From the NCBI GenBank assembly GCA_027492795.1, contig JAPUEB010000032.1, positions 1-64,000 of the forward strand: 64,000 nucleotides of DNA. Direction: 5' to 3'. A program made the position numbers and the translations under genes. This DNA is from Chryseobacterium sp. Its GTDB lineage: Bacteria > Bacteroidota > Bacteroidia > Flavobacteriales > Weeksellaceae. Positions within the stretch are counted from its first letter, which is position 1. Every line of letters starts with the position of its first letter. A model generated the notes under the pieces. That model made no database searches and was not told the origin of the DNA. It saw only the letters and a list, made by a program, of their open reading frames with translations. Positions 1-64,000 of this stretch are shown in pieces.

Positions 1-130
1 TATTTTGGTCGTTCAGGAAACTCTCGTTGATGAGCATCAAATCTTTTTCTGCCTTCGCAATTTTCTCCTGAATCACTTTTTTAAATTCCTGCAAATCAGC
101 ATCGCTGTAACGTTGTCTATCTTCTGCCAT
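1..130 (-). CDS. TraR/DksA-family zinc-finger protein, N-terminal part
   Basis: This is a partial gene: it starts at 130 on the minus strand and runs off the window edge. The 43 visible residues (MAEDRQRYSDADLQEF and on) form a charged helical N-terminus like that of the short flavobacterial DksA/TraR proteins, which bind RNA polymerase through its secondary channel. The C4 zinc finger expected downstream lies outside the window, so it is unverified. It sits just downstream of ileS on the same strand, an order I recall from flavobacterial genomes (ileS, dksA-like, lspA). Confidence 0.8.
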   Translation of the reverse strand, partial: MAEDRQRYSDADLQEFKKVIQEKIAKAEKDLMLINESFLNDQN

Positions 131-150
131 AGTTCTCTAAATTTTATTAT

Positions 151-247
151 CCTCTCCCCCAACCCCTCTCCAAAGGAGAGGGGAGTTGAAACGCTCAAAA
201 TTTGCGAAAATTTTTAGCGATTTTCCCCCTTTGGGGGACAGGGGGAT
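151..247. repeat. Palindromic intergenic repeat, downstream of ileS
   Basis: Two short palindromes lie between ileS and the dksA-like gene. One is CCCCTCTCC-AAA-GGAGAGGGG (about 164-183). The other is CCCCCTTTGGGGG followed by an extra G run (about 225-245). The second half (about 214-254) is nearly the same as a segment inside ileS at 3010-3048. They may fold as hairpins in RNA, but no T tract marks a classical terminator. Confidence 0.75.
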
Positions 248-248
248 T

Positions 249-3200
249 CTAAACTTTGTTTACTAATACTTTAAATTTCACTTCATCAATTTCTATTTCG
301 TCAAAAATTGACAGTGAATTTACAAATTCTATTTGATTGCACAATACTTCCTCGGAAATATATCCATTATTGTTGATAAGTTCTTTTTTAAACGGAGAAT
401 CTTCTTCTAAACTGATTGAAATTCTGTCTGTTAAGTCAAAATCTTTTTCTTTCCTTAAATTCTGAATTCTATTGATGAATTCTCTTGCGATTCCTTCCGA
501 TTTCAATTCGTCGGTGATGGTCAAATCTAATGCCACCGTTGTTTTGCCTTCACTTGCGACAGTCCAACCCGGAATATCTTTGGTGGAAATTTCCACATCT
601 TCCAAACCGATTTCATAACCAGAAATCGTCATTTTTCCATCTTTTTCAAGCGCAGAAATTTGTTCTGAGTTCATATTTTGAATTTCCAAACCAACCGTTT
701 TCATATCTTTTCCAAGTCTTGAGCCTAAAGTTTTGAAATTCGGTTTGATTTGTTTTACAATAAGATGCGATGCTTCTTCTGCATTGATTAACTGCAATTC
801 TTTCACATTCACTTCTTGCTTAATCAGTTCTGAAACTGCCAAAATTTGTTCTTCCGTTTTCTTGTCCAAAACAGGAATCATCACTTTTTGAAGCGGTTGA
901 CGAACTTTGATATTTTCTTTTTTCCTTAATGAAAATACCATTGAAGTAATGGTTTGTGCTAAATGTGTTTTCTCCACTAAATTTAAGTCGATTAAACTTT
1001 CATCCACTTTCGGAAAATCCGTTAAATGAACACTTTCAGCCGAATCTTTCCCGGTAACCGAATTCAAATCCTGATACAATTGGTCCATAAAGAACGGAGC
1101 AATAGGAGCCGAAATTTTAGCCACAGTTTCAAGGCAAGTGTATAAAGTTTGGTAAGCCGAAATTTTATCTTCGGTGTAATCGCCTTTCCAAAAACGGCGT
1201 CTGCAAAGTCTTACATACCAATTACTTAAGTTATCATTCACAAAAGTATTGATGGCTCTCGCCACTTTTGTCGGTTCATAATCCTGGTAATATTCCGTAA
1301 CTTCTTTCACCAAAATATTGAGTTCAGACAAAATCCAACGGTCAATTTCAGGACGATTTTCAACGTCTTTTTCTGAATAATTAAATCCATCAACATTGGC
1401 GTACAAACTGAAGAATGAATAAGTGTTGTAAAGCGTTCCGAAGAATTTTCTGCGAACTTCATCAATTCCTTCCACATCAAATTTCAGGTTTTCCCACGGA
1501 TTTGCGTTGGAAATCATATACCAACGTGTTGCATCGGGACCATATTTTTTCAACGTTTCAAAAGGATCCACTGCATTTCCGAGGCGTTTAGACATTTTTT
1601 GTCCGTTTTTGTCCAAAACCAAACCGTTTGAAACCACATTTTTATAGGCAACCGAATCAAAAACCGTTGTTGCAATCGCGTGAAGCGTGTAAAACCAACC
1701 ACGAGTTTGGTCAACTCCTTCCGCAATAAAATCTGCAGGAAACGCTTTGTTTTCGTCGATAAGTTCCTTGTTTTCAAAAGGATAATGCAATTGTGCATAA
1801 GGCATAGAACCGCTGTCGAACCAAACATCAATCAAGTCGCTTTCGCGTTTCATTGGTTTTCCTGAATCGGAAACTAATGTAATCGAATCGACAATATTTT
1901 TATGTAAATCAATTTGCGCGTAGTTTTCATCGGACATATTTCCGATTTCAAAATTTTTGAAAGGATTTTCCGACATCAAACCTGCGGAAACAGATTTTTC
2001 AATTTCCTTATATAATTCTTCAACCGAACCGATGATTTTTTCTTCCTTTAAATCATCCGTTCTCCAAATCGGAAGCGGAATTCCCCAATATCTTGAACGA
2101 GATAAATTCCAATCGTTCACGTTTTCCAACCAATTGGCAAAACGACCTTCTCCTGTAGATTTTGGCTTCCAGTTAATGGTTTCGTTCAGTTCTACCAAAC
2201 GGTTTCTCACGGAAGTCATTTTCACGAACCAAGAATCCAAAGGATAATACAACACAGGTTTATCAGTTCTCCAACAATGAGGATAACTGTGGACGTATTT
2301 TTCTACTTTAAATGCTTTGTTTTCAGTTTTTAAGAGAATCGCCAATTCTACATCCCAAGATTTTTCGGGAGAAGTTCCGCCGTCGTAATATTCGTTTTTA
2401 ATATATTTTCCGCTGAACAATTCAGGAACATTTTCGCCTTGCAAAAATTTTCCTGTCAAATCAACCAACGGAACCAAATTATCGTTAGAATCCTTTACCA
2501 ACATCGGCGGAATTCCATTTTCTTTCGCAACTCGTGCATCATCCGCACCGAAAGTCGGCGCAATGTGAACGATTCCTGTTCCGTCTTCCGTCGTCACAAA
2601 ATCTCCAACAATCACTCTGAACGCGTCTTCAGGATTTTCAGCCGGTAAAAACCACGGAACGAGTTGTTCGTATTCTGTTCCTGCTAAATCTTCACCTGTG
2701 AATTCTGCTAAAACCAAAAAGGGAGTCCCCCTTTCCCCCAAAGGGGGAGCTGTGTTAAATTCTTCTGCTGAAACTTCGTAATATTTTTTTCCAAAATTCT
2801 TTTGAAGAAGAACTCTTGCTAAAACGACATTAACAGGTTCGTGCGTATATTGATTAAATGTTTTTACCAATACATATTCTATATCTCTTCCTACTGCTAA
2901 TGCAGTATTAGAAGGCAAAGTCCAAGGAGTTGTCGTCCACGCTAAAAAATAGGTGTCATTATCTAATAAACTTATTTTTTGAAAAAATTTAGAATTTTTC
3001 AGCCCATTATTAGCGATTTCTCCCCTTTGGGGACGGGGGATTTTAAACTGTGCAACAACCGTCGTATCCGAAACATCTCTGTACGTTCCGGGTTGATTCA
3101 ATTCGTGGGAAGACAATCCAGTTCCTGCTTTTGGAGAATAAGGCTGAATTGTATAACCTTTGTACAACAAATTTTTGTCGTAAAGTTGCTTCAATAACCA

Positions 3201-3683
3201 CCAAACGGTTTCCATATATTTTGGTTCGTAGGTCACATAAGGATGTTCCAAATCTACCCAATATCCGATTTTTTCAGTCAAATCGTTCCAAACGTCGGTG
3301 TAGCGCATTACTGCTTCACGACACGCTTTGTTGTAATCTTCAACAGAAATTTTGGTTCCGATATCTTCTTTGGTGATGCCCAATTCTTTTTCAACGCCCA
3401 ATTCTATTGGCAAACCGTGCGTGTCCCAACCTGCTTTTCTAAAAACTTTTTTACCATTTTGTGTTTGAAAACGGCAAAAAATATCCTTAATTGCACGAGC
3501 CATTACGTGGTGAATTCCGGGCATTCCGTTTGCAGAAGGCGGACCTTCGTAAAATACAAATTCAGGTGCACCTTCGCGGATTTCTACGGATTTTTTAAAC
3601 GTATCGTGCGCGTTCCAAAATTGGGTAACATTTTCGGCAACGGCGGTTAAATCAAGGTTTTTATATTCGTTAAACTTCTTCAT
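249..3683 (-). CDS. ileS: Isoleucyl-tRNA synthetase
   Basis: IleRS charges tRNA-Ile with isoleucine in the cytoplasm and edits misactivated valine. The 1144-residue protein has the class I signature region GMPGIHH near residues 53-59, the segment WTTTPWTLPSN at the start of the CP1 editing insertion, and KMSKR at about 696-700. The C-terminal anticodon-binding region follows. Two stretches are odd: residues about 212-225 (IPRPQRGEIANNG) and about 311-323 (APPLGERGTP) are translations of palindromic G/C-rich repeat DNA and lie in or beside the editing domain. The frame stays open, so the gene is probably functional. The ATG at 3683 sits about 25 bases below a good promoter. A housekeeping gene bordering the pigment locus. 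Confidence 0.97.
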   Translation of the reverse strand: MKKFNEYKNLDLTAVAENVTQFWNAHDTFKKSVEIREGAPEFVFYEGPPSANGMPGIHHVMARAIKDIFCRFQTQNGKKVFRKAGWDTHGLPIELGVEKELGITKEDIGTKISVEDYNKACREAVMRYTDVWNDLTEKIGYWVDLEHPYVTYEPKYMETVWWLLKQLYDKNLLYKGYTIQPYSPKAGTGLSSHELNQPGTYRDVSDTTVVAQFKIPRPQRGEIANNGLKNSKFFQKISLLDNDTYFLAWTTTPWTLPSNTALAVGRDIEYVLVKTFNQYTHEPVNVVLARVLLQKNFGKKYYEVSAEEFNTAPPLGERGTPFLVLAEFTGEDLAGTEYEQLVPWFLPAENPEDAFRVIVGDFVTTEDGTGIVHIAPTFGADDARVAKENGIPPMLVKDSNDNLVPLVDLTGKFLQGENVPELFSGKYIKNEYYDGGTSPEKSWDVELAILLKTENKAFKVEKYVHSYPHCWRTDKPVLYYPLDSWFVKMTSVRNRLVELNETINWKPKSTGEGRFANWLENVNDWNLSRSRYWGIPLPIWRTDDLKEEKIIGSVEELYKEIEKSVSAGLMSENPFKNFEIGNMSDENYAQIDLHKNIVDSITLVSDSGKPMKRESDLIDVWFDSGSMPYAQLHYPFENKELIDENKAFPADFIAEGVDQTRGWFYTLHAIATTVFDSVAYKNVVSNGLVLDKNGQKMSKRLGNAVDPFETLKKYGPDATRWYMISNANPWENLKFDVEGIDEVRRKFFGTLYNTYSFFSLYANVDGFNYSEKDVENRPEIDRWILSELNILVKEVTEYYQDYEPTKVARAINTFVNDNLSNWYVRLCRRRFWKGDYTEDKISAYQTLYTCLETVAKISAPIAPFFMDQLYQDLNSVTGKDSAESVHLTDFPKVDESLIDLNLVEKTHLAQTITSMVFSLRKKENIKVRQPLQKVMIPVLDKKTEEQILAVSELIKQEVNVKELQLINAEEASHLIVKQIKPNFKTLGSRLGKDMKTVGLEIQNMNSEQISALEKDGKMTISGYEIGLEDVEISTKDIPGWTVASEGKTTVALDLTITDELKSEGIAREFINRIQNLRKEKDFDLTDRISISLEEDSPFKKELINNNGYISEEVLCNQIEFVNSLSIFDEIEIDEVKFKVLVNKV
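2715..2752. repeat. Palindromic repeat inside ileS, copy 1
   Basis: CCCCCTTT and AAAGGGGG face each other across a C-rich loop within the ileS reading frame. On the minus strand it reads as APPLGERGTP. The same G/C-rich palindrome type occurs between genes at 151-247. The length keeps the frame open. Confidence 0.7.
3010..3048. repeat. Palindromic repeat inside ileS, copy 2
   Basis: The segment starting TTAGCGATTTCTCCCC and ending GGGGGATTTTAAAC matches 214-254 downstream of ileS almost base for base over about 40 bp. The matching sequence at both sites makes a shared repeat origin likely. Here it is translated as IPRPQRGEIANNG. The following residues to about 241 (KNSKFFQKISLLDND) also look unlike the usual IleRS core. 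Confidence 0.75.
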
Positions 3684-3716
3684 TGTCAGTCTATTCTATT
3701 CAAAATTTTAGGTTTG

Positions 3717-3746
3717 CGAATATACGGAATTTTAAGGTAAATTCAA
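3717..3746 (-). promoter_or_regulatory. ileS promoter
   Basis: On the minus strand TTG (3744-3746) and TATATTCG (3717-3724) are 19 bases apart. This is the Bacteroidetes sigma-ABfr layout with one mismatch to TAnnTTTG. Transcription would start near 3710, about 25 bases before the ileS ATG. Confidence 0.6.
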
Positions 3747-3846
3747 CGGAGTTTTAAAGCGTAAAATCTTCTTTTTTCGCTTAAGTAGGTAAAGTGAATC
3801 CTTTTTGAAAAAATAATGCCACTTTATTATTGCAATAATATCTAGG

Positions 3847-3879
3847 AAACCTCATAGGTTTCCGAAACCTATGAGGTTT
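3847..3879. repeat. Perfect 15-bp inverted repeat
   Basis: AAACCTCATAGGTTT (3847-3861), a 3-base loop, then its exact reverse complement (3865-3879). It lies between the divergent ileS and ligase promoters. Its symmetry suggests a REP-like interspersed element or a hairpin; there is no T run typical of a terminator. Confidence 0.75.
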
Positions 3880-3898
3880 AAGAGGTTTATAAATAAAT

Positions 3899-3929
3899 TT
3901 TGAAAAAAAACATACTATTGATACATTTG
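3899..3929 (+). promoter_or_regulatory. Promoter of the left-arm ligase gene
   Basis: TTTG (3899-3902), 19 bases, TACATTTG (3922-3929): an exact match to the Bacteroidetes consensus. The predicted start of transcription, about 3936, is only about 8 bases before the TTG start codon at 3944, so the mRNA would be almost leaderless. This supports the TTG start. Confidence 0.75.
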
Positions 3930-3943
3930 CAAATAAAATCACT

Positions 3944-5236
3944 TTGGAACTTTACCCAAAAATAGAATACGCTTCACTAAGTGAAATAAAAGTTTTTCAG
4001 GAAGAAAAACTTCGGGAACTTTTAAATTATTTGAAAGAAAATTCTAAATTTTATCAAAATGTTTTTTATCAAAATAATATTGATATTTCTAAAATTGAAA
4101 ATTTAGAAGACCTTCAGGGAATTCCAACAACCTCAAAAGATGATTTACAAAAAAATAATTTAGATTTTTTCTGTGTTCCCATCGAGAAAATTGTGGATTA
4201 TAGCACCACTTCGGGAACTTTGGGCGACCCTGTAACTTTTGGACTTTCGGATGCGGATTTGGAAAGACTTGCATACAACGAGGCGATTTCTTTTGCTTGC
4301 GCCGGAATAAAAAAAGGTGATTTGGTGCAAATGATGACCACCATCGACAAAAGATTTATGGCAGGTTTAGCCTATTTTATCGGACTTCGGAAAATGGGAG
4401 CAAGTGTCATCCGAATGGGACCGGGAATTCCCGAATTGCAATGGGATTCAATATTGCGTTACCAGCCGAAATGGCTTATTACCGTCCCGTCATTTCTTTT
4501 GAAAATGATAGAATACGCAGAAAATCACGGGATTGACTATAAAAATTCTTCGATTTATGGCGCAGTTTGTATTGGCGAGAGTTTAAGAAATCAGGATTTT
4601 TCAAATTCGGAACTTTCCAAAAAAATTGCTGAAAAGTGGAACATAAAGCTATTTTCCACTTATGCATCTACGGAAATGAGCACCGCTTTTGCAGAATGCG
4701 AGTTTCAAAAAGGTGGTCATCATCATCCCGAACTTATCATCACGGAAATCTTGGATGAGAATGAGCAGCCCGTAAAAAAAGGGGAAACTGGTGAATTGGT
4801 CATTACAACTTTGGATGTTGAAGCCATTCCTTTATTAAGATTTAAGACGGGAGATTTGGTAAGAGCGCATTATGAGCCTTGCGAATGTGGCAGAACAACT
4901 ATGAGACTTGGACCAGTGGTTGGAAGAAAAAAACACATGATAAAATATCGCGGAACCACCGTTTATCCACCCGCAATGAACGATATTTTAAATGGATTTG
5001 ACGGTATTTCCGTTTATCAAATCGTTATTCAAACCAATGAGATTGGGACGGATGAAATTTTGGTGAAAATTAGTACAGAACAGCAAGATGACGAGTTTTA
5101 CAAAGAGGTGAAAGACCGTTTTCGTGCGAAGCTGCGAGTAAGCCCGAGAATCGAAATTGTACCTTTGGAAGTTCTAATGAGAGAAGTATTTGATCCCAAG
5201 AGCAGAAAACCCGTTAATTTTGTAGATTTACGTTAA
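3944..5236 (+). CDS. Phenylacetate-CoA ligase-like adenylate-forming enzyme (flexirubin locus)
   Basis: This 430-residue protein has the PaaK-type ANL fold: the phosphate-binding loop STTSGTLGDP near residues 87-96, the segment YASTEMSTAFAECE in the adenylate region, and the C-terminal FKTGDLVRAHYEPCECGRTT followed by GRKKHMIKYRG. Family members activate aromatic acids as AMP esters and transfer them to CoA or a carrier. With an aromatic ammonia-lyase at 7229 it most likely activates 4-coumarate or a hydroxylated derivative as the polyene starter; this is inference from context. The start is TTG at 3944, fixed by the promoter just upstream. First gene of the left arm of the pigment locus. Confidence 0.82.
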   Translation: MELYPKIEYASLSEIKVFQEEKLRELLNYLKENSKFYQNVFYQNNIDISKIENLEDLQGIPTTSKDDLQKNNLDFFCVPIEKIVDYSTTSGTLGDPVTFGLSDADLERLAYNEAISFACAGIKKGDLVQMMTTIDKRFMAGLAYFIGLRKMGASVIRMGPGIPELQWDSILRYQPKWLITVPSFLLKMIEYAENHGIDYKNSSIYGAVCIGESLRNQDFSNSELSKKIAEKWNIKLFSTYASTEMSTAFAECEFQKGGHHHPELIITEILDENEQPVKKGETGELVITTLDVEAIPLLRFKTGDLVRAHYEPCECGRTTMRLGPVVGRKKHMIKYRGTTVYPPAMNDILNGFDGISVYQIVIQTNEIGTDEILVKISTEQQDDEFYKEVKDRFRAKLRVSPRIEIVPLEVLMREVFDPKSRKPVNFVDLR

Positions 5237-5252
5237 AATAATAGTTTTAAAA

Positions 5253-5855
5253 ATGAAAAAAATGAAAAAAATCTTACTAAGCTTTATGCTCGTTTTCGGA
5301 TTATTAATCGTTAACGCACAGAAAATGAAACTTACTTCCGGAAATTTTGATTTTCTGAAAGGACAAACAGAGTTGAATGTAGTATTCAAATTTAAGGACG
5401 CAACCTTTTTCAAAGAAAAAATAAGCTATGACGCATATATTGATAAAAAGAAAAAGGAATATTTAGAAAAAAATACTCAGGCAGATTTCGACAGATGGTT
5501 TAAAGACTGGAATTACACATTAGATACCACTGTTCCTGATAAATTTTTATCCTCCATGAATAAAAATTCTAAAATAAAGTCCGCTCAAAACCTTTCTACG
5601 AAGTACACACTAATTGTAGAAACGGTTTGGATTTATCCGGGTTGGTACGGAGGTGTTATGAGTCAGCCCTCAAAAGTGAGTACGCTGCTTAAATTTGTTG
5701 AAACAGCAAATCAAAGTAATGTTTTGGCAGTAGTTGAAAGCAATAATGCTCCCGGAGACAACTTTGTGGGAGTTCCGAATAACAACGACAGAATAGCAGA
5801 AGGCTATGCAAAAACAGCAAAATCTTTAGCTAAAATGATTGAGAAGAAACTGTAA
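5253..5855 (+). CDS. Conserved secreted protein of unknown function
   Basis: A 200-residue protein with a clear signal peptide (MKKMKKILLSFMLVFGLLIVNA, cleavage probably before QKM). The mature part is soluble, with no membrane segment or cysteine pair, and has the segment WIYPGWYGGVMSQPSKV in the middle, followed by a region rich in small residues. I do not recognise a catalytic motif. It starts 16 bases after the ligase gene, so it is probably cotranscribed, and ends in a strong hairpin shared with the convergent halogenase gene. Its position suggests a periplasmic or outer-membrane role linked to pigment deposition, but nothing in the sequence proves this. Confidence 0.75.
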   Translation: MKKMKKILLSFMLVFGLLIVNAQKMKLTSGNFDFLKGQTELNVVFKFKDATFFKEKISYDAYIDKKKKEYLEKNTQADFDRWFKDWNYTLDTTVPDKFLSSMNKNSKIKSAQNLSTKYTLIVETVWIYPGWYGGVMSQPSKVSTLLKFVETANQSNVLAVVESNNAPGDNFVGVPNNNDRIAEGYAKTAKSLAKMIEKKL

Positions 5856-5863
5856 TTTCGATT

Positions 5864-5899
5864 CAAAAAAAGGTTGCTTTTATTAAGCAACCTTTTTTT
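5864..5899. terminator. Bidirectional terminator between convergent genes
   Basis: AAGGTTGCTT and AAGCAACCTT form a 9-10 bp stem with A and T runs on either side, so it can work for both the + gene ending at 5855 and the - gene ending at 5902. Confidence 0.85.
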
Positions 5900-5901
5900 A
5901 T

Positions 5902-7149
5902 CTAAATCTCCATTTCCTGCCCATTTTCTATCAAGTAAGCAAGATTTCGAACCAAGTTATGGTGTTTTTTCACAAAAGGATTTTCCTTGTTCCAAACATA
6001 TCCTGCCAAAACTGCGCAGATTTTTTGCTTGATATCCGGGTTTTCCGGTTGATGGAAAAATAAGGTTTGCAAATTTCCGGTGTACCATTCAGAAACATAA
6101 GTTTTAAAAACATTTACACCAGATAATATATAATCCGAATATTCTGTTTCCCAATCCACTTTTTCTCCGTCAATCTGTTTTTTTGCCAGTTTTGCCGCAA
6201 GCATCCCCGATTCTGTGGCGAAAGACATTCCCGATGAAAATACAGGGTCCAAAAACTCTGCTGCATTTCCGGTTAACGCAAAACCGTCACCATACAATTT
6301 TTTCACGGCACATGAATAGTTGGTTAAACGTTTTGGCTCGAATAAAAATTCCAAGTTTACATAACGGTCTCTGTAATAATCGGATCTGCGAATAGCTTCT
6401 CTTAAAGCTTCGGTAGTATCGCCGTTTTCAGAAAGAGCATCAATATATTCGGTAGGTCCTACAATTCCAAGACTCGTATTTCCGTTAGAAAAAGGAATTA
6501 CCCAAAGCCAAACTTTAGTTTCTAAAATATCAAAAGAAATGAGCGTTCCTTCCTGTCCCGGAACTCTTGTAGTGTCTTTTACGTGGGTAAAAATAGAAGA
6601 ATGTGGTTCTAAAACCGATGGTTTTTCCAAATCTAAAAGTCTTGGCAAAACGCGTCCGTATCCGCTGCTGTCGATTACAAATTTTGCATGAATTTCTTTG
6701 GTTTCGCCGTCTTTATTTTTTACGGTAGTGATGGAATCTGAACCATTAAACTCAATAGCAACTACTTCAGTTTCAAACTCCAGATCTACTCCTTTTTTCA
6801 CCACTTCCTGTGCCAAAACATTGTCGAAATCCGCTCTCGGAACTTGCCAAGTCCAATCCCAACCTTCACCGAATTTATTACTAAAATCGAAAACACAAAC
6901 TTCTTCGCCACGAATAAACCTTGCACCAGGTTTTAGCTCAAATTTTTGCGCCTTCAAAGCATCCAGTAATCCCGCTTCATCGAAATGATCCATTACTCTC
7001 GGAATAAGGCTTTCACCAATAACGAAGCGTGGGAATTTTGTTTTTTCCACCACTTTTACTTTGATATTGTTTTGATGAAGCCACGAAGAAGAAACGCATC
7101 CTGAAGGTCCCGCTCCTATCACCAACACATCTACATATTCTTTATTCAT
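5902..7149 (-). CDS. Flavin-dependent halogenase-like oxidoreductase (flexirubin locus)
   Basis: A 415-residue FAD protein. It has the dinucleotide-binding GAGPSG at residues 12-17, GESLIPR at 45-51, a lysine in ELKPGARF (K73) at about the place of the halogenase catalytic lysine, WLWVIP at 214-219 (the WxWxIP halogenase signature) and FLDPVFSSG at 299-307 (the FxxPxxSxG halogenase motif). Together these favour a halogenase over a simple hydroxylase; in the family, reduced flavin and oxygen make HOCl, which passes to the lysine. Some flexirubins are chlorinated on the aromatic ring, which would fit. It is the only gene on the minus strand in this arm, facing the secreted-protein gene and divergent from the ammonia-lyase. 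It could instead be a related monooxygenase. Confidence 0.82.
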   Translation of the reverse strand: MNKEYVDVLVIGAGPSGCVSSSWLHQNNIKVKVVEKTKFPRFVIGESLIPRVMDHFDEAGLLDALKAQKFELKPGARFIRGEEVCVFDFSNKFGEGWDWTWQVPRADFDNVLAQEVVKKGVDLEFETEVVAIEFNGSDSITTVKNKDGETKEIHAKFVIDSSGYGRVLPRLLDLEKPSVLEPHSSIFTHVKDTTRVPGQEGTLISFDILETKVWLWVIPFSNGNTSLGIVGPTEYIDALSENGDTTEALREAIRRSDYYRDRYVNLEFLFEPKRLTNYSCAVKKLYGDGFALTGNAAEFLDPVFSSGMSFATESGMLAAKLAKKQIDGEKVDWETEYSDYILSGVNVFKTYVSEWYTGNLQTLFFHQPENPDIKQKICAVLAGYVWNKENPFVKKHHNLVRNLAYLIENGQEMEI

Positions 7150-7228
7150 AATTTACTAACTTTTAATATCTTTGCAGCAAATTTAGTCAAAAAAGACTAT
7201 TTTTTATTTTTTTATAAGCGTAAATTGC

Positions 7229-8746
7229 ATGAGATTAATCAATAATCTAAAAATTGAAGATTTTCAGAAAGTTATTTTTCAAAACGAAAAAATTGAGCTG
7301 GACGAAAAACTTATTGAAAGGGTAGAGAAAAGCTTTCAATTCCTAAAAGAATTTTCCGACAAAAAAGTCATTTATGGTGTGAATACAGGTTTTGGACCAA
7401 TGGCTCAGTATAGAATTCCGGAAAAAGATAAACACCAATTACAATACAATTTAATAAGGAGCCACGCTTCCGGTGTAGGAAATCCCCTGAAACCCTCAGC
7501 TGCAAAAGCGGCAATGTTGGCGCGTCTCAATACGCTTTCAAAGGGGAATTCTGCGGTACATCCTTCTGTTATTCTATTGCTTAAAGAATTGATAAACAGA
7601 AATATCACACCTTTAATTTTTGAACACGGCGGAGTTGGTGCAAGTGGAGATTTGGTACAATTGGCGCATCTTGCATTGGTTTTAATTGGCGAAGGAGAAG
7701 TTTTTTATAAAGGTGAAAGACGCGAGACTGCCGAAGTTTTTGAAGCGGAAGGTTTGAAACCTATCGAAATTCATCTTCGTGAAGGAATTGGCTTGATGAA
7801 CGGAACTTCTGTAATGTCGGGAATAGGAATTCTCAACTCCTATAATACCAAAAAGCTGATTGATATTTCCATCAAACTTTCTTGCGCTATCAACGAAATT
7901 GTTCAGGCTTACGACGACCATTTTTCAGAATCGTTGAACAGAACAAAAATGCACGGCGGACAACAAAAAATCGCAGAAAAAATGCGAAATTATCTTGCCG
8001 ACAGTCAGTTGATTAGAAAAAGAGAAGACCATTTATATAATAAGGAAACAAAAGAAGAAATTTTCAAGGATAAAGTTCAGGAGTATTATTCTTTGCGTTG
8101 TGTTCCGCAGATTTTAGGACCGGTTTTGGATACTTTAGAATTCACAGAAAATATTTTGGAAAACGAAATCAATTCTGCCAACGACAACCCTATCATCATT
8201 CCCGAAGAACAACACGTTTACCACGGTGGAAATTTCCACGGCGACTACATTTCTCTGGAAATGGACAAGCTGAAATTGGTGGTTACAAGATTGACCATGC
8301 TTGCAGAACGACAGCTGAATTATCTTTTAAATTCAAAAATCAACGAAATTCTTCCTCCTTTTGTCAATTTAGGAAGATTAGGCTTTAATTTCGGGATGCA
8401 GGGAGTACAGTTTACAGCGGTTTCTACAACTGCAGAAAATCAGACGCTTTCTACATCAATGTATGTTCACAGTATTCCGAATAATAATGATAATCAGGAT
8501 ATTGTAAGTATGGGAACCAATGCGGCGGTGATGTGTGAAAAAGTCATCAACAATGCATTTGAAGTTCTTGCAATAGAAGCGATTACAGTAATTCAAGCGA
8601 TTGAAATTTTAAATTTTAAAGGACAAATTTCTGCATCATCCAAAAAATTATACGATGATATTAGAGCCATTGTTCCTGCCTTCAAAGAAGATTTGGTGAT
8701 GTATCCTTTTGTGGAAAAAGTGAAAAACTATTTGATAGAAAATTAA
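7229..8746 (+). CDS. Aromatic amino acid ammonia-lyase, probably tyrosine ammonia-lyase
   Basis: A 505-residue member of the HAL/PAL/TAL family. The Ala-Ser-Gly that self-cyclises to the MIO cofactor is A138-S139-G140 (GVGASGDL). Other landmarks are YGVNTGFG near residue 50, YYSLRCVPQ in the middle and SANDNP near 318. TAL removes ammonia from tyrosine to give 4-coumarate, the starter of flexirubin-type aryl polyenes, so locus context favours TAL. The selectivity region reads NLIRSHASG with a Ser-His pair as in histidine ammonia-lyases, so sequence alone does not exclude HAL. Divergent from the halogenase; the intergenic gap holds TAGTC-AAAAAA-GACTA. Confidence 0.85.
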   Translation: MRLINNLKIEDFQKVIFQNEKIELDEKLIERVEKSFQFLKEFSDKKVIYGVNTGFGPMAQYRIPEKDKHQLQYNLIRSHASGVGNPLKPSAAKAAMLARLNTLSKGNSAVHPSVILLLKELINRNITPLIFEHGGVGASGDLVQLAHLALVLIGEGEVFYKGERRETAEVFEAEGLKPIEIHLREGIGLMNGTSVMSGIGILNSYNTKKLIDISIKLSCAINEIVQAYDDHFSESLNRTKMHGGQQKIAEKMRNYLADSQLIRKREDHLYNKETKEEIFKDKVQEYYSLRCVPQILGPVLDTLEFTENILENEINSANDNPIIIPEEQHVYHGGNFHGDYISLEMDKLKLVVTRLTMLAERQLNYLLNSKINEILPPFVNLGRLGFNFGMQGVQFTAVSTTAENQTLSTSMYVHSIPNNNDNQDIVSMGTNAAVMCEKVINNAFEVLAIEAITVIQAIEILNFKGQISASSKKLYDDIRAIVPAFKEDLVMYPFVEKVKNYLIEN

Positions 8747-8757
8747 AAATTTGTGAA

Positions 8758-8870
8758 AATCAATTTCTTTTCCCCAACCCTAAAGGGAGGAAATTGATTT
8801 TCTTCGCTCCATGTCATCCTGAGGCTCTCGAAGGAAGGGTTGGGGTAAACGAAGTAAATTGATTTCTGAT
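8758..8870. repeat. Long palindromic intergenic repeat, copy A
   Basis: The arm TTCCCCAACCCTAAAGGGAG is followed by GAAATTGATTTTCTTCGCTCC, a CATCCTGAGGCTCTCGAAGG segment, and a reverse arm AAGGGTTGGGGTAAACGAAG. Related elements lie at 18583, 21463, 34124 and 35843. It sits between the ammonia-lyase and the WG-repeat gene. Confidence 0.8.
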
Positions 8871-8919
8871 AAGTTTTAATAACGAAGAAACATAAAAACA
8901 AACCAAAAACCATTTAACC

Positions 8920-10044
8920 ATGAAAAAACTACTATTTTTATTACTGTTTACAGTTGTACAGTTCACATTCGCACAGGAACTTGCATTAGTGAAAGAAGGC
9001 AAAAATTTCGGCTACATCAACAAAAGCGGAAGCTATGCAATAGAACCAAAATTCAAAAATGCCAAAAACTTTTCCGACGGTTTAGCGGCAGCAATTGAAG
9101 GAAAAAAATGGGGATTTATAGACAAGACCGGAAACTGGGTGATTCAGCCCGATTTTGATGATGTAAAATATTTCGACAGCGGAATTTGCGTTGTAGCGAA
9201 AGATAAAAAATGGTTCTACATTAATAAAAAAGGAGCGGTGGTAGAAATGCCTGCTTCAGATAAACCTTTTGATTTTGAGGACGGTGTTGCATTCATCAAA
9301 AGAGGAGAAAAAACAGGTCTTATCAATGCTAAAGGACAAATTATTTTGGAGTCGGAATACGAAATGATAAAACCTTTCCAAGACGGATTTGCAAGAATTA
9401 AAAAAAATGGGAAATGGGGAATCGTTAGCAAAGCCGGAAAATTTGTGATAAAACCTGAGTATGATGACATTGGAGAATATTATCAAAACCTTACTTGGGC
9501 GCAGAAAGGAACCACTTTTGGTATCGTAAAAGGCGATAAATTCAAAGAAATTGAAGGAGCAGAAAAAGTATGGGACTTTCTTTTTCAAAACCTTACTTAT
9601 GCTAAAAAAGGTGATAAATTAGGATTCATTGATACCAACGGAAATTGGGTAATAGAACCTAAATTTGATAAAGTAAGAGCTTTCAACAAGAATTTAGCTC
9701 CCGTTGCGGTAGGAAAAAAATGGGGATACATCAACACAAAAGGAGAAATGGTGATAGAGCCACAGTTCAATGATGCGGATGTTTTTAGCGATGATGGTTT
9801 GGCTCCCGTGAAAGAAAAAAATTGGGGTTTTATCGACACTTCAGGAAAATTAGTGATTCCTGCAGATTATGAAATTACAGCAGGAGGATTATTTTCTTTG
9901 TTCAGAAAAAACGACAAGGGATTCATCAACGGACTTTCCCGAGTGAAATATAAGAAAGGTTGGGGTTTTATCGACAAAAAAGGCAATATTTTGGGAGATA
10001 AATGGTACGACCAAGTAGAACTGTTCCAAAAAGTAGGAAAATAA
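8920..10044 (+). CDS. Secreted WG-repeat protein
   Basis: A 374-residue protein with a signal peptide (MKKLLFLLLFTVVQFTFAQ) followed by about nine WG beta-repeats, each close to 40 residues with the pattern KKWGFIDKxGxxVIxPxFDDVxxF. The last repeat ends in KGWGFIDKKGNILGDKWYD. Such repeats probably form a beta-rich binding surface; no enzymatic activity is indicated. It ends 11 bases before the ketoreductase gene, so it probably shares a transcript with pigment genes. Its role is unknown; a structural or binding role at the cell surface is a guess from location. Confidence 0.85.
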   Translation: MKKLLFLLLFTVVQFTFAQELALVKEGKNFGYINKSGSYAIEPKFKNAKNFSDGLAAAIEGKKWGFIDKTGNWVIQPDFDDVKYFDSGICVVAKDKKWFYINKKGAVVEMPASDKPFDFEDGVAFIKRGEKTGLINAKGQIILESEYEMIKPFQDGFARIKKNGKWGIVSKAGKFVIKPEYDDIGEYYQNLTWAQKGTTFGIVKGDKFKEIEGAEKVWDFLFQNLTYAKKGDKLGFIDTNGNWVIEPKFDKVRAFNKNLAPVAVGKKWGYINTKGEMVIEPQFNDADVFSDDGLAPVKEKNWGFIDTSGKLVIPADYEITAGGLFSLFRKNDKGFINGLSRVKYKKGWGFIDKKGNILGDKWYDQVELFQKVGK

Positions 10045-10055
10045 TTTTTTAAAAA

Positions 10056-10787
10056 ATGAAATGCGCAATAGTAACAGGAGGTTCACGAGGAATTGGTAGA
10101 GCCATCTGCATAAAACTGGCTGAAGAAAAAAGCCATCACATCCTCATCAACTACACTTCCAACGAAGCTGCTGCCAATGAAACTTTGGAGCAGGTGAAAA
10201 CTTTGGGCGCAACCGGAGAAATCCTGAAATTTGATGTTTCCAACGCAGAAGAAACCAAACAAATTTTAGAAAACTGGCAAAACGAAAATCCAGAAGCCGT
10301 TGTAGAAATCATCGTAAACAACGCGGGAATCACGCGCGACGGACTTTTTATGTGGATGAGCCACGAAGATTGGAGCAACGTCATCAATACCAGTTTGAAC
10401 GGATTTTTCAACGTTACCAACTTTTTCATCCAAAAAATGTTGCGCAATAAATACGGAAGAATCATCAATATGGTTTCTGTTTCCGGATTGAAAGGAACTG
10501 CGGGACAAACCAATTATTCCGCAGCAAAAGGCGCTGTAATTGGCGCTACAAAAGCACTTGCGCAGGAAGTTGCCAAAAGAAATATTACGGTAAATGCAGT
10601 TGCGCCCGGATTTATAAAAACCGACATGACGCAGGAATTTAACGAAGACGAACTGAAAGCCATGATTCCCGCAAACAGATTTGGTGAAGCTGAAGAAGTG
10701 GCGGATTTGGTAGCATTTTTAGCGTCCAAAAAATCGTCTTATATTACAGGCGAAATTATTAACATCAACGGCGGAATTTATTCTTAA
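10056..10787 (+). CDS. FabG-like 3-oxoacyl-ACP reductase
   Basis: A 243-residue short-chain dehydrogenase with the NADPH-binding TGGSRGIGRA at residues 7-16, NNAG in the middle, a catalytic serine (MVSVSG) and the YSAAK active site, ending IININGGIYS. It reduces 3-oxoacyl-ACP to 3-hydroxyacyl-ACP. Its place directly before a ketosynthase and an ACP makes it the ketoreductase of polyene chain extension rather than the housekeeping FabG. A typical family length; only 7 bases separate it from the next gene. Confidence 0.9.
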   Translation: MKCAIVTGGSRGIGRAICIKLAEEKSHHILINYTSNEAAANETLEQVKTLGATGEILKFDVSNAEETKQILENWQNENPEAVVEIIVNNAGITRDGLFMWMSHEDWSNVINTSLNGFFNVTNFFIQKMLRNKYGRIINMVSVSGLKGTAGQTNYSAAKGAVIGATKALAQEVAKRNITVNAVAPGFIKTDMTQEFNEDELKAMIPANRFGEAEEVADLVAFLASKKSSYITGEIININGGIYS

Positions 10788-10794
10788 AAAAATA

Positions 10795-12015
10795 ATGAAA
10801 AACAGGGTGGTTATCACCGGTATGGGAATTTACTCCTGCATCGGAACTACATTAGAAGAAGTAAAAAACTCTTTATACGAAGGGAAATCCGGAATTGTTT
10901 TTGATGAAGAACGCAAAAATTTCGGGTACCGTTCCGGACTTACCGGTCGCGTTCCGAAACCGGATTTAAAAAACCTTTTGAGCCGAAGACAGCGCATCAG
11001 TATGGCTGAAGAAAGCGAATATGCTTATTTGGCAACCATCGACGCACTGAAACAGGCGAATATTTCCCAAGAATTTTTAGACGAAAACGAAGTAGGAATT
11101 CTCTACGGAAACGACAGCGTTTCGCAAGCCATCATCGAAGGAACAGACATTGTACGCGAGAAAAAAGATACCGCTTTGATGGGTTCGGGAACGATTTTCA
11201 AATCCATGAATTCTACCGTAACCATGAATCTTTCCACGATTTTTAAACTTCGTGGTGTGAATATGACCATCAGTGCAGCCTGCGCAAGTGGTTCACACTC
11301 ATTAGGATTGGCTTTTATGATGATTCAAAACGGTTTTCAGGATATCATCGTTTGCGGAGGAGCGCAGGAAACCAATAAATATGCAATGACGAGCTTCGAT
11401 GGACTTGGTGTTTTTTCAATTCGAGAAAATGAGCCTACAAAAGCTTCAAGACCTTTCGATAGCGGACGAGACGGACTGATTCCAAGTGGAGGTGCCGCAA
11501 CTTTAATTGTAGAAAGCCTTGAAAGTGCCCAAAAAAGAGGCGCAAATATCATCGCAGAAATTGTAGGTTACGGTTTTTCTTCCAACGGAGGACACATTTC
11601 CACACCGAATGTAGAAGGTCCTTCTATCGCCATGCAACGTTGTTTGGAAAATGCCGAAATGAAACCGGAAGATATCGACTACATCAACGCTCACGCTACT
11701 TCTACGCCAATTGGTGACGCCAACGAAGCCAAAGCAATCCATAAGATTTTTGGAAGCGAAATTCCTGTAAGTTCCACAAAATCCATGACCGGACACGAAT
11801 GTTGGATGGCAGGTGCAAGCGAAGTGATTTACTCAATTTTGATGATGCAAAATGATTTCGTAGCACCAAATATCAATCTGGAAAATCCGGACGACGATGC
11901 AAAAGCAATAAATTTGGTATCGCAAACGATAAATAAAAAAATTGACGTATTTTTGTCGAATTCTTTTGGGTTTGGTGGTACCAACTCTGCATTGATAATA
12001 AAAAAATTTGATTAA
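10795..12015 (+). CDS. Beta-ketoacyl-ACP synthase, KAS II type (flexirubin locus)
   Basis: A 406-residue condensing enzyme with an intact Cys-His-His triad: C163 (SAACASGSHS), H300 (NAHATSTPIGD) and H334 (SMTGHECWMAGA). The ending SNSFGFGGTNSALII is typical of FabF. It should catalyse decarboxylative condensation of malonyl-ACP with an ACP-bound chain, in the aryl polyene or the alkyl branch. It starts 7 bases after the ketoreductase gene and is followed by an ACP, forming a compact cassette. One of three apparently active FabF-type synthases in the locus. Confidence 0.92.
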   Translation: MKNRVVITGMGIYSCIGTTLEEVKNSLYEGKSGIVFDEERKNFGYRSGLTGRVPKPDLKNLLSRRQRISMAEESEYAYLATIDALKQANISQEFLDENEVGILYGNDSVSQAIIEGTDIVREKKDTALMGSGTIFKSMNSTVTMNLSTIFKLRGVNMTISAACASGSHSLGLAFMMIQNGFQDIIVCGGAQETNKYAMTSFDGLGVFSIRENEPTKASRPFDSGRDGLIPSGGAATLIVESLESAQKRGANIIAEIVGYGFSSNGGHISTPNVEGPSIAMQRCLENAEMKPEDIDYINAHATSTPIGDANEAKAIHKIFGSEIPVSSTKSMTGHECWMAGASEVIYSILMMQNDFVAPNINLENPDDDAKAINLVSQTINKKIDVFLSNSFGFGGTNSALIIKKFD

Positions 12016-12030
12016 ATAAATACTTTTGTG

Positions 12031-12288
12031 ATGGAAAAAGAAAAAATTGTTTCAATTGTAAATGATTTTTTGGTAAATGAATTTGAAGTGGACGGCGACG
12101 AAATTACGAATGATGCTCCACTAAAGGAAACTTTAGGACTCGACAGCCTTGATTATATTGACCTTGTAGTGGTAATTGAAAGCAACTTCGGAGTAAAACT
12201 GGGTGAGGCAGATTTCAAAAGCATGGTAACTTTTGACGATTTCTACAATACCATTCAGGAAAAAATAGCTGCGAAAAACGCAGGTTAA
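12031..12288 (+). CDS. Acyl carrier protein 1 (flexirubin locus)
   Basis: An 85-residue acidic ACP with the phosphopantetheine site LGLDSLDYIDLV; the modified serine is residue 39. The start is taken at the ATG at 12031; a GTG lies directly before it at 12028. It follows the ketosynthase by 15 bases and carries intermediates of polyene or resorcinol synthesis. The low pI and short helices match type II ACPs. A second ACP lies at 26197, so the two halves of the pathway may use different carriers. Confidence 0.92.
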   Translation: MEKEKIVSIVNDFLVNEFEVDGDEITNDAPLKETLGLDSLDYIDLVVVIESNFGVKLGEADFKSMVTFDDFYNTIQEKIAAKNAG

Positions 12289-12321
12289 AAAATTCTTACA
12301 AAAAAATCTTTAGTAAAGAAT

Positions 12322-12471
12322 AAACCACAAAAGACACAAAAGCTTTCTGAAATTTAAAGATGTAAATAAATAGTGTTGATTTAAGACAAAAAAAATCTTT
12401 GATTTTTAAAACTTTTGTGAACTTCTCTGAATTGCTTTACAAACTTATCTCTTTTGTGCCTTTTGTGGTTT
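12322..12471. repeat. Long-range inverted repeat between ACP and acyltransferase genes
   Basis: A 21-base arm beginning AAACCACAAAAG (12322-12342) pairs with CTTTTGTGCC and following bases (12451-12471), with one mismatch, over a spacer of about 108 bases. A third copy, CTTTTGTGCCTTTTGTGGT, is at 15110-15128. The arms look like an interspersed repeat family rather than a terminator. Confidence 0.7.
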
Positions 12472-12511
12472 TTTCTTGAAAATCTTCAGTTCTAAATATT
12501 GTGTATCAACC

Positions 12512-13393
12512 ATGGCAAAATGGAGCGGAAAATCGAGAGGAACATTACTGGGATATAAGATTTTTGTTTTTTGCATAAAAAATCTTGGCGTTCGTGCCGC
12601 GTATTCGGTTCTGTATTTCGTGGCTACCTATTACTTTCTGTTTCTCCCGAAAAGCAACCGATATACTTTCTACTATTTTCAAAAAAGATTGGGTTGGAAT
12701 TATTGGAAATCCAAGTTCGCAGTTTTCAAAAACTATTTCGTTTTCGGGCAAACCATAATCGATAAAACCGCTATTTCAGCAGGTTTGCGCAATCGTTTTA
12801 CGTATGAATTTGATGGTGTGGAAAACCTCAAAAAAATGATGGCGGACAAAAAAGGAGGTGTCCTCATCAGCGCACACATCGGAAATTTTGAAATTGCCGA
12901 ACGGTTTTTTGCAGAGATAGATTTCGATTATCAGATCAACTTGGTAACCACCGATTTGGAGCATAGCGTTATCAAAGAATATTTGGAAAGTGTTTCGGAT
13001 AAAAAATTCAGCAGCAAATTTATCTTTATAAAAGATGATATGTCGCACATTTTCGAAATTAATCAGGCTTTGGCAAACAATGAAATCATCTGTTTTACCG
13101 GCGACCGTTATTTTGAGGGCTCCAAGTTTTTAGAAGAAGATTTTCTCGGCAAAAAAGCAAAATTTCCGGCGGGTCCGTTCCTTATTGCGTCCAGATTGCA
13201 GGTTCCCGTTGCGTTTGTTTATGTAATGAAGGAGCCAAAACTGCATTATCACCTTTACGCGAGAGTAGCCGAAGTAAAACACCGCGATTCGCAGGGACTT
13301 CTACAATCTTACGTGCAAAATCTGGAGAGCATGCTGCAAAAATATCCGCTTCAGTGGTTCAATTTCTTTGATTTTTGGGATGATGTGGATTAA
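12512..13393 (+). CDS. LpxL/HtrB-like lysophospholipid acyltransferase
   Basis: A protein of about 293 residues if it starts at the ATG at 12512; a TTG at 12476 would add 12 residues. It has the HxxxxxE-type acyltransferase site in SAHIGNFEIAERF, GDRYFEGSKFLEEDFLG, and FPAGPFLIASRLQVPVAFVY, with an N-terminal hydrophobic segment near SVLYFVATYYFLFL. Relatives move acyl chains from ACP to lipid A at the inner membrane. In aryl polyene clusters such enzymes probably join acyl or polyene chains to a lipid-like partner; here it may form the flexirubin ester or attach the pigment to a membrane anchor (inference). Confidence 0.85.
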   Translation: MAKWSGKSRGTLLGYKIFVFCIKNLGVRAAYSVLYFVATYYFLFLPKSNRYTFYYFQKRLGWNYWKSKFAVFKNYFVFGQTIIDKTAISAGLRNRFTYEFDGVENLKKMMADKKGGVLISAHIGNFEIAERFFAEIDFDYQINLVTTDLEHSVIKEYLESVSDKKFSSKFIFIKDDMSHIFEINQALANNEIICFTGDRYFEGSKFLEEDFLGKKAKFPAGPFLIASRLQVPVAFVYVMKEPKLHYHLYARVAEVKHRDSQGLLQSYVQNLESMLQKYPLQWFNFFDFWDDVD

Positions 13394-13406
13394 TTTTCTA
13401 CATTTG
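13374..13406 (+). promoter_or_regulatory. Possible internal promoter before the CrtI-like gene
   Basis: TTTG (13374-13377) and TACATTTG (13399-13406) are 21 bases apart, close to the Bacteroidetes consensus. The upstream box lies inside the end of the acyltransferase gene. The start of transcription would be about 12 bases before the TTG codon at 13425. Confidence 0.4.
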
Positions 13407-13424
13407 AATTAAACAAAACATTTT

Positions 13425-14942
13425 TTGACAAAAACATTCGACATACTCGTTATCGGTAGCGGTTTAGGCGGCTTGGTTTCGGCTTTGGTTCTGGCTAAAG
13501 AGGGAAAAAGTGTATGCATCCTCGAAAAAAACAACCAGTTTGGCGGAAATTTGCAAACCTTCTCCCGAAACAAACTTATTTTCGATACCGGTGTTCATTA
13601 TCTCGGCGGACTTTCTGAAGGGCAAAATCTCTGTAAATACTTTACATTTCTAGGAATAATGCAAGGTTTGAAGCTGAAAAAAATGAACGAAAACGGCTTC
13701 GATATCATTACTTTCGATGGCGATAACATCGAATATCCCCACGCTCAAGGTTATGAAAACTTTGTAGAGCAGCTTTCAAAAATTTTTCCTGAAGAAAAGG
13801 AGAATTTACAGCGTTATGTACAAGAAATTCAGAGGGTTTGTAATGAGTTTCCCCGATACAATTTGGTAAGCGGAAATCGGTATAATGATGAATTGCTGTA
13901 CATCAACGCGAAAGATTACATCGACTCTGTTACCCAAAACAAAAAATTGCAGTCTGTGCTTTCGGGAACCAATTATTTGTACGCCGGAGTTGCAGAAAAA
14001 ACCCCACTTTACGTTCATGCGCTTACCGTAAATTCCTATATTCAAAGTGCTTACAGATGTATTGACGGTGGTAGCCAAATCACCAAACTCCTCATTCGTG
14101 AACTGCGAAAATACAATGTAGAAATCCACAAACACACCGAAGTTACAGAGTTTTGTTTTGATGAAAATAATGAACTTACAGCGGTAAAAACAAAAAATAA
14201 CAAAAAATATTCGGCAAAACAGTTTATCTCTAATATAGAAATCCGAAACACGATTCGCTTTGCAGGCGAAGATAAATTTAAAAAATCTTTTGTAAATCGT
14301 GTTCACGATTTGAAGCCTACAATCGCTTGTTTCAGCGTTTATTTGGTTTTAAAACCTGAAAAAATAAAGTATTTCAACCATAATTTTTATCATTTTAAAT
14401 CATCAGACAGTATTTGGAATACCGCCAATTACGATGAAGATTCTTGGGCAAATTCCTATATGCTTTCCTGTACTGCATCGAAAAAAAATCCTGAATTTGC
14501 GGAAAGTCTCACTGCAATTGCCTACATGAATTACGATGAGATTGAACAGTGGGAAAATACCAGCAATACAGTAGCAGACAAACATGAAAGAGGTGAAGAT
14601 TATGAAAATTTTAAAAACAGGAAAGCCGAACTTTTTATTCGACAGTTAGAGAAAAAAATTCCTAATTTGCGAAGCTGCATTCAAGAAATTTATACTTCTA
14701 CACCGCTTTCTTACCGTGATTATATTGGCGGTTACAAAGCAAATATGTATGGTTATGAAAAAGATTCTCACAATCCGCTAAAAACCATTTTTTCGCCAAA
14801 AACAAAAATTCCTAATCTTTTTGTGACGGGACAAACGGTAAATATGCACGGAATTTTGGGCGTAACAATTGGAGCTTTCGTTACCTGCTCCGAAATTTTG
14901 GGAAAAGAGGTGATAGACAAGCGTTTGCAATCGGTTTTGTGA
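13425..14942 (+). CDS. CrtI/retinol-saturase-like FAD oxidoreductase
   Basis: A 505-residue flavoprotein of the phytoene desaturase family. The N-terminal Rossmann motif is GSGLGGLVSALVLAKEGKSV at residues 9-28, followed by LEKNNQFGGN; the C-terminal FAD segment is LFVTGQTVNMHGILGVTIGA. Relatives desaturate, saturate or isomerise polyenes. Its role in the pigment locus is probably oxidation or reduction of the polyene or aromatic part; the substrate cannot be read from the sequence. The start is TTG at 13425; the Rossmann motif begins eight residues later and no ATG is closer. Confidence 0.85.
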   Translation: MTKTFDILVIGSGLGGLVSALVLAKEGKSVCILEKNNQFGGNLQTFSRNKLIFDTGVHYLGGLSEGQNLCKYFTFLGIMQGLKLKKMNENGFDIITFDGDNIEYPHAQGYENFVEQLSKIFPEEKENLQRYVQEIQRVCNEFPRYNLVSGNRYNDELLYINAKDYIDSVTQNKKLQSVLSGTNYLYAGVAEKTPLYVHALTVNSYIQSAYRCIDGGSQITKLLIRELRKYNVEIHKHTEVTEFCFDENNELTAVKTKNNKKYSAKQFISNIEIRNTIRFAGEDKFKKSFVNRVHDLKPTIACFSVYLVLKPEKIKYFNHNFYHFKSSDSIWNTANYDEDSWANSYMLSCTASKKNPEFAESLTAIAYMNYDEIEQWENTSNTVADKHERGEDYENFKNRKAELFIRQLEKKIPNLRSCIQEIYTSTPLSYRDYIGGYKANMYGYEKDSHNPLKTIFSPKTKIPNLFVTGQTVNMHGILGVTIGAFVTCSEILGKEVIDKRLQSVL

Positions 14943-15032
14943 TTTTTAGCAGATAGTAAAATTGAGGAAAATCAAAAGTCACATTGTATTGTACAAAATG
15001 AACCGATAAAATCTCAATACGAATGAGCGCAA

Positions 15033-15060
15033 CAAAGAAAATCTTTGATTTTCTCTTTTG
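15033..15060. repeat. Hairpin in the gap after the CrtI-like gene
   Basis: AGAAAATC-TTT-GATTTTCT (15036-15054), flanked by ACAA and TTTTG that extend the pairing imperfectly. It lies about 95 bases after the stop codon. It may be an attenuator or part of a repeat; no proper T run follows. Confidence 0.45.
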
Positions 15061-15161
15061 TGTTCTACTGTTCAATATTTGGAATAGTATATTTTAACAG
15101 AAAGAAAATCTTTTGTGCCTTTTGTGGTAAAAATATATGATTTGTTTAATTTTTTTAAAAA

Positions 15162-16823
15162 TTGAAAAGTTTTAATAAAAATTTTGCGGTATTTTTCATC
15201 CTTTTTTTCCTCATTTCTTGTGGAACTGGGCGCTCATTGAAGCATCTTCCGGACGTTAGCGGTTACACTTACGAACTTCCAAAAATTCAACAAAAAAACG
15301 ACAGCACTTTTACTTTTAACAATAATTTTCTTACCAAGAACAAACAACAGCTTTGGGAACTGAAAATCTCCGGAAATCCTTTACAATTAGGCTATACAAG
15401 CGGAGCTTTAACGCAGAATTTGCTTCAAAAACAGGAAGAAATCTTCTTTTTAAAAGTAGAAGAAATCGTTCCCTCGAAAACCAAACAATGGCTGTTGAGA
15501 AACATTTTAAAGTTTTACAACCGAAAAATGTATCTGAATGTACGCAACGAATTTCAGGCTGAAATTTTCGGACTTTCCCAATACTCATCGGACAAATACA
15601 ATTTTATCGCGCCAAAATTTCTCCGCAGCATGTATCTTCACGGCGCTCACGACATCGGTCATGCAATGCAGGATTTAATGTTGGTTGGATGCTCTTCATT
15701 AGCGGTTTGGGACGAAAATTCGGAAGACGGAAGTTTGTTGATTGGAAGAAATTTCGATTTTTATGCAGGAGACGATTTTGCCAAAAATAAAATCATCGCC
15801 TTTGTACAACCCGATGAAGGAATTCCTTACATGTATGTTACTTGGGGCGGAATGAGCGGCGTGGTTTCGGGGATGAATAAGGAAGGACTTTCGGTGACCA
15901 TCAACGCCGGAAAATCTAAAATTCCGTGGGCTGCAAAAACGCCGATTTCTTTAGTAACAAAAGAAATTTTGCAGTTTGCAAAAAATATTGACGAAGCTGT
16001 AGAAATTGCCAAAAAAAGAAAGGTTTTTGTTTCCGAAAGTATTATGGTAGGAAGTGCGAACGACCGAAAAGCCGCTCTGATAGAGATTTCGCCTAATAAT
16101 TTTGGGGTTTTCGAGGTTCAAAATTCTTCAAAACTGATTTGTTCCAATCACTTTCAGTCGGAAGCGTATAAAAATGATGAGAGAAACACAAAATGGCGTG
16201 AAGAAAGCCATTCTCAATACCGTTTCGACCGAATGGAAGAGCTTATCAACCAAAATGAAAAGCTGAATCCCGAAAAAATGGCAAAAATTCTTCGAGATAA
16301 AAACGGACTGAAAGAAATTCCTCTCGGTTATGGTAACGAAAAAGCTTTAAACCAACTTTTGGCGCATCATGCGATTATTTTTTCCAATGAAAAGCGTTTG
16401 GTTTGGGTTTCCTCCAATCCGTATCAGTTGGGCGAAATGGTGTGTTACGATTTGAACAAAATTTTTGATGAAAACACGCAAGCCCAAAATCTAGGGACCA
16501 ACGAAAAGAATATTCCCAGAGATTCTTTTGCCGACAGCGAAGCCTTTAAAAACTACGAAAAATACCGAATTCTCGACCGAGAAATAGACTCCGCAATTGA
16601 CGAAAAGAAAACTTTAATCGACGATTTTATTGAAAATTATCAAAACCTGAACCCAGAATTATGGTCGGTGTATTATAAAGCCGGCAAATATTATTACGAA
16701 AAAAAGGAATATCAAAAAGCCAAGGAAAATTTTGAAAAAGCTTTAACCAAGGTGATTACTACGGTTCCCGATAAGAAAAATGTGGAAGAATATTTAAGAA
16801 AGAGTAAAAAACTGATTAACTGA
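15162..16823 (+). CDS. C45/acyl-CoA:6-APA acyltransferase-like lipoprotein
   Basis: A 553-residue protein with a lipoprotein signal (FFILFFLISCG; lipid cysteine about residue 20), then an N-terminal-nucleophile hydrolase domain. The likely catalytic Cys is C177 in MLVGCSSLAVWDENS, followed by LLIGRNFDF, the usual context of acyl-CoA:6-APA acyltransferase/choloylglycine relatives. In these enzymes the Cys is freed by autocleavage. The last 60 residues (YYKAGKYYYEKKEYQKAKENFEKAL) resemble a TPR hairpin. A membrane-anchored acyltransferase or amidase at the end of the pigment arm is a candidate for late ester formation (inference). The start is TTG at 15162, which gives a complete signal peptide. 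Confidence 0.82.
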   Translation: MKSFNKNFAVFFILFFLISCGTGRSLKHLPDVSGYTYELPKIQQKNDSTFTFNNNFLTKNKQQLWELKISGNPLQLGYTSGALTQNLLQKQEEIFFLKVEEIVPSKTKQWLLRNILKFYNRKMYLNVRNEFQAEIFGLSQYSSDKYNFIAPKFLRSMYLHGAHDIGHAMQDLMLVGCSSLAVWDENSEDGSLLIGRNFDFYAGDDFAKNKIIAFVQPDEGIPYMYVTWGGMSGVVSGMNKEGLSVTINAGKSKIPWAAKTPISLVTKEILQFAKNIDEAVEIAKKRKVFVSESIMVGSANDRKAALIEISPNNFGVFEVQNSSKLICSNHFQSEAYKNDERNTKWREESHSQYRFDRMEELINQNEKLNPEKMAKILRDKNGLKEIPLGYGNEKALNQLLAHHAIIFSNEKRLVWVSSNPYQLGEMVCYDLNKIFDENTQAQNLGTNEKNIPRDSFADSEAFKNYEKYRILDREIDSAIDEKKTLIDDFIENYQNLNPELWSVYYKAGKYYYEKKEYQKAKENFEKALTKVITTVPDKKNVEEYLRKSKKLIN

Positions 16824-17365
16824 AAGTTTGCTTGAATTCACTTTACGACATTACAGAATGTTGTAAAAAATCGTTTTCTAAAATTTCCCTGTTTTGAGAC
16901 CTAGGAGATTTTTGCGTGAAGAAAAATTGAAATTCCTTCAGGCGAAATCGCGTAAATGATAACAGGAATAAAAAATTCCCATTGTTCGAGGGCGGCAAAA
17001 ATTTTCTTAAACAACGAATTTAGTTTCCGCCCGAAACCTAACGAAGTGGTTCGACGAACGAAGAGAGTCAATTTGGGAATTTTCTTGAAGGAATTTCTAT
17101 TTTTTAGCAAAAATATCCAGTCTTGATTTTTTGGTTACTTTTGTATCAAGACAAAAGTAACGTAGAAAAAAAATTATTGAGGTCATTAGTTAATTACATA
17201 CGATAATGATATTTTAACATTGATTATCAAGCAAAAACAAAGATATGCGCAAAGTTTGTCATGCTGAAAGCATCTCTACAAAGATTATTTGGATTCCTAC
17301 GGAATGACAAACGCTCTGTTTATATGGATTGTTAAGTATGAAGTTAAGTTATGACCCCTAAAAAA
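16824..17365. other. Gene-poor spacer between the two arms of the locus
   Basis: This 542-base gap separates the + and - arms. It holds a perfect 11-bp inverted repeat, GTTACTTTTGT (17134-17144) with its complement at 17151-17161, and a second pair, GTTTGTCAT (17254-17262) and ATGACAAAC (17304-17312). A 69-codon minus-strand open frame at 16901-17110 shows no recognisable signal or domain and may be part of a repeat. No convincing gene is seen. Confidence 0.6.
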
Positions 17366-18541
17366 TTATTCCTTTTCATCCGGGCTCACTTTCTCCAAAA
17401 AATAATAAAATCCCACTCCAAAAAGAACTGAAGTTACCGCCGCCAAAACAAAACTTCCGATAAGGTATTGCAGCAAATGCTCCTTTACCAGCTCAAAAGT
17501 AAATTCTTGATCGAAAAAATTGACGTTTGTTCCCAGAAAAAATCCGCCAATTGCCAAAGAAATCCCGACAATAAAAGGAATAAACGGTGGAATACTGATG
17601 TTGGAAAAAGCGAAAGCTAAAACTTTATTTAATTTTAAAAGTACGGCTAAAGAAATGGTAATAAAAGTCTGAAATCCCCAAAACGGCGACAATCCTACAA
17701 AAGTTCCCAATGCGATGGAAAACGCCTTGTTTCGGTTGCTTCCGTCGCTTTCCAGAACGTCTTCTTTTACAAATTGTTTAAGGCTTTTTTTTTTGAAATT
17801 GCGGATGAAGTTTCTCGGCGCAATGTAGAAAATCGTAATCAATACCAAAACCGTATTCAAAATGCTGATTCTGGTAAAATCTTTGAACGGTCGGAAGTGC
17901 GAAACGCGTTCTTCCGGATCGTACAAAACTTTCACGGGAACGTCTTTCACCGGAATTCCTTTCCATGCGGTTCTTACGATGATTTCTATTTCAAATTCAA
18001 ACTTCGGGGTGTAATATTTTTTTGGAATTTTCAGAAGCGGATATAATCGATAACCAGATTGGGTGTCTTCCAATTTAATTCCTGTTTCAAACCAAAACCA
18101 AAAACTGGAAATTCGGTTTCCGAAACTGCTTTTTTTCGGAATTCCTTCCTGTTCCATATTTCGGTTTCCGATGAGCAAGACGTCGTTGCCTTCTTTCAGC
18201 AATGCCTCTACAAAAACCGGAATATCGTCTGGAAAATGCTGTCCATCTGAATCGATGGTTATTGCGTGATGAAAACCAAGTTCCAGAGCGTTTTTAAAAC
18301 CAATTTTCAGTGCATTTCCTTTTCCCTGATTTTTTTCTAAAGAAATGACGGTTATCTTCGGATAGTTTTTCAGGATTTCTGCGGTGGAATCCGTAGAACC
18401 GTCATTCACCACAATAATTTGGTCTGTAAACAACAAAACGCCGTCAACTACACGTTGCAGCGTTTTGTGATTGTTATACGTCGGAATAATGACGCAGATT
18501 TTCTTTTCTAAAATGGCATTCTGAACTTCAGAAATCGTCAT
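17366..18541 (-). CDS. GT2 glycosyltransferase fused to a DUF2062 membrane domain
   Basis: A 391-residue protein. Residues about 12-225 form a GT-A fold: VVNDGSTDST near 45-54, SDGQHFPDD near 98-106 (DxD region) and TQSGYRLYP. Residues about 270-385 form a DUF2062-like membrane domain with several hydrophobic helices (AFSIALGTFVGLSPFWGFQT and on). Such GT2 proteins often act on polyprenyl-phosphate or lipid carriers. I recall similar genes in flexirubin and aryl polyene loci, where one could glycosylate the pigment or its lipid partner. It is the last gene of the right arm and is followed by the spacer. Confidence 0.85.
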   Translation of the reverse strand: MTISEVQNAILEKKICVIIPTYNNHKTLQRVVDGVLLFTDQIIVVNDGSTDSTAEILKNYPKITVISLEKNQGKGNALKIGFKNALELGFHHAITIDSDGQHFPDDIPVFVEALLKEGNDVLLIGNRNMEQEGIPKKSSFGNRISSFWFWFETGIKLEDTQSGYRLYPLLKIPKKYYTPKFEFEIEIIVRTAWKGIPVKDVPVKVLYDPEERVSHFRPFKDFTRISILNTVLVLITIFYIAPRNFIRNFKKKSLKQFVKEDVLESDGSNRNKAFSIALGTFVGLSPFWGFQTFITISLAVLLKLNKVLAFAFSNISIPPFIPFIVGISLAIGGFFLGTNVNFFDQEFTFELVKEHLLQYLIGSFVLAAVTSVLFGVGFYYFLEKVSPDEKE

Positions 18542-18582
18542 GGTTTTTAATTATTCCGATGGTGTTTTTATCAGTCCTAAAT

Positions 18583-18692
18583 TAATTTTCTTCGATTTTC
18601 CCCAACCCTTCCTTCGACTTCGCTCAGGATGACAAGGAGCGAAGAAAAATCAATTTCCTCCCTTTAGGGTTGGGAAAAAGAAATTGATTTTT
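18583..18692. repeat. Long palindromic intergenic repeat, copy B
   Basis: CCCCAACCCTTCCTTCGACT through CGCTCAGGATGACAAGGAGC and GAAGAAAAATCAATTTCC pairs back to CTCCCTTTAGGGTTGGG. Both ends carry complementary ATT/AAT tracts, so the whole unit of about 110 bp can fold on itself. It lies between the GT2 gene and the 159-residue secreted protein gene. Confidence 0.8.
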
Positions 18693-18716
18693 TTGATAGT
18701 AATAACACCATCATAT

Positions 18717-19196
18717 TTATTTCAACGAAGCTCTATCAGCAGTGGTAAAACTTTTACTTTGAGCGGCAAATTTTTTAATATAGGCTTTCAGCGCACTGTT
18801 TTGCGACGAAAAGTTTTTCAAAATGAATGCTTTGTCGGTTGCCAAATTCGTATTGTATTTGATGAATTTTGGCAAACTTTCCTGTACGCTCATGCGAATT
18901 ACTCGAAGTTCTACATTGTCGTTATCGCTTTTTATGATGCTTTCTAACGATTTCACACCTTCTGTGATGATTTTTTTTCGCCCTTCACCCACTGCAAATT
19001 TTGCCTGAACAATTTTTGCGGCAGCTTTATAGCCATTCATTGTAGAGCCGGATTCTGCACCATTTACCAACTTAGAAAAAGCTTCTGCGTTGGCTTTTGA
19101 AAGATGAGCGGAAGAATATTTGTCCCGAATATTTTCTAAACTTGATGCTTGAAAAAACAAGATAAATGAGGTTATTAGCGTGAATATCAGTTTCAT
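18717..19196 (-). CDS. Small secreted protein of unknown function (flexirubin locus)
   Basis: A 159-residue protein with a signal peptide (MKLIFTLITSFILFFQASS). The mature part is helical and charged, with repeated Lys/Ala stretches (SKANAEAFSKLVNGAESG, GYKAAAKIVQAKFAVGEGRKKI). There are no cysteines or metal-binding motifs. It ends before repeat copy B and starts 2 bases after the hot-dog dehydratase gene, so it is probably in the same operon. I do not recognise the family by name. A periplasmic helper in pigment transport is possible, but not shown. Confidence 0.75.
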   Translation of the reverse strand: MKLIFTLITSFILFFQASSLENIRDKYSSAHLSKANAEAFSKLVNGAESGSTMNGYKAAAKIVQAKFAVGEGRKKIITEGVKSLESIIKSDNDNVELRVIRMSVQESLPKFIKYNTNLATDKAFILKNFSSQNSALKAYIKKFAAQSKSFTTADRASLK

Positions 19197-19198
19197 AA

Positions 19199-19570
19199 CT
19201 AAATTATTTTATAATTAACCGACATTTTCAGTGCAATAGTCTCGCCAAAAAGGGTTGTGTTTTTTACTTTTACCTGTTCAGCATCTTCTGAAATGCTTAC
19301 ATCCAGAGTAAGTTCGGGCGTTTCATCGGGATTGATGATTGCCATGAATTTTACATTATTTGCCGAAGTAAGAAACAGTTTTTTAGCCAAAATTTCTTCT
19401 GAAAGATCTTTCACGATCTGCATCATGCAAACTCCGGGAGCAACAGGATTTCCTGGGAAATGTCCTTTGAAAATCTCGTGAGAAGGGTTTAGGGTAATCT
19501 TCGCACTGTAGCTTCCGTTTTCCGTTTTTTCGCAGGAATTTAGCGTGTAAAAATCTTTCAGAATACTCAT
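19199..19570 (-). CDS. Hot-dog 3-hydroxyacyl-ACP dehydratase
   Basis: A 123-residue single hot-dog domain. The motif FKGHFPGNPVAPGVCMMQI (residues about 34-52) carries the family's catalytic histidine and the G-x-P-V-x-PG signature of FabZ/ApeI-like dehydratases. It should dehydrate 3-hydroxyacyl-ACP to the enoyl form, one double bond per cycle, in polyene synthesis. It is tightly packed with its neighbours (2 bases to the next gene, 19 bases from the upstream barrel gene). Two more hot-dog genes lie at 35958 and 36414; this one has the GHFP-type site, unlike the PHR-type site of 35958. Confidence 0.85.
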   Translation of the reverse strand: MSILKDFYTLNSCEKTENGSYSAKITLNPSHEIFKGHFPGNPVAPGVCMMQIVKDLSEEILAKKLFLTSANNVKFMAIINPDETPELTLDVSISEDAEQVKVKNTTLFGETIALKMSVNYKII

Positions 19571-19589
19571 TTTTTAGATTTTTTTTGAA

Positions 19590-20195
19590 TTATTTTCCTA
19601 CAGGAAAAGTGAAATAAGCTCCCGCAGAAATTACCACGTTGTTATGGTTTGCATCTTCTGAAATAATTGGGATAATTCCTCTCTTGAAACGCGCCTCTAC
19701 ACCAATGTTATCGGTAATATCGTAACCAGCTCCCAACTGAATCCCAAAATCGAATGGAACATCCACATCTTTGTTGGAATCTAACTGAATATCCAAAAAC
19801 GGAGCAATATTCACGTTGAAACGATCCATATAAAACTTGTTTACCAAGCCCATTCCTACGTAAGAAACGTTGAAATTAGTGGTTTTGTTCTGTCCGTTTT
19901 CTTTGTAATTAATTTCAGCACCTTGTCTGGAATAGTTGATTTCCGGTTGCAAAGCATACAGTTTTGAAAAACGGATATTTGCCTGAAAACCAGCATAAAA
20001 ATCAGCCTTTGTCTTGATGGTGTAATCCGAAGTTACTGGGGAAGAATTATACCAAGAACTCCCATAAATAATGTTGTTGCTTCCTTTGGATAATTTCGCA
20101 AAATTTACCCCAGTTCTTAATCCTGGGTTAAAAGTTACTTGCGCCATTGCAAAAGTTCCTGCGATTGCAAAAAGCATTAAAAACAATTTTTTCAT
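19590..20195 (-). CDS. Outer-membrane beta-barrel protein
   Basis: A 201-residue protein with a signal peptide (MKKLFLMLFAIAGTFAMAQ) and alternating-hydrophobic strands typical of the small PorT/OMP_b-brl group: TFNPGLRTGVNFAKLSKG near the start, FYAGFQANIRFSKLYALQPEINYSRQ in the middle and FGIQLGAGYDITDNIGVEARFK near the end, closing with GAYFTFPVGK. About eight strands are likely. In the pigment locus it may assist insertion or display of flexirubin in the outer membrane; no specific function can be read. Confidence 0.8.
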   Translation of the reverse strand: MKKLFLMLFAIAGTFAMAQVTFNPGLRTGVNFAKLSKGSNNIIYGSSWYNSSPVTSDYTIKTKADFYAGFQANIRFSKLYALQPEINYSRQGAEINYKENGQNKTTNFNVSYVGMGLVNKFYMDRFNVNIAPFLDIQLDSNKDVDVPFDFGIQLGAGYDITDNIGVEARFKRGIIPIISEDANHNNVVISAGAYFTFPVGK

Positions 20196-20207
20196 TTTTT
20201 TAAAGTT

Positions 20208-20840
20208 TTAATTTTCTGATATTTTTTTAATATTGATTTTGATTTTGAAGTCTTTGTGAATCAGCTCAATTTCGTCTGCGAAGATAGGATTTTTCGCCTC
20301 AAAACTAAAATTTATTTTCTCTTTTCCTCCTTCTGTAAAGATGATTTTTTTCAGCAAATCCGAATTTTTTTCTTTAAAAAGATAATATTTTTCATCGCCT
20401 GTTTTTGAGGTGTAAATTTTGAAATTTTGATTCTCGAAACCTTCCGAAACAGTATATTTTTCATTTAACAACATCCTAAAATCCTTTTCCAGAAATTTTT
20501 TCACCATTTCACGGTCTAAATCGGGAACTAAATAATTGACTTTAAAATGTTTTTGTGAAATCTCAAAATCCAGCATTTTATTGCCAAAATCGGTTGTCAT
20601 TACAACTCTATGATTGTTTTCCGATATTTTTTTGATGATCAAAATTCCGCTGATGTCGTTTCCATAAATAGAAATTTGAGCTTTGTAGAGATAATCGGTT
20701 TCTTTATTGCTGAAATACAGATTTTCCACCAGATTTTTGTCCGTAGAAATAGGATTTGCGTTTTCCAGCATAAAACTTTTGCAGGAATTGGTGAGAAATA
20801 GGAAGCTAGAAAGAAAAAGCAGAAGCAGGAACCGGCGCAT
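20208..20840 (-). CDS. Lipoprotein of unknown function paired with the LolA-like gene
   Basis: A 210-residue protein with a lipobox (FLSSFLFLTNSCKS; lipid cysteine about residue 20). The mature part alternates hydrophobic and charged residues (DISGILIIKKISENNHRVVMT), suggesting a beta-rich shell like LolB or other lipid-binding folds. Its ATG at 20840 overlaps the end of the LolA-like gene by 35 bases, a strong sign of coupled translation. The LolA-like plus lipoprotein pair suggests a LolA/LolB-like relay for moving a hydrophobic product, perhaps the pigment, to the outer membrane (inference). Confidence 0.8.
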   Translation of the reverse strand: MRRFLLLLFLSSFLFLTNSCKSFMLENANPISTDKNLVENLYFSNKETDYLYKAQISIYGNDISGILIIKKISENNHRVVMTTDFGNKMLDFEISQKHFKVNYLVPDLDREMVKKFLEKDFRMLLNEKYTVSEGFENQNFKIYTSKTGDEKYYLFKEKNSDLLKKIIFTEGGKEKINFSFEAKNPIFADEIELIHKDFKIKINIKKISEN

Positions 20841-21426
20841 TTACTTTGGTATTTTTAAACTCGATAGTTGTAGTGTCGCCAGAAGCTTCCAACATATTTA
20901 CTTTGGATGCGGTGGTTTTTCCGGCAGGAAAATAAATTTCCACTTGCTTCACATACTTTAAAAGCTGTGCAGATTTCGGAACGAATCTCGCGATGTTGTG
21001 CGTAGAGTTTTTAAAATAACTTACCGTAAATTCAGGATCGGTGAAGAGGTTTCCACTTGCGCTTCCCACAATTAGCTTATTTATTTTTTCAAACATTTTG
21101 CTTTTGGCATCTACAGAAGATTTTTTTCCCTGATCGTTGATGTAGATTTTATTGTTTTTGAAAACAATGCTGTATTGATAAGGTTTTGTATAACTCCAGC
21201 TTAACAAATTCGGACTTTGAAAAGCCATTTTTCCGCTCGTAACGATGTCTTTATTCAGAAAATCCATTTTTTTGGTCTGTACGAAATCGTTTTGAAGGGT
21301 TTTGAACTGTTTGCTTTCAAAAGTTACTTGGTACACAAAATCTTTTATTTCGGCAACTGTCATCTTCGTTTGTGAAAAAGCGAAAGACGAACATAAAATG
21401 CTGAATATGAGCAATAATTTTTTCAT
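20806..21426 (-). CDS. LolA-like periplasmic lipid carrier
   Basis: A 206-residue protein with a signal peptide (MKKLLLIFSILCSSFAFSQ) and LolA landmarks: FKTLQNDFVQTKKMDFLNKD, SGKMAFQSPNLLSWSYTKP and FKNNKIYINDQGKKS. LolA folds have an open beta-barrel that carries acyl chains across the periplasm. Aryl polyene clusters usually hold such a gene, distinct from housekeeping lolA, so pigment or lipid-precursor transport is likely. It heads the subgroup 21426-17366, after a palindromic repeat. Confidence 0.88.
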   Translation of the reverse strand: MKKLLLIFSILCSSFAFSQTKMTVAEIKDFVYQVTFESKQFKTLQNDFVQTKKMDFLNKDIVTSGKMAFQSPNLLSWSYTKPYQYSIVFKNNKIYINDQGKKSSVDAKSKMFEKINKLIVGSASGNLFTDPEFTVSYFKNSTHNIARFVPKSAQLLKYVKQVEIYFPAGKTTASKVNMLEASGDTTTIEFKNTKVNAPVPASAFSF

Positions 21427-21462
21427 TTTTTTTAGATTAAGAATCTGTTAAAACTTTTAAAA

Positions 21463-21582
21463 TGAGCCTTAATTTGTTTTCCCCAACCCTAAAGGGAGCA
21501 AATTAAGGCTCATTTAGGAGGGGAAATTGATTTTCTTCGCTCCCTTTAGGGTTGGGGAAAACGAAGAAAATTAATTTCTTAT
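21463..21582. repeat. Long palindromic intergenic repeat, copy C
   Basis: CCCCAACCCTAAAGGGAGCA and TCCCTTTAGGGTTGGGG flank two shorter nested copies of TTAAGGCTCATTT and GAAATTGATTTTCTTCGC. This copy is a double unit: ATGAGCCTTAATTTG at the left end recurs inverted as AATTAAGGCTCAT 30 bases on. It lies between the deacetylase and LolA-like genes. Confidence 0.8.
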
Positions 21583-22353
21583 TGATTTTTTAGAATAGTT
21601 AGTTATATCAAAATCAAAAATTTCGGAAACCGTTACGCTCCGATAGTTTTCGCGCTGCAAAAATAACAATATTTGTTCCAATACTCGAAACGATTTTTCG
21701 GAGGTGTCGTGTAGTAAGATAACGCTTCCTGAATTGATGTTGGGCAAGATTCTATTCAAAATTTTTTCTTCGTCTTTAATGGCGGTATCAAAAGAACGAA
21801 TATTCCAACCGATGGATTTTTTGCCGGATTTTTGGATGGCTTTTGCAATATTAGGATTGATAATTCCGAAAGGAGGTCGGTATAAATTGGTTTTGATATT
21901 GCCTTTTTCAAAAATTATCAAATCATTTTGTTTAATTTCCTCCATCATTTTTTGGGTGGAAAGAAAACCGGTATTGTTGCCGTGCGAAAAGCTGTGATTG
22001 CCAATTTCGTGACCGTCTGCAATGATTTGTTTAAAAATTTGAGGATGTTTTTCAATCTGTTTTCCGATGCAGAAAAAAGTGGCTTTCTGGTCGAAGTTTT
22101 TTAATAATTCTAAAAATTTTGGGGTAGATTGTGTTGGTCCGTCATCAAAAGTGATGGCGATTTTTCTTTCCTTAACTGTAGGATTGTGAATGTAACTTTT
22201 TAAAAACCAATGAAAATCCATATTTACCACACCCAAAAATGTGATGAATGAAAACACCAGAAAAGCAATTAAATAAAGAAACCAAGCTGCTTTTAGAAAA
22301 TAGAGAAGCAGGAGAACAAAGATGAAGAAAAAAACCGAAATCCGGAACTTCAT
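21571..22353 (-). CDS. Membrane-anchored NodB-type polysaccharide deacetylase
   Basis: A 260-residue protein with one or two N-terminal membrane segments (residues about 5-45), then a NodB fold: ITFDDGPTQSTPKFL (catalytic Asp pair), GHEIGNHSFSHG (metal-binding His pair), YRPPFG, and SVILLHD near the end. Such enzymes remove acetyl groups from sugar polymers or lipid-linked sugars. Similar genes occur in flexirubin loci. It starts 3 bases after the stop of the XRE gene, so the two are likely cotranscribed. The C-terminal 12 bases overlap repeat copy C. Confidence 0.88.
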   Translation of the reverse strand: MKFRISVFFFIFVLLLLYFLKAAWFLYLIAFLVFSFITFLGVVNMDFHWFLKSYIHNPTVKERKIAITFDDGPTQSTPKFLELLKNFDQKATFFCIGKQIEKHPQIFKQIIADGHEIGNHSFSHGNNTGFLSTQKMMEEIKQNDLIIFEKGNIKTNLYRPPFGIINPNIAKAIQKSGKKSIGWNIRSFDTAIKDEEKILNRILPNINSGSVILLHDTSEKSFRVLEQILLFLQRENYRSVTVSEIFDFDITNYSKKSIRN

Positions 22354-22356
22354 TTA

Positions 22357-22722
22357 TTAATTATTTTTTTTCGTAATAATTTCTTTAAAAATAATATCCT
22401 GATTTTTAACCAAATCGGAAATCATTTGCTGGTTTTCTAATATTTTTTCAATAATTTCGTTAGATAATGTATAATTGAAAACAGAATTGGTGGAATTTAT
22501 TAGATTTGGACTATTATTAAAAGTATTATTGTTGAAAGAGTACTCTTTGTCTTCCGACATAAGTTCATCTTTTAAAATGCCGTAGAAGTTGCAAAGCAAA
22601 TTGATATTGTCGAAGCCGGGTTTTGCGAGGTCGCTTTCCCATTTTCCGTACGCGGTTTTTGAAATGCCAAGTTCTTCAGCTACTTTTTCTCGGGTCAGAT
22701 TTTTGGAAACCCTTAAATCCAT
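22357..22722 (-). CDS. XRE-family helix-turn-helix regulator
   Basis: A 121-residue protein with an N-terminal HTH_3 domain: LRVSKNLTREKVAEELGISKTAYGKWESDLAKPGFDNINLLCNFYGI at about residues 3-49. The C-terminal half (NSTNSVFNYTLSNEIIEKIL and on) is probably helical and could mediate dimer contacts. The reading frame is closed by a stop a few codons upstream, so the ATG at 22722 is the start. It is divergent from a small secreted protein gene at 22865, a typical layout for autoregulation of a shared region. It may control the pigment genes or only its neighbours. Confidence 0.85.
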   Translation of the reverse strand: MDLRVSKNLTREKVAEELGISKTAYGKWESDLAKPGFDNINLLCNFYGILKDELMSEDKEYSFNNNTFNNSPNLINSTNSVFNYTLSNEIIEKILENQQMISDLVKNQDIIFKEIITKKNN

Positions 22723-22864
22723 TAGTTTTTTACCAAGTCTCTTTTAATAAATTTTCATCAAATTTAAAAATAAACTTTAGTAAACCAAAAATAAACTTTA
22801 GTTTTCTATTATATCAAATTATGGTAATAAGTTTGGATTGTTTAATAATTAAAATTTTATTATC

Positions 22865-23071
22865 ATGAAAAAAATTCTTACATTGTCAGCGCTATTTTTG
22901 TTCTCACTTTCTGCAATAGCACAAACACTCATGTTTAAAACTTCCTGTAGTAATGACTACATTCCTGTTAGAGGGATAGAAAACTTGACTAGAAGTGAGT
23001 TGATAACCTTGTTAAAGGACATTAATGAAATCAATTGTGGTACTAAAAACGTTACAATTACCTTTAGTTAA
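22865..23071 (+). CDS. Small secreted protein, 68 residues
   Basis: A short gene with a convincing signal peptide (MKKILTLSALFLFSLSAIAQ). The mature part of about 48 residues has two cysteines (KTSCSNDY and EINCGTK) that could form one disulfide. No family is recognised. It lies divergent to an XRE regulator and is followed at once by a strong hairpin terminator, so it is transcribed alone. It could be a small surface or signalling protein; nothing shows an antimicrobial role. Confidence 0.7.
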   Translation: MKKILTLSALFLFSLSAIAQTLMFKTSCSNDYIPVRGIENLTRSELITLLKDINEINCGTKNVTITFS

Positions 23072-23083
23072 TAAATAATTAAT

Positions 23084-23118
23084 AAAGAAACTGTCCGAAT
23101 TTCGGACAGTTTCTTTTT
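23084..23118 (+). terminator. Strong hairpin terminator after the 68-residue protein gene
   Basis: A nearly perfect 16-bp stem, AAAGAAACTGTCCGAA (23084-23099) and its complement (23101-23116), ends in TTTCTTTTTG. It separates the small gene from the GLPGLI gene. Confidence 0.88.
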
Positions 23119-23127
23119 GTAAAAATC

Positions 23128-23919
23128 ATGAAAATCTTACTTACCCTTTTCTTTTCTTGTTTGATTATACTTGTATTTTCGCAGAAAGGCTTTGATTCTG
23201 AAATTGAAGCCAAGTATGAATTAAATTACAAATTAAAAAACACAAAAGATGCACCTACAGAACAAACGAATTTTATTCTTTTAGCAAATAAATCAGAATC
23301 CTATTTCAAAAGCATGAATGTTTATGTGGGAGATTCTTTATTATACTTCAAAAAAATAAAAGAAACAGGAAATTTAGAGGTTGATTCTAAAACTTTTTGG
23401 AATTATTCTTCTGATTTCATGGAGAATATTGGTGTAACCTCAGGGAAAATTTACTTTAGTTCGGAAAACAATTACCAATACGAAGAGCCCAATAATATCA
23501 GTTGGACTCTAAAAAAAGAATTTAAGAGAATAGGTAATCTTAACTGTCAAAGGGCAGAAACTGTAAAATATGGAAGAAAATGGACTGCATATTTTTGTGC
23601 TGATATTCCTTTCCCATTTGGTCCTTACAAATTTAATAAATTGCCTGGTTTAATTATTGAAATTTTTGATGATAAGGATGATTATCATTATAAACTTTAT
23701 AGTCTTAAGAAAAGAAAATCTACTTGTAGCTTTGCTAACTATTATGTGAAAGCAAAAAAAGTAGAGAAAAAAAAGGTTTTCAACTATAAAAGAAACTTAT
23801 TAGCAAACACTAGTAGATTTGATCAACATATTGACGATCCAGAAATGTTGCAAAAACTTAAAGCTAAAAGTGCAGAGAAAGCAAAAATATTTAATCCAAT
23901 TGAACTTGCAATAGATTAG
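23128..23919 (+). CDS. GLPGLI-family secreted protein
   Basis: A 263-residue protein with a signal peptide (MKILLTLFFSCLIILVFSQ). It carries the family hallmark in the form NKLPGLIIEIFDDKDDY (about residues 171-187), preceded by ADIPFPFGPYKF. These Bacteroidetes proteins are abundant and secreted, but their function is unknown. It faces the CLF gene convergently, with only 13 bases between the stops. With the XRE and small secreted genes it forms a block that splits the pigment arm. Confidence 0.88.
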   Translation: MKILLTLFFSCLIILVFSQKGFDSEIEAKYELNYKLKNTKDAPTEQTNFILLANKSESYFKSMNVYVGDSLLYFKKIKETGNLEVDSKTFWNYSSDFMENIGVTSGKIYFSSENNYQYEEPNNISWTLKKEFKRIGNLNCQRAETVKYGRKWTAYFCADIPFPFGPYKFNKLPGLIIEIFDDKDDYHYKLYSLKKRKSTCSFANYYVKAKKVEKKKVFNYKRNLLANTSRFDQHIDDPEMLQKLKAKSAEKAKIFNPIELAID

Positions 23920-23932
23920 AACCAAGAGTATT

Positions 23933-24997
23933 TTATATTGTTTTCAAAAAAATCAAGCAATGATCCTCTCCGCCAAGATGATTATAAATCAACACATTTC
24001 CAATTTTTTCTTTTGAAACGTCATTAATTTTCATCACTAGCGGAATTTCTTGTTTTTTCAGGATATGATTCGCCATAAAAAAAGCAAAACCACTTGCAGT
24101 ATTGTATTCTCCGCACAAATGTTTGAAGTAAAGTTGCGCCGAATTTTCAAAAAGAGGAAGTGCATTTTTGTAATATTCATCAGAGGTCGTATCGCCGCTG
24201 AAACCAAGCATAACTACATCAATTTCAGAATTTTTCAAACCATTTTTCGCTAAAAATTCTTCAATAAAAGTGGGAATTTCCTCTTTTTCCAAACGGTTGA
24301 TGAACGTAACATCCACCAGTTCAGAATAAGAATTTTCCGTTTTTTCTGAACTGATGACAAAAAACGATGAACCTTCACCCCAAATCACGCCACTAGTTTT
24401 GGAATTTAGAAAATCTACAGGCAAATCTTCTTCTTTTTTTACCGTTCCGTTCAGTTGGTAAAGCTCCATGGTTCGGGAAGCTTTTTCGTCGGTTGCACCT
24501 ATCAAGATGTTTTCTGCATCATCGTACTGAATTTGCAGTTTTCCGTCCAATAAGCTCATTTCCAGAGAAGAACCCGTGTTTACGTAGGTGAAATTGTAAG
24601 CGTGACAAGTTTTTACCAAAGCAATTTGCCCTGCAACTGTATTGTGTGTGGATTGTATAAAATGTGTCGGTGTGAGAAACTGTTCATCATTTTCGATAAC
24701 GTTTTTTAGGAATTTTTCGCTGTCTTCTTCGCAACCCATTCCTGTTCCTACGATAATTGCGTCCGGTTGTTCTATTCCCGCTTCTTCCATGGCTTTTTGC
24801 GCAGCTACAGAACTCATTTTCACGGTTTTCGACATCCTGCGGATTAAAGCAGGTGGAATATAATCTTTATAATTGGGAGCGATTGCATTGAGGAAAAGTT
24901 GGCTGTTTTCCGGCTGTAAATTTTCAAAAAAACCTTCATCCAAAGTATTTTGAACGGAAATGCATTGCGCACTGTTTACATAAACCTTCTTCATCAT
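23933..24997 (-). CDS. Ketosynthase-like chain-length factor (inactive KS partner)
   Basis: A 354-residue thiolase-fold protein paired with the KS gene upstream; their ends overlap by 4 bases (ATGA, 24994-24997). All three catalytic positions are lost: the Cys region reads VNTGSSLEMS with G142 in place of Cys, the first His region reads LGFSGDTTSDE, and the second reads LCGEYNTASG with Glu in place of His. It is therefore a chain-length factor (CLF) like ApeC, which forms a heterodimer with the active KS ApeO in the E. coli aryl polyene system. It probably sets polyene length by shaping the pocket. Confidence 0.85.
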   Translation of the reverse strand: MMKKVYVNSAQCISVQNTLDEGFFENLQPENSQLFLNAIAPNYKDYIPPALIRRMSKTVKMSSVAAQKAMEEAGIEQPDAIIVGTGMGCEEDSEKFLKNVIENDEQFLTPTHFIQSTHNTVAGQIALVKTCHAYNFTYVNTGSSLEMSLLDGKLQIQYDDAENILIGATDEKASRTMELYQLNGTVKKEEDLPVDFLNSKTSGVIWGEGSSFFVISSEKTENSYSELVDVTFINRLEKEEIPTFIEEFLAKNGLKNSEIDVVMLGFSGDTTSDEYYKNALPLFENSAQLYFKHLCGEYNTASGFAFFMANHILKKQEIPLVMKINDVSKEKIGNVLIYNHLGGEDHCLIFLKTI

Positions 24998-26193
24998 GAT
25001 TTTGAAAAAATTAAAGTGGAGCAGTTGCCGCCAAAACCAAAAGAATTGGACAAAACATGGTTGATTTCCTTATTTTTCACTTCAGTTACCGGAATCAGAT
25101 TGAATTCCTGCATTTTCGTTTTAAAATTCAAATTCGGAAAAATAATATTGTTTTGAAGCGCCAAAAGTGAATAAACCGCTTCAATTCCTGCCGCTGCAGC
25201 GAGTGTATGGCCGGTAAAAGCTTTGGTAGAACTGAAATCTGGAACATTTTTTTCACCAAAAATTCTTACCATCGCAATTCCTTCCGACAAATCGTTATTG
25301 GGAGTTGCAGTACCGTGAACATTGATGTAATCTATATCTTCGTTTCTTAAACCCGACATTTTCAGCGCTTTTTCCATCGCAAGAAAAGCTCCGGTTCCAT
25401 CGTCGGAAGAAGCTGTTTGGTGATGCGCGTCGTTGGTATTGGCAAATCCGGTGAGGTAACCCAACACTTTTTTGTTGTATTTTTTTACCATTTCATCGCT
25501 TTCCAAAACCAAAAAACCTGCGGCTTCGCCCAAGTTCAGACCTTTTCTGTCGTTGTCGAAAGGGGTGTTGTATGTGTCGGTAACAATCATTAAAGTGCTG
25601 AAACCATTCAAAGTAAATTTTGAAAGAGCGTCGGTTCCGCCTACAATTACTCTATCCAAAACTCCGCTGCTGATAAGTTTTGCGCCCATCATAATGGCGT
25701 TTGCAGCCGATGAACACGCTGTAGAAATTGTGGAAACCATTCCTTTTAAACCTAAAACATCGGCAATCGCCATTGCAGAATGACCTGCGTCGTGCGCTGC
25801 GATGTATTTTTGCTTGTCGGGATGTTGTTCGTAGGAATAGAAATATTTTTCGGTAATATCCATTCCGCCAACACTCGTGGAAGAAATCAGTCCTGTTTTT
25901 TCTCCGTTGATTTCTTTTATTCCCGCGTTTTCTACGGCTTCTTTTGCGGCGATAATTCCGAGAAGTGTACTTCGGGTGTAATTGTTTTCTTTGGAAATTC
26001 CCAATTGCGAAACAAGTTCTTCGTTGGTGAGTTTTATTTCTCCCAATTTCACTTTTCCGCGGCGGTTGGTTTCCAAAAGTTCGATGTCAGAAATACCATG
26101 ACGGGAATGTATCAGCGACTGATAGTTTTCTTCCACGTTTTTTCCAATACATGAAATAGCGCCCATTCCGGTGATGGCAATTTTTCTGTTCAT
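24994..26193 (-). CDS. Beta-ketoacyl-ACP synthase, active KS of a KS/CLF pair (flexirubin locus)
   Basis: A 399-residue FabF-type synthase. The active Cys is C160 (STISTACSSAAN); the two His lie in NVHGTATPNND and SSTKAFTGHTLAAAAG, and the end reads SNSFGFGGNCSTLIF. It matches the active partner of ApeO/ApeC-like KS/CLF dimers that build the aryl polyene by repeated malonyl condensation. It is coupled to its CLF partner by a 4-base overlap and sits 3 bases downstream of an ACP gene, giving an ACP-KS-CLF order. Confidence 0.92.
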   Translation of the reverse strand: MNRKIAITGMGAISCIGKNVEENYQSLIHSRHGISDIELLETNRRGKVKLGEIKLTNEELVSQLGISKENNYTRSTLLGIIAAKEAVENAGIKEINGEKTGLISSTSVGGMDITEKYFYSYEQHPDKQKYIAAHDAGHSAMAIADVLGLKGMVSTISTACSSAANAIMMGAKLISSGVLDRVIVGGTDALSKFTLNGFSTLMIVTDTYNTPFDNDRKGLNLGEAAGFLVLESDEMVKKYNKKVLGYLTGFANTNDAHHQTASSDDGTGAFLAMEKALKMSGLRNEDIDYINVHGTATPNNDLSEGIAMVRIFGEKNVPDFSSTKAFTGHTLAAAAGIEAVYSLLALQNNIIFPNLNFKTKMQEFNLIPVTEVKNKEINHVLSNSFGFGGNCSTLIFSKS

Positions 26194-26196
26194 CCT

Positions 26197-26454
26197 TTAT
26201 TTTGTGCGGTTATTTTCAATGAAAGTAGCCATCGTGTCGATGCTTTCGAAAATTTCTTTTCCTTTTTTCGGATCAGAAAGTTTGATGCCGTATTGCTTGT
26301 CCAATAAAACGATTAATTCCAACGCATCGATGCTGTCCAAGCCTAATCCACCGCCAAAAAGAGGCGCGTCATTTTCGATATCAGCAGGATTCACATCTTC
26401 CAAATTGAGAACTTCGATGATTTTGTGTTTCAGTTCTTCTCTTAAATTTTCCAT
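26197..26454 (-). CDS. Acyl carrier protein 2 (flexirubin locus)
   Basis: An 85-residue ACP starting MENLREELKHKI at 26454; the frame extends upstream, but the added residues ([13 protein letters not shown]) are not ACP-like. The phosphopantetheine serine is S41 in GLGLDSIDALELIV. It directly precedes the KS/CLF pair, so it is the likely carrier of the growing polyene chain. The short gap of 10 bases to the upstream gene points to one transcript. Confidence 0.92.
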   Translation of the reverse strand: MENLREELKHKIIEVLNLEDVNPADIENDAPLFGGGLGLDSIDALELIVLLDKQYGIKLSDPKKGKEIFESIDTMATFIENNRTK

Positions 26455-26464
26455 GTTTTTTTTA

Positions 26465-27004
26465 TTATAAAGTGAGCAAATATACAAAAGCTTTGTAATT
26501 TTCTTGATACAATTCCGTCCATCCACAAAGAACCTGTTCCGCTTTGCCGAATTTCAGGAGGTTTTCGCTGTAATTTTTCAAAAAATCTTCATCGTAATCA
26601 TCCAACACAAAAAAAGCATTTTCGGTTTGCAGCTGATGACGAATGCTAATCTCACCTATGCAAATATTCGGTAAAGTATAAACAAAAACCGCCGGACTCG
26701 GAAAGAAATTATCTTCAGAATTGATACTTTCCTGATGCTTCATATCGGTATCCAAACTGGAGGATTTGTTGGCTAAAACCAGCGCGGTGTTTTTGTTGGT
26801 TCCATCTTTTAAAAGCATTTCTGCAGCCATAAAAGCGAGTTTGCTCAAAGCATCCATTTTGTGAAATTTCGGATAGTTGAAGTCGAAATTTTTATAAACG
26901 GACTTCGAGAATTCGTTGAAGGATTTTGTTTCGCTTTCAAAAACAACTTCATTGTTGAGGATTATTTTTGAGTTTTCTATGGTGCAGGATTTCTTTTTAT
27001 TCAT
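26465..27004 (-). CDS. Truncated ketosynthase-like protein
   Basis: About 179 residues from the ATG at 27004 (an ATG at 27025 would overlap the RhuM gene). The order of elements resembles the N-terminal half of a FabF fold: [34 protein letters not shown], and [20 protein letters not shown], where the active-site region would follow. There is no Cys or His triad. It is short but open and well packed between RhuM and ACP genes, so it is probably a real non-catalytic partner rather than a broken gene. A role in an ACP-KS complex is possible; the family name is uncertain. Confidence 0.7.
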
Positions 27005-27005
27005 T

Positions 27006-28022
27006 TTACTTGCTTGGATTTTCACCTCGTTGCATTTGGTTTAATTTTATGATTTCTTTATCAAAATCTGAAAATATTTTTTGTGTTTTATTGAAAACTT
27101 CATATTCATCGACAGCTTTTCGGTCTGCAACTATTTTGGAAATCTTTCCTTTTCCCTCCAAAATTCTGTATTCATTAAAATTCAAAAATCGGTTTACACT
27201 TTCGGCTAATTGCTCCATGGTAAAGGTGTTTTGTCTTTCAATTAAACCTTCAATATAATCGAAGTAGCCAGTAACAGTTCTTTCCAATTGCTGGATTTCT
27301 TTTTCCTGAAGATAATTTTTTGCTACTACAACATCCTGTTTCAAAATTCTTCCATCTGGAGCATTTTTCCAAGTGGTTAAACCCATGTTTTCCTTGGATT
27401 TGTCGGCTGTTGAATAAATAATTTCGGGTGCAGTTTTTCCTGTTATTGCATAATGAAATTTGTTCTGCACCATTGCGTAAAAATTTTTGGTAAGTTCCGA
27501 ATTTTTGTCGTAATCAATACTGCATTCTGCAAAAATATCGGTTACTTGCTGGTAAATTCGCCGCTCACTCGCACGAATCGAACGAATTCTGTCCAGCAAT
27601 TCCCTGAAATAATCCTTTCCAAAAATCCTTTCTCCCTGTTTCAATCGATTGTCATCCAAAACGAAACCTTTTACGATGAATTCTTTAAGCGTGTTTGTTG
27701 CCCAAATTCTGAATTGTGTTGCCTTGGTGGAATTTACACGATAACCAACGGAAATAATGGCGTCGAGATTGTAGAATTTCGTTTCATATTTTTTGCCATC
27801 GGATGCAGTATGTTCCAAAATGGAACTAACTGAATTTTCTTCCAGTTCGCCAGTTTCAAAAATATTTCCTAAATGTTTGGTAATTGCAGGTCTTTGCACA
27901 CCGAATAACTCTGCAATTGATTTTTGAGTGAGCCACAGCATTTCATTTTGCAACAAAACATCCAACTTCACATCTCCGTTTGGTGTGGTATAAAGAATAA
28001 AATTTTTCAGATTTTCTTCCAT
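27006..28022 (-). CDS. rhuM: RhuM-family protein inserted in the pigment arm
   Basis: A 338-residue protein with the typical RhuM N-terminus: [42 protein letters not shown] (a helix-turn-helix-like segment) and [25 protein letters not shown]. RhuM was first described in a Salmonella pathogenicity island; its function is unclear. Such genes are often found near restriction, toxin or defence genes on mobile DNA. Here it lies alone between ketosynthase genes, ends one base before the ATG of the KS-like gene, and has no link to pigment chemistry. It looks like a later insertion that kept the operon readable. Confidence 0.88.
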
Positions 28023-28090
28023 CTTGTAAATTTCAGAAAAATTTTGGAGATAATGGGAATTGAGGAAAAATCCAATTGATTTTTGTTAGA

Positions 28091-29239
28091 TTATTCGTGC
28101 GTTCGTGGAGACTTTTTCCGTAAAATCAAAGCAGCATTACTTCCACCAAAACCAGAAGCAGTTTTTAAAATTACATCAATATTTTTTTCGTGATTCTCAG
28201 TAATGATATTTATTACTTCAGAAACTCCCATGTTTTCAAAGTTTTTTGAGGAAATCAGCATATTGTTTTTCGCACTTTCCATTGCAATAATGGTTTCTAA
28301 AAGACCTGCTGCTCCCAAAGTATGTCCGTAAAACCCTTTCAAACTGTTAACGGGAACATTTTGCAAACCGGCTCTTGTAAAAGCGATGCTTTCCATTTCA
28401 TCGTTGTACAAAGTCGCAGTTCCGTGTGCGGAAAGGAAATCTATTTCTTCGGGTGAAATTTCTGCTTCTTTCATTGCGTTTTGAATGCTTCGGTAAAGAC
28501 CTTCTCCCGTTCTCGACGGTCCCGAAATATGATTTGCATCGTTGATGGCACTTTCACCCAAAATTTCAAAACTAAATTTTTCGGTAAAGGATTCTGAAGT
28601 GATGAAAGCCGCAGCTGCCGCTTCTCCTATATTGATTCCGTCGCGGTTTTTGTCGTATGGTTTGCAAGGGTTTTCGCTCAATGCCTGAAAAGAGTTAAAA
28701 CCAGTCACCACAAATTCCGAAACCTCATCTCCTGCAATTACGAAAGCATCTTTATATTTTCCAGATTCAATTAAATTTTTTGCTAAAGAAACCGCCATAA
28801 CTCCGGAAACACAAGCGTTTGAAATCACGATTGGTTTATTTTTAAACTCAAAAAAATCTGCTATTTTTTTAGCCAATACCGACAAATAAGCTCCTTGCGG
28901 AGGGGTGCTTTTATTTTTTAATAAACTGACGTTTCCTTTTGTAGTAGAAAGAATGAAAGCGGTATTGTCTGAAATTTTGTTTCGTTCTACTATAGGTTTC
29001 AGGCTCAACAAAAGCATTTTTTCCAATCGGGTGAACTCTAAATTTCCAAATTCGGATTCAAACTTTTTATTGAGAAGTTCAGTTTTAATCGCAGAAACAA
29101 AAAATTCAGGTGAGTTTTCAGCAATTTTATTTTTTTGAACACCTGAAACATCATTCAACACATTGTTCCAATTGGTTTCTACATCAAATCCAATTGGAGT
29201 GACGCAGTTGTAATCGGTGATGTAGGATTTTGGTTTCAT
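28091..29239 (-). CDS. Beta-ketoacyl-ACP synthase 3 (flexirubin locus)
   Basis: A 382-residue FabF/FabB-type synthase with C143 (VISNACVSGVMA), His in LSAHGTATLYNDE and His in LKGFYGHTLGAAG. The N-terminus (MKPKSYITDYNCVTPIGFDVE) is typical for the ApeR-like synthases of aryl polyene clusters, which may supply early steps. All catalytic residues are present. It lies about 70 bases upstream of the RhuM gene and about 257 bases downstream of the thioesterase gene, with a repeat-rich gap between. Confidence 0.88.
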   Translation of the reverse strand: MKPKSYITDYNCVTPIGFDVETNWNNVLNDVSGVQKNKIAENSPEFFVSAIKTELLNKKFESEFGNLEFTRLEKMLLLSLKPIVERNKISDNTAFILSTTKGNVSLLKNKSTPPQGAYLSVLAKKIADFFEFKNKPIVISNACVSGVMAVSLAKNLIESGKYKDAFVIAGDEVSEFVVTGFNSFQALSENPCKPYDKNRDGINIGEAAAAAFITSESFTEKFSFEILGESAINDANHISGPSRTGEGLYRSIQNAMKEAEISPEEIDFLSAHGTATLYNDEMESIAFTRAGLQNVPVNSLKGFYGHTLGAAGLLETIIAMESAKNNMLISSKNFENMGVSEVINIITENHEKNIDVILKTASGFGGSNAALILRKKSPRTHE

Positions 29240-29280
29240 TTTTTGCTGGTTTCAGTTACTTGTTTCTAGTTTTATTTTGT

Positions 29281-29425
29281 CCTCAAGCGACAAGTCGCAT
29301 GAGGTTAACATTGTGCCGCGCTCCGCGCGGTTTCCGCTGCATTTTTTTATAGATGTTGCACTCCTACGGAGTGCTTTTTCATCCAAGATTTTTTTTCTAC
29401 ACAGATAAAACTCCTATGGAGTTTC
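29281..29425. repeat. Cluster of short palindromic repeats
   Basis: Several small inverted repeats occur in about 145 bases: CCGCGCTCCGCGCGG, CACTCCTACGGAGTG and AACTCCTATGGAGTT, in an otherwise gene-free gap. The ACTCCTACGGAGT type is a known interspersed motif in Bacteroidetes genomes. It separates the thioesterase and ketosynthase genes. Confidence 0.7.
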
Positions 29426-29496
29426 TTTGGAAAAATATTCTTTTAGTTTTAAGTTCGCACTTCGTAATTCGTCTTTCGCACTTCGTCCTTCGTATT

Positions 29497-29931
29497 TCAA
29501 ATTTCCATCCTGTCTTTCCAATCCTGAAAAAAATCCGGATTGTAGAGCTGTAGATTTCCTTCTAAATCAATGAATACTTGTGTAGTTTCTCCCGAACAGA
29601 CCAACTTGTTTTCCTCATTGAATAATTCGTAGCGGAAAATCATTTTGGCGGTTGGTGTGTTTACAAAAGTGGTTTCTATTCTTACGGTTTCGCCGTATTT
29701 TAAGGGTAAAAAATGTTCTGTCGTGGTTTTTACAATTGGTGTTGCAAAGCCGTTTCGCTGTACATCGAGGTAAGAAATGCCGTGTTCTTTGCCGAAAGAT
29801 TCTCTTCCGTCTTCAAAATAAACGATGTAATGACCATGCCATACAATTCCCAAAGGATCGCACTCGTTGAAACGGACTCGGGTTTCGTGAACGTTTTTTA
29901 TGATTTTTTCAGGCGTGTTTTCTTCTTTCAT
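29497..29931 (-). CDS. YbgC/4HBT-type acyl thioesterase (flexirubin locus)
   Basis: A 144-residue hot-dog thioesterase with HETRVRFNECDPLGIVWHGHY (the Asp of the 4HBT active site) near residues 15-35 and FEDGRESF after it. Such enzymes hydrolyse acyl-CoA or acyl-ACP thioesters; ApeK-like members occur in aryl polyene clusters, probably for release or proofreading. It overlaps the permease gene by 23 bases, so it is translationally linked to the ABC exporter genes. Confidence 0.88.
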   Translation of the reverse strand: MKEENTPEKIIKNVHETRVRFNECDPLGIVWHGHYIVYFEDGRESFGKEHGISYLDVQRNGFATPIVKTTTEHFLPLKYGETVRIETTFVNTPTAKMIFRYELFNEENKLVCSGETTQVFIDLEGNLQLYNPDFFQDWKDRMEI

Positions 29932-31192
29932 AAACTAATGCGATGGTAACGGTGATAAAATAAAAAACGAGTAATAATGCAGCATTCGGAAGTACGGAAA
30001 CTAAATCCGCACGTCTTAAAATAATGCTTTGATATGCCTGTAATCCCCAATTCATCGGTGAAAAATTGGCAATTTTCTGCATAAAATCGGGCATTAAAAA
30101 AACCGGTACAAATATTCCGCCTAAAGCTGCCAAAACAATAACGGCAGTTGCTCCGAAAGGTGCTCCTTGTTCCTGTGTTTCCGCAATGGTTCCTATTAAG
30201 ATTCCAAAACCGGTGGCTGCAAGTCCGGCAAAAATACTTACAAAAATAAGTTTTCCGAGTTGTCCGGAAATATCCAGACTCGGCAATCCAAGATACGGAA
30301 AAAGGTAAATTCCTACTGCAAGCATCATTAAAAACTGAATAATACAGATGAGTAAATACGTGAAAGTTTTTCCCAAAACATGCACGAAATAAGGAGTCGG
30401 ACTGCTTAAAACACGCATCGCCGTTCCCTGATTTTTTTCTTTTACCAAATTTACCGAAAGCGGAATGCAAATAAAAAACATCGCCACCAAAGCCCAAGCT
30501 GGAACGTTGTGTTGCACGGAATTGGGTTTTACGTCCTCTTTTCCTTTTTGTGGAAGAATTTCTTTGTAGGTAATGAGGTTTTGGTTGCCTTTCATGGCGA
30601 CATCAGCTCCCAACTGATCCTGAAAAGTTTTGTAGATCTTCTCGTTTTCTATATCAACAATAATCTTGTCAATGGTATTACGGACATCATTTTTAAAATA
30701 AATATTTGTTGCCGGATCAAAATAGAAGTGGATTTCCTTTGTTTTAGGTGCAACTTCGGTGGTTTTTTGTTGATTTTCATCTCCTGCAATAGCTTCGCTG
30801 TAGCCCAATGAATTGAGGATGTTTTCTACTTTCAGGCTGATATTTTTATTCAAATCATTTGAAAGATTTTTCGGAAGTACGATGGCAAGCTGATAATCGC
30901 CGTCGAAAACCGCTTTTTTTGCAGAATTTTCGTCGTAGTTTTTGGTAATTAATTCGATGGATTTCGTTTTGCTGATGCGTTCTACAATCAGCTTTGAAAC
31001 ATCGCCTTTATCATGATCCACAAAAATAACGGGAACTTTCACTTCCGAATAATTTTTAAAAGTGCTGTCCTGAATGAGCGTAACGGTGATAATGAGAATA
31101 AGCGGCATGATGAAAATAATAATCATTCCGCCGATGTCGCGCTTCAGCAGTAGGATTTCTTTCCAAATGGCTCTCCAAAGTTTATACAGCAT
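29909..31192 (-). CDS. ABC-2 type exporter permease
   Basis: A 427-residue membrane protein: one N-terminal helix (about residues 22-40), a large periplasmic region (about 40-225) and five further helices from about 230 to 420 (ALVAMFFICIPLSVNLV and on). The layout is that of YhfA/NatB-type permeases. It overlaps the ATPase gene by 11 bases. It may export the pigment or a lipid, as ABC-2 genes occur in flexirubin clusters. Confidence 0.88.
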   Translation of the reverse strand: MLYKLWRAIWKEILLLKRDIGGMIIIFIMPLILIITVTLIQDSTFKNYSEVKVPVIFVDHDKGDVSKLIVERISKTKSIELITKNYDENSAKKAVFDGDYQLAIVLPKNLSNDLNKNISLKVENILNSLGYSEAIAGDENQQKTTEVAPKTKEIHFYFDPATNIYFKNDVRNTIDKIIVDIENEKIYKTFQDQLGADVAMKGNQNLITYKEILPQKGKEDVKPNSVQHNVPAWALVAMFFICIPLSVNLVKEKNQGTAMRVLSSPTPYFVHVLGKTFTYLLICIIQFLMMLAVGIYLFPYLGLPSLDISGQLGKLIFVSIFAGLAATGFGILIGTIAETQEQGAPFGATAVIVLAALGGIFVPVFLMPDFMQKIANFSPMNWGLQAYQSIILRRADLVSVLPNAALLLVFYFITVTIALVYERRKHA

Positions 31193-31940
31193 CGCGAAGT
31201 TCTTTACCGGTTAAAGCAATAAAAACGTCCTCCAAATTTTTTGCGTTTGGCGTTTTAGAAATAAGTTCTTCGGGACTTCCGATGGCGAAAATCTGTCCGT
31301 TGTCGATGATGGCGATTTTGGTGCAGAATTCCTCAGCTTCCTGCAAATGATGGGAAGTGTAGATGATGGTAGTGCCTTTTTGATTCAATTCTTTCAAAAA
31401 ATCGATAATAACGTTGCGGCTTTGAACATCAACGCCTACAGTTGGTTCATCCAGAAAAAGAACTTTCGGCTGATGTAGAATTCCTGCGATGAGATTGCAG
31501 CGGCGTTTCATACCACCCGAAAAATGTTCAATTTTTTTATGGGAATTTTCGGTTAATCCGACTCTTTCCAAACCTTCCTCTATTTTTTTTCTTAAAAAAC
31601 TATTTTTCAAACCGTATAAAGCTCCAAAAAACTGTAAATTCTCATTTGCGGTGAGGGTAGGATAGAGCGCATATTCCTGTGGAACAATCCCGATGATGCG
31701 CTTTATTGCAGTCATTTTGTTTCTTGGGGAAAGTCCGTTGATGGTGTAAGTTCCGGAGCTGGGTTTTATCAATCCGCAGAGCATGGAAATCAAAGTGGTT
31801 TTTCCGGCGCCGTTTGGTCCGAGAATGCCGTAAATTTCACCTTCTTCTATATCCAAAGAAATATTGTTCACAGAAAAATCGTCTGCGTTTTTGTATTTTT
31901 TGTAGAGGTTTTTTATTTGGATGATGTTTTTGGGCATCAA
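31182..31940 (-). CDS. ABC transporter ATP-binding protein
   Basis: A 252-residue ATPase with Walker A GPNGAGKTT (about residues 41-49), signature HFSGGMKRR, Walker B VLFLDEPTVGVD and the switch histidine region YTSHHLQEAEEFC. It forms the exporter with the permease downstream, with a coupled overlap. Upstream lies a long gap and the start of the T9SS-type gene on the other strand. Confidence 0.92.
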   Translation of the reverse strand: MMPKNIIQIKNLYKKYKNADDFSVNNISLDIEEGEIYGILGPNGAGKTTLISMLCGLIKPSSGTYTINGLSPRNKMTAIKRIIGIVPQEYALYPTLTANENLQFFGALYGLKNSFLRKKIEEGLERVGLTENSHKKIEHFSGGMKRRCNLIAGILHQPKVLFLDEPTVGVDVQSRNVIIDFLKELNQKGTTIIYTSHHLQEAEEFCTKIAIIDNGQIFAIGSPEELISKTPNAKNLEDVFIALTGKELRDAV

Positions 31941-32267
31941 TATTTTTTTGAAGATGCAAAATAAGGAAATTATTGTGGAGCACAGAAAAATTAGTTAAAA
32001 AAACGAATCAATTATTAATTATTTCTAGATTTCAAAATATTCTTTTACAACAAAAATGAAGAATTAAGGATTCGTACAGTTTTTTTTTTTTTTTTTGAGA
32101 ATTTGTCATAGTTTTCTACATATTTGCTTTTATTTAATAAAAATAATGATAAAATTTGCTTTAGTGTAAAATATATTCTAATTTTAGCAGCGAGATATTA
32201 TCGAACTAATAGTTCGGGAAAAACGATTAATCTAAAAGTGAAATTTCAAATATCTAAAAAAACCATT
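31941..32267. other. Divergent gap with a poly-T tract
   Basis: A 327-base AT-rich gap between the ABC ATPase gene and the secreted-protein gene. A run of 17 T lies at 32080-32096 and a short inverted repeat, CGAACTA-A-TAGTTCG, at 32202-32216. No clean TAnnTTTG promoter box is seen in either direction. Confidence 0.6.
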
Positions 32268-34079
32268 ATGAAAAGAATATTTATTTTGTTATGGTCAGTT
32301 TTGGGCATATTTATGTTTGCGCAAAACAATTTTGAATACCAGCGTACTTGGGGAACTTACTTTGGTCCTTCTGCTACGGTTCTTACAGGAGCTCATTATC
32401 CAAAAGGGATATTGTTTGATTCTCAAAAAAACATGTATTTTGATGGTGGTGTTCTTGTGAACGGACAGCCAAATACCTACTATAACCAGTTTGTGATTGG
32501 TGGTGGCGGAAACTTCCTTTCGAATAATACCTACGAATTTGATGTACGGTTTAATTCAATGGGAGTTCCAGATTATTTTGGCTATCGAAGTTCAGTGAAT
32601 CCTGTAGGGATTTATAACCGTATTCTTGCAATAGATGCAATGGATAATCAATACAAAATTCAAATCGCTACAAACCCAACAATTCAGCCGACTGCTGGTA
32701 CATTTTTGCCAGCCGACCCGCAACCATCGTCTTCATTAAAAGTTATTCTTTCAAAATATTCTTCTTCAGGTGCTTTGGTTTGGGCAACTTATTTGCCTTC
32801 ATCAACTACACCGCCTGCAATTTCTATTGATGATGGTGGTAATGTATTTGTTTCAGGCAGTACTACTTTAATGCAGAATCTATCAACAACAGGAGTTTGG
32901 CAAGAAAACTATGATGAACTATATGATAGTAACGGTGATTTGATTCTAAATGGATATTTATTAAAACTAAATAATTCGGGACAAAGAATATGGGCTACTT
33001 ATCTGCCGAGTAATGGCGAATTGATGAGATATCACAACGGTTCTGTTTATATGGTTCTTGGGAGTAATACTAATCCCAACCTTACAACTATGGCTACAGC
33101 AGGTGCTTTTCAGACATCTCCTGCTTCTCATGCACTTGCCAAAATTAATGCAAATACAGGGGTAAGACAGTGGGGTACTTATTATGGTTATGCGCCAAAT
33201 GCCTATGAGTTGGGTCAAATTACAGACATGGAAATTAATGCCTCAGGAATTTATTTAACAGGGACAGATTACAACTATCAAAATTCTAATTATTATGGAA
33301 CTACAGGAAGTTATCGCCCACAAGTAAGCGGTGGAAGCGATATCTTTTTATCAAAATTCTCACACTCCGGAAGCCGAGAATGGAGTACCTATTTTGGACA
33401 TTCGGGCAGTGATCAAAACGAGGTTGATAAGAGTCTTGTGCTGAATGGAACTGATGTTTACGTTGCTGCATCTGCAAACGGAATCGGAAGTAACATAGCC
33501 ACAGCCGGAGCATATCAAACGGCACCTGAACAAAGCCTCAACAATGGAGTGAATTTTTATTTCGCAAAGTTCAATTCCGCAGGAAATCTTATTTGGTGTT
33601 CTTATTATGGCGGCACTGCAGTACATAGTGGACATATGAATGCCATAAATATAGGGTTTGATAACGGTGTTTTGTTTTTATTTGGAGCTACCAATTCTAA
33701 TAACTGGTTTACTACGGAAGGAGCTTGGATGCCACAAAGAAACCCTTCCAACACACCGTTTATGACGGCTTTTATCGCCCGTTTTGATAACAAAAACCAA
33801 ATGGCAACCTCCGAAACTGCCCTCACAAAAGATTTGGTATTATACAACAATCCCAACAACGGAAACTTTAGCCTGAAAGGAAGCGTTTTGCAAAAAGAAT
33901 CTTGCGAAATGAGCATTTATGATGCTTCCGGAAAAATGGTCTTCACACAAAAGCTTTCTAAAAATTCTGTACAACAGTTCAACCTTCAACATCTTTTATC
34001 AAATGGAAATTATTTGGTAGAAGTAAGAGGCAACACGAAACAAAAACTTAAAGTTTTTAAGATGATTGTGCGGGAGTAG
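32268..34079 (+). CDS. Secreted beta-propeller-like protein with a T9SS sorting domain
   Basis: Start at the ATG at 32268 (MKRIFILLWSVLGIFMFAQ is the signal peptide); the frame runs further upstream without a plausible signal. The mature part of about 580 residues contains repeated segments such as RTWGTYFGPS, QWGTYYGYAP, EWSTYFGHSGSD and IWCSYYGGTA, the pattern of SBBP-type propeller repeats. The last 80 residues (NNPNNGNFSLKGSVLQKESC, then MSIYDASGKMVF and LVEVRGNT) form a type A T9SS sorting domain. It is likely exported by T9SS to the cell surface. It is on the + strand inside the - strand pigment arm and is not pigment-related. Confidence 0.88.
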   Translation: MKRIFILLWSVLGIFMFAQNNFEYQRTWGTYFGPSATVLTGAHYPKGILFDSQKNMYFDGGVLVNGQPNTYYNQFVIGGGGNFLSNNTYEFDVRFNSMGVPDYFGYRSSVNPVGIYNRILAIDAMDNQYKIQIATNPTIQPTAGTFLPADPQPSSSLKVILSKYSSSGALVWATYLPSSTTPPAISIDDGGNVFVSGSTTLMQNLSTTGVWQENYDELYDSNGDLILNGYLLKLNNSGQRIWATYLPSNGELMRYHNGSVYMVLGSNTNPNLTTMATAGAFQTSPASHALAKINANTGVRQWGTYYGYAPNAYELGQITDMEINASGIYLTGTDYNYQNSNYYGTTGSYRPQVSGGSDIFLSKFSHSGSREWSTYFGHSGSDQNEVDKSLVLNGTDVYVAASANGIGSNIATAGAYQTAPEQSLNNGVNFYFAKFNSAGNLIWCSYYGGTAVHSGHMNAINIGFDNGVLFLFGATNSNNWFTTEGAWMPQRNPSNTPFMTAFIARFDNKNQMATSETALTKDLVLYNNPNNGNFSLKGSVLQKESCEMSIYDASGKMVFTQKLSKNSVQQFNLQHLLSNGNYLVEVRGNTKQKLKVFKMIVRE

Positions 34080-34123
34080 ATATTTGCAATTCTTTCTTTA
34101 ACTTAAAAAACGTAAATTACAGA

Positions 34124-34217
34124 AAATCAATTTATTTTCCCCCAACCCTAAAGGGAGGAAATTGATTTTCTTCGCTCCCTTTAGGGTCGAGGAAAACGAA
34201 GAAAATTAATTTCCGAT
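34124..34217. repeat. Long palindromic intergenic repeat, copy D
   Basis: CCCCCAACCCTAAAGGGAGG, GAAATTGATTTTCTTCGC and TCCCTTTAGGGTCGAGGAAA, with AATCAATTT and AATTAATTT at the ends. It lies between the convergent T9SS-type and BtrH-like genes, where it might act as a two-way terminator. Confidence 0.8.
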
Positions 34218-34243
34218 TAGGTAACACATTCTGCAATTATTAT

Positions 34244-35254
34244 TTACCTTATCGCTTTCTTCAGTTTCTTAAAAAATTCCTCTTCCAAATCGGCAATATG
34301 CAGCATCGTTTCCGAAAGTTTGTTGTAGATGTCGGATTTGCTGTTTCGGTTTTTGTAAACTCGGGCAATATCCACTGCAAAATCTCTCCATTCATCGCCA
34401 ATTGCAGTTATTTCTTTGGAAAGTTCTTTCAGCTCGGGTTTTTGTAAAATTTCTGCGGCTTCATGCAGAAAAGCTCCGTAAATATAACGGAAACCGCCAC
34501 CTCCGGTTCCAATTTCTTCCTGCATTCTGATGAGTTGTCCCAAATAATGGTTCGTGGTTTTTGCGCCTTTTTTTGCTGCCCATTTTGGGATACTTTTTGC
34601 TACCCAACGAATGGCTTTCACGCCGATAATGGGAACGGGAGCCAACATTTTGTCGCAGGTATCTTTGATGCCTTTAATAATGGCGCTTTCTAAATTTATT
34701 TTTTCGGGAATGTGTATTGGGTAATACATGTGTCCTTTCGGCGCCATTACACCTTTTGCGTAGCGCACTCTTTCCAGTTCTTTTTCGGAAAGCGTGGTGG
34801 TGTCGTTCATCACAGGATCGCTGATGAGGAAGTTTTCGCCTTGTTTTCCATAAACCACCAAATTGTGCGCATTGAAATGAAATTTATACTCCTCCGGAAA
34901 ATACGTCAAATGAAAAACCCCGACTTGCAAACCTGTAGGAATTTTATTTTTTAAATTTTTTTCCAAAGCTTCCTGCGCTTCTTTTGGATTGCGGAAACGC
35001 TCTCTTTTTATTTTGATGCCCAATCTTTTTGCAGCTTTGCTGAAAATTGCTCCCGGCATCGGACGATAACTGAAACCCGGTGCAAAATTCACCTTCAAAA
35101 AAGGAAGATACACGAAATACAAACCCGAACCAATCCCAAAAATCATAGGTTCGCTTAAGTTTAGACCGCGGTCTTTCAGCAGGTTGGATGCTACTCCGTT
35201 TTCGCAATGTGCGGTTTGGTGGTGGGTGAAGTTCAGTTTTAAATCGTTGTTCAT
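34244..35254 (-). CDS. BtrH N-terminal domain protein (acyltransferase-like, flexirubin locus)
   Basis: A 336-residue protein. The N-terminal 150 residues match the BtrH/peptidase C39-like domain: HCENGVASNLLKDRGL with a likely nucleophilic Cys near residue 17, then FGIGSGLYFVY, and FHFNAHNLVVYGKQGE with a His. In butirosin synthesis BtrH transfers an acyl group from an ACP to an acceptor. The C-terminal part is helical. In a flexirubin locus it may transfer the polyene from its ACP to the dialkylresorcinol hydroxyl (inference). It is abutted by the next gene with no spacer. Confidence 0.82.
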   Translation of the reverse strand: MNNDLKLNFTHHQTAHCENGVASNLLKDRGLNLSEPMIFGIGSGLYFVYLPFLKVNFAPGFSYRPMPGAIFSKAAKRLGIKIKRERFRNPKEAQEALEKNLKNKIPTGLQVGVFHLTYFPEEYKFHFNAHNLVVYGKQGENFLISDPVMNDTTTLSEKELERVRYAKGVMAPKGHMYYPIHIPEKINLESAIIKGIKDTCDKMLAPVPIIGVKAIRWVAKSIPKWAAKKGAKTTNHYLGQLIRMQEEIGTGGGGFRYIYGAFLHEAAEILQKPELKELSKEITAIGDEWRDFAVDIARVYKNRNSKSDIYNKLSETMLHIADLEEEFFKKLKKAIR

Positions 35255-35659
35255 CTATTTTCCGTCGTAATTTTTGAGTTCCTCTTTGGTAATTCCAAAG
35301 GCATCGGCATATTTTTGAAGTGTTTTTTCACTTAATTTTTTAAATTTTTGGGGCTTTGCGTGTTGTTTTACAAAAAAAGTCCAAATCCCAACATAGCTTG
35401 CCAATATACTGAAATCCATTTTGTTGAGTTCCATAAAATAGACAATCGGGCTGGAAATTCCGTTGGCTACATCATTTTTGGCTTTTTCCACGCGCTCGTT
35501 GATGAGTTGCATACTCTCGTCCAAGGCTTTTGCTTTCGCTTCCCAACCGATACTTTGTACGGTGGTGAAATTGCCGCTTTCGTCGGTAGCGTAATACAAA
35601 TCGGTAATATTTGCGGCTTCCAATGCGCTTTTATCTTGGGGAACTTCTTCTTTTTTCAT
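35255..35659 (-). CDS. Small cytoplasmic protein of unknown function (flexirubin locus)
   Basis: About 134 residues from the ATG at 35659 (MKKEEVPQDKSALEAANITD); an ATG at 35719 would add a stretch unlike the rest. It is hydrophilic and helical, with SPIVYFMELNKMDFSILASYVG and VGIWTFFVKQHAKPQKFKKLS; no catalytic motif is seen. The gene ends on the base before the BtrH-like gene's start, so the two are probably translated together and may form a complex. The family is not recognised. Confidence 0.72.
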   Translation of the reverse strand: MKKEEVPQDKSALEAANITDLYYATDESGNFTTVQSIGWEAKAKALDESMQLINERVEKAKNDVANGISSPIVYFMELNKMDFSILASYVGIWTFFVKQHAKPQKFKKLSEKTLQKYADAFGITKEELKNYDGK

Positions 35660-35957
35660 GATTTTGAAAGAAAATTTTAGCAAATAAATTTCTGAAAGTT
35701 TTCTGACTACAAAAGTCACAAAAGTTTTTTAAACAATGATAATTCTTTGGGTAAATTTAAAATAAGTTTTTAGAAGACTTTAATACAGAATTAAATTAAA
35801 AATCAATTTTTTTTCAGGATTTTATTTTATCCAAATTTGCCAAAATGAACCTTAATTTGTTTACCCCAACCCTTCCTTCGACTTCGCTCAGGATGACTTG
35901 GGGAAAAGAAAATTTCCGATTGTTTTTTTTTAATGTAATAAGTCAGAAAATTTTTAA
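35660..35957. other. Gap of 298 bases with palindromic repeat copy E
   Basis: The gap between the hot-dog gene and the small protein gene holds a repeat at about 35843-35922 (CCCCAACCCTTCCTTCGACT, CGCTCAGGATGACTTGGGG). The rest is AT-rich with no gene. No good promoter was identified for the downstream gene. Confidence 0.65.
35843..35922. repeat. Palindromic intergenic repeat, copy E (short form)
   Basis: It shares CCCCAACCCTTCCTTCGACT and CGCTCAGGATGAC with copy B and AATGAACCTTAATTTG with copy C, but is shorter and lacks the TTTAGGGTTGGGG arm. Confidence 0.75.
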
Positions 35958-36407
35958 CTAAATCACCTTTATAAACAAACTGATTTCCGCTTCCACCAAA
36001 ACTTTTTCACCCAAAAAAGTGGTACACGAAATGGTGCAAATTTCGCCAAACTGCGAGTTCAAAACCGCTTTTGAAACAATGGTATCGCCCACTTTTGGCA
36101 CATCGAAAATTTTTACTTTTTTGATGTTGGTAATAAAGCCAATCACTTTCGAGCCGGGATCGTGATGGTCTTCAAAATCTTCCGTAATTTCCTGTCCGGT
36201 AATGGCAGAACACGTTTGCGCAATGTTTTCTATCAAACCTGTTTCCGTGAAAAAACCGTTTTTTACAAAAATATTTTCCTCCAAAATTTTGAAGGAAGTG
36301 ATGGCCTCATCTTTTTTGATTTCCAAAATGGTATCCACCATCAGCATAGGTTTGCGATGCGGTAAATAATGCTGAATATTAATGTTATGTGCAGGTCTTT
36401 TTTCCAA
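35958..36407 (-). CDS. Hot-dog 3-hydroxyacyl-ACP dehydratase (PHR type)
   Basis: A 149-residue FabZ-like hot-dog domain. The motif YLPHRKPMLMVDTILEI near residues 14-30 has the catalytic histidine of FabZ, and LIENIAQTCSAITGQE (about 57-73) carries the conserved acidic residue. It should dehydrate 3-hydroxyacyl-ACP in the polyene cycle. It starts 6 bases after the stop of a hot-dog gene that lacks this histidine, suggesting a paired complex. Confidence 0.85.
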   Translation of the reverse strand: MEKRPAHNINIQHYLPHRKPMLMVDTILEIKKDEAITSFKILEENIFVKNGFFTETGLIENIAQTCSAITGQEITEDFEDHHDPGSKVIGFITNIKKVKIFDVPKVGDTIVSKAVLNSQFGEICTISCTTFLGEKVLVEAEISLFIKVI

Positions 36408-36413
36408 AAAAAC

Positions 36414-36845
36414 TTATTTTAAAACCGTTTTCATTTCGGAGGTGGCAATTTCTGCTCCGTTGAGTTTGCTTTTTATTTTTACCAAAGTTACGCCCATCAA
36501 TTCGTTCAGGATTTCTACTTCGGTTTCTATTTTTTCGCCTTTTTTTGGAAGTTGCCGAATTTCAAATGATTTTATTGCTCCAATATATCCAACAGGTGCT
36601 TCTTCATTCTTCAAAAAATACTGAAATCCCGTGTGTAAAGCCACACTTTGAGCCTGATGCTCCAAAACTCCCGAAGCCTGAAAAACATCTTCCTGCAAAA
36701 AAACATGATTTTCTGGAACGGTAAAAGCAGATTTCAAATCTGTTTCCGAATAAGAAATCAACGAATCTACCATGACGAAAGGCGATTTTTGCGGAATGAT
36801 TTTTTCCACAAAATTTTTATCGGTTATGGGAAGCGAAATTTCCAT
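36414..36845 (-). CDS. Hot-dog dehydratase-like protein lacking the catalytic His
   Basis: A 143-residue hot-dog domain from the ATG at 36845; longer forms from 36902 overlap DarB. It aligns with the 35958 protein, but the FabZ motif PHR is PQK (IIPQKSPFVMVDSLI), so the catalytic histidine is absent. The second site, VLEHQAQSVALHTG, still looks like the helix of active hot-dog enzymes. It probably acts as a structural partner in a dehydratase dimer. Aryl polyene systems also contain paired dehydratases. The start overlaps the DarB stop by one base (TAATG). Confidence 0.82.
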   Translation of the reverse strand: MEISLPITDKNFVEKIIPQKSPFVMVDSLISYSETDLKSAFTVPENHVFLQEDVFQASGVLEHQAQSVALHTGFQYFLKNEEAPVGYIGAIKSFEIRQLPKKGEKIETEVEILNELMGVTLVKIKSKLNGAEIATSEMKTVLK

Positions 36846-37987
36846 TAGCAAACCGTCAAAAGTGCACAAGAATAGGCAAATCTTCCACTTTCCGGAACAC
36901 AAAGAAGTACTTTTTCTCCTTTTTTTAGCTTTCCGGAATTCATTAATTCTTCAGTTGCTACAAAAATGGAACCTGCACCGATGTTTCCGATTTCAGAAAG
37001 ATTATAGAACCATTTTTCAGCAGGGAAATCCATTCCCAGAGCTGCAAATTCGTCTTTCAATCCCTCTTTGAAATAGTTGGAAGAAATATGCGCCAAAACA
37101 TGATCCATATCATCCGGATTTAGGTTGTGCTTGTCGAAAGATGCCCGTAAAGCTTGTGCTCCTTTTTTCAAAATAAATTGGTCAAGCAATTTCGTGTCCT
37201 GCTTTATGGAAAAAATAGATTCTTTCAGCCAAACATCCGAAGGATAATCGGACCATGATTTCAGGCTTCCGTCTTCCTGTTTTTCGCATCCTGCATACAT
37301 ACAGGTTTCGATTTCGTGGGCGTAAGAATAAAAATCGATAAATTCTACCCGAAGGTTTACAGAATTTTCGCGCGGTTTATTTTCCAGTCGGAAAGCTCCT
37401 GCTCCGTCGGAAAGCATCCATCGTAGAAACTCTCTTTTGAAGGCGATAATGGGTCTTTCTTCCAAAAGTTTCAAGTTTTCTGCTTCATGGTTGAATTTAT
37501 CTGCAGTCATCCACGAAGACATTCTTTCCGAACCTGCAACCACAGCATTATCCACAACTCCCGCTTTTACCGAAAGAAATCCGTAGTTAAAAGCATTCAT
37601 TCCGGAGTTACACAATCCCATGGAAGTATTAATTCCTATCGCGTTTTTGGTTTTCAATTCACCATGAACCATGGAAGCGTGCGATGGTTGAATTTGATCT
37701 GCAGATGTGGTACCGCAGGAAAGCAGTTGAATGTCGTCTTTTGTGAAATTTTCATCAAAAAGTCCTTCGATGGCTTTTGCGGTAATTTGTGCATTGGTGT
37801 GGGTAGATTTCCCTTCTTTATCCAGAGCATAATAACGGGTTTTGATGCCGTTATTTCTTAAAATAAGCGCTCTTGCTTTGGAAGGTTTATCGTTGATTAG
37901 TCCCAAATAATCTTCCATTTCGTCATTTTGCACCGCTTCATTCGGAAGAAATTTGGAAGATTTTGTAATATATACGTTGTTCATCAT
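36845..37987 (-). CDS. darB: DarB-type ketosynthase (KAS III fold), dialkylresorcinol synthesis
   Basis: A 380-residue KAS III-like enzyme. The active Cys is C126 in GLCNSGMNAFNYG; the His and Asn regions are LAHISSNYF and NIGAGSIF. DarB joins two beta-keto or unsaturated acyl chains by Claisen and Michael steps to a cyclohexanedione, which DarA aromatises to the dialkylresorcinol. It sits next to darA, in the same order as in other dar clusters. Its stop codon overlaps the next gene's ATG. The start is MM; the second Met is as likely. Confidence 0.9.
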   Translation of the reverse strand: MMNNVYITKSSKFLPNEAVQNDEMEDYLGLINDKPSKARALILRNNGIKTRYYALDKEGKSTHTNAQITAKAIEGLFDENFTKDDIQLLSCGTTSADQIQPSHASMVHGELKTKNAIGINTSMGLCNSGMNAFNYGFLSVKAGVVDNAVVAGSERMSSWMTADKFNHEAENLKLLEERPIIAFKREFLRWMLSDGAGAFRLENKPRENSVNLRVEFIDFYSYAHEIETCMYAGCEKQEDGSLKSWSDYPSDVWLKESIFSIKQDTKLLDQFILKKGAQALRASFDKHNLNPDDMDHVLAHISSNYFKEGLKDEFAALGMDFPAEKWFYNLSEIGNIGAGSIFVATEELMNSGKLKKGEKVLLCVPESGRFAYSCALLTVC

Positions 37988-38002
37988 ATTTTTGTTATCA
38001 CT

Positions 38003-38908
38003 TTATAATCCTTGAAAAATTTTGATTTCTTTTTGTCTTTTCCACCAAAATAGTGGTGTAAATATGGTGAAAAAAAACAAAACTATTGGCGAAATTACCC
38101 AAATTGCCGTCATCAAATAAAATTTGAAAATGCCAATCCATTTTTTGCGTGAATCACCTTGTTTGCCTATAATTTTTTTTGAAAAAACAGTAAAAATTTT
38201 ATTTCCTACTCTTTCTACTTTCAGAAGGAATGGACGAATTTCTACCGCGCCGTTTTTTACCAATTCCTGTTGCATCCCAGCAAAATTCCCTTGCGAAAAG
38301 TATTTTTTAATGATTTCTCCATATTTTCCGGTTTCATCAATTTCTTTTTGGGCAACACCTGCATCAGGAAGCGGACTTTTTTGTTCTTTTTTTCCGGAGG
38401 TCATCCAGTTGAGAATGGTTAAAACACTGGTGTAATTGTTGTGACGATCCACCAAAGCGATGTTTCCCACCAATTCTGTTTTCAAATTTTTCAGATGGAC
38501 CTTCAGCTTTTCCTGAGAGAGCATCCACATATTTCTTGTGGCAGAAACCGTTATTATTGGCTTATTTTTTAAAATTTGCTCAGCATATTCGCTTTTCAAA
38601 AATGAAATTATGGGAATAGACGGCGTAAGATACCAAACCTGATATCCGAAAATAACGAGGTCGAAATTTTGGTTCAAAACTTCCGGTGGCGGTGGCAAAA
38701 TTTCAGAAGGAATCTGCAGGTAAGATTCTGGGAAAGTGTTGTAAAAAACATCTTCCGGCCAAGGAAATGGAAAATCTTTTTTTAGTTTTATTTCGTAAAA
38801 GATAACTTCGTATTCGTCCTTATTTTGCAAGAACGGGTGAGAAATATTTTGCAATATTTCTTTCAGTTGTCCTGTTTGCGAGTAATAAGTAACCAATATT
38901 TTTTTCAC
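38003..38908 (-). CDS. darA: DarA-type dialkylresorcinol aromatase
   Basis: A 301-residue protein. The N-terminus TYYSQTGQLKEIL resembles a flavodoxin phosphate-binding loop, followed by the FPWPEDVFYNTFPESYLQIP segment and WYLTPSIPIISFLKSEYAEQIL. The C-terminal end has a hydrophobic helix (LMTAIWVISPIVLFFFTIF), suggesting membrane association. In dar pathways DarA oxidises the DarB cyclohexanedione to the aromatic dialkylresorcinol. The start is GTG at 38908, supported by the conserved MKKILVTYYSQTG start. A TATTTTTG box lies just upstream at 38929-38936 on the minus strand, but its distal box is poor. Confidence 0.9.
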   Translation of the reverse strand: MKKILVTYYSQTGQLKEILQNISHPFLQNKDEYEVIFYEIKLKKDFPFPWPEDVFYNTFPESYLQIPSEILPPPPEVLNQNFDLVIFGYQVWYLTPSIPIISFLKSEYAEQILKNKPIITVSATRNMWMLSQEKLKVHLKNLKTELVGNIALVDRHNNYTSVLTILNWMTSGKKEQKSPLPDAGVAQKEIDETGKYGEIIKKYFSQGNFAGMQQELVKNGAVEIRPFLLKVERVGNKIFTVFSKKIIGKQGDSRKKWIGIFKFYLMTAIWVISPIVLFFFTIFTPLFWWKRQKEIKIFQGL

Positions 38909-38942
38909 GAATACGTTTCTAGTTTTTGCAAAAATATTAAAA

Positions 38943-41900
38943 TTATTCTTTTATGCGATAAACCGCGATGCCATCTTCCTGATTTTCTAAAATATAGCCT
39001 GAAATACCTTCCTGTGGAGCTTCTACTTTAAAATAAATGATTTTTGGTGGAAGATTTTCCAAAGATTTCAAATCAAAATTTTCATCGGAAATCAGCAGCA
39101 CGTCTGGTTTTTTGCTAATATCTGTTAGGTTTTTTAAATAAATCAACTTTCTGCGTTGAACCAAATAATTTTGTTCCGCAATTTCTCTTTTTTCTAAATT
39201 TTTGATGAAAGTAAAAATCTTTCGGGAAGCTTGTTGTAACAGCAACAAAATATCAATTTGCCCGTAATCATTGGCAATGTGGAGGATTTTTTCGTCTTTT
39301 TTGAAATATTTGTTGAGGTTGAAATATTTACTTTTATTTTTTTCAAAATCTTGTTGAATAGCCTTCACCACATCAGCTTCCTTAAACATAAAACTTCGGA
39401 AAAGAATTCCTTTGAAATAATTTTCGTCTTCCAGTTTTTTCCGAATCTTTCCGAATTCCTCTCGGTAATGTGCATTTATTTTCTTGGTTCTTTCAGAATA
39501 ATTGCTTCCTAAAGTGGCATCATCTTTTGAAATTCTTTGCCCAACTTCCACCGTAATCGCGCCGTCGTGAATAAACAAATCTCCTTTGGGCATCACTTCA
39601 GAATTTCCGTGAATGTAAATGGGTACGATATCCAAACCGTACTGTTCTGCAAGATAAAAAGCGCCTTTGTGAAAGCGTTTCACGTCGTTATCCATACTTC
39701 TTTCCGCTTCCGGAAAAACCATCAGCGAATAACCCTGTTCAATTTTTTCCTTCAATTTATCAATTCCATTTTCTATTCCTTGCGAAACGGGGAAAAAGCC
39801 TAAATCTCGCACCAATTTTCCAAAAAATGGCGATTTGTACACCCAATCGTTTACCAAATAAACGATTTTGTGCGTTACCATTCCCAAAGCCAAAGTGTCC
39901 AAAGACGAACTGTGATTGGCGATGATGATTGAAGGTTTTTGGAAATCTTCTTTAACATCATTAATCACTTTTTTCCGCACAAAAGGATTGGAATAAAGCA
40001 CGGATTTCATGTATTTTGCCACAAATTTCTTGGTAAATTCCAGCACTTTTCCTTTTGATCTTCGGATGAAAAAATGTCCTAAAAATGAGAAAAATAATCC
40101 ACCACCGCCATAATAAATCAAAGAAATGACAGAGTTTATCGCAGTTCGGAAAGAAACCGGCGACAAGCCTTTTTTTGCTCTGTTTTTCACAAATCGGAAC
40201 ATTAAAGGATACATCGCGAAAGAAATAATTGTTACCGCAAGTAATCCAATTAAGGCCACCGAAGAAACGGAATATAAAGCCGGATGTTTTGCGAAAACCA
40301 ACGCTCCAATTGCCAAAACTGTCGTTAATAAAGCCAGAATAATGGAAACCCGATAAATCGGAAGTTGGTCTTTGCCGGTGGTAATCTCTTTTTGCAAAGC
40401 CTGTGTGAGAAAAATATTGAAATCTACACCCGCTCCGAAAATCAAGGTACAAACGATGGTGCTGAAAATATTGAGTTCAAGACCAAGAAAATAGAGCAGT
40501 CCCGCCGTTACAACTCCTGAAAGTACAATCGGAATTACCGCCATTATGGTAAGGTCTATATTTCTAAAAAAGAGTAAAAAAATGATAATGACAGCAATTA
40601 ACGAATAGTTGACGAGTGTATTGAAATCGTCTTTCAGCAATCCAAGAAAATTTTCATTGAGCTGTTGTCGGTCAATTGCCAAAACATCGTGGTTTTTTTC
40701 AATTTTTTTGATGAAACTGTCGCGTTTATCTTCGTCCAGTTTTACGATGGTGGAAACGGTGTGAACGCCTTTTCCTTCATTCAAAAACTCCGAAAGTCGC
40801 AGTGCTTTCAGGTTTTTATAATCGTTGATGGAAATGGGTTCGTGTTTTTTGGAAAGCATTTCCTGAACATCCTTGAAAGCTTCCGCATTAAAACCAAATT
40901 GATTTCCGTTGGATTTTAATTCAGAAAGTGTTCGCGAAATTTTTTCCGGCGTCCAGAACTTATTCCAAAGTGCAATTCTTTTTTGCTGTTCCTCTTTTGA
41001 GAGTACAATTTCACCAATAGAATTGAAACTCAAAATATTTTTACCGGCTTTTTCTTGATTTAGAAAGGTGAAAAGTTTCGAGTTTTTTTCCAAAGCTTCG
41101 GCTTCCGATTTCCCGTAAGAAACCACATAAATCGATTTATCTGTAAGGTCTGAAAGGTTTTCCAGTTTCTTTTCGTTTACCTTCATTTCTTCGGGTACGA
41201 AATTCAAATCGTTGATATTTTTATTGAATTTAATGTGGCTGAAACCAAAAAATGTCGCCACAATAAGAACCGAACAAAAAATGACGAGCCATTTGTTTCT
41301 TTCGTAAGGATACGCTCCTATTTTATCAATGAAAGTGGGCTTTTCCGAAGTTTTTTCCTTTTTTGGATGATAGAGATGCGGAATAATAATCAACGTAAAA
41401 ACTGCCGATAAAAGTACCGTAACACAGGCGAATATCCCCAAATCTTTCAACGCTTCCGAACGCACAAAAACCAAACATAAAAAGGAAATTGCGGTGGTAG
41501 AAGCACTCATGATAATAGGATGCGTAATTTCCTTGAAAACCTCTTCTATATTGTTTTTATGCTTGTAATGCGTGAGAATATGGATGGCGTAATCGATGGT
41601 GATTCCCAATAAAATTGCACTTACACTTAAAGAAATTGCCGAAATTTTGTCTTTGATGAAGTACATAAACATCAGTCCGGCTGCAGCTCCAAAAATTGTC
41701 GGCACAAAAATAATGAGTGGTGCAAAAAAGTTTCTGAAGTAAAAAATCAGCAAAATCAAAAGAACAGTAGTGGAAATTAAAACGGTACTTTGGATGTCTT
41801 TTTTAATCTGTTTTGCGTTGGCTACCGCAATCATCGGCGAACCGAAATAGCTGATTTCGGTTTTTCCTTTAAAATTTTTGTTGAGTTCGTCCTTTATTTT

Positions 41901-42602
41901 GTTCAGTTGCTCTACAAAAGTTTCATTGTTTTTGGTTTCACTGCCGCCAAATTTTGGCTCGATGAAAAGTAAGAGATTTTTGCCGTTTTGCGTTACTACA
42001 TAATTGTTTTCCAGCTTGAAATCCTTGCTGATGTTCAGATTGTTCAGTTTTTCCAGACCTATAAACGAAATTCCGAGCGGATCTTTTTTGATGAATTCCT
42101 TCGTTACCAAACTCGTTGGCGAAACCAGTGAACGGTAATTTTGCTCTACTCTCGCTGCAATGCTGTCTTTTTGCAGTTTTTCGTCAATTTTCTGGTAATC
42201 TTTTTCCTCTAATAATAAAGGTATGTTGCTGAAAACAAAATCAAAAGTCTCTGAAATTTGGTCGTCGCCCACTTTTCCGTCGATGGTTTTGATGTAGCTT
42301 TTTAAACTTTTAGTTTTTTCCAAAAAAGCATCTGCGGTTTCCGACAGTTCGTAGCCTCCTTCATTGGATTTGCTTTCGATGATGACAATTATTTTGTCGG
42401 AGAAATTCAGTTGGGAAAGGACATTTGCGGTAAGGTCGGATTTTTCGTTTTTCGGAATAATTTGGTTAATGTCTTCATCAAAATTAATTTTAGAGGCAAA
42501 AAATCCTGAAACCACAAGAAATACCACCGCTGCAAAAGCTGCAATCCAACGGTTTTTTCTGATAAAATAATATAGGGAGATAAAAAGGCGTTCCATTTTC
42601 AA
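38943..42602 (-). CDS. MMPL-type exporter fused to a PlsC-like acyltransferase
   Basis: A 1219-residue fusion. Residues about 1-790 are an RND/MMPL transporter: a first helix near 15-35, two large periplasmic loops and two helix bundles (about 230-440 and 650-790). Residues about 860-1060 are a PlsC acyltransferase with NHSSSLDT (H897, D902) and FPEAERS. A C-terminal 120-residue region (DEKILHIANDYGQIDILLLL and on) looks like a small Rossmann-type extension of unknown role. Such fusions recur in flexirubin loci. It would export the pigment or its lipid form and acylate it at the inner face (inference). First gene of the right arm. Confidence 0.9.
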   Translation of the reverse strand: MKMERLFISLYYFIRKNRWIAAFAAVVFLVVSGFFASKINFDEDINQIIPKNEKSDLTANVLSQLNFSDKIIVIIESKSNEGGYELSETADAFLEKTKSLKSYIKTIDGKVGDDQISETFDFVFSNIPLLLEEKDYQKIDEKLQKDSIAARVEQNYRSLVSPTSLVTKEFIKKDPLGISFIGLEKLNNLNISKDFKLENNYVVTQNGKNLLLFIEPKFGGSETKNNETFVEQLNKIKDELNKNFKGKTEISYFGSPMIAVANAKQIKKDIQSTVLISTTVLLILLIFYFRNFFAPLIIFVPTIFGAAAGLMFMYFIKDKISAISLSVSAILLGITIDYAIHILTHYKHKNNIEEVFKEITHPIIMSASTTAISFLCLVFVRSEALKDLGIFACVTVLLSAVFTLIIIPHLYHPKKEKTSEKPTFIDKIGAYPYERNKWLVIFCSVLIVATFFGFSHIKFNKNINDLNFVPEEMKVNEKKLENLSDLTDKSIYVVSYGKSEAEALEKNSKLFTFLNQEKAGKNILSFNSIGEIVLSKEEQQKRIALWNKFWTPEKISRTLSELKSNGNQFGFNAEAFKDVQEMLSKKHEPISINDYKNLKALRLSEFLNEGKGVHTVSTIVKLDEDKRDSFIKKIEKNHDVLAIDRQQLNENFLGLLKDDFNTLVNYSLIAVIIIFLLFFRNIDLTIMAVIPIVLSGVVTAGLLYFLGLELNIFSTIVCTLIFGAGVDFNIFLTQALQKEITTGKDQLPIYRVSIILALLTTVLAIGALVFAKHPALYSVSSVALIGLLAVTIISFAMYPLMFRFVKNRAKKGLSPVSFRTAINSVISLIYYGGGGLFFSFLGHFFIRRSKGKVLEFTKKFVAKYMKSVLYSNPFVRKKVINDVKEDFQKPSIIIANHSSSLDTLALGMVTHKIVYLVNDWVYKSPFFGKLVRDLGFFPVSQGIENGIDKLKEKIEQGYSLMVFPEAERSMDNDVKRFHKGAFYLAEQYGLDIVPIYIHGNSEVMPKGDLFIHDGAITVEVGQRISKDDATLGSNYSERTKKINAHYREEFGKIRKKLEDENYFKGILFRSFMFKEADVVKAIQQDFEKNKSKYFNLNKYFKKDEKILHIANDYGQIDILLLLQQASRKIFTFIKNLEKREIAEQNYLVQRRKLIYLKNLTDISKKPDVLLISDENFDLKSLENLPPKIIYFKVEAPQEGISGYILENQEDGIAVYRIKE

Positions 42603-42609
42603 AAGTTTG

Positions 42610-42640
42610 CAAATTTACGGGTTTTGCGGAAATGAAAAGT
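42610..42640 (-). promoter_or_regulatory. Promoter candidate for the MMPL/dar operon
   Basis: TAAATTTG on the minus strand (42610-42617) is an exact -7 box. The distal box 19 bases away reads CTTT (one mismatch to TTTG or worse). It is about 8 bases before the 42602 start. The MITE-like element begins about 20 bases further upstream. Confidence 0.5.
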
Positions 42641-42649
42641 ACATAAATT

Positions 42650-43032
42650 GAATTAAATTAGGTCAAACGCATTAAAATTTTATCTCAAATTAAATATTGA
42701 GTTGTTCTTTATGCAAAGGAATATGTATCAAAAAAAACCTAATTCCCTTAGTAAAATTTCGATTAAGGAACTACAAAAACTTTATTCCCTGTATTAAAAA
42801 AAAAGAAATGTTCCTGATATATGGAATAAGGTTGAGCTTCACGCTCATGTAAAAAGTTACTAATCGAATAAGGTTTTTTGATTCTCTGCTGCCTTTTGAG
42901 TCACCCTTAATTCAGCGGCTTAAAAGTAAAGCGCGTATCAGAATAAAGTATTTACAATCTTGTTTTATTGAAAGGAATAAAGAATTCATGGTATCTAACC
43001 TATTTTTAATGCGTTTGGTCTGGAATTAAATT
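42650..43032. mobile_element. MITE-like non-coding element with inverted ends and target duplication
   Basis: A 363-base unit (42660-43022) has perfect 14-bp terminal inverted repeats, CAAACGCATTAAAA (42664-42677) and its complement (43004-43017). It is flanked by identical 10-bp direct repeats, GAATTAAATT (42650-42659 and 43023-43032), as expected of a target-site duplication. No open frame of useful length lies inside. It is a candidate miniature inverted-repeat element mobilised by a transposase encoded elsewhere. Confidence 0.75.
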
Positions 43033-43097
43033 GCTTGTGGCTTCGCAATCAAAAAAAAGTCTTATTTTAGGCATTGTTATATTTTAAAATAAAAAAA

Positions 43098-43628
43098 ATG
43101 AAAAACTTACTTTTTTACTGCTTGCAGTAGTGTTACTGGGCGGTTGCAGAGACCGAAAACAGGACGAAGACACGCTACCTCCCGCCACACAGGAAGGCAA
43201 AAACACCGGCGGAGCTTTGGTGGATGGACAAATTTGGGTGGCGAAAAAATGAAAGCCCCGATTTAAATCCAGGAGGGAATAATACTATCTATAACGCAAG
43301 TTCAGCATCGGGACCATACAACATAACAATCGTTTTACGACAATATGGAAATGAGCAAAGCAGTATGATTGGTTTGTATATTAAAGACATTCAGGATATT
43401 GCCACCACTACATATATACTAAATAGCTCAGAAAAAAACGGGTATTATCAAAAAACATTGTTGGATGTTTATAATGCAAACCTATCTAGCGTAGGTGGAA
43501 CTATTACTATAAATTACATTGATAAAATAAACAAGATAATTTCTGGTACATTCAGTTTCAAAGCAATTAATGCTTCTGGTCAAACAGTAAATGTAAGTGA
43601 AGGTCGTTTTGACAAAAAATTTCTATAA
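43098..43628 (+). pseudogene. Frameshifted small lipoprotein gene
   Basis: The ATG at 43098 and a lipobox (FLLLAVVLLGGCRD) are in different frames: after ATG, AAAAA (43101-43105) is one A short of MKKLTFLLLAVVLLGGC. The frame then runs to 43253, where GCG and six A (43244-43249) is one A too long before NESPDLNPGGNN continues in the next frame to 43628. The two one-base changes cancel, so the original product was a lipoprotein of about 175 residues ending GRFDKKFL. Homopolymer errors in assembly or true decay are both possible. Confidence 0.75.
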
Positions 43629-43650
43629 CTAATCCCCAATATATTCTATA

Positions 43651-44087
43651 ATGAAAACAAAAAATTACCTTTTTGTCTTATTTTTCCTATGTTCTATTTT
43701 TGCCAAGTCTCAAACCTCTCCCATAGAAATATACGATAATAATTTGCAGAACATTTTTGCAAATCTGGAGAAAGACCGCATTCCTACAGGTTTACTTTTG
43801 GATGCGGGTGTAGAGTTTATCAACTTGAAGAAATTTAACGGTACTTTGCCAGATAGTTCCTACACGAGTGCACGCGTGGTAACAGATATTTATAAAACAC
43901 TCCAGCTCAGCAGACTTTGCACAGCTGCATCGTTTTTTTAAAACGGTAGATGAGTTTATTACAGATTGGAAGACGGCACAGCAGATAGATATTATCCCTT
44001 TGGCTGGTGTGCTTTACACGCCACTTTTTCGGACGACACGGTAATATGAAGGCACATATCAAGTATAAAATCACCAGATAATGATTC
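43651..44087 (+). pseudogene. Broken remnant of a larger secreted protein gene
   Basis: Frame 1 gives a signal peptide (MKTKNYLFVLFFLCSIFAKSQ) and 75 residues ending at 43941. The next frame then continues sensibly from about 43898 (ADFAQLHRFFKTVDEFITDW, LAGVLYT) to a stop at 44042, and a third frame carries FSDDTVI. The beginning, LEKDRIPTGLLLDAGVEF, resembles large Bacteroidetes secreted proteins. At least two frameshifts have destroyed the gene. Confidence 0.72.
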
Positions 44088-44097
44088 AATAGCCTTT

Positions 44098-44126
44098 AAA
44101 GCAGGAAGGTAACTTCCTGCTTTGTT
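44098..44126 (+). terminator. Hairpin terminator before topA
   Basis: AAAGCAGGAAG-GTAA-CTTCCTGCTTT followed by GTTTT: an 11-bp stem with a 4-base loop. It would end transcripts from the broken genes upstream. Confidence 0.85.
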
Positions 44127-44152
44127 TTAAATCCATAAAAAACCCTTAAAAA

Positions 44153-44182
44153 TTTGCAAATTCAAAAAATAATCTACTTTTG
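44153..44182 (+). promoter_or_regulatory. topA promoter
   Basis: TTTG (44153-44156), 18 bases, TACTTTTG (44175-44182) is a near-perfect Bacteroidetes promoter. Transcription would begin about 10 bases before ATG 44199, so the upstream ATG at 44154 is excluded as the start. Confidence 0.75.
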
Positions 44183-44198
44183 CAGAAATTTTCAAAGG

Positions 44199-46736
44199 AT
44201 GTCAAAAAATTTAGTGATTGTAGAATCTCCTGCCAAAGCGAAGACCATTCAGAAATATCTTGGGAAAGATTTCGAGGTGAAATCGAGTTTCGGACATATC
44301 CGAGATTTGCCGAAAAAAGGAATGGGAATCGACCTTTCCACTTTCACGCCGGATTATGAAGTTTCAGTAGACAAGAAAAAAATTGTCGCCGAACTGAAAG
44401 CAGCGGTGAAAAAAGCAGAAATGGTTTGGCTTGCTTCCGATGAAGACCGTGAAGGAGAAGCAATTGCATGGCATTTGGCGCAAGAATTAAAACTGAATGA
44501 CGAAAATTCGCAAAGAATTGTTTTTCATGAAATTACCAAAAATGCGATTTTAAAAGCCATTGAAAATCCAAGAAAAATTGACCAAAATCTCGTAAACGCG
44601 CAACAAGCGAGAAGAGTTTTGGATAGAATTGTAGGTTTTGAAATGTCGCCCGTTCTTTGGAAAAAAGTGAAAACCGGACTTTCTGCGGGAAGAGTTCAAT
44701 CCGTTGCAGTTCGTTTGATTGTGGAAAGAGAACACGAAATCAGAGATTTTCAGCCGAAATCATCCTATAAAGTAGAAGGAATTTTTCAAAATTCTGAAAA
44801 ACAGGACATTTCTGCCAAACTGAAAAAAGATTTTGCGAAAGAAAATGAAGCGGAAGATTTTTTAAATCAAGCAAAAGATGCTGAGTTTAAAGTCCTGAAT
44901 GTTGAAACAAAACCTGCAACACGTTCTGCTTCTGCGCCTTTCACGACTTCCACTTTGCAGCAGGAAGCGAGTAATCGTCTCGGTTATGGCGTAACTTCCA
45001 CAATGCGCGTTGCACAGCGACTTTATGAGGAAGGATTCATTACGTATATGAGAACCGATTCCGTGAATTTGTCGCAGGAAGCGATTAACGGAGCGAAAGC
45101 GCAAATTATATCTGAATTTGGCGAAAAGTATTCTAAGCCAAGAAATTACACAACAAAATCGGCATCTGCACAGGAAGCTCACGAAGCAATTCGTCCGACC
45201 GATTTTTCAGTGAAATCGATTGGTGATGCGCAGTTGAATAAATTGTATCAACTCATTTACAGAAGAACTTTGGCATCGCAAATGGCGAATGCTGAAATCG
45301 AGAAAACCGTTATCGAAATCGGAAATCCGAAACTTCCACAACATTTTGAAGCACAAGGTGAAGTGATTGTTTTTGACGGATTTTTGAAAGCCTACGGAAT
45401 TGTAAAAAATGAGGATGACGATGAAGAAAACAACGAAAAATTGCTTCCGAAAGTTAAAATCGGGGAGGTTTTAGACTATAAGAAAATTGTTGCCACCGAA
45501 AAATTCACAAAACCTTCCGCGAGATATACGGAAGCAGGTTTGGTGAAAAAATTGGAAGAATTGGGAATTGGTCGTCCTTCCACTTATGCACCAACGATTC
45601 AAACCATTCAAAATCGTGAATATGTGGATAAACGTGAGATTTTGCCACAGGAAAGAGAAATCGTGAAAATGACTTTGGGAAAAACGGCTTTGAAAAAAGA
45701 GGTTTTAACCGAAAAATTTGGCGGAGATAAAAATAAATTCGTTCCGACCGATATTGGTGAGGTTGTGAATGAATTTTTAACCAATAATTTTGCTGAAATT
45801 TTAGATTATGGTTTCACGGCAAAAGTAGAACAGGATTTCGACGATATAGCAAACGGCGGCGAAAAATGGAAAGATGTTTTGGGAAGTTTTTACAAAGAAT
45901 TTCATCCAAAAATTGAGCACGTTGAAGAAAATGCAGACCGCGCAACAGGAGAGCGTTTGCTCGGAAAAGACCCCAAAACAGGCAAAAATGTGTACGCAAG
46001 AATGGGACGTTACGGCGCGATGATTCAAATAGGAGAAGCGGATGATGAGCAGAAAACTTTTGCTTCAATCATGCAAAACCAAAATATTGCGACGATTACC
46101 TTAGAAGAAGCGTTGGAATTGTTCAAATTGCCTTTTGATTTGAAAGAAGTAGATGGAAAAGCAGTTTCTGTGGGCGTTGGAAGATTTGGACCTTATGTAA
46201 AATGGGGCGAAACTTTTATTTCAATTCCGAAAGGTGAAGACCCGTTGTCTGTGAATCAGGAAAGAGCGGAAGAAATTATCAAAGAAAGGAAAATTGCGGA
46301 CGCACCGATTGCGAATTATAAAGGAGTTCCGGTAACGAAAGGAACGGGAAGATTTGGTCCGTTCATAAAATATCAGTCGATTTTTGTGAACGTTCCGAAA
46401 AAATATGATTTTGAAAATCTTTCACAAAGCGATATCAATGAACTAATTGATGCAAAATTGGAAAAAGAAGCCAATCGCTACATTCAACAGTGGGAAAAAG
46501 AAAAAATTTCCATTGAAAACGGAAGGTGGGGGCCGTTTATCAAATTCGGAAAAGGAATGTTTAAAATTCCGAAAAATAAAAAAGATGAAAAATACACCGC
46601 CGAAGAATTAGCCAAAGTTTCTTTAGATGAGGTGAAAAAATGGATTACGGCGCAGGATAAAACGGCGTTTGCGGAGAAGAAAACTGTAGCGAAGAAAAAA
46701 GTTGCAAAAAAAACAACAGCGACAAAAAGAAAATAG
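44199..46736 (+). CDS. topA: DNA topoisomerase I
   Basis: An 845-residue type IA topoisomerase that relaxes negative supercoils. The TOPRIM start MSKNLVIVESPAKAKTIQKYLG and LASDEDREGEAIAWHLA (Mg-binding acidic residues) are at the N-terminus, and the catalytic tyrosine lies in GFITYMRTDSVNLS. The C-terminal region has repeated GRFGPFIKY/GRWGPFIKF units rather than zinc fingers, followed by a Lys/Ala-rich tail (KKTVAKKKVAKKTTATKRK), a normal Bacteroidetes form. The start at 44199 is chosen from the promoter and an AAAGGA upstream. A terminator follows at 46759. Confidence 0.97.
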   Translation: MSKNLVIVESPAKAKTIQKYLGKDFEVKSSFGHIRDLPKKGMGIDLSTFTPDYEVSVDKKKIVAELKAAVKKAEMVWLASDEDREGEAIAWHLAQELKLNDENSQRIVFHEITKNAILKAIENPRKIDQNLVNAQQARRVLDRIVGFEMSPVLWKKVKTGLSAGRVQSVAVRLIVEREHEIRDFQPKSSYKVEGIFQNSEKQDISAKLKKDFAKENEAEDFLNQAKDAEFKVLNVETKPATRSASAPFTTSTLQQEASNRLGYGVTSTMRVAQRLYEEGFITYMRTDSVNLSQEAINGAKAQIISEFGEKYSKPRNYTTKSASAQEAHEAIRPTDFSVKSIGDAQLNKLYQLIYRRTLASQMANAEIEKTVIEIGNPKLPQHFEAQGEVIVFDGFLKAYGIVKNEDDDEENNEKLLPKVKIGEVLDYKKIVATEKFTKPSARYTEAGLVKKLEELGIGRPSTYAPTIQTIQNREYVDKREILPQEREIVKMTLGKTALKKEVLTEKFGGDKNKFVPTDIGEVVNEFLTNNFAEILDYGFTAKVEQDFDDIANGGEKWKDVLGSFYKEFHPKIEHVEENADRATGERLLGKDPKTGKNVYARMGRYGAMIQIGEADDEQKTFASIMQNQNIATITLEEALELFKLPFDLKEVDGKAVSVGVGRFGPYVKWGETFISIPKGEDPLSVNQERAEEIIKERKIADAPIANYKGVPVTKGTGRFGPFIKYQSIFVNVPKKYDFENLSQSDINELIDAKLEKEANRYIQQWEKEKISIENGRWGPFIKFGKGMFKIPKNKKDEKYTAEELAKVSLDEVKKWITAQDKTAFAEKKTVAKKKVAKKTTATKRK

Positions 46737-46758
46737 AATATTTTTTAAATAAAGTAAT

Positions 46759-46793
46759 AAAAGGAATTTAATCTTCGTTAAGTTCCTTTTTTT
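46759..46793 (+). terminator. topA terminator
   Basis: AAAGGAATTTAA and TTAAGTTCCTTT pair with one G-U across a 6-base loop, followed by TTTTTTTG. Confidence 0.85.
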
Positions 46794-46927
46794 GTATAAG
46801 TTTTTCATTGGATCAATAGGGAAGAATTTACAATTAAGATATAATATTTAAAGTGTTTTTAAAATTATTTATCTAATAATGAATAATTTAAAAAAAAATT
46901 GACAAAATTTAAAATATGTTACAGCAA

Positions 46928-46953
46928 TTGTATAAAATTATTTATTATGTTTG
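46928..46953 (+). promoter_or_regulatory. Possible promoter for the large secreted protein gene
   Basis: TATGTTTG (46946-46953) matches TAnnTTTG; TTG (46928-46930) is 15 bases upstream, shorter than the usual 19. It would give a leader of about 95 bases. The 321-base gap holds the topA terminator and AT-rich DNA, but no gene. Confidence 0.35.
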
Positions 46954-47057
46954 CTTATTCAAATGATGCAAAATAACAGAACACTAATTATGATGTAAAA
47001 AAATTCGACACACTGATTGAAAAAAAATTACAGTTTAACCTAAATGTAATTTTTTTT

Positions 47058-50000
47058 ATGAAACGAATTTTACTCGGCATCTTTTGTATCAACAGCCTTT
47101 TTGTGGCTGCACAATCTCAAGATTTTAAGAAAGCGCCAAACAGTTATATTTATGATATAGATTTGGCAAAGACCAACAATTACGGCGGAATTCTTATTCC
47201 CGTCCGAAAAGCTTATGAAAACTGGGCAAACTACACTTATCTAAAAACAAACGGTGTTTCCACGCCAATTCCTGCCGGAACGCTTACTGCATCTTTGTAC
47301 TGGGAGGATTTGCCGGGTTTGATATCAAATGTTTCCATTCAGCCCGCTGCCAATCCGCAAGATTCTAAAATTAAAGTGGAAATAAACGAGGCAAGAGGGA
47401 AAGGAAATGCGGTGATTGCCTTCAAAGTAGATGGAACCATTTACTGGACTTGGCATGTTTGGGTAACGGATAATCCCGAAAACGGAGTAGTGTATAAACA
47501 CGGCTACGAAACAAATGTAGATATGGTTGCCATAGAAGGAAAGTATATGGATAGAAACCTCGGCGCCGTAAACAAGAATTTTGTTGGTAACAACTGGGAT
47601 AAATCCGGTGGTTTGATGTATCAATGGGGAAGGAAGGATCCGTTTCCGGCTTTGGTAAACAAGGATGCCTATTTTTATGAACTTAACGGTGAGGTTGGAG
47701 TCCTAAAACACAAAAGTATAGATCCGGTAAATACCATACCTGTTGTTCAAAGACCCTTTAATGAAATTGAAAAAAACATCCAATATTCTGTAAATAACCC
47801 AATAAACTATATCATCAATACAGATGCTACAGGCAATTGGTTCTCCAACCAAAGATACAAGGTTGCAGGCACTAATACGATTGATTACGCCTCTTGGGAT
47901 TTGTGGGCAGATAATGCAAAAGGAAACCACAGCAATGCAAACAGTTCTAGTACAGTGTTGAAAAATGAAAGCCGTTCCTATGAGCTTAAATCTGAGCTAG
48001 ACCCTTGTCCGAACGGATGGAGAGTGCCGTCTTACTATGGCAGAGTAACTCAGAACAATAATCTCTCACCTTGGGGAAGAAATAATAATTGGAACAACGA
48101 TGACCCTACAGATAATGCAAAACTGCTCCCAAATACCATGAACCCTGTATTAAACGGGATAAAGGTTTACCCAGGACGTGGAATGGATTTTACAAACGCT
48201 CAAAATGGGGGTCGTAATTTGGGCATTATGCCAATTTCCGGCGCCTACGTTTATTACCCAAATTCTGCGGCGCCTAATGCTCCTGTAGGAGTGGTTTTTC
48301 AGGATAATAATGCAAACGGAGGTTTGTGGAGCGCGACTTTCGGATATGATGGAGCGCGACTGTTCTCTTTAATTTCTGATGCCTACAGAACCAACACTAC
48401 AGTGGGGCTGCACGCGATCTTTATCAATCAAACCAATCCTACCAGAAGTGGAAATGCGGTGAGATGTCTGAAAGATCCCAATATGTCGAAAATTGGTAAT
48501 TTCACCACAGAATATTTCCAAAGACCAAAAGAAAATTATGATACAGGACTTGGGAATCCCAACAGTTACATAGTGACCGGAAATGTTATTGAAATTCCAG
48601 TTAATAAGGCTTTCTCCGTATATAATCAAATTCTTACAGACCATCAATCATTGAAAGTTCGTAAACTTGTTGCGAAGGTTTTGTGGACTACAAACGAGGC
48701 AATGATTACCAAATTAGAAATGGCTGAAGATCCCAATGATCAAAGAAATTCATCAATTGTAGTGAGTGTTGCACCCCAATATAAAGGTAACGCCGTAATA
48801 TCCCTACACGATACAGATACCAAAAATGATGCGCTTTGGAGTTGGCATATTTGGAACACAGAAGGAGATCCCGATACATCTTTAATTTACACCACAGAAA
48901 ATGTAACGCCTACTGCCTATAATTTCGTTGCACCAACAAAAAGCGGAATTTCCCCTATTACCACAAAATTTATGGACAGAAATTTGGGCGCGATAAATAG
49001 CATACAGGAAGTAGAAAGCAATGGAATAATTCCTACAAAATCCTTTGGACTGCATTATCAATGGGGAAGAAAAGACCCGATGCCATCTTTTGCTACCGAT
49101 CAGCACATCTTTCTGGGTTCGGACAACACTACAGCCAATAATATTTTAACCTATACAAAGCTCTTCGCATCAGAGTATCTTGCCTACTACACGCAAAACT
49201 ACCAAAACTACGGATCTAATGTAGGTTCAAAACACGAAAAAGTACGTACCAATATTGCTTATTCTGTAAAAAATCCTTTAACCTTCCTCTATCAAAGTGG
49301 ATTAGGTGATATTTATAACGGCGGTACACACGTAAACAACCTCACCAAATTAAGAGATTGGGTTTTGAACGAAAGAAACCAAGCTGCTGAACGATGGGGG
49401 CACGCAGCGCAAAAATCCCCTTTTGACCCTTGTCCATCTGGATGGAGAGTTCCGGATGTTTCCTACACCAACCTATATTCCGGCTCAAAAGGAAATTCCC
49501 CGTGGTATAACGGATATAATAACGATGCGTATGGAAATCCTGGAGTTATACAAGATCAGTGGCACCCTATTACTACCTTTTACCAAGGAACTGCTGCGGG
49601 AAACTACGGATGGAAGTTTAACGGCGCCAACTATAAGATAGGAAGCTATCCTATGGACGGTACGCGAGGAGAACTGGGAGAAAACCAGATTGGATACAAC
49701 CATTCCGGAGTTTGGACAGCATCACTTGCAGATTTGGCAACCGGATTTGCCCTTGCTATGCAATTTGAAAAAAACACCGGCAAAATGCAAACGGGAACTG
49801 GTGTTTATCCACAAGCTGCAATGGGAGTGAGATGTTCCAGAGATGAATTTCCGCAAGCTAATGCAGCAAAAGACAGTGGCATTAGAATGATGAATACCGC
49901 AGCTAAAATAGACCCAAAATTAGCGGCATCTGAACCACAATTGCAGATATTCCCTTCTCCTTTTACAAATGAGATAAATGTAGGCAGTCCGGAAGCAGAT

Positions 50001-50156
50001 TTTTTTGAACTCTACGACATGGGCGGAAAATTGGTACTCGCCGGAAGAATTGAAAATGGAAAAATTTCTCCACGAAACCTTACTGCAGGTATGTTTACAT
50101 TAAAAATAGTTTTCCGAAACGGCACTTCAGCAACCAAAAAAGTGTTAAAAAAATAA
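47058..50156 (+). CDS. Large secreted protein with duplicated FISUMP-like domains and T9SS sorting signal
   Basis: A 1032-residue protein with a signal peptide (MKRILLGIFCINSLFVAAQ). Two related modules of about 450 residues follow: each has TWHVWVTD or SWHIWNTE, then MDRNLGAVNK or MDRNLGAINS, YQWGRKDPFP or YQWGRKDPMP, DPCPNGWRVPSYYG or DPCPSGWRVPDVSY, and NAVRCLKD or MGVRCSRD. The DPCPxGWRVP and VRC pattern matches the Fibrobacter succinogenes major domain (FISUMP). The last 75 residues (LQIFPSPFTNEINVGSPEAD, FELYDMGGKLVLAG) are a T9SS type A sorting domain. It is probably anchored at the cell surface; function unknown. Confidence 0.88.
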   Translation: MKRILLGIFCINSLFVAAQSQDFKKAPNSYIYDIDLAKTNNYGGILIPVRKAYENWANYTYLKTNGVSTPIPAGTLTASLYWEDLPGLISNVSIQPAANPQDSKIKVEINEARGKGNAVIAFKVDGTIYWTWHVWVTDNPENGVVYKHGYETNVDMVAIEGKYMDRNLGAVNKNFVGNNWDKSGGLMYQWGRKDPFPALVNKDAYFYELNGEVGVLKHKSIDPVNTIPVVQRPFNEIEKNIQYSVNNPINYIINTDATGNWFSNQRYKVAGTNTIDYASWDLWADNAKGNHSNANSSSTVLKNESRSYELKSELDPCPNGWRVPSYYGRVTQNNNLSPWGRNNNWNNDDPTDNAKLLPNTMNPVLNGIKVYPGRGMDFTNAQNGGRNLGIMPISGAYVYYPNSAAPNAPVGVVFQDNNANGGLWSATFGYDGARLFSLISDAYRTNTTVGLHAIFINQTNPTRSGNAVRCLKDPNMSKIGNFTTEYFQRPKENYDTGLGNPNSYIVTGNVIEIPVNKAFSVYNQILTDHQSLKVRKLVAKVLWTTNEAMITKLEMAEDPNDQRNSSIVVSVAPQYKGNAVISLHDTDTKNDALWSWHIWNTEGDPDTSLIYTTENVTPTAYNFVAPTKSGISPITTKFMDRNLGAINSIQEVESNGIIPTKSFGLHYQWGRKDPMPSFATDQHIFLGSDNTTANNILTYTKLFASEYLAYYTQNYQNYGSNVGSKHEKVRTNIAYSVKNPLTFLYQSGLGDIYNGGTHVNNLTKLRDWVLNERNQAAERWGHAAQKSPFDPCPSGWRVPDVSYTNLYSGSKGNSPWYNGYNNDAYGNPGVIQDQWHPITTFYQGTAAGNYGWKFNGANYKIGSYPMDGTRGELGENQIGYNHSGVWTASLADLATGFALAMQFEKNTGKMQTGTGVYPQAAMGVRCSRDEFPQANAAKDSGIRMMNTAAKIDPKLAASEPQLQIFPSPFTNEINVGSPEADFFELYDMGGKLVLAGRIENGKISPRNLTAGMFTLKIVFRNGTSATKKVLKK

Positions 50157-50180
50157 CTCAATTATTTTTGTTTTACTAAA

Positions 50181-50214
50181 GGCACAATTTTGAATTAGAA
50201 ATTGTGCCTTTTTT
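50181..50214 (+). terminator. Terminator after the FISUMP-like gene
   Basis: GGCACAATTT (50181-50190) and AAATTGTGCC (50199-50208) form a perfect 10-bp stem, followed by TTTTTTC. Confidence 0.9.
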
Positions 50215-50244
50215 CGTTATTTTGTAATCTCAGGAAAAATAAAA

Positions 50245-51324
50245 ATGAACTTCGAAGACTTCATCATTGCGCCACAAAATATTAAACATGAGAAATGGCA
50301 GCTCGGCAGCCTAATACAGGAAGAAATACCCGAAAAAGGCATTGTGTTGCTTTTTGTGTCAGATTTTAGGGGAGCTGGCAAAAATGCAGAAATTCAAGAT
50401 TTTTTACCTTTGAGGAAGCAGCTTTATAGGCTTTCCAAAATAGATTTTGAAGTTCCTATCGCAGATTTGGGGGATTTGGTTTCGGGAAAAACCGTGCAGG
50501 ATTCTCACTACATTCTTCAGGAGGTACTTTCGGCTTGTCATTACAAGGGCGCAATTCCTATTATTATCGGAGGAAGCAATGATTTTGCTTTTTCGCTTTT
50601 TTCAGCATTAAACTTTCATCAGAAAAACATTAATTACACGCAAATATCCAATGTTGTTTCTCTGGAGAGTGGTGAGGGAGATATTCATGAGAAAAATTAT
50701 TTGTCGAAAATCTTCAGCGCAAAAAACTTTTCCATTAAGAATTTTCATTTGCTGGGATACCAAAAACATTTGAATGAGGAAGATAGCCTGAAGATGATAA
50801 AACAGGTGGAGTTTGATGTGGTGCGGCTTGCGGATATGATGCACTCTACTATTAGAACGGAGCCCTATTTCCGTCATGCAGACATGGTTACGGTAAACTG
50901 CGACGCTGTAGAAAGCTTTGCAGAGCCTTTTTCCGTAAATCCACAGGTAAACGGATTGAACAGAAGGGAAATTTGCGGTTACATGAAAGAAATCGGATTG
51001 AGCGAAAACCTAAAATCTGTTGGAATTTTCAACTTTGATTTTGAGGAACGAAGCCTTTTGAATACCCAACTTCTTTCGCAGATGCTTTGGTACCTTATAG
51101 AGGGCATCAACATTCGGCAATCTCACCCGAAAGAGCGTAGTTTTGAAAAATTTTGGGTTTTGATTGATGATCAAGAGTATGCCTTCAAGAGGGATACATT
51201 TACCAATTTGTGGTATTTCGGAACCGATGAAAAAATAGAAAACTGCCTTCCATGTTCCCGCGAAGAATATGAGGATGCAAAAAAAGGAATTTTGCCTATA
51301 AGACTTGCCAAATTTTTAAGCTAA
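50245..51324 (+). CDS. Arginase-fold protein with degenerate metal site
   Basis: A 359-residue protein of the ureohydrolase (arginase/formimidoylglutamase) fold. Landmarks are IPIIIGGSNDFAFSLF, where active enzymes have GGDH, VTVNCDAVESFAEP, where active enzymes have DxDxxDP, and SVGIFNFDFEE at the end. The metal ligands are largely replaced, so it may be a pseudoenzyme. Databases often call it formimidoylglutamase, but no other histidine-utilisation gene is nearby. It begins the group of exopolysaccharide genes; the next gene starts 4 bases after it. Confidence 0.82.
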   Translation: MNFEDFIIAPQNIKHEKWQLGSLIQEEIPEKGIVLLFVSDFRGAGKNAEIQDFLPLRKQLYRLSKIDFEVPIADLGDLVSGKTVQDSHYILQEVLSACHYKGAIPIIIGGSNDFAFSLFSALNFHQKNINYTQISNVVSLESGEGDIHEKNYLSKIFSAKNFSIKNFHLLGYQKHLNEEDSLKMIKQVEFDVVRLADMMHSTIRTEPYFRHADMVTVNCDAVESFAEPFSVNPQVNGLNRREICGYMKEIGLSENLKSVGIFNFDFEERSLLNTQLLSQMLWYLIEGINIRQSHPKERSFEKFWVLIDDQEYAFKRDTFTNLWYFGTDEKIENCLPCSREEYEDAKKGILPIRLAKFLS

Positions 51325-51328
51325 CGAT

Positions 51329-52315
51329 GTGAAAGTTTCCATAATAGTCCCCGTTTTCAATGTAGAAAATTACCTCAGAAAATGCCTCGATTCTTTGGTG
51401 ACGCAAACCTTGGAAGAAATTGAAATCATCGTAGTAAATGATGGCAGCAAGGATAATTCGCAGAGAATAATTGATGAATTTCAACAGGAATTTCCTACAA
51501 AAATAAAATCTTTCCAAAAAGAAAATGGCGGACTTAGCGATGCCAGAAACTTTGGGCTTCAACATACAACAGGAGAATTTATTGGTTTTGTGGATAGCGA
51601 CGATTACGTTTCCGAACATATGTTTGCAGAAATGTATGAACTCGCAAAAAAGCACGATGCCGAAATGGTGGTTTGCAACCTACAAAAAGTGGATGAGAAG
51701 GGAAATGTTACCCAAAAACTCACCCAAATTCCCAATATGCCTGAAAAAATAGATTTGGATACGCATTTTTCTGTTTTCTCGGACCTAAGCTATTTCGCTT
51801 GCAACAAAATCTTTAAAAAAGAACTTTTTCAAAACAAAAAATTCAAAAAAGGGGTTCATTTTGAAGATATTCAGCTAATTCCACAATTGCTTTTAGAATG
51901 TGAAACGATTGCGCAGACGCAAAAGTATCATTACCAATATCTGGAAAGGACTGATTCCATCACGAAAACCCATACAGAAAAAGGGTTGGATATATTGAAG
52001 GCGGTGGAAGATGTTGAAAATGCTTTCAGAAATTCTAAATATTCTTCAAAAACAAACGAGCTGAAAAATTTTCAGATTTTGGAGGGGGTTTATACGTTTT
52101 TGGCTTATCTGGCTTTTGTGAAAGATGCTGTTACTTATAAAAAAATGTCTCAGCAATTAAAAGAATTCATGGCAACCCGTAATATTTCGGTAAGTGAAAT
52201 TCTTCGTTATAAGCGTTTCGGTAAAAATTATATATTATCTTTGCCGCTGAAAAAAAAGATTTTCTATTTGCTGTATTTCTTCGGGCAAGAAAAACTGATT
52301 AGAAAATTAATATAA
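51329..52315 (+). CDS. GT2 family glycosyltransferase (exopolysaccharide)
   Basis: A 328-residue glycosyltransferase of GT family 2 with SIIVPVFNVENYLRKCLDSL, VVNDGSKDNS (nucleotide-sugar binding) and VDSDDYVS (DxD metal site), then a C-terminal helical part with several Lys-rich segments. It transfers a sugar from a nucleotide donor to a lipid-linked glycan; the sugar is unknown. The start is GTG at 51329, 4 bases after the previous stop. It is the first clear polysaccharide gene of an apparent operon to 57940. Confidence 0.9.
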   Translation: MKVSIIVPVFNVENYLRKCLDSLVTQTLEEIEIIVVNDGSKDNSQRIIDEFQQEFPTKIKSFQKENGGLSDARNFGLQHTTGEFIGFVDSDDYVSEHMFAEMYELAKKHDAEMVVCNLQKVDEKGNVTQKLTQIPNMPEKIDLDTHFSVFSDLSYFACNKIFKKELFQNKKFKKGVHFEDIQLIPQLLLECETIAQTQKYHYQYLERTDSITKTHTEKGLDILKAVEDVENAFRNSKYSSKTNELKNFQILEGVYTFLAYLAFVKDAVTYKKMSQQLKEFMATRNISVSEILRYKRFGKNYILSLPLKKKIFYLLYFFGQEKLIRKLI

Positions 52316-52330
52316 AACACAACTCTATAC

Positions 52331-53461
52331 ATGCCAATTCTACACCCGATATTCATCGTAATATTCGTTTTTCTTGCAATTGCGAGTTATTGGGAGATAT
52401 TCAGGCTGGAACGTAAACAGCCTCTTTTTGTGTGGATTGCCGCAATTCTCATTATCATAGCTGTAGGTTTCAGGATAAATGTTGGGGCAGATTATCCGGT
52501 TTACAAGATGTTATTCACGGGATTTTCGCTTTATACTACCTATGGCGATGTTTTGGACAAAGCACTTTTTCGGCCTACGCACGAAGAAATTGAGTGGATT
52601 TTTGTATTGATTAATAAGTTGATTTTTGATGTTGGCTTACCATTCTACTACGTTACTTTTGTAATGGCGCTGATTACCGTTTCATTAAAATTTAACAGTA
52701 TTTTAAGGGATGTAGAGTTTCCGGCGCTGGCGATTTTGTTTTATTTCATGCCGGTAATGTTTTTTGAAGACAGTGGGCAAATGCGCCAGGGACTTGGTAT
52801 TGCGGTAAGTGTTTTCTCTTTTCGATATATAAAATCCAGAAATTTATTTGGGTTTTTGTTCTGTATGTTTATTGCTCTGGGATTTCATAAAACCTCAATT
52901 GTTTTTTTACCTGCTTATTGGCTGGTAAAAATCCCGATGAATCGCAACAGGATATTTTGGGTACTGGTCATATCTCTTCTTGTTTCTCCTTTGGAATTAT
53001 ACCGTTTTGCGGGAGGTTTTTTTGAAAATATGACCCCAACAGATGTTTCTGCAGCATACACTGGGTATCTAGATGATCGATATTATGGAACCGAGGTGGA
53101 AACAGGACTTAATGATGTTGTGAAATTGGCTTGGATTTCCATTCTCATCCGATACGATAAAGATGGATGCGAGAATGTTTGGTGGTATGAGTATATGCGT
53201 AATTTAGCGGTTTTTGGGATGGCACTATTTTATTTCTTTAGGTCAAACGAGATTTTTGCGGTTAGATTACCAGGTGCATACATGTTTTTTGTAACCATGT
53301 TTTGCCTTCCTAATCTTGTATATGCAGCAAAGGATAGAGTAAAAAATTTGCTATACATTATTTTTATAACCTATGTTACACTAATGTTTTTTTACTTTGG
53401 CAAAGGTAACGGACATAAAGGAGCATTCACTTCGGAAAGATATACAAATGCGCTTTGGTAA
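52331..53461 (+). CDS. EpsG/Wzy-like polysaccharide polymerase
   Basis: A 376-residue integral membrane protein with about ten hydrophobic helices. VGFRINVGADYPVYKMLF near residue 50 is typical of the EpsG family, as are YFMPVMFFEDSGQMRQGLGIAVSVFSFRYI and FHKTSIVFLPAYWL in the middle. Such proteins polymerise repeat units of exopolysaccharide at the membrane. It is followed by the lipid-carrier transferase, 5 bases away. Confidence 0.85.
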   Translation: MPILHPIFIVIFVFLAIASYWEIFRLERKQPLFVWIAAILIIIAVGFRINVGADYPVYKMLFTGFSLYTTYGDVLDKALFRPTHEEIEWIFVLINKLIFDVGLPFYYVTFVMALITVSLKFNSILRDVEFPALAILFYFMPVMFFEDSGQMRQGLGIAVSVFSFRYIKSRNLFGFLFCMFIALGFHKTSIVFLPAYWLVKIPMNRNRIFWVLVISLLVSPLELYRFAGGFFENMTPTDVSAAYTGYLDDRYYGTEVETGLNDVVKLAWISILIRYDKDGCENVWWYEYMRNLAVFGMALFYFFRSNEIFAVRLPGAYMFFVTMFCLPNLVYAAKDRVKNLLYIIFITYVTLMFFYFGKGNGHKGAFTSERYTNALW

Positions 53462-53466
53462 TATTT

Positions 53467-54585
53467 ATGGACAAGATTGAAATCATACTAAAAAATTATG
53501 ATGTCCCAATATTTTGGGTCAAAGTTATTTTGGGCTTCTTAGGTTCATTTCTGATTACTTTTTTTTCCATACCCACTATAATAAAGATTTCGAGGAGAAA
53601 AAATCTAATGGACGAGCCGGGAATCAGGAGTTCTCATCTAAGGAAAATTCCAAACTTAGGAGCTATTGCGATATTTTACTCCATCGCCATTTGTGCTTCA
53701 GTATTTGCATTTGAACTCTTTGATCTTTATAAATTTTTGTTTGCTTCACTTGTGATATTGCTCTATATAGGAGTTATGGATGATATTGTGGTTATGAGAG
53801 CTTATAAAAAGCTGATTGCACAGGTTATTGTGTCTTCACTAATAGTAATAGGTTCCGATGTGCGAATTAGAAACTTTTTTGGTGTAATGGGAATATATGA
53901 GGTGAACTACTATATTAGTGTACTCTTCAGCATTATTACTTTTATAATATTGATAAACGCGTTTAACCTTATTGACGGAATAGACGGTCTTGCAGGTGGA
54001 TATTCGGTTCTTTGCAGTGCAATGTTCGGAATCAGCTATTTCAGGCTGGGATCTTACAATTATCCTCTTGTGGTGCTATCTGTAGTTATTATAGGTTCGG
54101 TTTTGGCATTCTTATACTATAATCTTTCCAATTACAGAACTAATAAGATATTTATGGGGGATACAGGTTCTATGCTATTGGGTTTTTTGCTTGCATTTAC
54201 GTCTATTTGCTTTATAGATATCTTTATAGATAAAGATCTCCCTTCGGTACCTCGCTACCATTTGCAGTCCGCACCGGCAGTTGCTGTGGCTATTTTAATT
54301 TTACCCATTATAGACACCTTAAACGTAATACTAATTCGTCTATTAAATAAAAAATCTCCATTTGATGCAGACAAAAACCATATCCACCATAAGCTTCTAG
54401 CACTTAATTTAACCCATCGTAGATCTACATTCTATATTCTATGCTATTATCTTGCTATAGTGGGAGTTACGTATTATTTTAGGCATATGAATGTTAATTT
54501 ACTGTTGCTCATGGTGCTTGTTATGGGCTTTTTAGGAGCCTACCTGCCGAGTTTATTATTAAAATTTAAGCAAAGTCAGGATTAA
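53467..54585 (+). CDS. Undecaprenyl-phosphate sugar-phosphate transferase (WecA/MraY family)
   Basis: A membrane enzyme of about 372 residues from the ATG at 53467; a TTG at 53455 overlaps the previous gene. It shows the family motifs: MDEPGIRSSHLRKIPNLGAI, INAFNLIDGIDGLAGG (Asp-rich), GDTGSMLLGF and FDADKNHIHHKLL. It transfers a sugar-1-phosphate, often GlcNAc-1-P, from UDP-sugar to undecaprenyl phosphate to begin polysaccharide repeat-unit synthesis. About ten membrane helices. It is the likely initiating enzyme of this operon. Confidence 0.92.
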   Translation: MDKIEIILKNYDVPIFWVKVILGFLGSFLITFFSIPTIIKISRRKNLMDEPGIRSSHLRKIPNLGAIAIFYSIAICASVFAFELFDLYKFLFASLVILLYIGVMDDIVVMRAYKKLIAQVIVSSLIVIGSDVRIRNFFGVMGIYEVNYYISVLFSIITFIILINAFNLIDGIDGLAGGYSVLCSAMFGISYFRLGSYNYPLVVLSVVIIGSVLAFLYYNLSNYRTNKIFMGDTGSMLLGFLLAFTSICFIDIFIDKDLPSVPRYHLQSAPAVAVAILILPIIDTLNVILIRLLNKKSPFDADKNHIHHKLLALNLTHRRSTFYILCYYLAIVGVTYYFRHMNVNLLLLMVLVMGFLGAYLPSLLLKFKQSQD

Positions 54586-54590
54586 ATCTT

Positions 54591-54598
54591 TATTTTTG
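54591..54598 (+). promoter_or_regulatory. Possible promoter box before the Wza-like gene
   Basis: TATTTTTG (54591-54598) fits TAnnTTTG and lies 14 bases before the ATG at 54613. No good TTTG box is found at the right distance upstream, so this may be chance. Confidence 0.3.
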
Positions 54599-54612
54599 TA
54601 ATCCAATAATTA

Positions 54613-55449
54613 ATGATGAAAAATTTCAAAATAGTTCTAATTATTACCTTTTCACTACTTCTTACATCATGCATTACTACAAAAGATGTGAGGTATCTGC
54701 AACCCAGCGAAAGTTTGGTTATCAACGAAGAAGGTTTAGTTCCCTATAACATTCCAGTATATAGGGTTACCAAAAACGATATGCTCACGCTCAATATCGT
54801 TACAACTCCAAAGGGAGATGCCGCACAATTTTACTCTGCACTTAACGCAAGTTCAGGTGGCGGAGGTATTACAACTTCCTCAGGTGGCGGCCAGGGAGGC
54901 AATACGCAGATTTATTTTAACGGTTTAAAGGTGGACTCCCGAGGTGAAATAAATATTTTTGGTATCGGTTACGTAAAGGCAGAAGGAAGAACCATAGAAG
55001 AAATCACCCAAGAAATACAAACTAGGGTAAACGAAAATTTTGTTGAAGGCAAGTCTGAGGTTCGCTTAAATACAGATGGAATCACTTACTATATTTTAGG
55101 AGATGTGGAAACCGTGGGAATCAGCGGTGAAAAGATAGCGCACAAAAACACACTCACCATCACCGAGGCAATATCCATCAATGGAGGGTTGAACCGTAGT
55201 ATCGATAGGAGCAATATTGTAATCCGTAGAAAGCTTCCCGAGGGCATAAAAACTGCAAAAATCGACCTTACGCGAGAAGACGTGATGAACTCACCTTATT
55301 TTTGGGTGCAAAATGGCGACGAAATATATTTAACAACGCGCGCGAAAAGCTTAAATGGATTTGGAAAAGATCCGGTTCAAACCTTATCTACAGGTGTTTC
55401 TGTACTTACAACTGTTATGTCTATTTATTTAATTTTAACAAGGCTGTAA
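54613..55449 (+). CDS. Polysaccharide export lipoprotein (Wza-like)
   Basis: A 278-residue outer-membrane lipoprotein: the lipobox is LLLTSCITT (Cys about residue 18), followed by the Poly_export motif PYNIPVYRVTKNDMLTLNIV and a region rich in Gly/Ser (SSGGGGITTSSGGGQGG). The SLBB-like part reads VDSRGEINIFGIGYVKAEG and EVRLNTDGITYYILGDVE. A C-terminal hydrophobic helix (TLSTGVSVLTTVMSIYLILT) would span the outer membrane, as in Wza. It forms the channel with the Wzc-like kinase encoded one base further on. Confidence 0.9.
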   Translation: MMKNFKIVLIITFSLLLTSCITTKDVRYLQPSESLVINEEGLVPYNIPVYRVTKNDMLTLNIVTTPKGDAAQFYSALNASSGGGGITTSSGGGQGGNTQIYFNGLKVDSRGEINIFGIGYVKAEGRTIEEITQEIQTRVNENFVEGKSEVRLNTDGITYYILGDVETVGISGEKIAHKNTLTITEAISINGGLNRSIDRSNIVIRRKLPEGIKTAKIDLTREDVMNSPYFWVQNGDEIYLTTRAKSLNGFGKDPVQTLSTGVSVLTTVMSIYLILTRL

Positions 55450-55450
55450 T

Positions 55451-57940
55451 ATGATACCCGATAAAAACAATACAACGGCCTTAGGAGTTCCACAAAAGGA
55501 AAAAATTGGAACTTTTGCTTTTTTTGATATCGAACACTTCATTAGGAGAGTTCTGAAAAATTGGTACTGGTTCGTGCTGATGGGAATTTTGGGTTATTCC
55601 ATATTTTGGTTTTATAATAAATACTATGCGCAAAGGATATACGCATCCGATTTATCTTTAAGTATTTCAAACAGTACGGCAAGTTACTTTACTCCCAATC
55701 AGTCCATTAACTTTATTTGGGGACAAGGAGGAAATCAGGACGGGGTTTACCTTAAAAAAATGCTTTTATCGCGCTCGCATAACGAATACCTGGTGAAAAA
55801 CCTCAAACTTTATGTGAACTACTCCACAAAAGGCAGATTGAAAACCACTTATTTGGATAAGTACGATGCGCCATTCTTTCTAGAGGTAGATGAGGGCCAT
55901 CTTCAGCAAACGGACTATCCTATAACATTTATTCCAAAGGGTAGCAAAAGATTTGAGGTGTCGCTACCAGAAGAGGGACATTCTACAAGTTTGTACAGTT
56001 ACGCCAGTGAAGGGTACCAAAATATAGACGGATACACAAGACCCGCAAACAAAACTATTTCTTATGGCGAATGGTACACTACTCCCAACTTAAGGTTTCG
56101 GCTCATTGAAAATTTAGTTCCGGCAAAAATCAATTTTGAAAACATTGTCGTTACACTTTCTAATGTAAACAGCACTGTAAACTCTTTAGTTTCAACAATT
56201 AATGTAAAATTCGATCCGGAAATCAATAGCATCATGATTATTTCTAAAAAAGGGTATAATCTGAATGGTACTATAAACTTCCTAAACGCATCTGTAGACG
56301 AGTTGAAGAAAAAAAGACTTATAGACAAAAATATCATCGATAAAAACACCGTAGACTATCTTGACAAAAATATGCGGAGGATACGCAAGCAGTTGGATTC
56401 TGCCGCACAGGTGATGAACCATATGAGAATTACCGAAGGACTATATGACATAAAAGATAGAGATGAAAAATCGCTGGTAATCATAAAAGACCTACAAACA
56501 AAAAAAGCCGAACTCATAAACCGAATCAACTCCCTAAATGCTATTCAAAACTCATTGGCATCGCAAAACTTGGATAAAATGATTAGCGTAAATGCAGCAG
56601 GAGTGGAGGACGGCATGTTTTCAGCCACAGTATCTGAACTAAAGGCATTATATGCAAAGCGAAGAGAAATGGCGACCATTTATACGCCAAATTCCGAGCC
56701 GATGAGGGAAATCAACAGGCTCATTAGTGAGGCGAGAGGCAATTCCAGCAATTCTTTGCGCGGCTATTATGCTAATTATTACAATGAATTAAGCCGGATT
56801 AATAGAGAAATCGGACAGGCATCCTCAGATCTTGTCAGCTACCCAGAAAAAGAAAGACGTTACCTGGATGCCGAACGCGGCTATAACATGATAGAAGCTA
56901 CCTACAACAGCCTACTCTCCAAGCAAAATGAAACTCAAATCCGTGTAAGCACCAATAAATCGGACATAAATGTTATAGATCCTGCTAAAAATTTAGGACA
57001 GGGGCCGATTGCTCCTGATGTGCAGCGCGTAAAATATTCGCTTGTAGGAGGTTTGATGCTTTTGCCGTTGCTAATACTGCTTGGCGCAGAACTTTTAGAC
57101 AACAAAATCCGCAATATTAAAGAATTGCTTTCAGCAACAAAAATCCCACTTTTGGGGGTTATCGGCAACAACCAGCACGAAAACAATCTAACGGTAATAG
57201 AACAGCCAAAATCCTCTATTTCTGAAGCGTTTCGTGGTATTAGGGCCAATATGAGGTTCTTATCAAACGAAGATGGGCAAAGCAAGGTAATTCTCGTTAC
57301 CTCTTCTATTGGTGGTGAAGGAAAAACATACATATCTATCAATATTGCTTCCGTGCTTGCACTAAGTGGTAAAAAAACTATTTTGTTGGGGATGGACCTT
57401 CGTAAGCCAAAGATTTTTGGAGATTTTAATATTGACAATAAATTTGGGATTTCAAATTATCTTACAGGTGAGGTGTCTATGGATCAAATCATCAACACCA
57501 CAAAAGTTCCCCACCTTCACGTGGCTACATCAGGACCTATTCCGCCCAATCCTTCCGAATTGTTGATGAGCAGTAGAAATCTTGCCTTTATAGAAAAACT
57601 AAGGGAAATTTATGACTTCATTATTGTGGATTCTCCACCTGTAGGATTGGTTGCTGATTCCTTTGAGCTCATGAAACACTCGGATGCCAATGTTTATGTA
57701 GTGAGACATGAGTACACAGAGAAATACATGCTGAAAATGATCACCGAAAAATACCACAAGAAAGAGGTTGAACATTTAGGCTTTGTATATAATGATTTTT
57801 CCGTGAAACAAGGCTACGGTTATGGCTACGGTTATGGCTACGGTTATGGCTATGGCTACTTCGATGAAGATAAAAATTATGAAGAGCCCCTAATCATAAA
57901 AATTAGGAACAAAATAGCAAGAATACTAGATAGAAATTAA
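55451..57940 (+). CDS. Polysaccharide co-polymerase/tyrosine autokinase (Wzc-like)
   Basis: An 829-residue protein. The N-terminal Wzz-like part has a helix near residue 35-55, a long periplasmic region with coiled-coil segments (about 280-490), and a second helix near 530. The cytoplasmic BY-kinase has Walker A SSIGGEGKTYISIN (about residues 617-630), Walker A' LGMDLRKPK and Walker B FIIVDSPPVGL. The tail carries an unusual Tyr-rich run of eight Gly-Tyr pairs. BY-kinases autophosphorylate tail tyrosines and control chain length. It starts one base after the Wza-like gene. Confidence 0.92.
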   Translation: MIPDKNNTTALGVPQKEKIGTFAFFDIEHFIRRVLKNWYWFVLMGILGYSIFWFYNKYYAQRIYASDLSLSISNSTASYFTPNQSINFIWGQGGNQDGVYLKKMLLSRSHNEYLVKNLKLYVNYSTKGRLKTTYLDKYDAPFFLEVDEGHLQQTDYPITFIPKGSKRFEVSLPEEGHSTSLYSYASEGYQNIDGYTRPANKTISYGEWYTTPNLRFRLIENLVPAKINFENIVVTLSNVNSTVNSLVSTINVKFDPEINSIMIISKKGYNLNGTINFLNASVDELKKKRLIDKNIIDKNTVDYLDKNMRRIRKQLDSAAQVMNHMRITEGLYDIKDRDEKSLVIIKDLQTKKAELINRINSLNAIQNSLASQNLDKMISVNAAGVEDGMFSATVSELKALYAKRREMATIYTPNSEPMREINRLISEARGNSSNSLRGYYANYYNELSRINREIGQASSDLVSYPEKERRYLDAERGYNMIEATYNSLLSKQNETQIRVSTNKSDINVIDPAKNLGQGPIAPDVQRVKYSLVGGLMLLPLLILLGAELLDNKIRNIKELLSATKIPLLGVIGNNQHENNLTVIEQPKSSISEAFRGIRANMRFLSNEDGQSKVILVTSSIGGEGKTYISINIASVLALSGKKTILLGMDLRKPKIFGDFNIDNKFGISNYLTGEVSMDQIINTTKVPHLHVATSGPIPPNPSELLMSSRNLAFIEKLREIYDFIIVDSPPVGLVADSFELMKHSDANVYVVRHEYTEKYMLKMITEKYHKKEVEHLGFVYNDFSVKQGYGYGYGYGYGYGYGYFDEDKNYEEPLIIKIRNKIARILDRN
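57812..57859 (+). repeat. Tandem 12-bp microsatellite encoding (Gly-Tyr)8
   Basis: GGCTACGGTTAT repeats about four times within the kinase tail, with small changes in the last unit. It codes for eight Gly-Tyr pairs. A change of any whole copy number of 12 bp would keep the frame and change tyrosine number by two. Confidence 0.85.
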
Positions 57941-57944
57941 AAAC

Positions 57945-57972
57945 TTCCCCTCGCAGGCAGAGGGGAATTTTC
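57945..57972 (+). terminator. Terminator after the Wzc-like gene
   Basis: TTCCCCTC and GAGGGGAA pair across GCAGGCA and are followed by TTTTCTTT. Confidence 0.85.
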
Positions 57973-58091
57973 TTTCCCCAAAAGCAGCTTTAAGAATAAA
58001 ATAACATTTTTGCCGTTCTATTTCCAAATATTATATTTTTTTTGTCTATATTTAACTCTTTATTATGAATTTCAGAAATATAAAAATGTTT

Positions 58092-58099
58092 TATATTTG
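58092..58099 (+). promoter_or_regulatory. Possible promoter box for the DUF6089-like gene
   Basis: TATATTTG fits TAnnTTTG and is 46 bases before the ATG. A distal TTTG box is not clear. The rest of the 204-base gap is AT-rich. Confidence 0.35.
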
Positions 58100-58144
58100 C
58101 ACAAAATAGATTTTTAAAAAAGTAACCAAAATCCGTATTCCTCT

Positions 58145-59035
58145 ATGAATAAAAAATTATTACTTGGCTTGCTGGCAATTGTTGTTTCGTCAACATGCCT
58201 GAAAGCTCAAAGACACGAACTCGGGGTTCGCTTTGGCATGAGCAGTTTGGTAGGTGATATAGGGAGAACCAATTACCTAATGCAAGCACCACTCGACAGA
58301 ATTTCTGATAATGGATTGCCGCTTTATGGAGGAATAATTTACAGAATGAACTTCAATCCCTATCAAACATTAAGGTTCGATTTGGGATACAGCCATATCC
58401 AGTTCGATGACAGAGTTGCCAAGGAAGAATACCGCAGAAACAGAAAAATGTGGGGGAACAACAATCTATTAGAAGCGAATGCGATCTTCGAATACAATTT
58501 TTTTCCAGTAAACAATGAGCAACAAAGAGGAATGATTAGTCCATACATTTTTGCAGGTATTGGAGCTATGATGTACGATGTTACGCAAGCCACCCTGAAG
58601 CACGATTTCAGAAGAGATGCAGACGGAGTTGCCCAAGTGCCTGTGAACGAGCTCGACTTTAGTACAAAGGCAGAATACCATACCGGAAAAAAAGTTACCG
58701 CCTATGTTCCTTTAGGTGTTGGCTTGAAGTATAAATTCAATTATAACTGGGCTATTTCTGCTGAAGTAATGGTGAGGCCAACTTTTACAGACCAGTTGGA
58801 CTACAGCGTTCTTTATGAAAAAGACATAAAGTCTACTTATAATACAGACATACTTGCTCCTAATACCAATACTTCCCTACTACAAACCGATTACTATTAT
58901 GCGGTTTCAAAAGAAAGAGAAAAGGAGTTCCTGAAAAACAGAAAGATGGGTGATGATAATGGAAAAGATTGGGTGAACAGCGTAACCTTAGGGCTTACAT
59001 ACTCTTTCGGAAGACCGCCTTGTTATTGTGATTAA
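58145..59035 (+). CDS. DUF6089-like outer-membrane protein
   Basis: A 296-residue protein with a signal peptide (MNKKLLLGLLAIVVSSTCLKAQ) and barrel-like strands (HELGVRFGMSSLVGDIGR, LRFDLGYSHIQFDDRV, VPLGVGLKYKFNYNWAISAEV), ending TLGLTYSFGRPPCYCD. I recall DUF6089 proteins just upstream of uppS and bamA in flavobacteria, which supports the name. It may take part in outer-membrane assembly; its function is not known. It starts the envelope operon to 63460 and ends 3 bases before uppS. Confidence 0.85.
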   Translation: MNKKLLLGLLAIVVSSTCLKAQRHELGVRFGMSSLVGDIGRTNYLMQAPLDRISDNGLPLYGGIIYRMNFNPYQTLRFDLGYSHIQFDDRVAKEEYRRNRKMWGNNNLLEANAIFEYNFFPVNNEQQRGMISPYIFAGIGAMMYDVTQATLKHDFRRDADGVAQVPVNELDFSTKAEYHTGKKVTAYVPLGVGLKYKFNYNWAISAEVMVRPTFTDQLDYSVLYEKDIKSTYNTDILAPNTNTSLLQTDYYYAVSKEREKEFLKNRKMGDDNGKDWVNSVTLGLTYSFGRPPCYCD

Positions 59036-59038
59036 TAT

Positions 59039-59779
59039 ATGTCATCAATAAAAGATAAAATAAATTTAGATAAAATCCCGAAGCATGTTGCCATCATTAT
59101 GGATGGTAACGGAAGGTGGGCAAAATCTCGCGGAGAAGAAAGAACTTTCGGGCACAGGAATGCAATAGATGCCGTAAGAAATGCGATAAATGCCTGTAAT
59201 GAAATCCATATTCCCTACCTTACCCTTTACACATTTTCTTCCGAAAATTGGAACCGACCCAAGCATGAAGTAAATACACTAATGAATTTACTTTCTGAAA
59301 CACTATTGCTTGAAGCCGAAGAAATTTTCACAAAGGGTTTAAGACTTCACATTATAGGTGATATTGGGAAACTTCCGGAGTTGGTGAAAAATCAGCTTAT
59401 GCAGGTAATGGACCTTACAAAAAACAATACCAAAGGAAACCTTATACTTGCCTTAAGCTACGGTTCCCAAAAAGAAATACTGAATGCAGTAAAAGAAATA
59501 AGCCTAAAGGTAAAAGACGGAGTTCTGAACGTAGAGGACATCAACGAAGAGATTTTTGAAAATCATCTTTATACTCGGAACTTTCCGCCCGTAGATTTAA
59601 TGATCCGAACAAGTGGCGAAGTAAGAATCAGCAATTTCCTGCTTTGGCAGGTTGCCTACGCAGAAATGCAGTTTTTGGACGTAATGTGGCCCGATTTTAC
59701 CAAAGAAATATTCTTTCAGTGCATCCTGAATTATCAGGAAACCGAAAGAAGATACGGAAAAACCAGTGAGCAACTGTAA
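59039..59779 (+). CDS. uppS: Isoprenyl transferase (undecaprenyl diphosphate synthase)
   Basis: A 246-residue cis-prenyltransferase with the catalytic Asp motif HVAIIMDGNGRWAKSRGEER at about residues 16-35, YTLYTFSSENWNRP-like region (here LTLYTFSSENWNRPKHEVN) and LMIRTSGEVRISNFLLWQ at the end. It condenses eight isopentenyl units onto farnesyl diphosphate to make C55 undecaprenyl diphosphate, the carrier for peptidoglycan and exopolysaccharide synthesis. That ties it to the polysaccharide genes upstream. A standard length for the family. Confidence 0.95.
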   Translation: MSSIKDKINLDKIPKHVAIIMDGNGRWAKSRGEERTFGHRNAIDAVRNAINACNEIHIPYLTLYTFSSENWNRPKHEVNTLMNLLSETLLLEAEEIFTKGLRLHIIGDIGKLPELVKNQLMQVMDLTKNNTKGNLILALSYGSQKEILNAVKEISLKVKDGVLNVEDINEEIFENHLYTRNFPPVDLMIRTSGEVRISNFLLWQVAYAEMQFLDVMWPDFTKEIFFQCILNYQETERRYGKTSEQL

Positions 59780-59813
59780 ACAGAAAATTAAAAAAAAGTA
59801 AGTAAAATATATA

Positions 59814-62351
59814 ATGAGGTTTAGATTCATCCCTATCATAATGTTTGTAGCATCCGCACATTTTTATGGGCAGGTTACACCACAGGGAAACACGCAGGAT
59901 ACTAATCCTGTTTACACGGAAAAGCAGGAAGGCACCTACAAGCTGAAAGATATTGTTGTAGATGGGGTGAAAAAGTACTCCGCATCGCAAATACTACGTT
60001 TTACTGGTCTTTATAAAGGAGAAATTGTAGACATTCCTGGGCAGAAAATCAGCAATGCCATCAGAAAACTATGGGAAACTAATTCCTTTTCCGAAGTAGA
60101 AGTTTTTGTAGAAAGCATAGAGGGAGAAACCATCGTATTAAGGTTTTTTCTCCAAGATTTAAAGGAACTTGGCGAGGTGAAATTTGAAGGGAAAGGTATT
60201 GGAAAGTCCAAAAACGAAAAACTCGCCAAAGACAACAACCTGAAGCCTGGTACAAAAATTACCCAAAATTTGGTTTCTAACCTGAAAACCAATGTCGCAA
60301 ACGATTATGTAAAGAAAGGTTTTGCAGATGCTAAAATCACCATTAAAGATAAAGTGAATGCCAACGACCCAAATCTTGTAGATTGGACTATTCAGGTAGA
60401 TAAAGGAAAAAGAATCAAAATAGACCATATCGAATTTGAAGGGAACGAAAGCGTTACCGATGGTAAATTGCGCAGAAAAGGATTTAAAGAGACCAAGCAG
60501 AAAAGATTTGGAATTGGCGCTATTTTGAAGCCATCCAAATTTATCCGCGAAAAGTACGAAGACGATAAACACAACCTGGTCAATTATTACAACTCCCTGG
60601 GTTACCGCGATGCAAGGATTGTTTCAGATTCAGTATGGCGGAATAATAAAAATAATTACGAAATCAACGTAAAACTTACCGAAGGGAAAAAATACTACAT
60701 CGGCGATATAACTTTTACAGGAAACACCGCGTTTTCTACAGAATATTTGCAAAGAATTTTAGGTTACAAATCTGGTGACGTTTACGATGCTGTAGGTTTC
60801 AACAAAAAAGTAGGTGAAGATGGAGGAAAAGAAGACGATTCCGACATCAAATCTATCTATATGAATAATGGATACCTGTTTTCGAACGTTACACCTGTAG
60901 AAAAATCTATAAAAGGAGATTCAATTAACCTGGAAGTCCGAATTACCGAAGGCGAAAAGGCAACATGGAACCGCGTTACTTGGAGCGGAAATACAACTAC
61001 GCACGACCACGTTGTATTGCGATCGCTTCGTACAAAACCAGGAAACCTTTTTGCAAAAAGCGACATCAAAAGAACCTATTTTGACCTTGCTGGAATGCAG
61101 TTTTTTGATCCCCAACAAATAAAATACGATATACAGCCCGACCAGCAGGATAATACAGTAGACGTAAACTGGACACTCGTAGAAAAAGGCTCTTCGCAGG
61201 TACAGCTTCAGGCAGGATATGGTGGTAACAGCTTTATCGGAACATTAGGGCTTACTTTCAATAATTTTTCTTTAAGAAATTTCTTGAAATTCAAAGATTT
61301 CAAACCAGTTCCCCAAGGAGATGGGCAAACACTTTCCATCCAAGCGCAAGCCGGATACTACTTCCAGAACTACGGAATAAGCTTTGTAGAGCCATGGCTC
61401 TTTGGTACAAAACCTACAGCGCTTTCAGTAGGTGTCAATCAGTCTATCGTAAATTATAAAGACCAATTCGGAGCTTCACAAAAACTGAATATTTTCTCCG
61501 CAAATGCAGGCTTGAACAGACTTTTAAAATGGCCGGATGACTACTTCTCGCTTTACACAGGGGTACAATATCAAAGCTATAATTTTAACAACTATCCTTT
61601 CCAGTTTGGTGAAACAACGGAATATAACGGAAATGCTAAAAACTTCAGTATTAACTTGGGATTAAGCAGGAATTCTGCGGGTATCGACCCTATTTTTCCT
61701 ACTTCGGGCTCCAATGTAGAAACTTCTGTGAAATTTACGCCTCCATATTCTCTATTCAGCAACAAAAACTATTCAACAATGGCTCCTGCGGAAAAATACA
61801 AACTAATGGAGTTCTATAAAGTGAAGATGAAAGCCGATGTGTACAATGAGATTATTGGAAAGCTTGTACTTCGCACCACGGGCGAAATGGGTTTTATGGA
61901 TGGGTATAACAAAGAACTTGGCGCACCACCTTTCGAAAGATTTTATGTAGGTGGAACAGGGCTTTTTGGCGGAAGGTTCGATGGTAGAGAACTAGTGCCT
62001 CTTCGTGGCTACGAAAATGCATCCACCAATGGCGGCACAATGCAGGATATAACGCAATTAGGCGGAGGTACTATTTACAATCGTTTCTCGTTAGAATTAA
62101 GATATCCAATCTCGATGAGCCAAACCGCAAAAATTTACGGACTTACCTTTCTTGAAGGAGGGAATGTATGGAACAAATGGGGAAATTATAATCCATTCCA
62201 GCTCAAAAGGTCTGCAGGCGTTGGTGTAAGGGTTTATATGGGCGCCTTTGGACTCATAGGCTTTGATTTTGCTTATGGTTTTGATAAGCCGCTTTATAGC
62301 ACTCAACCTTCAGGTTGGAAAACGCACTTCCTCATGAACCAATCATTATAA
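59814..62351 (+). CDS. bamA: Outer-membrane assembly protein BamA
   Basis: An 845-residue Omp85 protein with a signal peptide (MRFRFIPIIMFVASAHFYGQ). Several POTRA domains cover about residues 40-450 (YKLKDIVVDGVKKYSASQIL, IKIDHIEFEGNESVTDGKLR, YYIGDITFTGNTAFSTEYL and ATWNRVTWSGNTTTHDHVV). The C-terminal half is a 16-strand barrel; VRVYMGAFGLIGFDFAYG is the region before the last strands. BamA inserts barrel proteins in the outer membrane. It starts 34 bases after uppS and is followed at 4 bases by a Skp-like gene. Confidence 0.97.
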   Translation: MRFRFIPIIMFVASAHFYGQVTPQGNTQDTNPVYTEKQEGTYKLKDIVVDGVKKYSASQILRFTGLYKGEIVDIPGQKISNAIRKLWETNSFSEVEVFVESIEGETIVLRFFLQDLKELGEVKFEGKGIGKSKNEKLAKDNNLKPGTKITQNLVSNLKTNVANDYVKKGFADAKITIKDKVNANDPNLVDWTIQVDKGKRIKIDHIEFEGNESVTDGKLRRKGFKETKQKRFGIGAILKPSKFIREKYEDDKHNLVNYYNSLGYRDARIVSDSVWRNNKNNYEINVKLTEGKKYYIGDITFTGNTAFSTEYLQRILGYKSGDVYDAVGFNKKVGEDGGKEDDSDIKSIYMNNGYLFSNVTPVEKSIKGDSINLEVRITEGEKATWNRVTWSGNTTTHDHVVLRSLRTKPGNLFAKSDIKRTYFDLAGMQFFDPQQIKYDIQPDQQDNTVDVNWTLVEKGSSQVQLQAGYGGNSFIGTLGLTFNNFSLRNFLKFKDFKPVPQGDGQTLSIQAQAGYYFQNYGISFVEPWLFGTKPTALSVGVNQSIVNYKDQFGASQKLNIFSANAGLNRLLKWPDDYFSLYTGVQYQSYNFNNYPFQFGETTEYNGNAKNFSINLGLSRNSAGIDPIFPTSGSNVETSVKFTPPYSLFSNKNYSTMAPAEKYKLMEFYKVKMKADVYNEIIGKLVLRTTGEMGFMDGYNKELGAPPFERFYVGGTGLFGGRFDGRELVPLRGYENASTNGGTMQDITQLGGGTIYNRFSLELRYPISMSQTAKIYGLTFLEGGNVWNKWGNYNPFQLKRSAGVGVRVYMGAFGLIGFDFAYGFDKPLYSTQPSGWKTHFLMNQSL

Positions 62352-62355
62352 AAGT

Positions 62356-62901
62356 ATGAAGAAAATTAAAATCATATTATCCTTCGCCCTGTTTTTTTGT
62401 GCAATTTTTATGAATGCACAAAAAATTGGAGTAGTGGATACTGATTATATCCTGAACTTGCTGCCGCAGTATAAAGAAGCAGAAAGTAGGCTTAATACGC
62501 AAATTGCAACCTGGCAAAAGGAGATCGAAAATATGCAGTCGGAATATGAGCGAAAAAAATCTGCTTTCGAAAGTGAAAAAGTACTTCTCGTAGGAGAACA
62601 GCTGAGACAGCGTGAAAAAGAAGTCACCGATTTGGATAAAAATATCAAAACCACGCTCAGCCTCCGCTTTGGTACCAACGGCGAAATTTCCAAATTAAGG
62701 GCGAACCTCACACAGCCATTCCAAGATCAGATTTGGGAAGCCATAAAAACCGTTTCAGAAAAAAACGGCTTGGGCATAGTTCTTGATAAAAGCAACAACA
62801 TTAGCGTAATTTTCCTTGAAAAACGTTACGATTATACCGATAAAGTACTCGATATTTTAACAAAGGGAAATAAAGAAACTAAAAAAACTTCAAAAAAATA
62901 A
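62356..62901 (+). CDS. OmpH/Skp-family periplasmic chaperone 1
   Basis: A 181-residue protein with a signal peptide (MKKIKIILSFALFFCAIFMNAQ) and the OmpH start KIGVVDTDYILNLLPQYKEAESRL, then a long coiled coil (QIATWQKEIENMQSEYERKKSAF and on) to about residue 140. The Lys-rich tail (KGNKETKKTSKK) is typical. Skp-like chaperones hold unfolded outer-membrane proteins for BamA. It is 4 bases after bamA. Confidence 0.92.
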   Translation: MKKIKIILSFALFFCAIFMNAQKIGVVDTDYILNLLPQYKEAESRLNTQIATWQKEIENMQSEYERKKSAFESEKVLLVGEQLRQREKEVTDLDKNIKTTLSLRFGTNGEISKLRANLTQPFQDQIWEAIKTVSEKNGLGIVLDKSNNISVIFLEKRYDYTDKVLDILTKGNKETKKTSKK

Positions 62902-62965
62902 ATTTAACCTTATCAAGAAGTAAACATCAAACCGTAAACAATTTTAAATTATATCAAATTCAATT

Positions 62966-63460
62966 ATGAAAAAATTAAGTGTATTATTTGCTGCAGTAAT
63001 GTTGCTAATGACTGTAGGGGTAGCAAAAGCTCAAAAAATAGCTTCTTTAGACTACGAACAAGTATTATCAATAATGCCTGAAACCAAAAAAGTTTCCACA
63101 GATTTAGATAATTTCAGCAAAACAAAAGAAGCCGAACTCAAAAAATTGGGGGATGCGTTCCAAGCGGATGTTCAGAAATATCAGGCAGAAGGAGCAAAAC
63201 TTACAGAAGCACAAAGAACAGCTAAAGAAACAGAATTGCAAAAAACTCAGCAAAATCTTCAACAAATGATGCAGGCAGCTCAAACAGATTTAATGAAGAG
63301 AAGAGAAACGCTTCTAAAACCAGTTGTTGATAAGTTGAACAACGCAATCGATAAAGCTGCAAAAGCAAACGGATGGGAATTCATCATTGATTCGAGCGCG
63401 CTTATTTACAAAGGTGGTGCGGATGCTACAGCTGCAGTAAAAAAAGAATTAGGAATTTAA
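62966..63460 (+). CDS. OmpH/Skp-family periplasmic chaperone 2
   Basis: A 164-residue paralogue with a signal peptide (MKKLSVLFAAVMLLMTVGVAKAQ), KIASLDYEQVLSIMPETKKV and a coiled coil with many Lys, Glu and Gln residues (AQRTAKETELQKTQQNLQQM). It ends with a compact domain near the C-terminus (INGWEF-type: NGWEFIIDSSALIYKGG). Tandem Skp-like genes after bamA are usual in Bacteroidetes. A terminator follows. Confidence 0.92.
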   Translation: MKKLSVLFAAVMLLMTVGVAKAQKIASLDYEQVLSIMPETKKVSTDLDNFSKTKEAELKKLGDAFQADVQKYQAEGAKLTEAQRTAKETELQKTQQNLQQMMQAAQTDLMKRRETLLKPVVDKLNNAIDKAAKANGWEFIIDSSALIYKGGADATAAVKKELGI

Positions 63461-63478
63461 TTTCACAAAAATCCCTTT

Positions 63479-63507
63479 AAACCATCTCTTTTAGAGGTGG
63501 TTTTTTT
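63479..63507 (+). terminator. Terminator after the Skp-like genes
   Basis: AAACCATCTC-TTTTA-GAGGTGGTTT, one G-U pair, then T7. It ends just before the thioesterase gene. Confidence 0.8.
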
Positions 63508-63518
63508 ATTTTTGCGCT

Positions 63519-63998
63519 ATGGAAAAAGAAATTTGTACCATTGTAAAAGTCCGTTTTAGCGATTGCGATCCGATTGGCCACCTCAATAATGTGAAGTATA
63601 TCGAGTATATGCTCAATGCGAGGGAAGATCACGTGGAACAATTCTATGGATTTACCTACGAAGAATATACCCGACAAACCGGCTGCACTTGGATAACCGT
63701 TCAAAATGAAATCGCCTATTTGAAAGAGGTTCGCTACAATTCAAAAGTCCAAATCACGAGTAAAACCATCGAAGTGGGCGATAGAATTTCAAAGGTAGAA
63801 CTGCTGATGAAAAGCGAAGACGGAAAAACAATCTTCGCAGTTCTTTGGATAACGGTGATTTATTTTAATATGCAAACGCGCCGCTCCGAAGTTCATCCTT
63901 CAGAAACAAAAGAAAAATTCAACAAATTTTTAGTGAATATTGATCAGAAGGATTTTCAAAGCCGTGTTGCTTACTTCAGATCTCAAAACAGAAAATAA
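63519..63998 (+). CDS. 4HBT-family acyl-CoA thioesterase
   Basis: A 159-residue hot-dog thioesterase with VKVRFSDCDPIGHLNNVKYIEYMLNARED near residues 9-37; the Asp in DCDPIGHLNN is the usual catalytic residue. It hydrolyses acyl-CoA esters; the physiological substrate is unknown. It follows the Skp terminator and its start is 12 bases after it; a TAnnTTTG-like TATTTTTG at 63507-63514 sits too close to the ATG to be convincing. The gene is complete at the window end. Confidence 0.88.
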   Translation: MEKEICTIVKVRFSDCDPIGHLNNVKYIEYMLNAREDHVEQFYGFTYEEYTRQTGCTWITVQNEIAYLKEVRYNSKVQITSKTIEVGDRISKVELLMKSEDGKTIFAVLWITVIYFNMQTRRSEVHPSETKEKFNKFLVNIDQKDFQSRVAYFRSQNRK

Positions 63999-64000
63999 AA

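Follow-up and report, generated by a model that had tools for sequence, protein, structure and literature searches.

Palindromes inside a flavobacterial ileS gene as candidate ends of a hairpin-bounded element that carries a DUF559 endonuclease

Palindromes in and beside ileS

The stretch of DNA analysed here (the window) comprises 64,000 nucleotides of contig JAPUEB010000032.1 from a Chryseobacterium sp. assembly. It contains ileS (249-3683, minus strand), a single open frame for an isoleucyl-tRNA synthetase (IleRS) of 1144 aa with Pfam matches to tRNA-synt_1 and Anticodon_1, which is host to palindromic DNA. Four exact copies of the core sequences defined below occur in the window, at 168(-) and 226(+), 58 bp apart, and at 2736(-) and 3022(+), 286 bp apart and within ileS. 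The palindrome at 3008-3041 (plus strand; TATTAGCGATTTC-TCCCCTTTGGGGACGGGGGAT) is of an end type that we call E1 and is read in frame as the ileS peptide IPRPQRGEIANN in the CP1 beta-hairpin loop, an assignment that rests on its sequence and on the E1-E2 pair in the same loop at loci L153 and L082. The second internal palindrome, at 2726-2754 on the minus strand (plus-strand sequence TCCCCCTTTCCCCCAAAGGGGGAGCTGTG), is of type E2 and is read in frame as TAPPLGERGT. Just downstream of ileS lies a short inverted pair whose left half is a CTCC-type hairpin end (149-187, minus strand) and whose right half is a CCCC-type, E1-like hairpin end (214-247, plus strand) adjoining the ileS stop codon (249-251).

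The original prediction held that the segment 3010-3048 within ileS matches 214-254 almost base for base, that a second palindrome lies at 2715-2752, and that both internal copies keep the frame. A hand alignment of the first two segments agrees in 36 of 41 columns, the second palindrome is present in the opposite orientation, and ileS is one open frame throughout. The pairing of the copy at 226-236 with a CTCC-type palindrome at 166-180 was absent from that prediction. Its further claim, that both copies add a peptide to IleRS, fits the first, which clearly lengthens the protein, but not the second, which replaces about 10 native residues for a net gain of one.

We compared ileS with 80 named loci from relatives, in which six core sequences were sought. 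Both palindromes and both peptides are present in a single locus (L104, from the MAG Cloacibacterium sp., JAGOJI010000017.1, 89% identical). In a second locus (L153, MAG JAITMJ010000085.1) the same CP1 loop contains a short pair in which E1 and E2 are separated by 73 bp; its E1 core variant, CCCCCGTCCCCAAAGGGG, is the one present in our ileS. None of the six cores was found in the other 78 of the 80 ileS loci. Such restriction to few relatives is what the original prediction expected of inserted repeats. By sequence, L104 and L153 match genomes G018 and G003, respectively.

At the first site, 33 aa separate the VVAQF-like and LAWTTTPWT motifs of our IleRS, against 19 aa in 55 of the 80 relatives; the length of this CP1 loop varies from 19 to 56 aa among relatives. 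At the second site the distance from QYT to YEQL is 57 aa, compared with 56 in 76 and 57 in 3 of the 79 measurable relatives; the relative with the same palindrome is among those three. Because this length is nearly unchanged, we infer that the second palindrome replaced native codons. In a predicted model of CP1 (mean pLDDT 78.8), strands 25-31 and 60-66 flank the stretch that contains the first peptide (model residues 32-44), of which residues 40-43 score under 50 in pLDDT. The second peptide (model residues 129-138) covers the turn between helix 122-127 and strand 135-145 together with the first residues of that strand. In an alignment to IleRS 8c8w, both peptides fall in or beside gapped regions. 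The suggestion that the peptides occupy loops agrees with the model, which shows an inter-strand stretch, predicted partly with low confidence, and a helix-strand turn; their position at the surface is inferred. The same CP1 loop of ileS contains an unrelated expansion, for example ENETCGGVNHWAEFD or AGATCGGALHWAEFD, in Kaistella and relatives (L108-L111, L113-L116, L118, L119).

A dispersed family of inverted pairs

The genome to which the window belongs (G000; 2.96 Mb in 46 contigs) contains 38 exact copies of an 11-base core, CCCCTTTGGGG, and 37 of a CTCC sibling core, CTCCTTTGGAG, whereas the core patterns read backwards, which served as the control, have no exact copy in either case. When one mismatch is allowed the contrast is weak (187 against 102 in the control), and for this reason the counts were made on exact cores. 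The 75 exact sites are strongly clustered, with 22 neighbour pairs less than 700 bp apart against 1.3 expected. Of these pairs, 18 have the orientation '-+', 2 are '+-' and 2 lie on the same strand; none of 20,000 strand shuffles reached 18 '-+' pairs. The many further copies between and inside genes of the same genome bear out the repeat nature proposed for the ileS palindromes.

Two inner sequences recur inside the hairpins, both directed inward, and define the end types E1 (AGAAAATCTCTAATACTAA) and E2 (AGAxCxGTGGCAAA); the rule for these motifs was written after the sequences had been viewed. Among 20 tabulated pairs, both ends could be singly classed in 10, and 9 of these, the ileS pair included, combine one E1 with one E2 end, the other having two E2 ends. 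The ends of the remaining 10 pairs are unclassed or ambiguous. A search of seven loci against Rfam returned no family at the gathering threshold. At one locus (L027, G000:C34, about 11.15-11.58 kb) repeats, among them an E1-like stretch, have enlarged the interior of the pair, and the assembly has a run of N there.

Family DNA was also found in frame in other host genes. A Pfam check, applied to sites with long open frames on both sides, identified the hosts as leuS, valS, murG, hutU and genes for a P-type ATPase, an M3 peptidase, a C39-peptidase ABC transporter and an alpha-2-macroglobulin-type protein, the last with three in-frame family sites; the site at C33:2329 was judged a chance match and excluded from the insertions. 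In valS, the copy immediately precedes ATTRPE in CP1 and is an insertion relative to 1gax. The editing domains of class Ia synthetases are homologous, and we infer that ileS, leuS and valS of this genome all carry family DNA in the corresponding loop. The murG stretch that contains an in-frame pair exceeds its counterpart in all 10 relatives compared by 53-68 bp; G018 lacks this insertion, and the more distant G003 has an E1-type insertion in the same murG loop. At a third leuS site, our genome has a CTCC copy and G018, by reading, a full pair, and in the only two other parsable relatives the native loop has the same length as ours (4 of 30 loci could be parsed). The dispersed copies, the absence of the cores from most relatives' ileS loci and the CP1 model together uphold the original idea of a mobile DNA repeat tolerated in loops.

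Other short repeats, for example GATTTGA and GGATGCT units, occupy the murG loop and adjacent spacer of some relatives (L360, L363, L361), and this loop therefore seems open to several kinds of repeat DNA. Residues ~857-943 of our LeuRS (L276) are uncovered by matches in many relatives, a feature that seems unrelated to the palindromes.

In a REP/RAYT reading, IS200/IS605-type tyrosine transposases (Y1_Tnp) would move the present palindromes; our genome has seven Y1_Tnp matches. None of the seven loci has pyrimidine-arm hairpins within 320 bp, and the palindromes near two of them are of other kinds. Since no Y1 locus is flanked by these hairpins, Y1 transposases were rejected as the mobilizer, and we consider a REP/RAYT origin improbable. 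The palindromes near the two Y1 loci, L070 and L072, read AACGGGCTTTAGCCCGTT and GGCACTCCGTAGGAGTGC.

DUF559 genes and their flanking hairpins

Only one of the 20 tabulated pairs, the interiors of which were read by eye, encloses a gene foreign to its host. In leuS, a DUF559 domain (PF04480, Vsr-like; E 4e-35) lies between E1 and E2 in one open frame of 1222 aa, and its ends bear the same E1/E2 inner motifs as the short pairs. The second strong DUF559 gene of this genome has inverted hairpins on both sides and is located between what we take to be purH and purN. DUF559 belongs to the PD-(D/E)XK, Vsr-like fold class; the domain matches PDB entry 3hrl (3.6e-20) and, weakly, the mobile-intron protein 3r3p (5.3e-4), and residues invariant across 16 leuS DUF559 domains include DF, E-DG-H and RF-N-E. 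For 1179 of the 1222 residues of our LeuRS, the families listed include no intein domain, and the DUF559 domain therefore probably stays in the protein.

DUF559 matches occur in 133 of the 246 genomes scanned for the family and in 109 of the 198 for the phylum. Pfam identified in-frame DUF559 in leuS (our genome and L220), metH (L207), a type ISP restriction enzyme (L239) and the type I restriction genes hsdR (L240) and hsdS (L238); more cases in leuS, metH and hsdR were recognized by sequence. At 68 scored family loci, strict pyrimidine-arm hairpins are present on both sides of DUF559 in 45, on one side in 6 and on neither in 17. The score leaves out L206 (partial domain) and L211, L219 and L227 (cut by contig ends); 40 of the family loci were taken in E-value order, without G186:C1:349836 or matches further down that order. 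Stand-alone DUF559 genes with an N-terminal M(W/S)KGAP-type motif account for 14 of the 17 hairpin-less loci, the other three being L228 (metH), L231 (leuS of G186) and L245 (broken frame). Among 4,000 control windows from the 80 ileS loci none has hairpins on both sides and 14 have them on one, and none of 280 genes of 90-220 codons from the same loci is bracketed by hairpins; these main controls come from a single gene neighbourhood.

The association extends beyond the family. Of 24 DUF559 loci scored in the wider phylum, which exclude five short ones (L326, L330, L334, L341, L343), 17 have hairpins on both sides, 5 on one and 2 on neither. For plasmid records, 14 of 38 matches were scored, giving 6, 5 and 3 loci in the same categories against none of 3,000 control windows; the six two-sided loci belong to Alphaproteobacteria (3), Deinococcota (2) and Cyanobacteria (1), and at some of the misses hairpins with longer loops are visible by eye. 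We found no report tying DUF559 to palindromic repeats among the titles and abstracts listed by our searches of open-licence PMC papers.

In 26 stand-alone elements the distance between outer hairpin edges is 513-687 bp, with conserved ATT-hairpin...hairpin-AAT boundaries outside which conservation falls off. These are the elements that fit the pattern among 28 loci preselected for hairpins, and the set measures boundaries and not their frequency. A target-site duplication could not be established: 10 of the 26 elements have matching 4-mers where 6.4 are expected, none longer, and the ATT/AAT boundaries mask a possible AATT.

Two other readings bear on this linkage. In the first, some other enzyme moves the hairpins as an independent family, and DUF559, a Vsr-like nuclease of cellular DNA repair, was merely captured between copies. 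In its favour, hairpins are missing from one group of DUF559 genes, and the palindromes of G124 are unaccompanied by any DUF559 match. VsrA, a DUF559 protein studied in Caulobacter as a predicted mismatch-repair endonuclease, takes part in a DNA-damage response (PMC12907096), a cellular role that we count against mobility driven by DUF559. Capture would, however, have to recur in four phyla and several hairpin classes, with similar unit lengths and with common outer boundaries in the class measured. It must also contend with the leuS pair, which alone of 20 encloses a non-host gene, that gene being DUF559, when no control gene is bracketed. We regard capture as unlikely, without dismissing it. 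In the second reading, the hairpins are kept for a selected function as terminators, mRNA stabilizers or translational pause sites, and their movement is secondary. Some pairs do adjoin gene ends, for example the ileS stop and, by reading, the valS stop, but such functions leave unexplained the in-frame copies in several genes, the presence and absence of copies among relatives and the linkage to an endonuclease, and we give this reading little credence.

Signs of movement and a proposed mechanism

Many relatives have a leuS gene without DUF559, encoding 938-970 aa and a short CP1 hairpin loop. In L299 and L220 the flanking leuS residues are identical, and L299 has a loop of five residues where L220 has the element. 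The genome G012 (80% complete) retains an E1-like relic in leuS (L300) and has no DUF559 match. Empty sites thus exist in relatives for both leuS and murG. They also bear on the notion that the palindromes are ancestral or chance low-complexity loops and not insertions, for which the variable length of the CP1 loop might be cited. Together with the lack of exact control matches and of any family core in nearly all relatives' ileS loci, they leave that notion with almost nothing to recommend it.

Across 16 genomes with leuS-DUF559 (120 pairs), identity of the domain is unrelated to that of the flanking LeuRS (rho 0.08; p ~0.17 in a Mantel test). The two LeuRS flanks, by contrast, follow each other closely (rho 0.91, Mantel p 0.0005). 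At the extremes, G018 and G030 are 83% identical in the domain and 63% in the host LeuRS, and G167 and G176 are 55% and 92% identical, respectively. Such decoupling would be expected if the domain had been acquired or replaced repeatedly at one site, with the reservations that the pairs are non-independent and that no tree was used; fast evolution of the domain could add to it. Palindromes are also in excess in genomes with in-frame DUF559 (median excess 7.5 in 16 genomes, picked by E-value and frame length, against 1.0 in 230 others; p 4e-5, uncorrected for relatedness), and the three most palindrome-rich of the 246 family genomes (G000, the window's own, G003 and G186) all have leuS-DUF559. 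By contrast, G124, with 24 palindrome copies, gave no DUF559 match at our threshold, and in G018, the closest relative, the cores match only 13 times, compared with 8 matches of the control. CTCC palindrome arrays are present on several contigs of G124 (L202, L203).

What comparison of the sequences establishes is a dispersal as inverted pairs with common E1/E2 inner sequences and a linkage of DUF559 to hairpins in Bacteroidota and at some loci of three other phyla. It further establishes sharp boundaries in one element class, sites left empty in relatives, decoupled leuS domains and in-frame copies in a set of genes that includes leuS, ileS, valS and murG. Mobility driven by DUF559 is an inference, as no movement has been seen and nuclease data are lacking. 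We think it probable that the ileS palindromes are the terminal hairpins, E1 and E2, of non-autonomous derivatives of an element that consists, in full, of two inverted GC-rich hairpins around one DUF559 endonuclease gene. That the two ileS copies may be distinguishable ends of such an element, the best reading on present sequence evidence, was not visible to the original prediction.

We infer that the DUF559 endonuclease would nick or cut the hairpin ends or the target. Repair of the break may then copy the ends, with or without the gene, into it, often swapping out a few tens of bases, and occasional loss of the gene would leave short pairs and single ends. Allelic, homing-like transfer could bring the element back to the same loops. 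Copies may survive in essential genes, we infer, because they are sited in variable loops and their ends, in the frames that are kept, contain no stop codon (PLSPKGE, SPLGERG, LTPTLSKGEG).

Several points count against this model: the hairpin-less group of stand-alone DUF559 genes, G124, the low count and missing murG insertion of G018, and the want of a clear target-site duplication. In addition, the two ileS ends bracket native ileS and not cargo, which the simple model does not explain. Because the intervening sequence is native, a single insertion with cargo was dropped as an account of ileS. The simplest alternative would be two events, in which a short pair like that of G003 entered the CP1 loop and lost its E2 end, and a separate E2 end replaced codons ~280 bp away.

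The element resembles several known systems. The original prediction likened the ileS palindromes to Rickettsia palindromic elements (RPEs), which are genome-dispersed palindromes read in frame inside unrelated genes (PMC10969869). The likeness holds at the protein level, although no RPE sequences were compared, and the present family differs in its occurrence in Bacteroidota, its inverted pairs with two end types and a candidate mobilizing gene between the same ends, which goes beyond what had been foreseen. The CGTC repeat class, which includes RPE-4 and RPE-6, was reported in 2013 to have no dedicated transposase (PMC3733652). The same survey describes REP/RAYT systems as short hairpin repeats, often dimers, near gene ends and sometimes intragenic, with a partner gene (PMC3733652); the element shares these features, but its partner is a Vsr-like endonuclease and not a Y1 tyrosine transposase, whose loci here lack such hairpins. 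As with MITEs, short inverted-repeat copies have inner motifs in common with a longer gene-bearing form, leuS-DUF559; unlike MITEs, the ends are hairpins, a target-site duplication has not been established and the long form has no classical transposase. Homing endonuclease genes and inteins likewise place an endonuclease within the reading frame of a conserved gene and, at one and the same site, show signs of having been acquired horizontally; the weak similarity of DUF559 to 3r3p points the same way, but no intein domain appeared in the scans of our LeuRS and the family is also present at many unrelated sites. In sum, its effect on proteins would be that of an RPE, its architecture resembles that of MITEs and REPs, and its behaviour in leuS would be that of a homing element, but we assign it to none of these.

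A wider proposal, for and against which we find the case evenly balanced, is that bacteria harbour a class of hairpin-ended mobile elements whose movement depends on a Vsr-type (DUF559) endonuclease, with no classical transposase involved. Such a class would spread in two forms: as full elements, some of them resident in frame within leuS, metH and genes for restriction enzymes, and as short non-autonomous derivatives through which peptides are added to essential proteins. It would return to one editing-domain loop in LeuRS, IleRS and ValRS alike, and might be the general origin of coding palindromes. New here is a different coding palindrome family with a resident candidate enzyme; how such repeats are mobilized can therefore be put to the test with a small, defined element in a laboratory strain. 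If true, the proposal suggests a role for DUF559, a widespread domain still of 'unknown function' in Pfam, and shows how selfish DNA lengthens or rewrites loops of essential enzymes; the hairpin-ended element may also illustrate the way in which protein-coding palindromes are spread.

An end-to-end unit of 1469 bp in G186 was considered as an autonomous element and rejected, as both copies lie in a duplicated region and the palindromes are in frame in neighbouring genes. Near-identical duplicates at L184 and L185 (G186:C1, ~1.682 and 1.691 Mb) contain genes that we presume, by sequence only, to be recombinase-like, one of which has an in-frame CCCC palindrome near its start.
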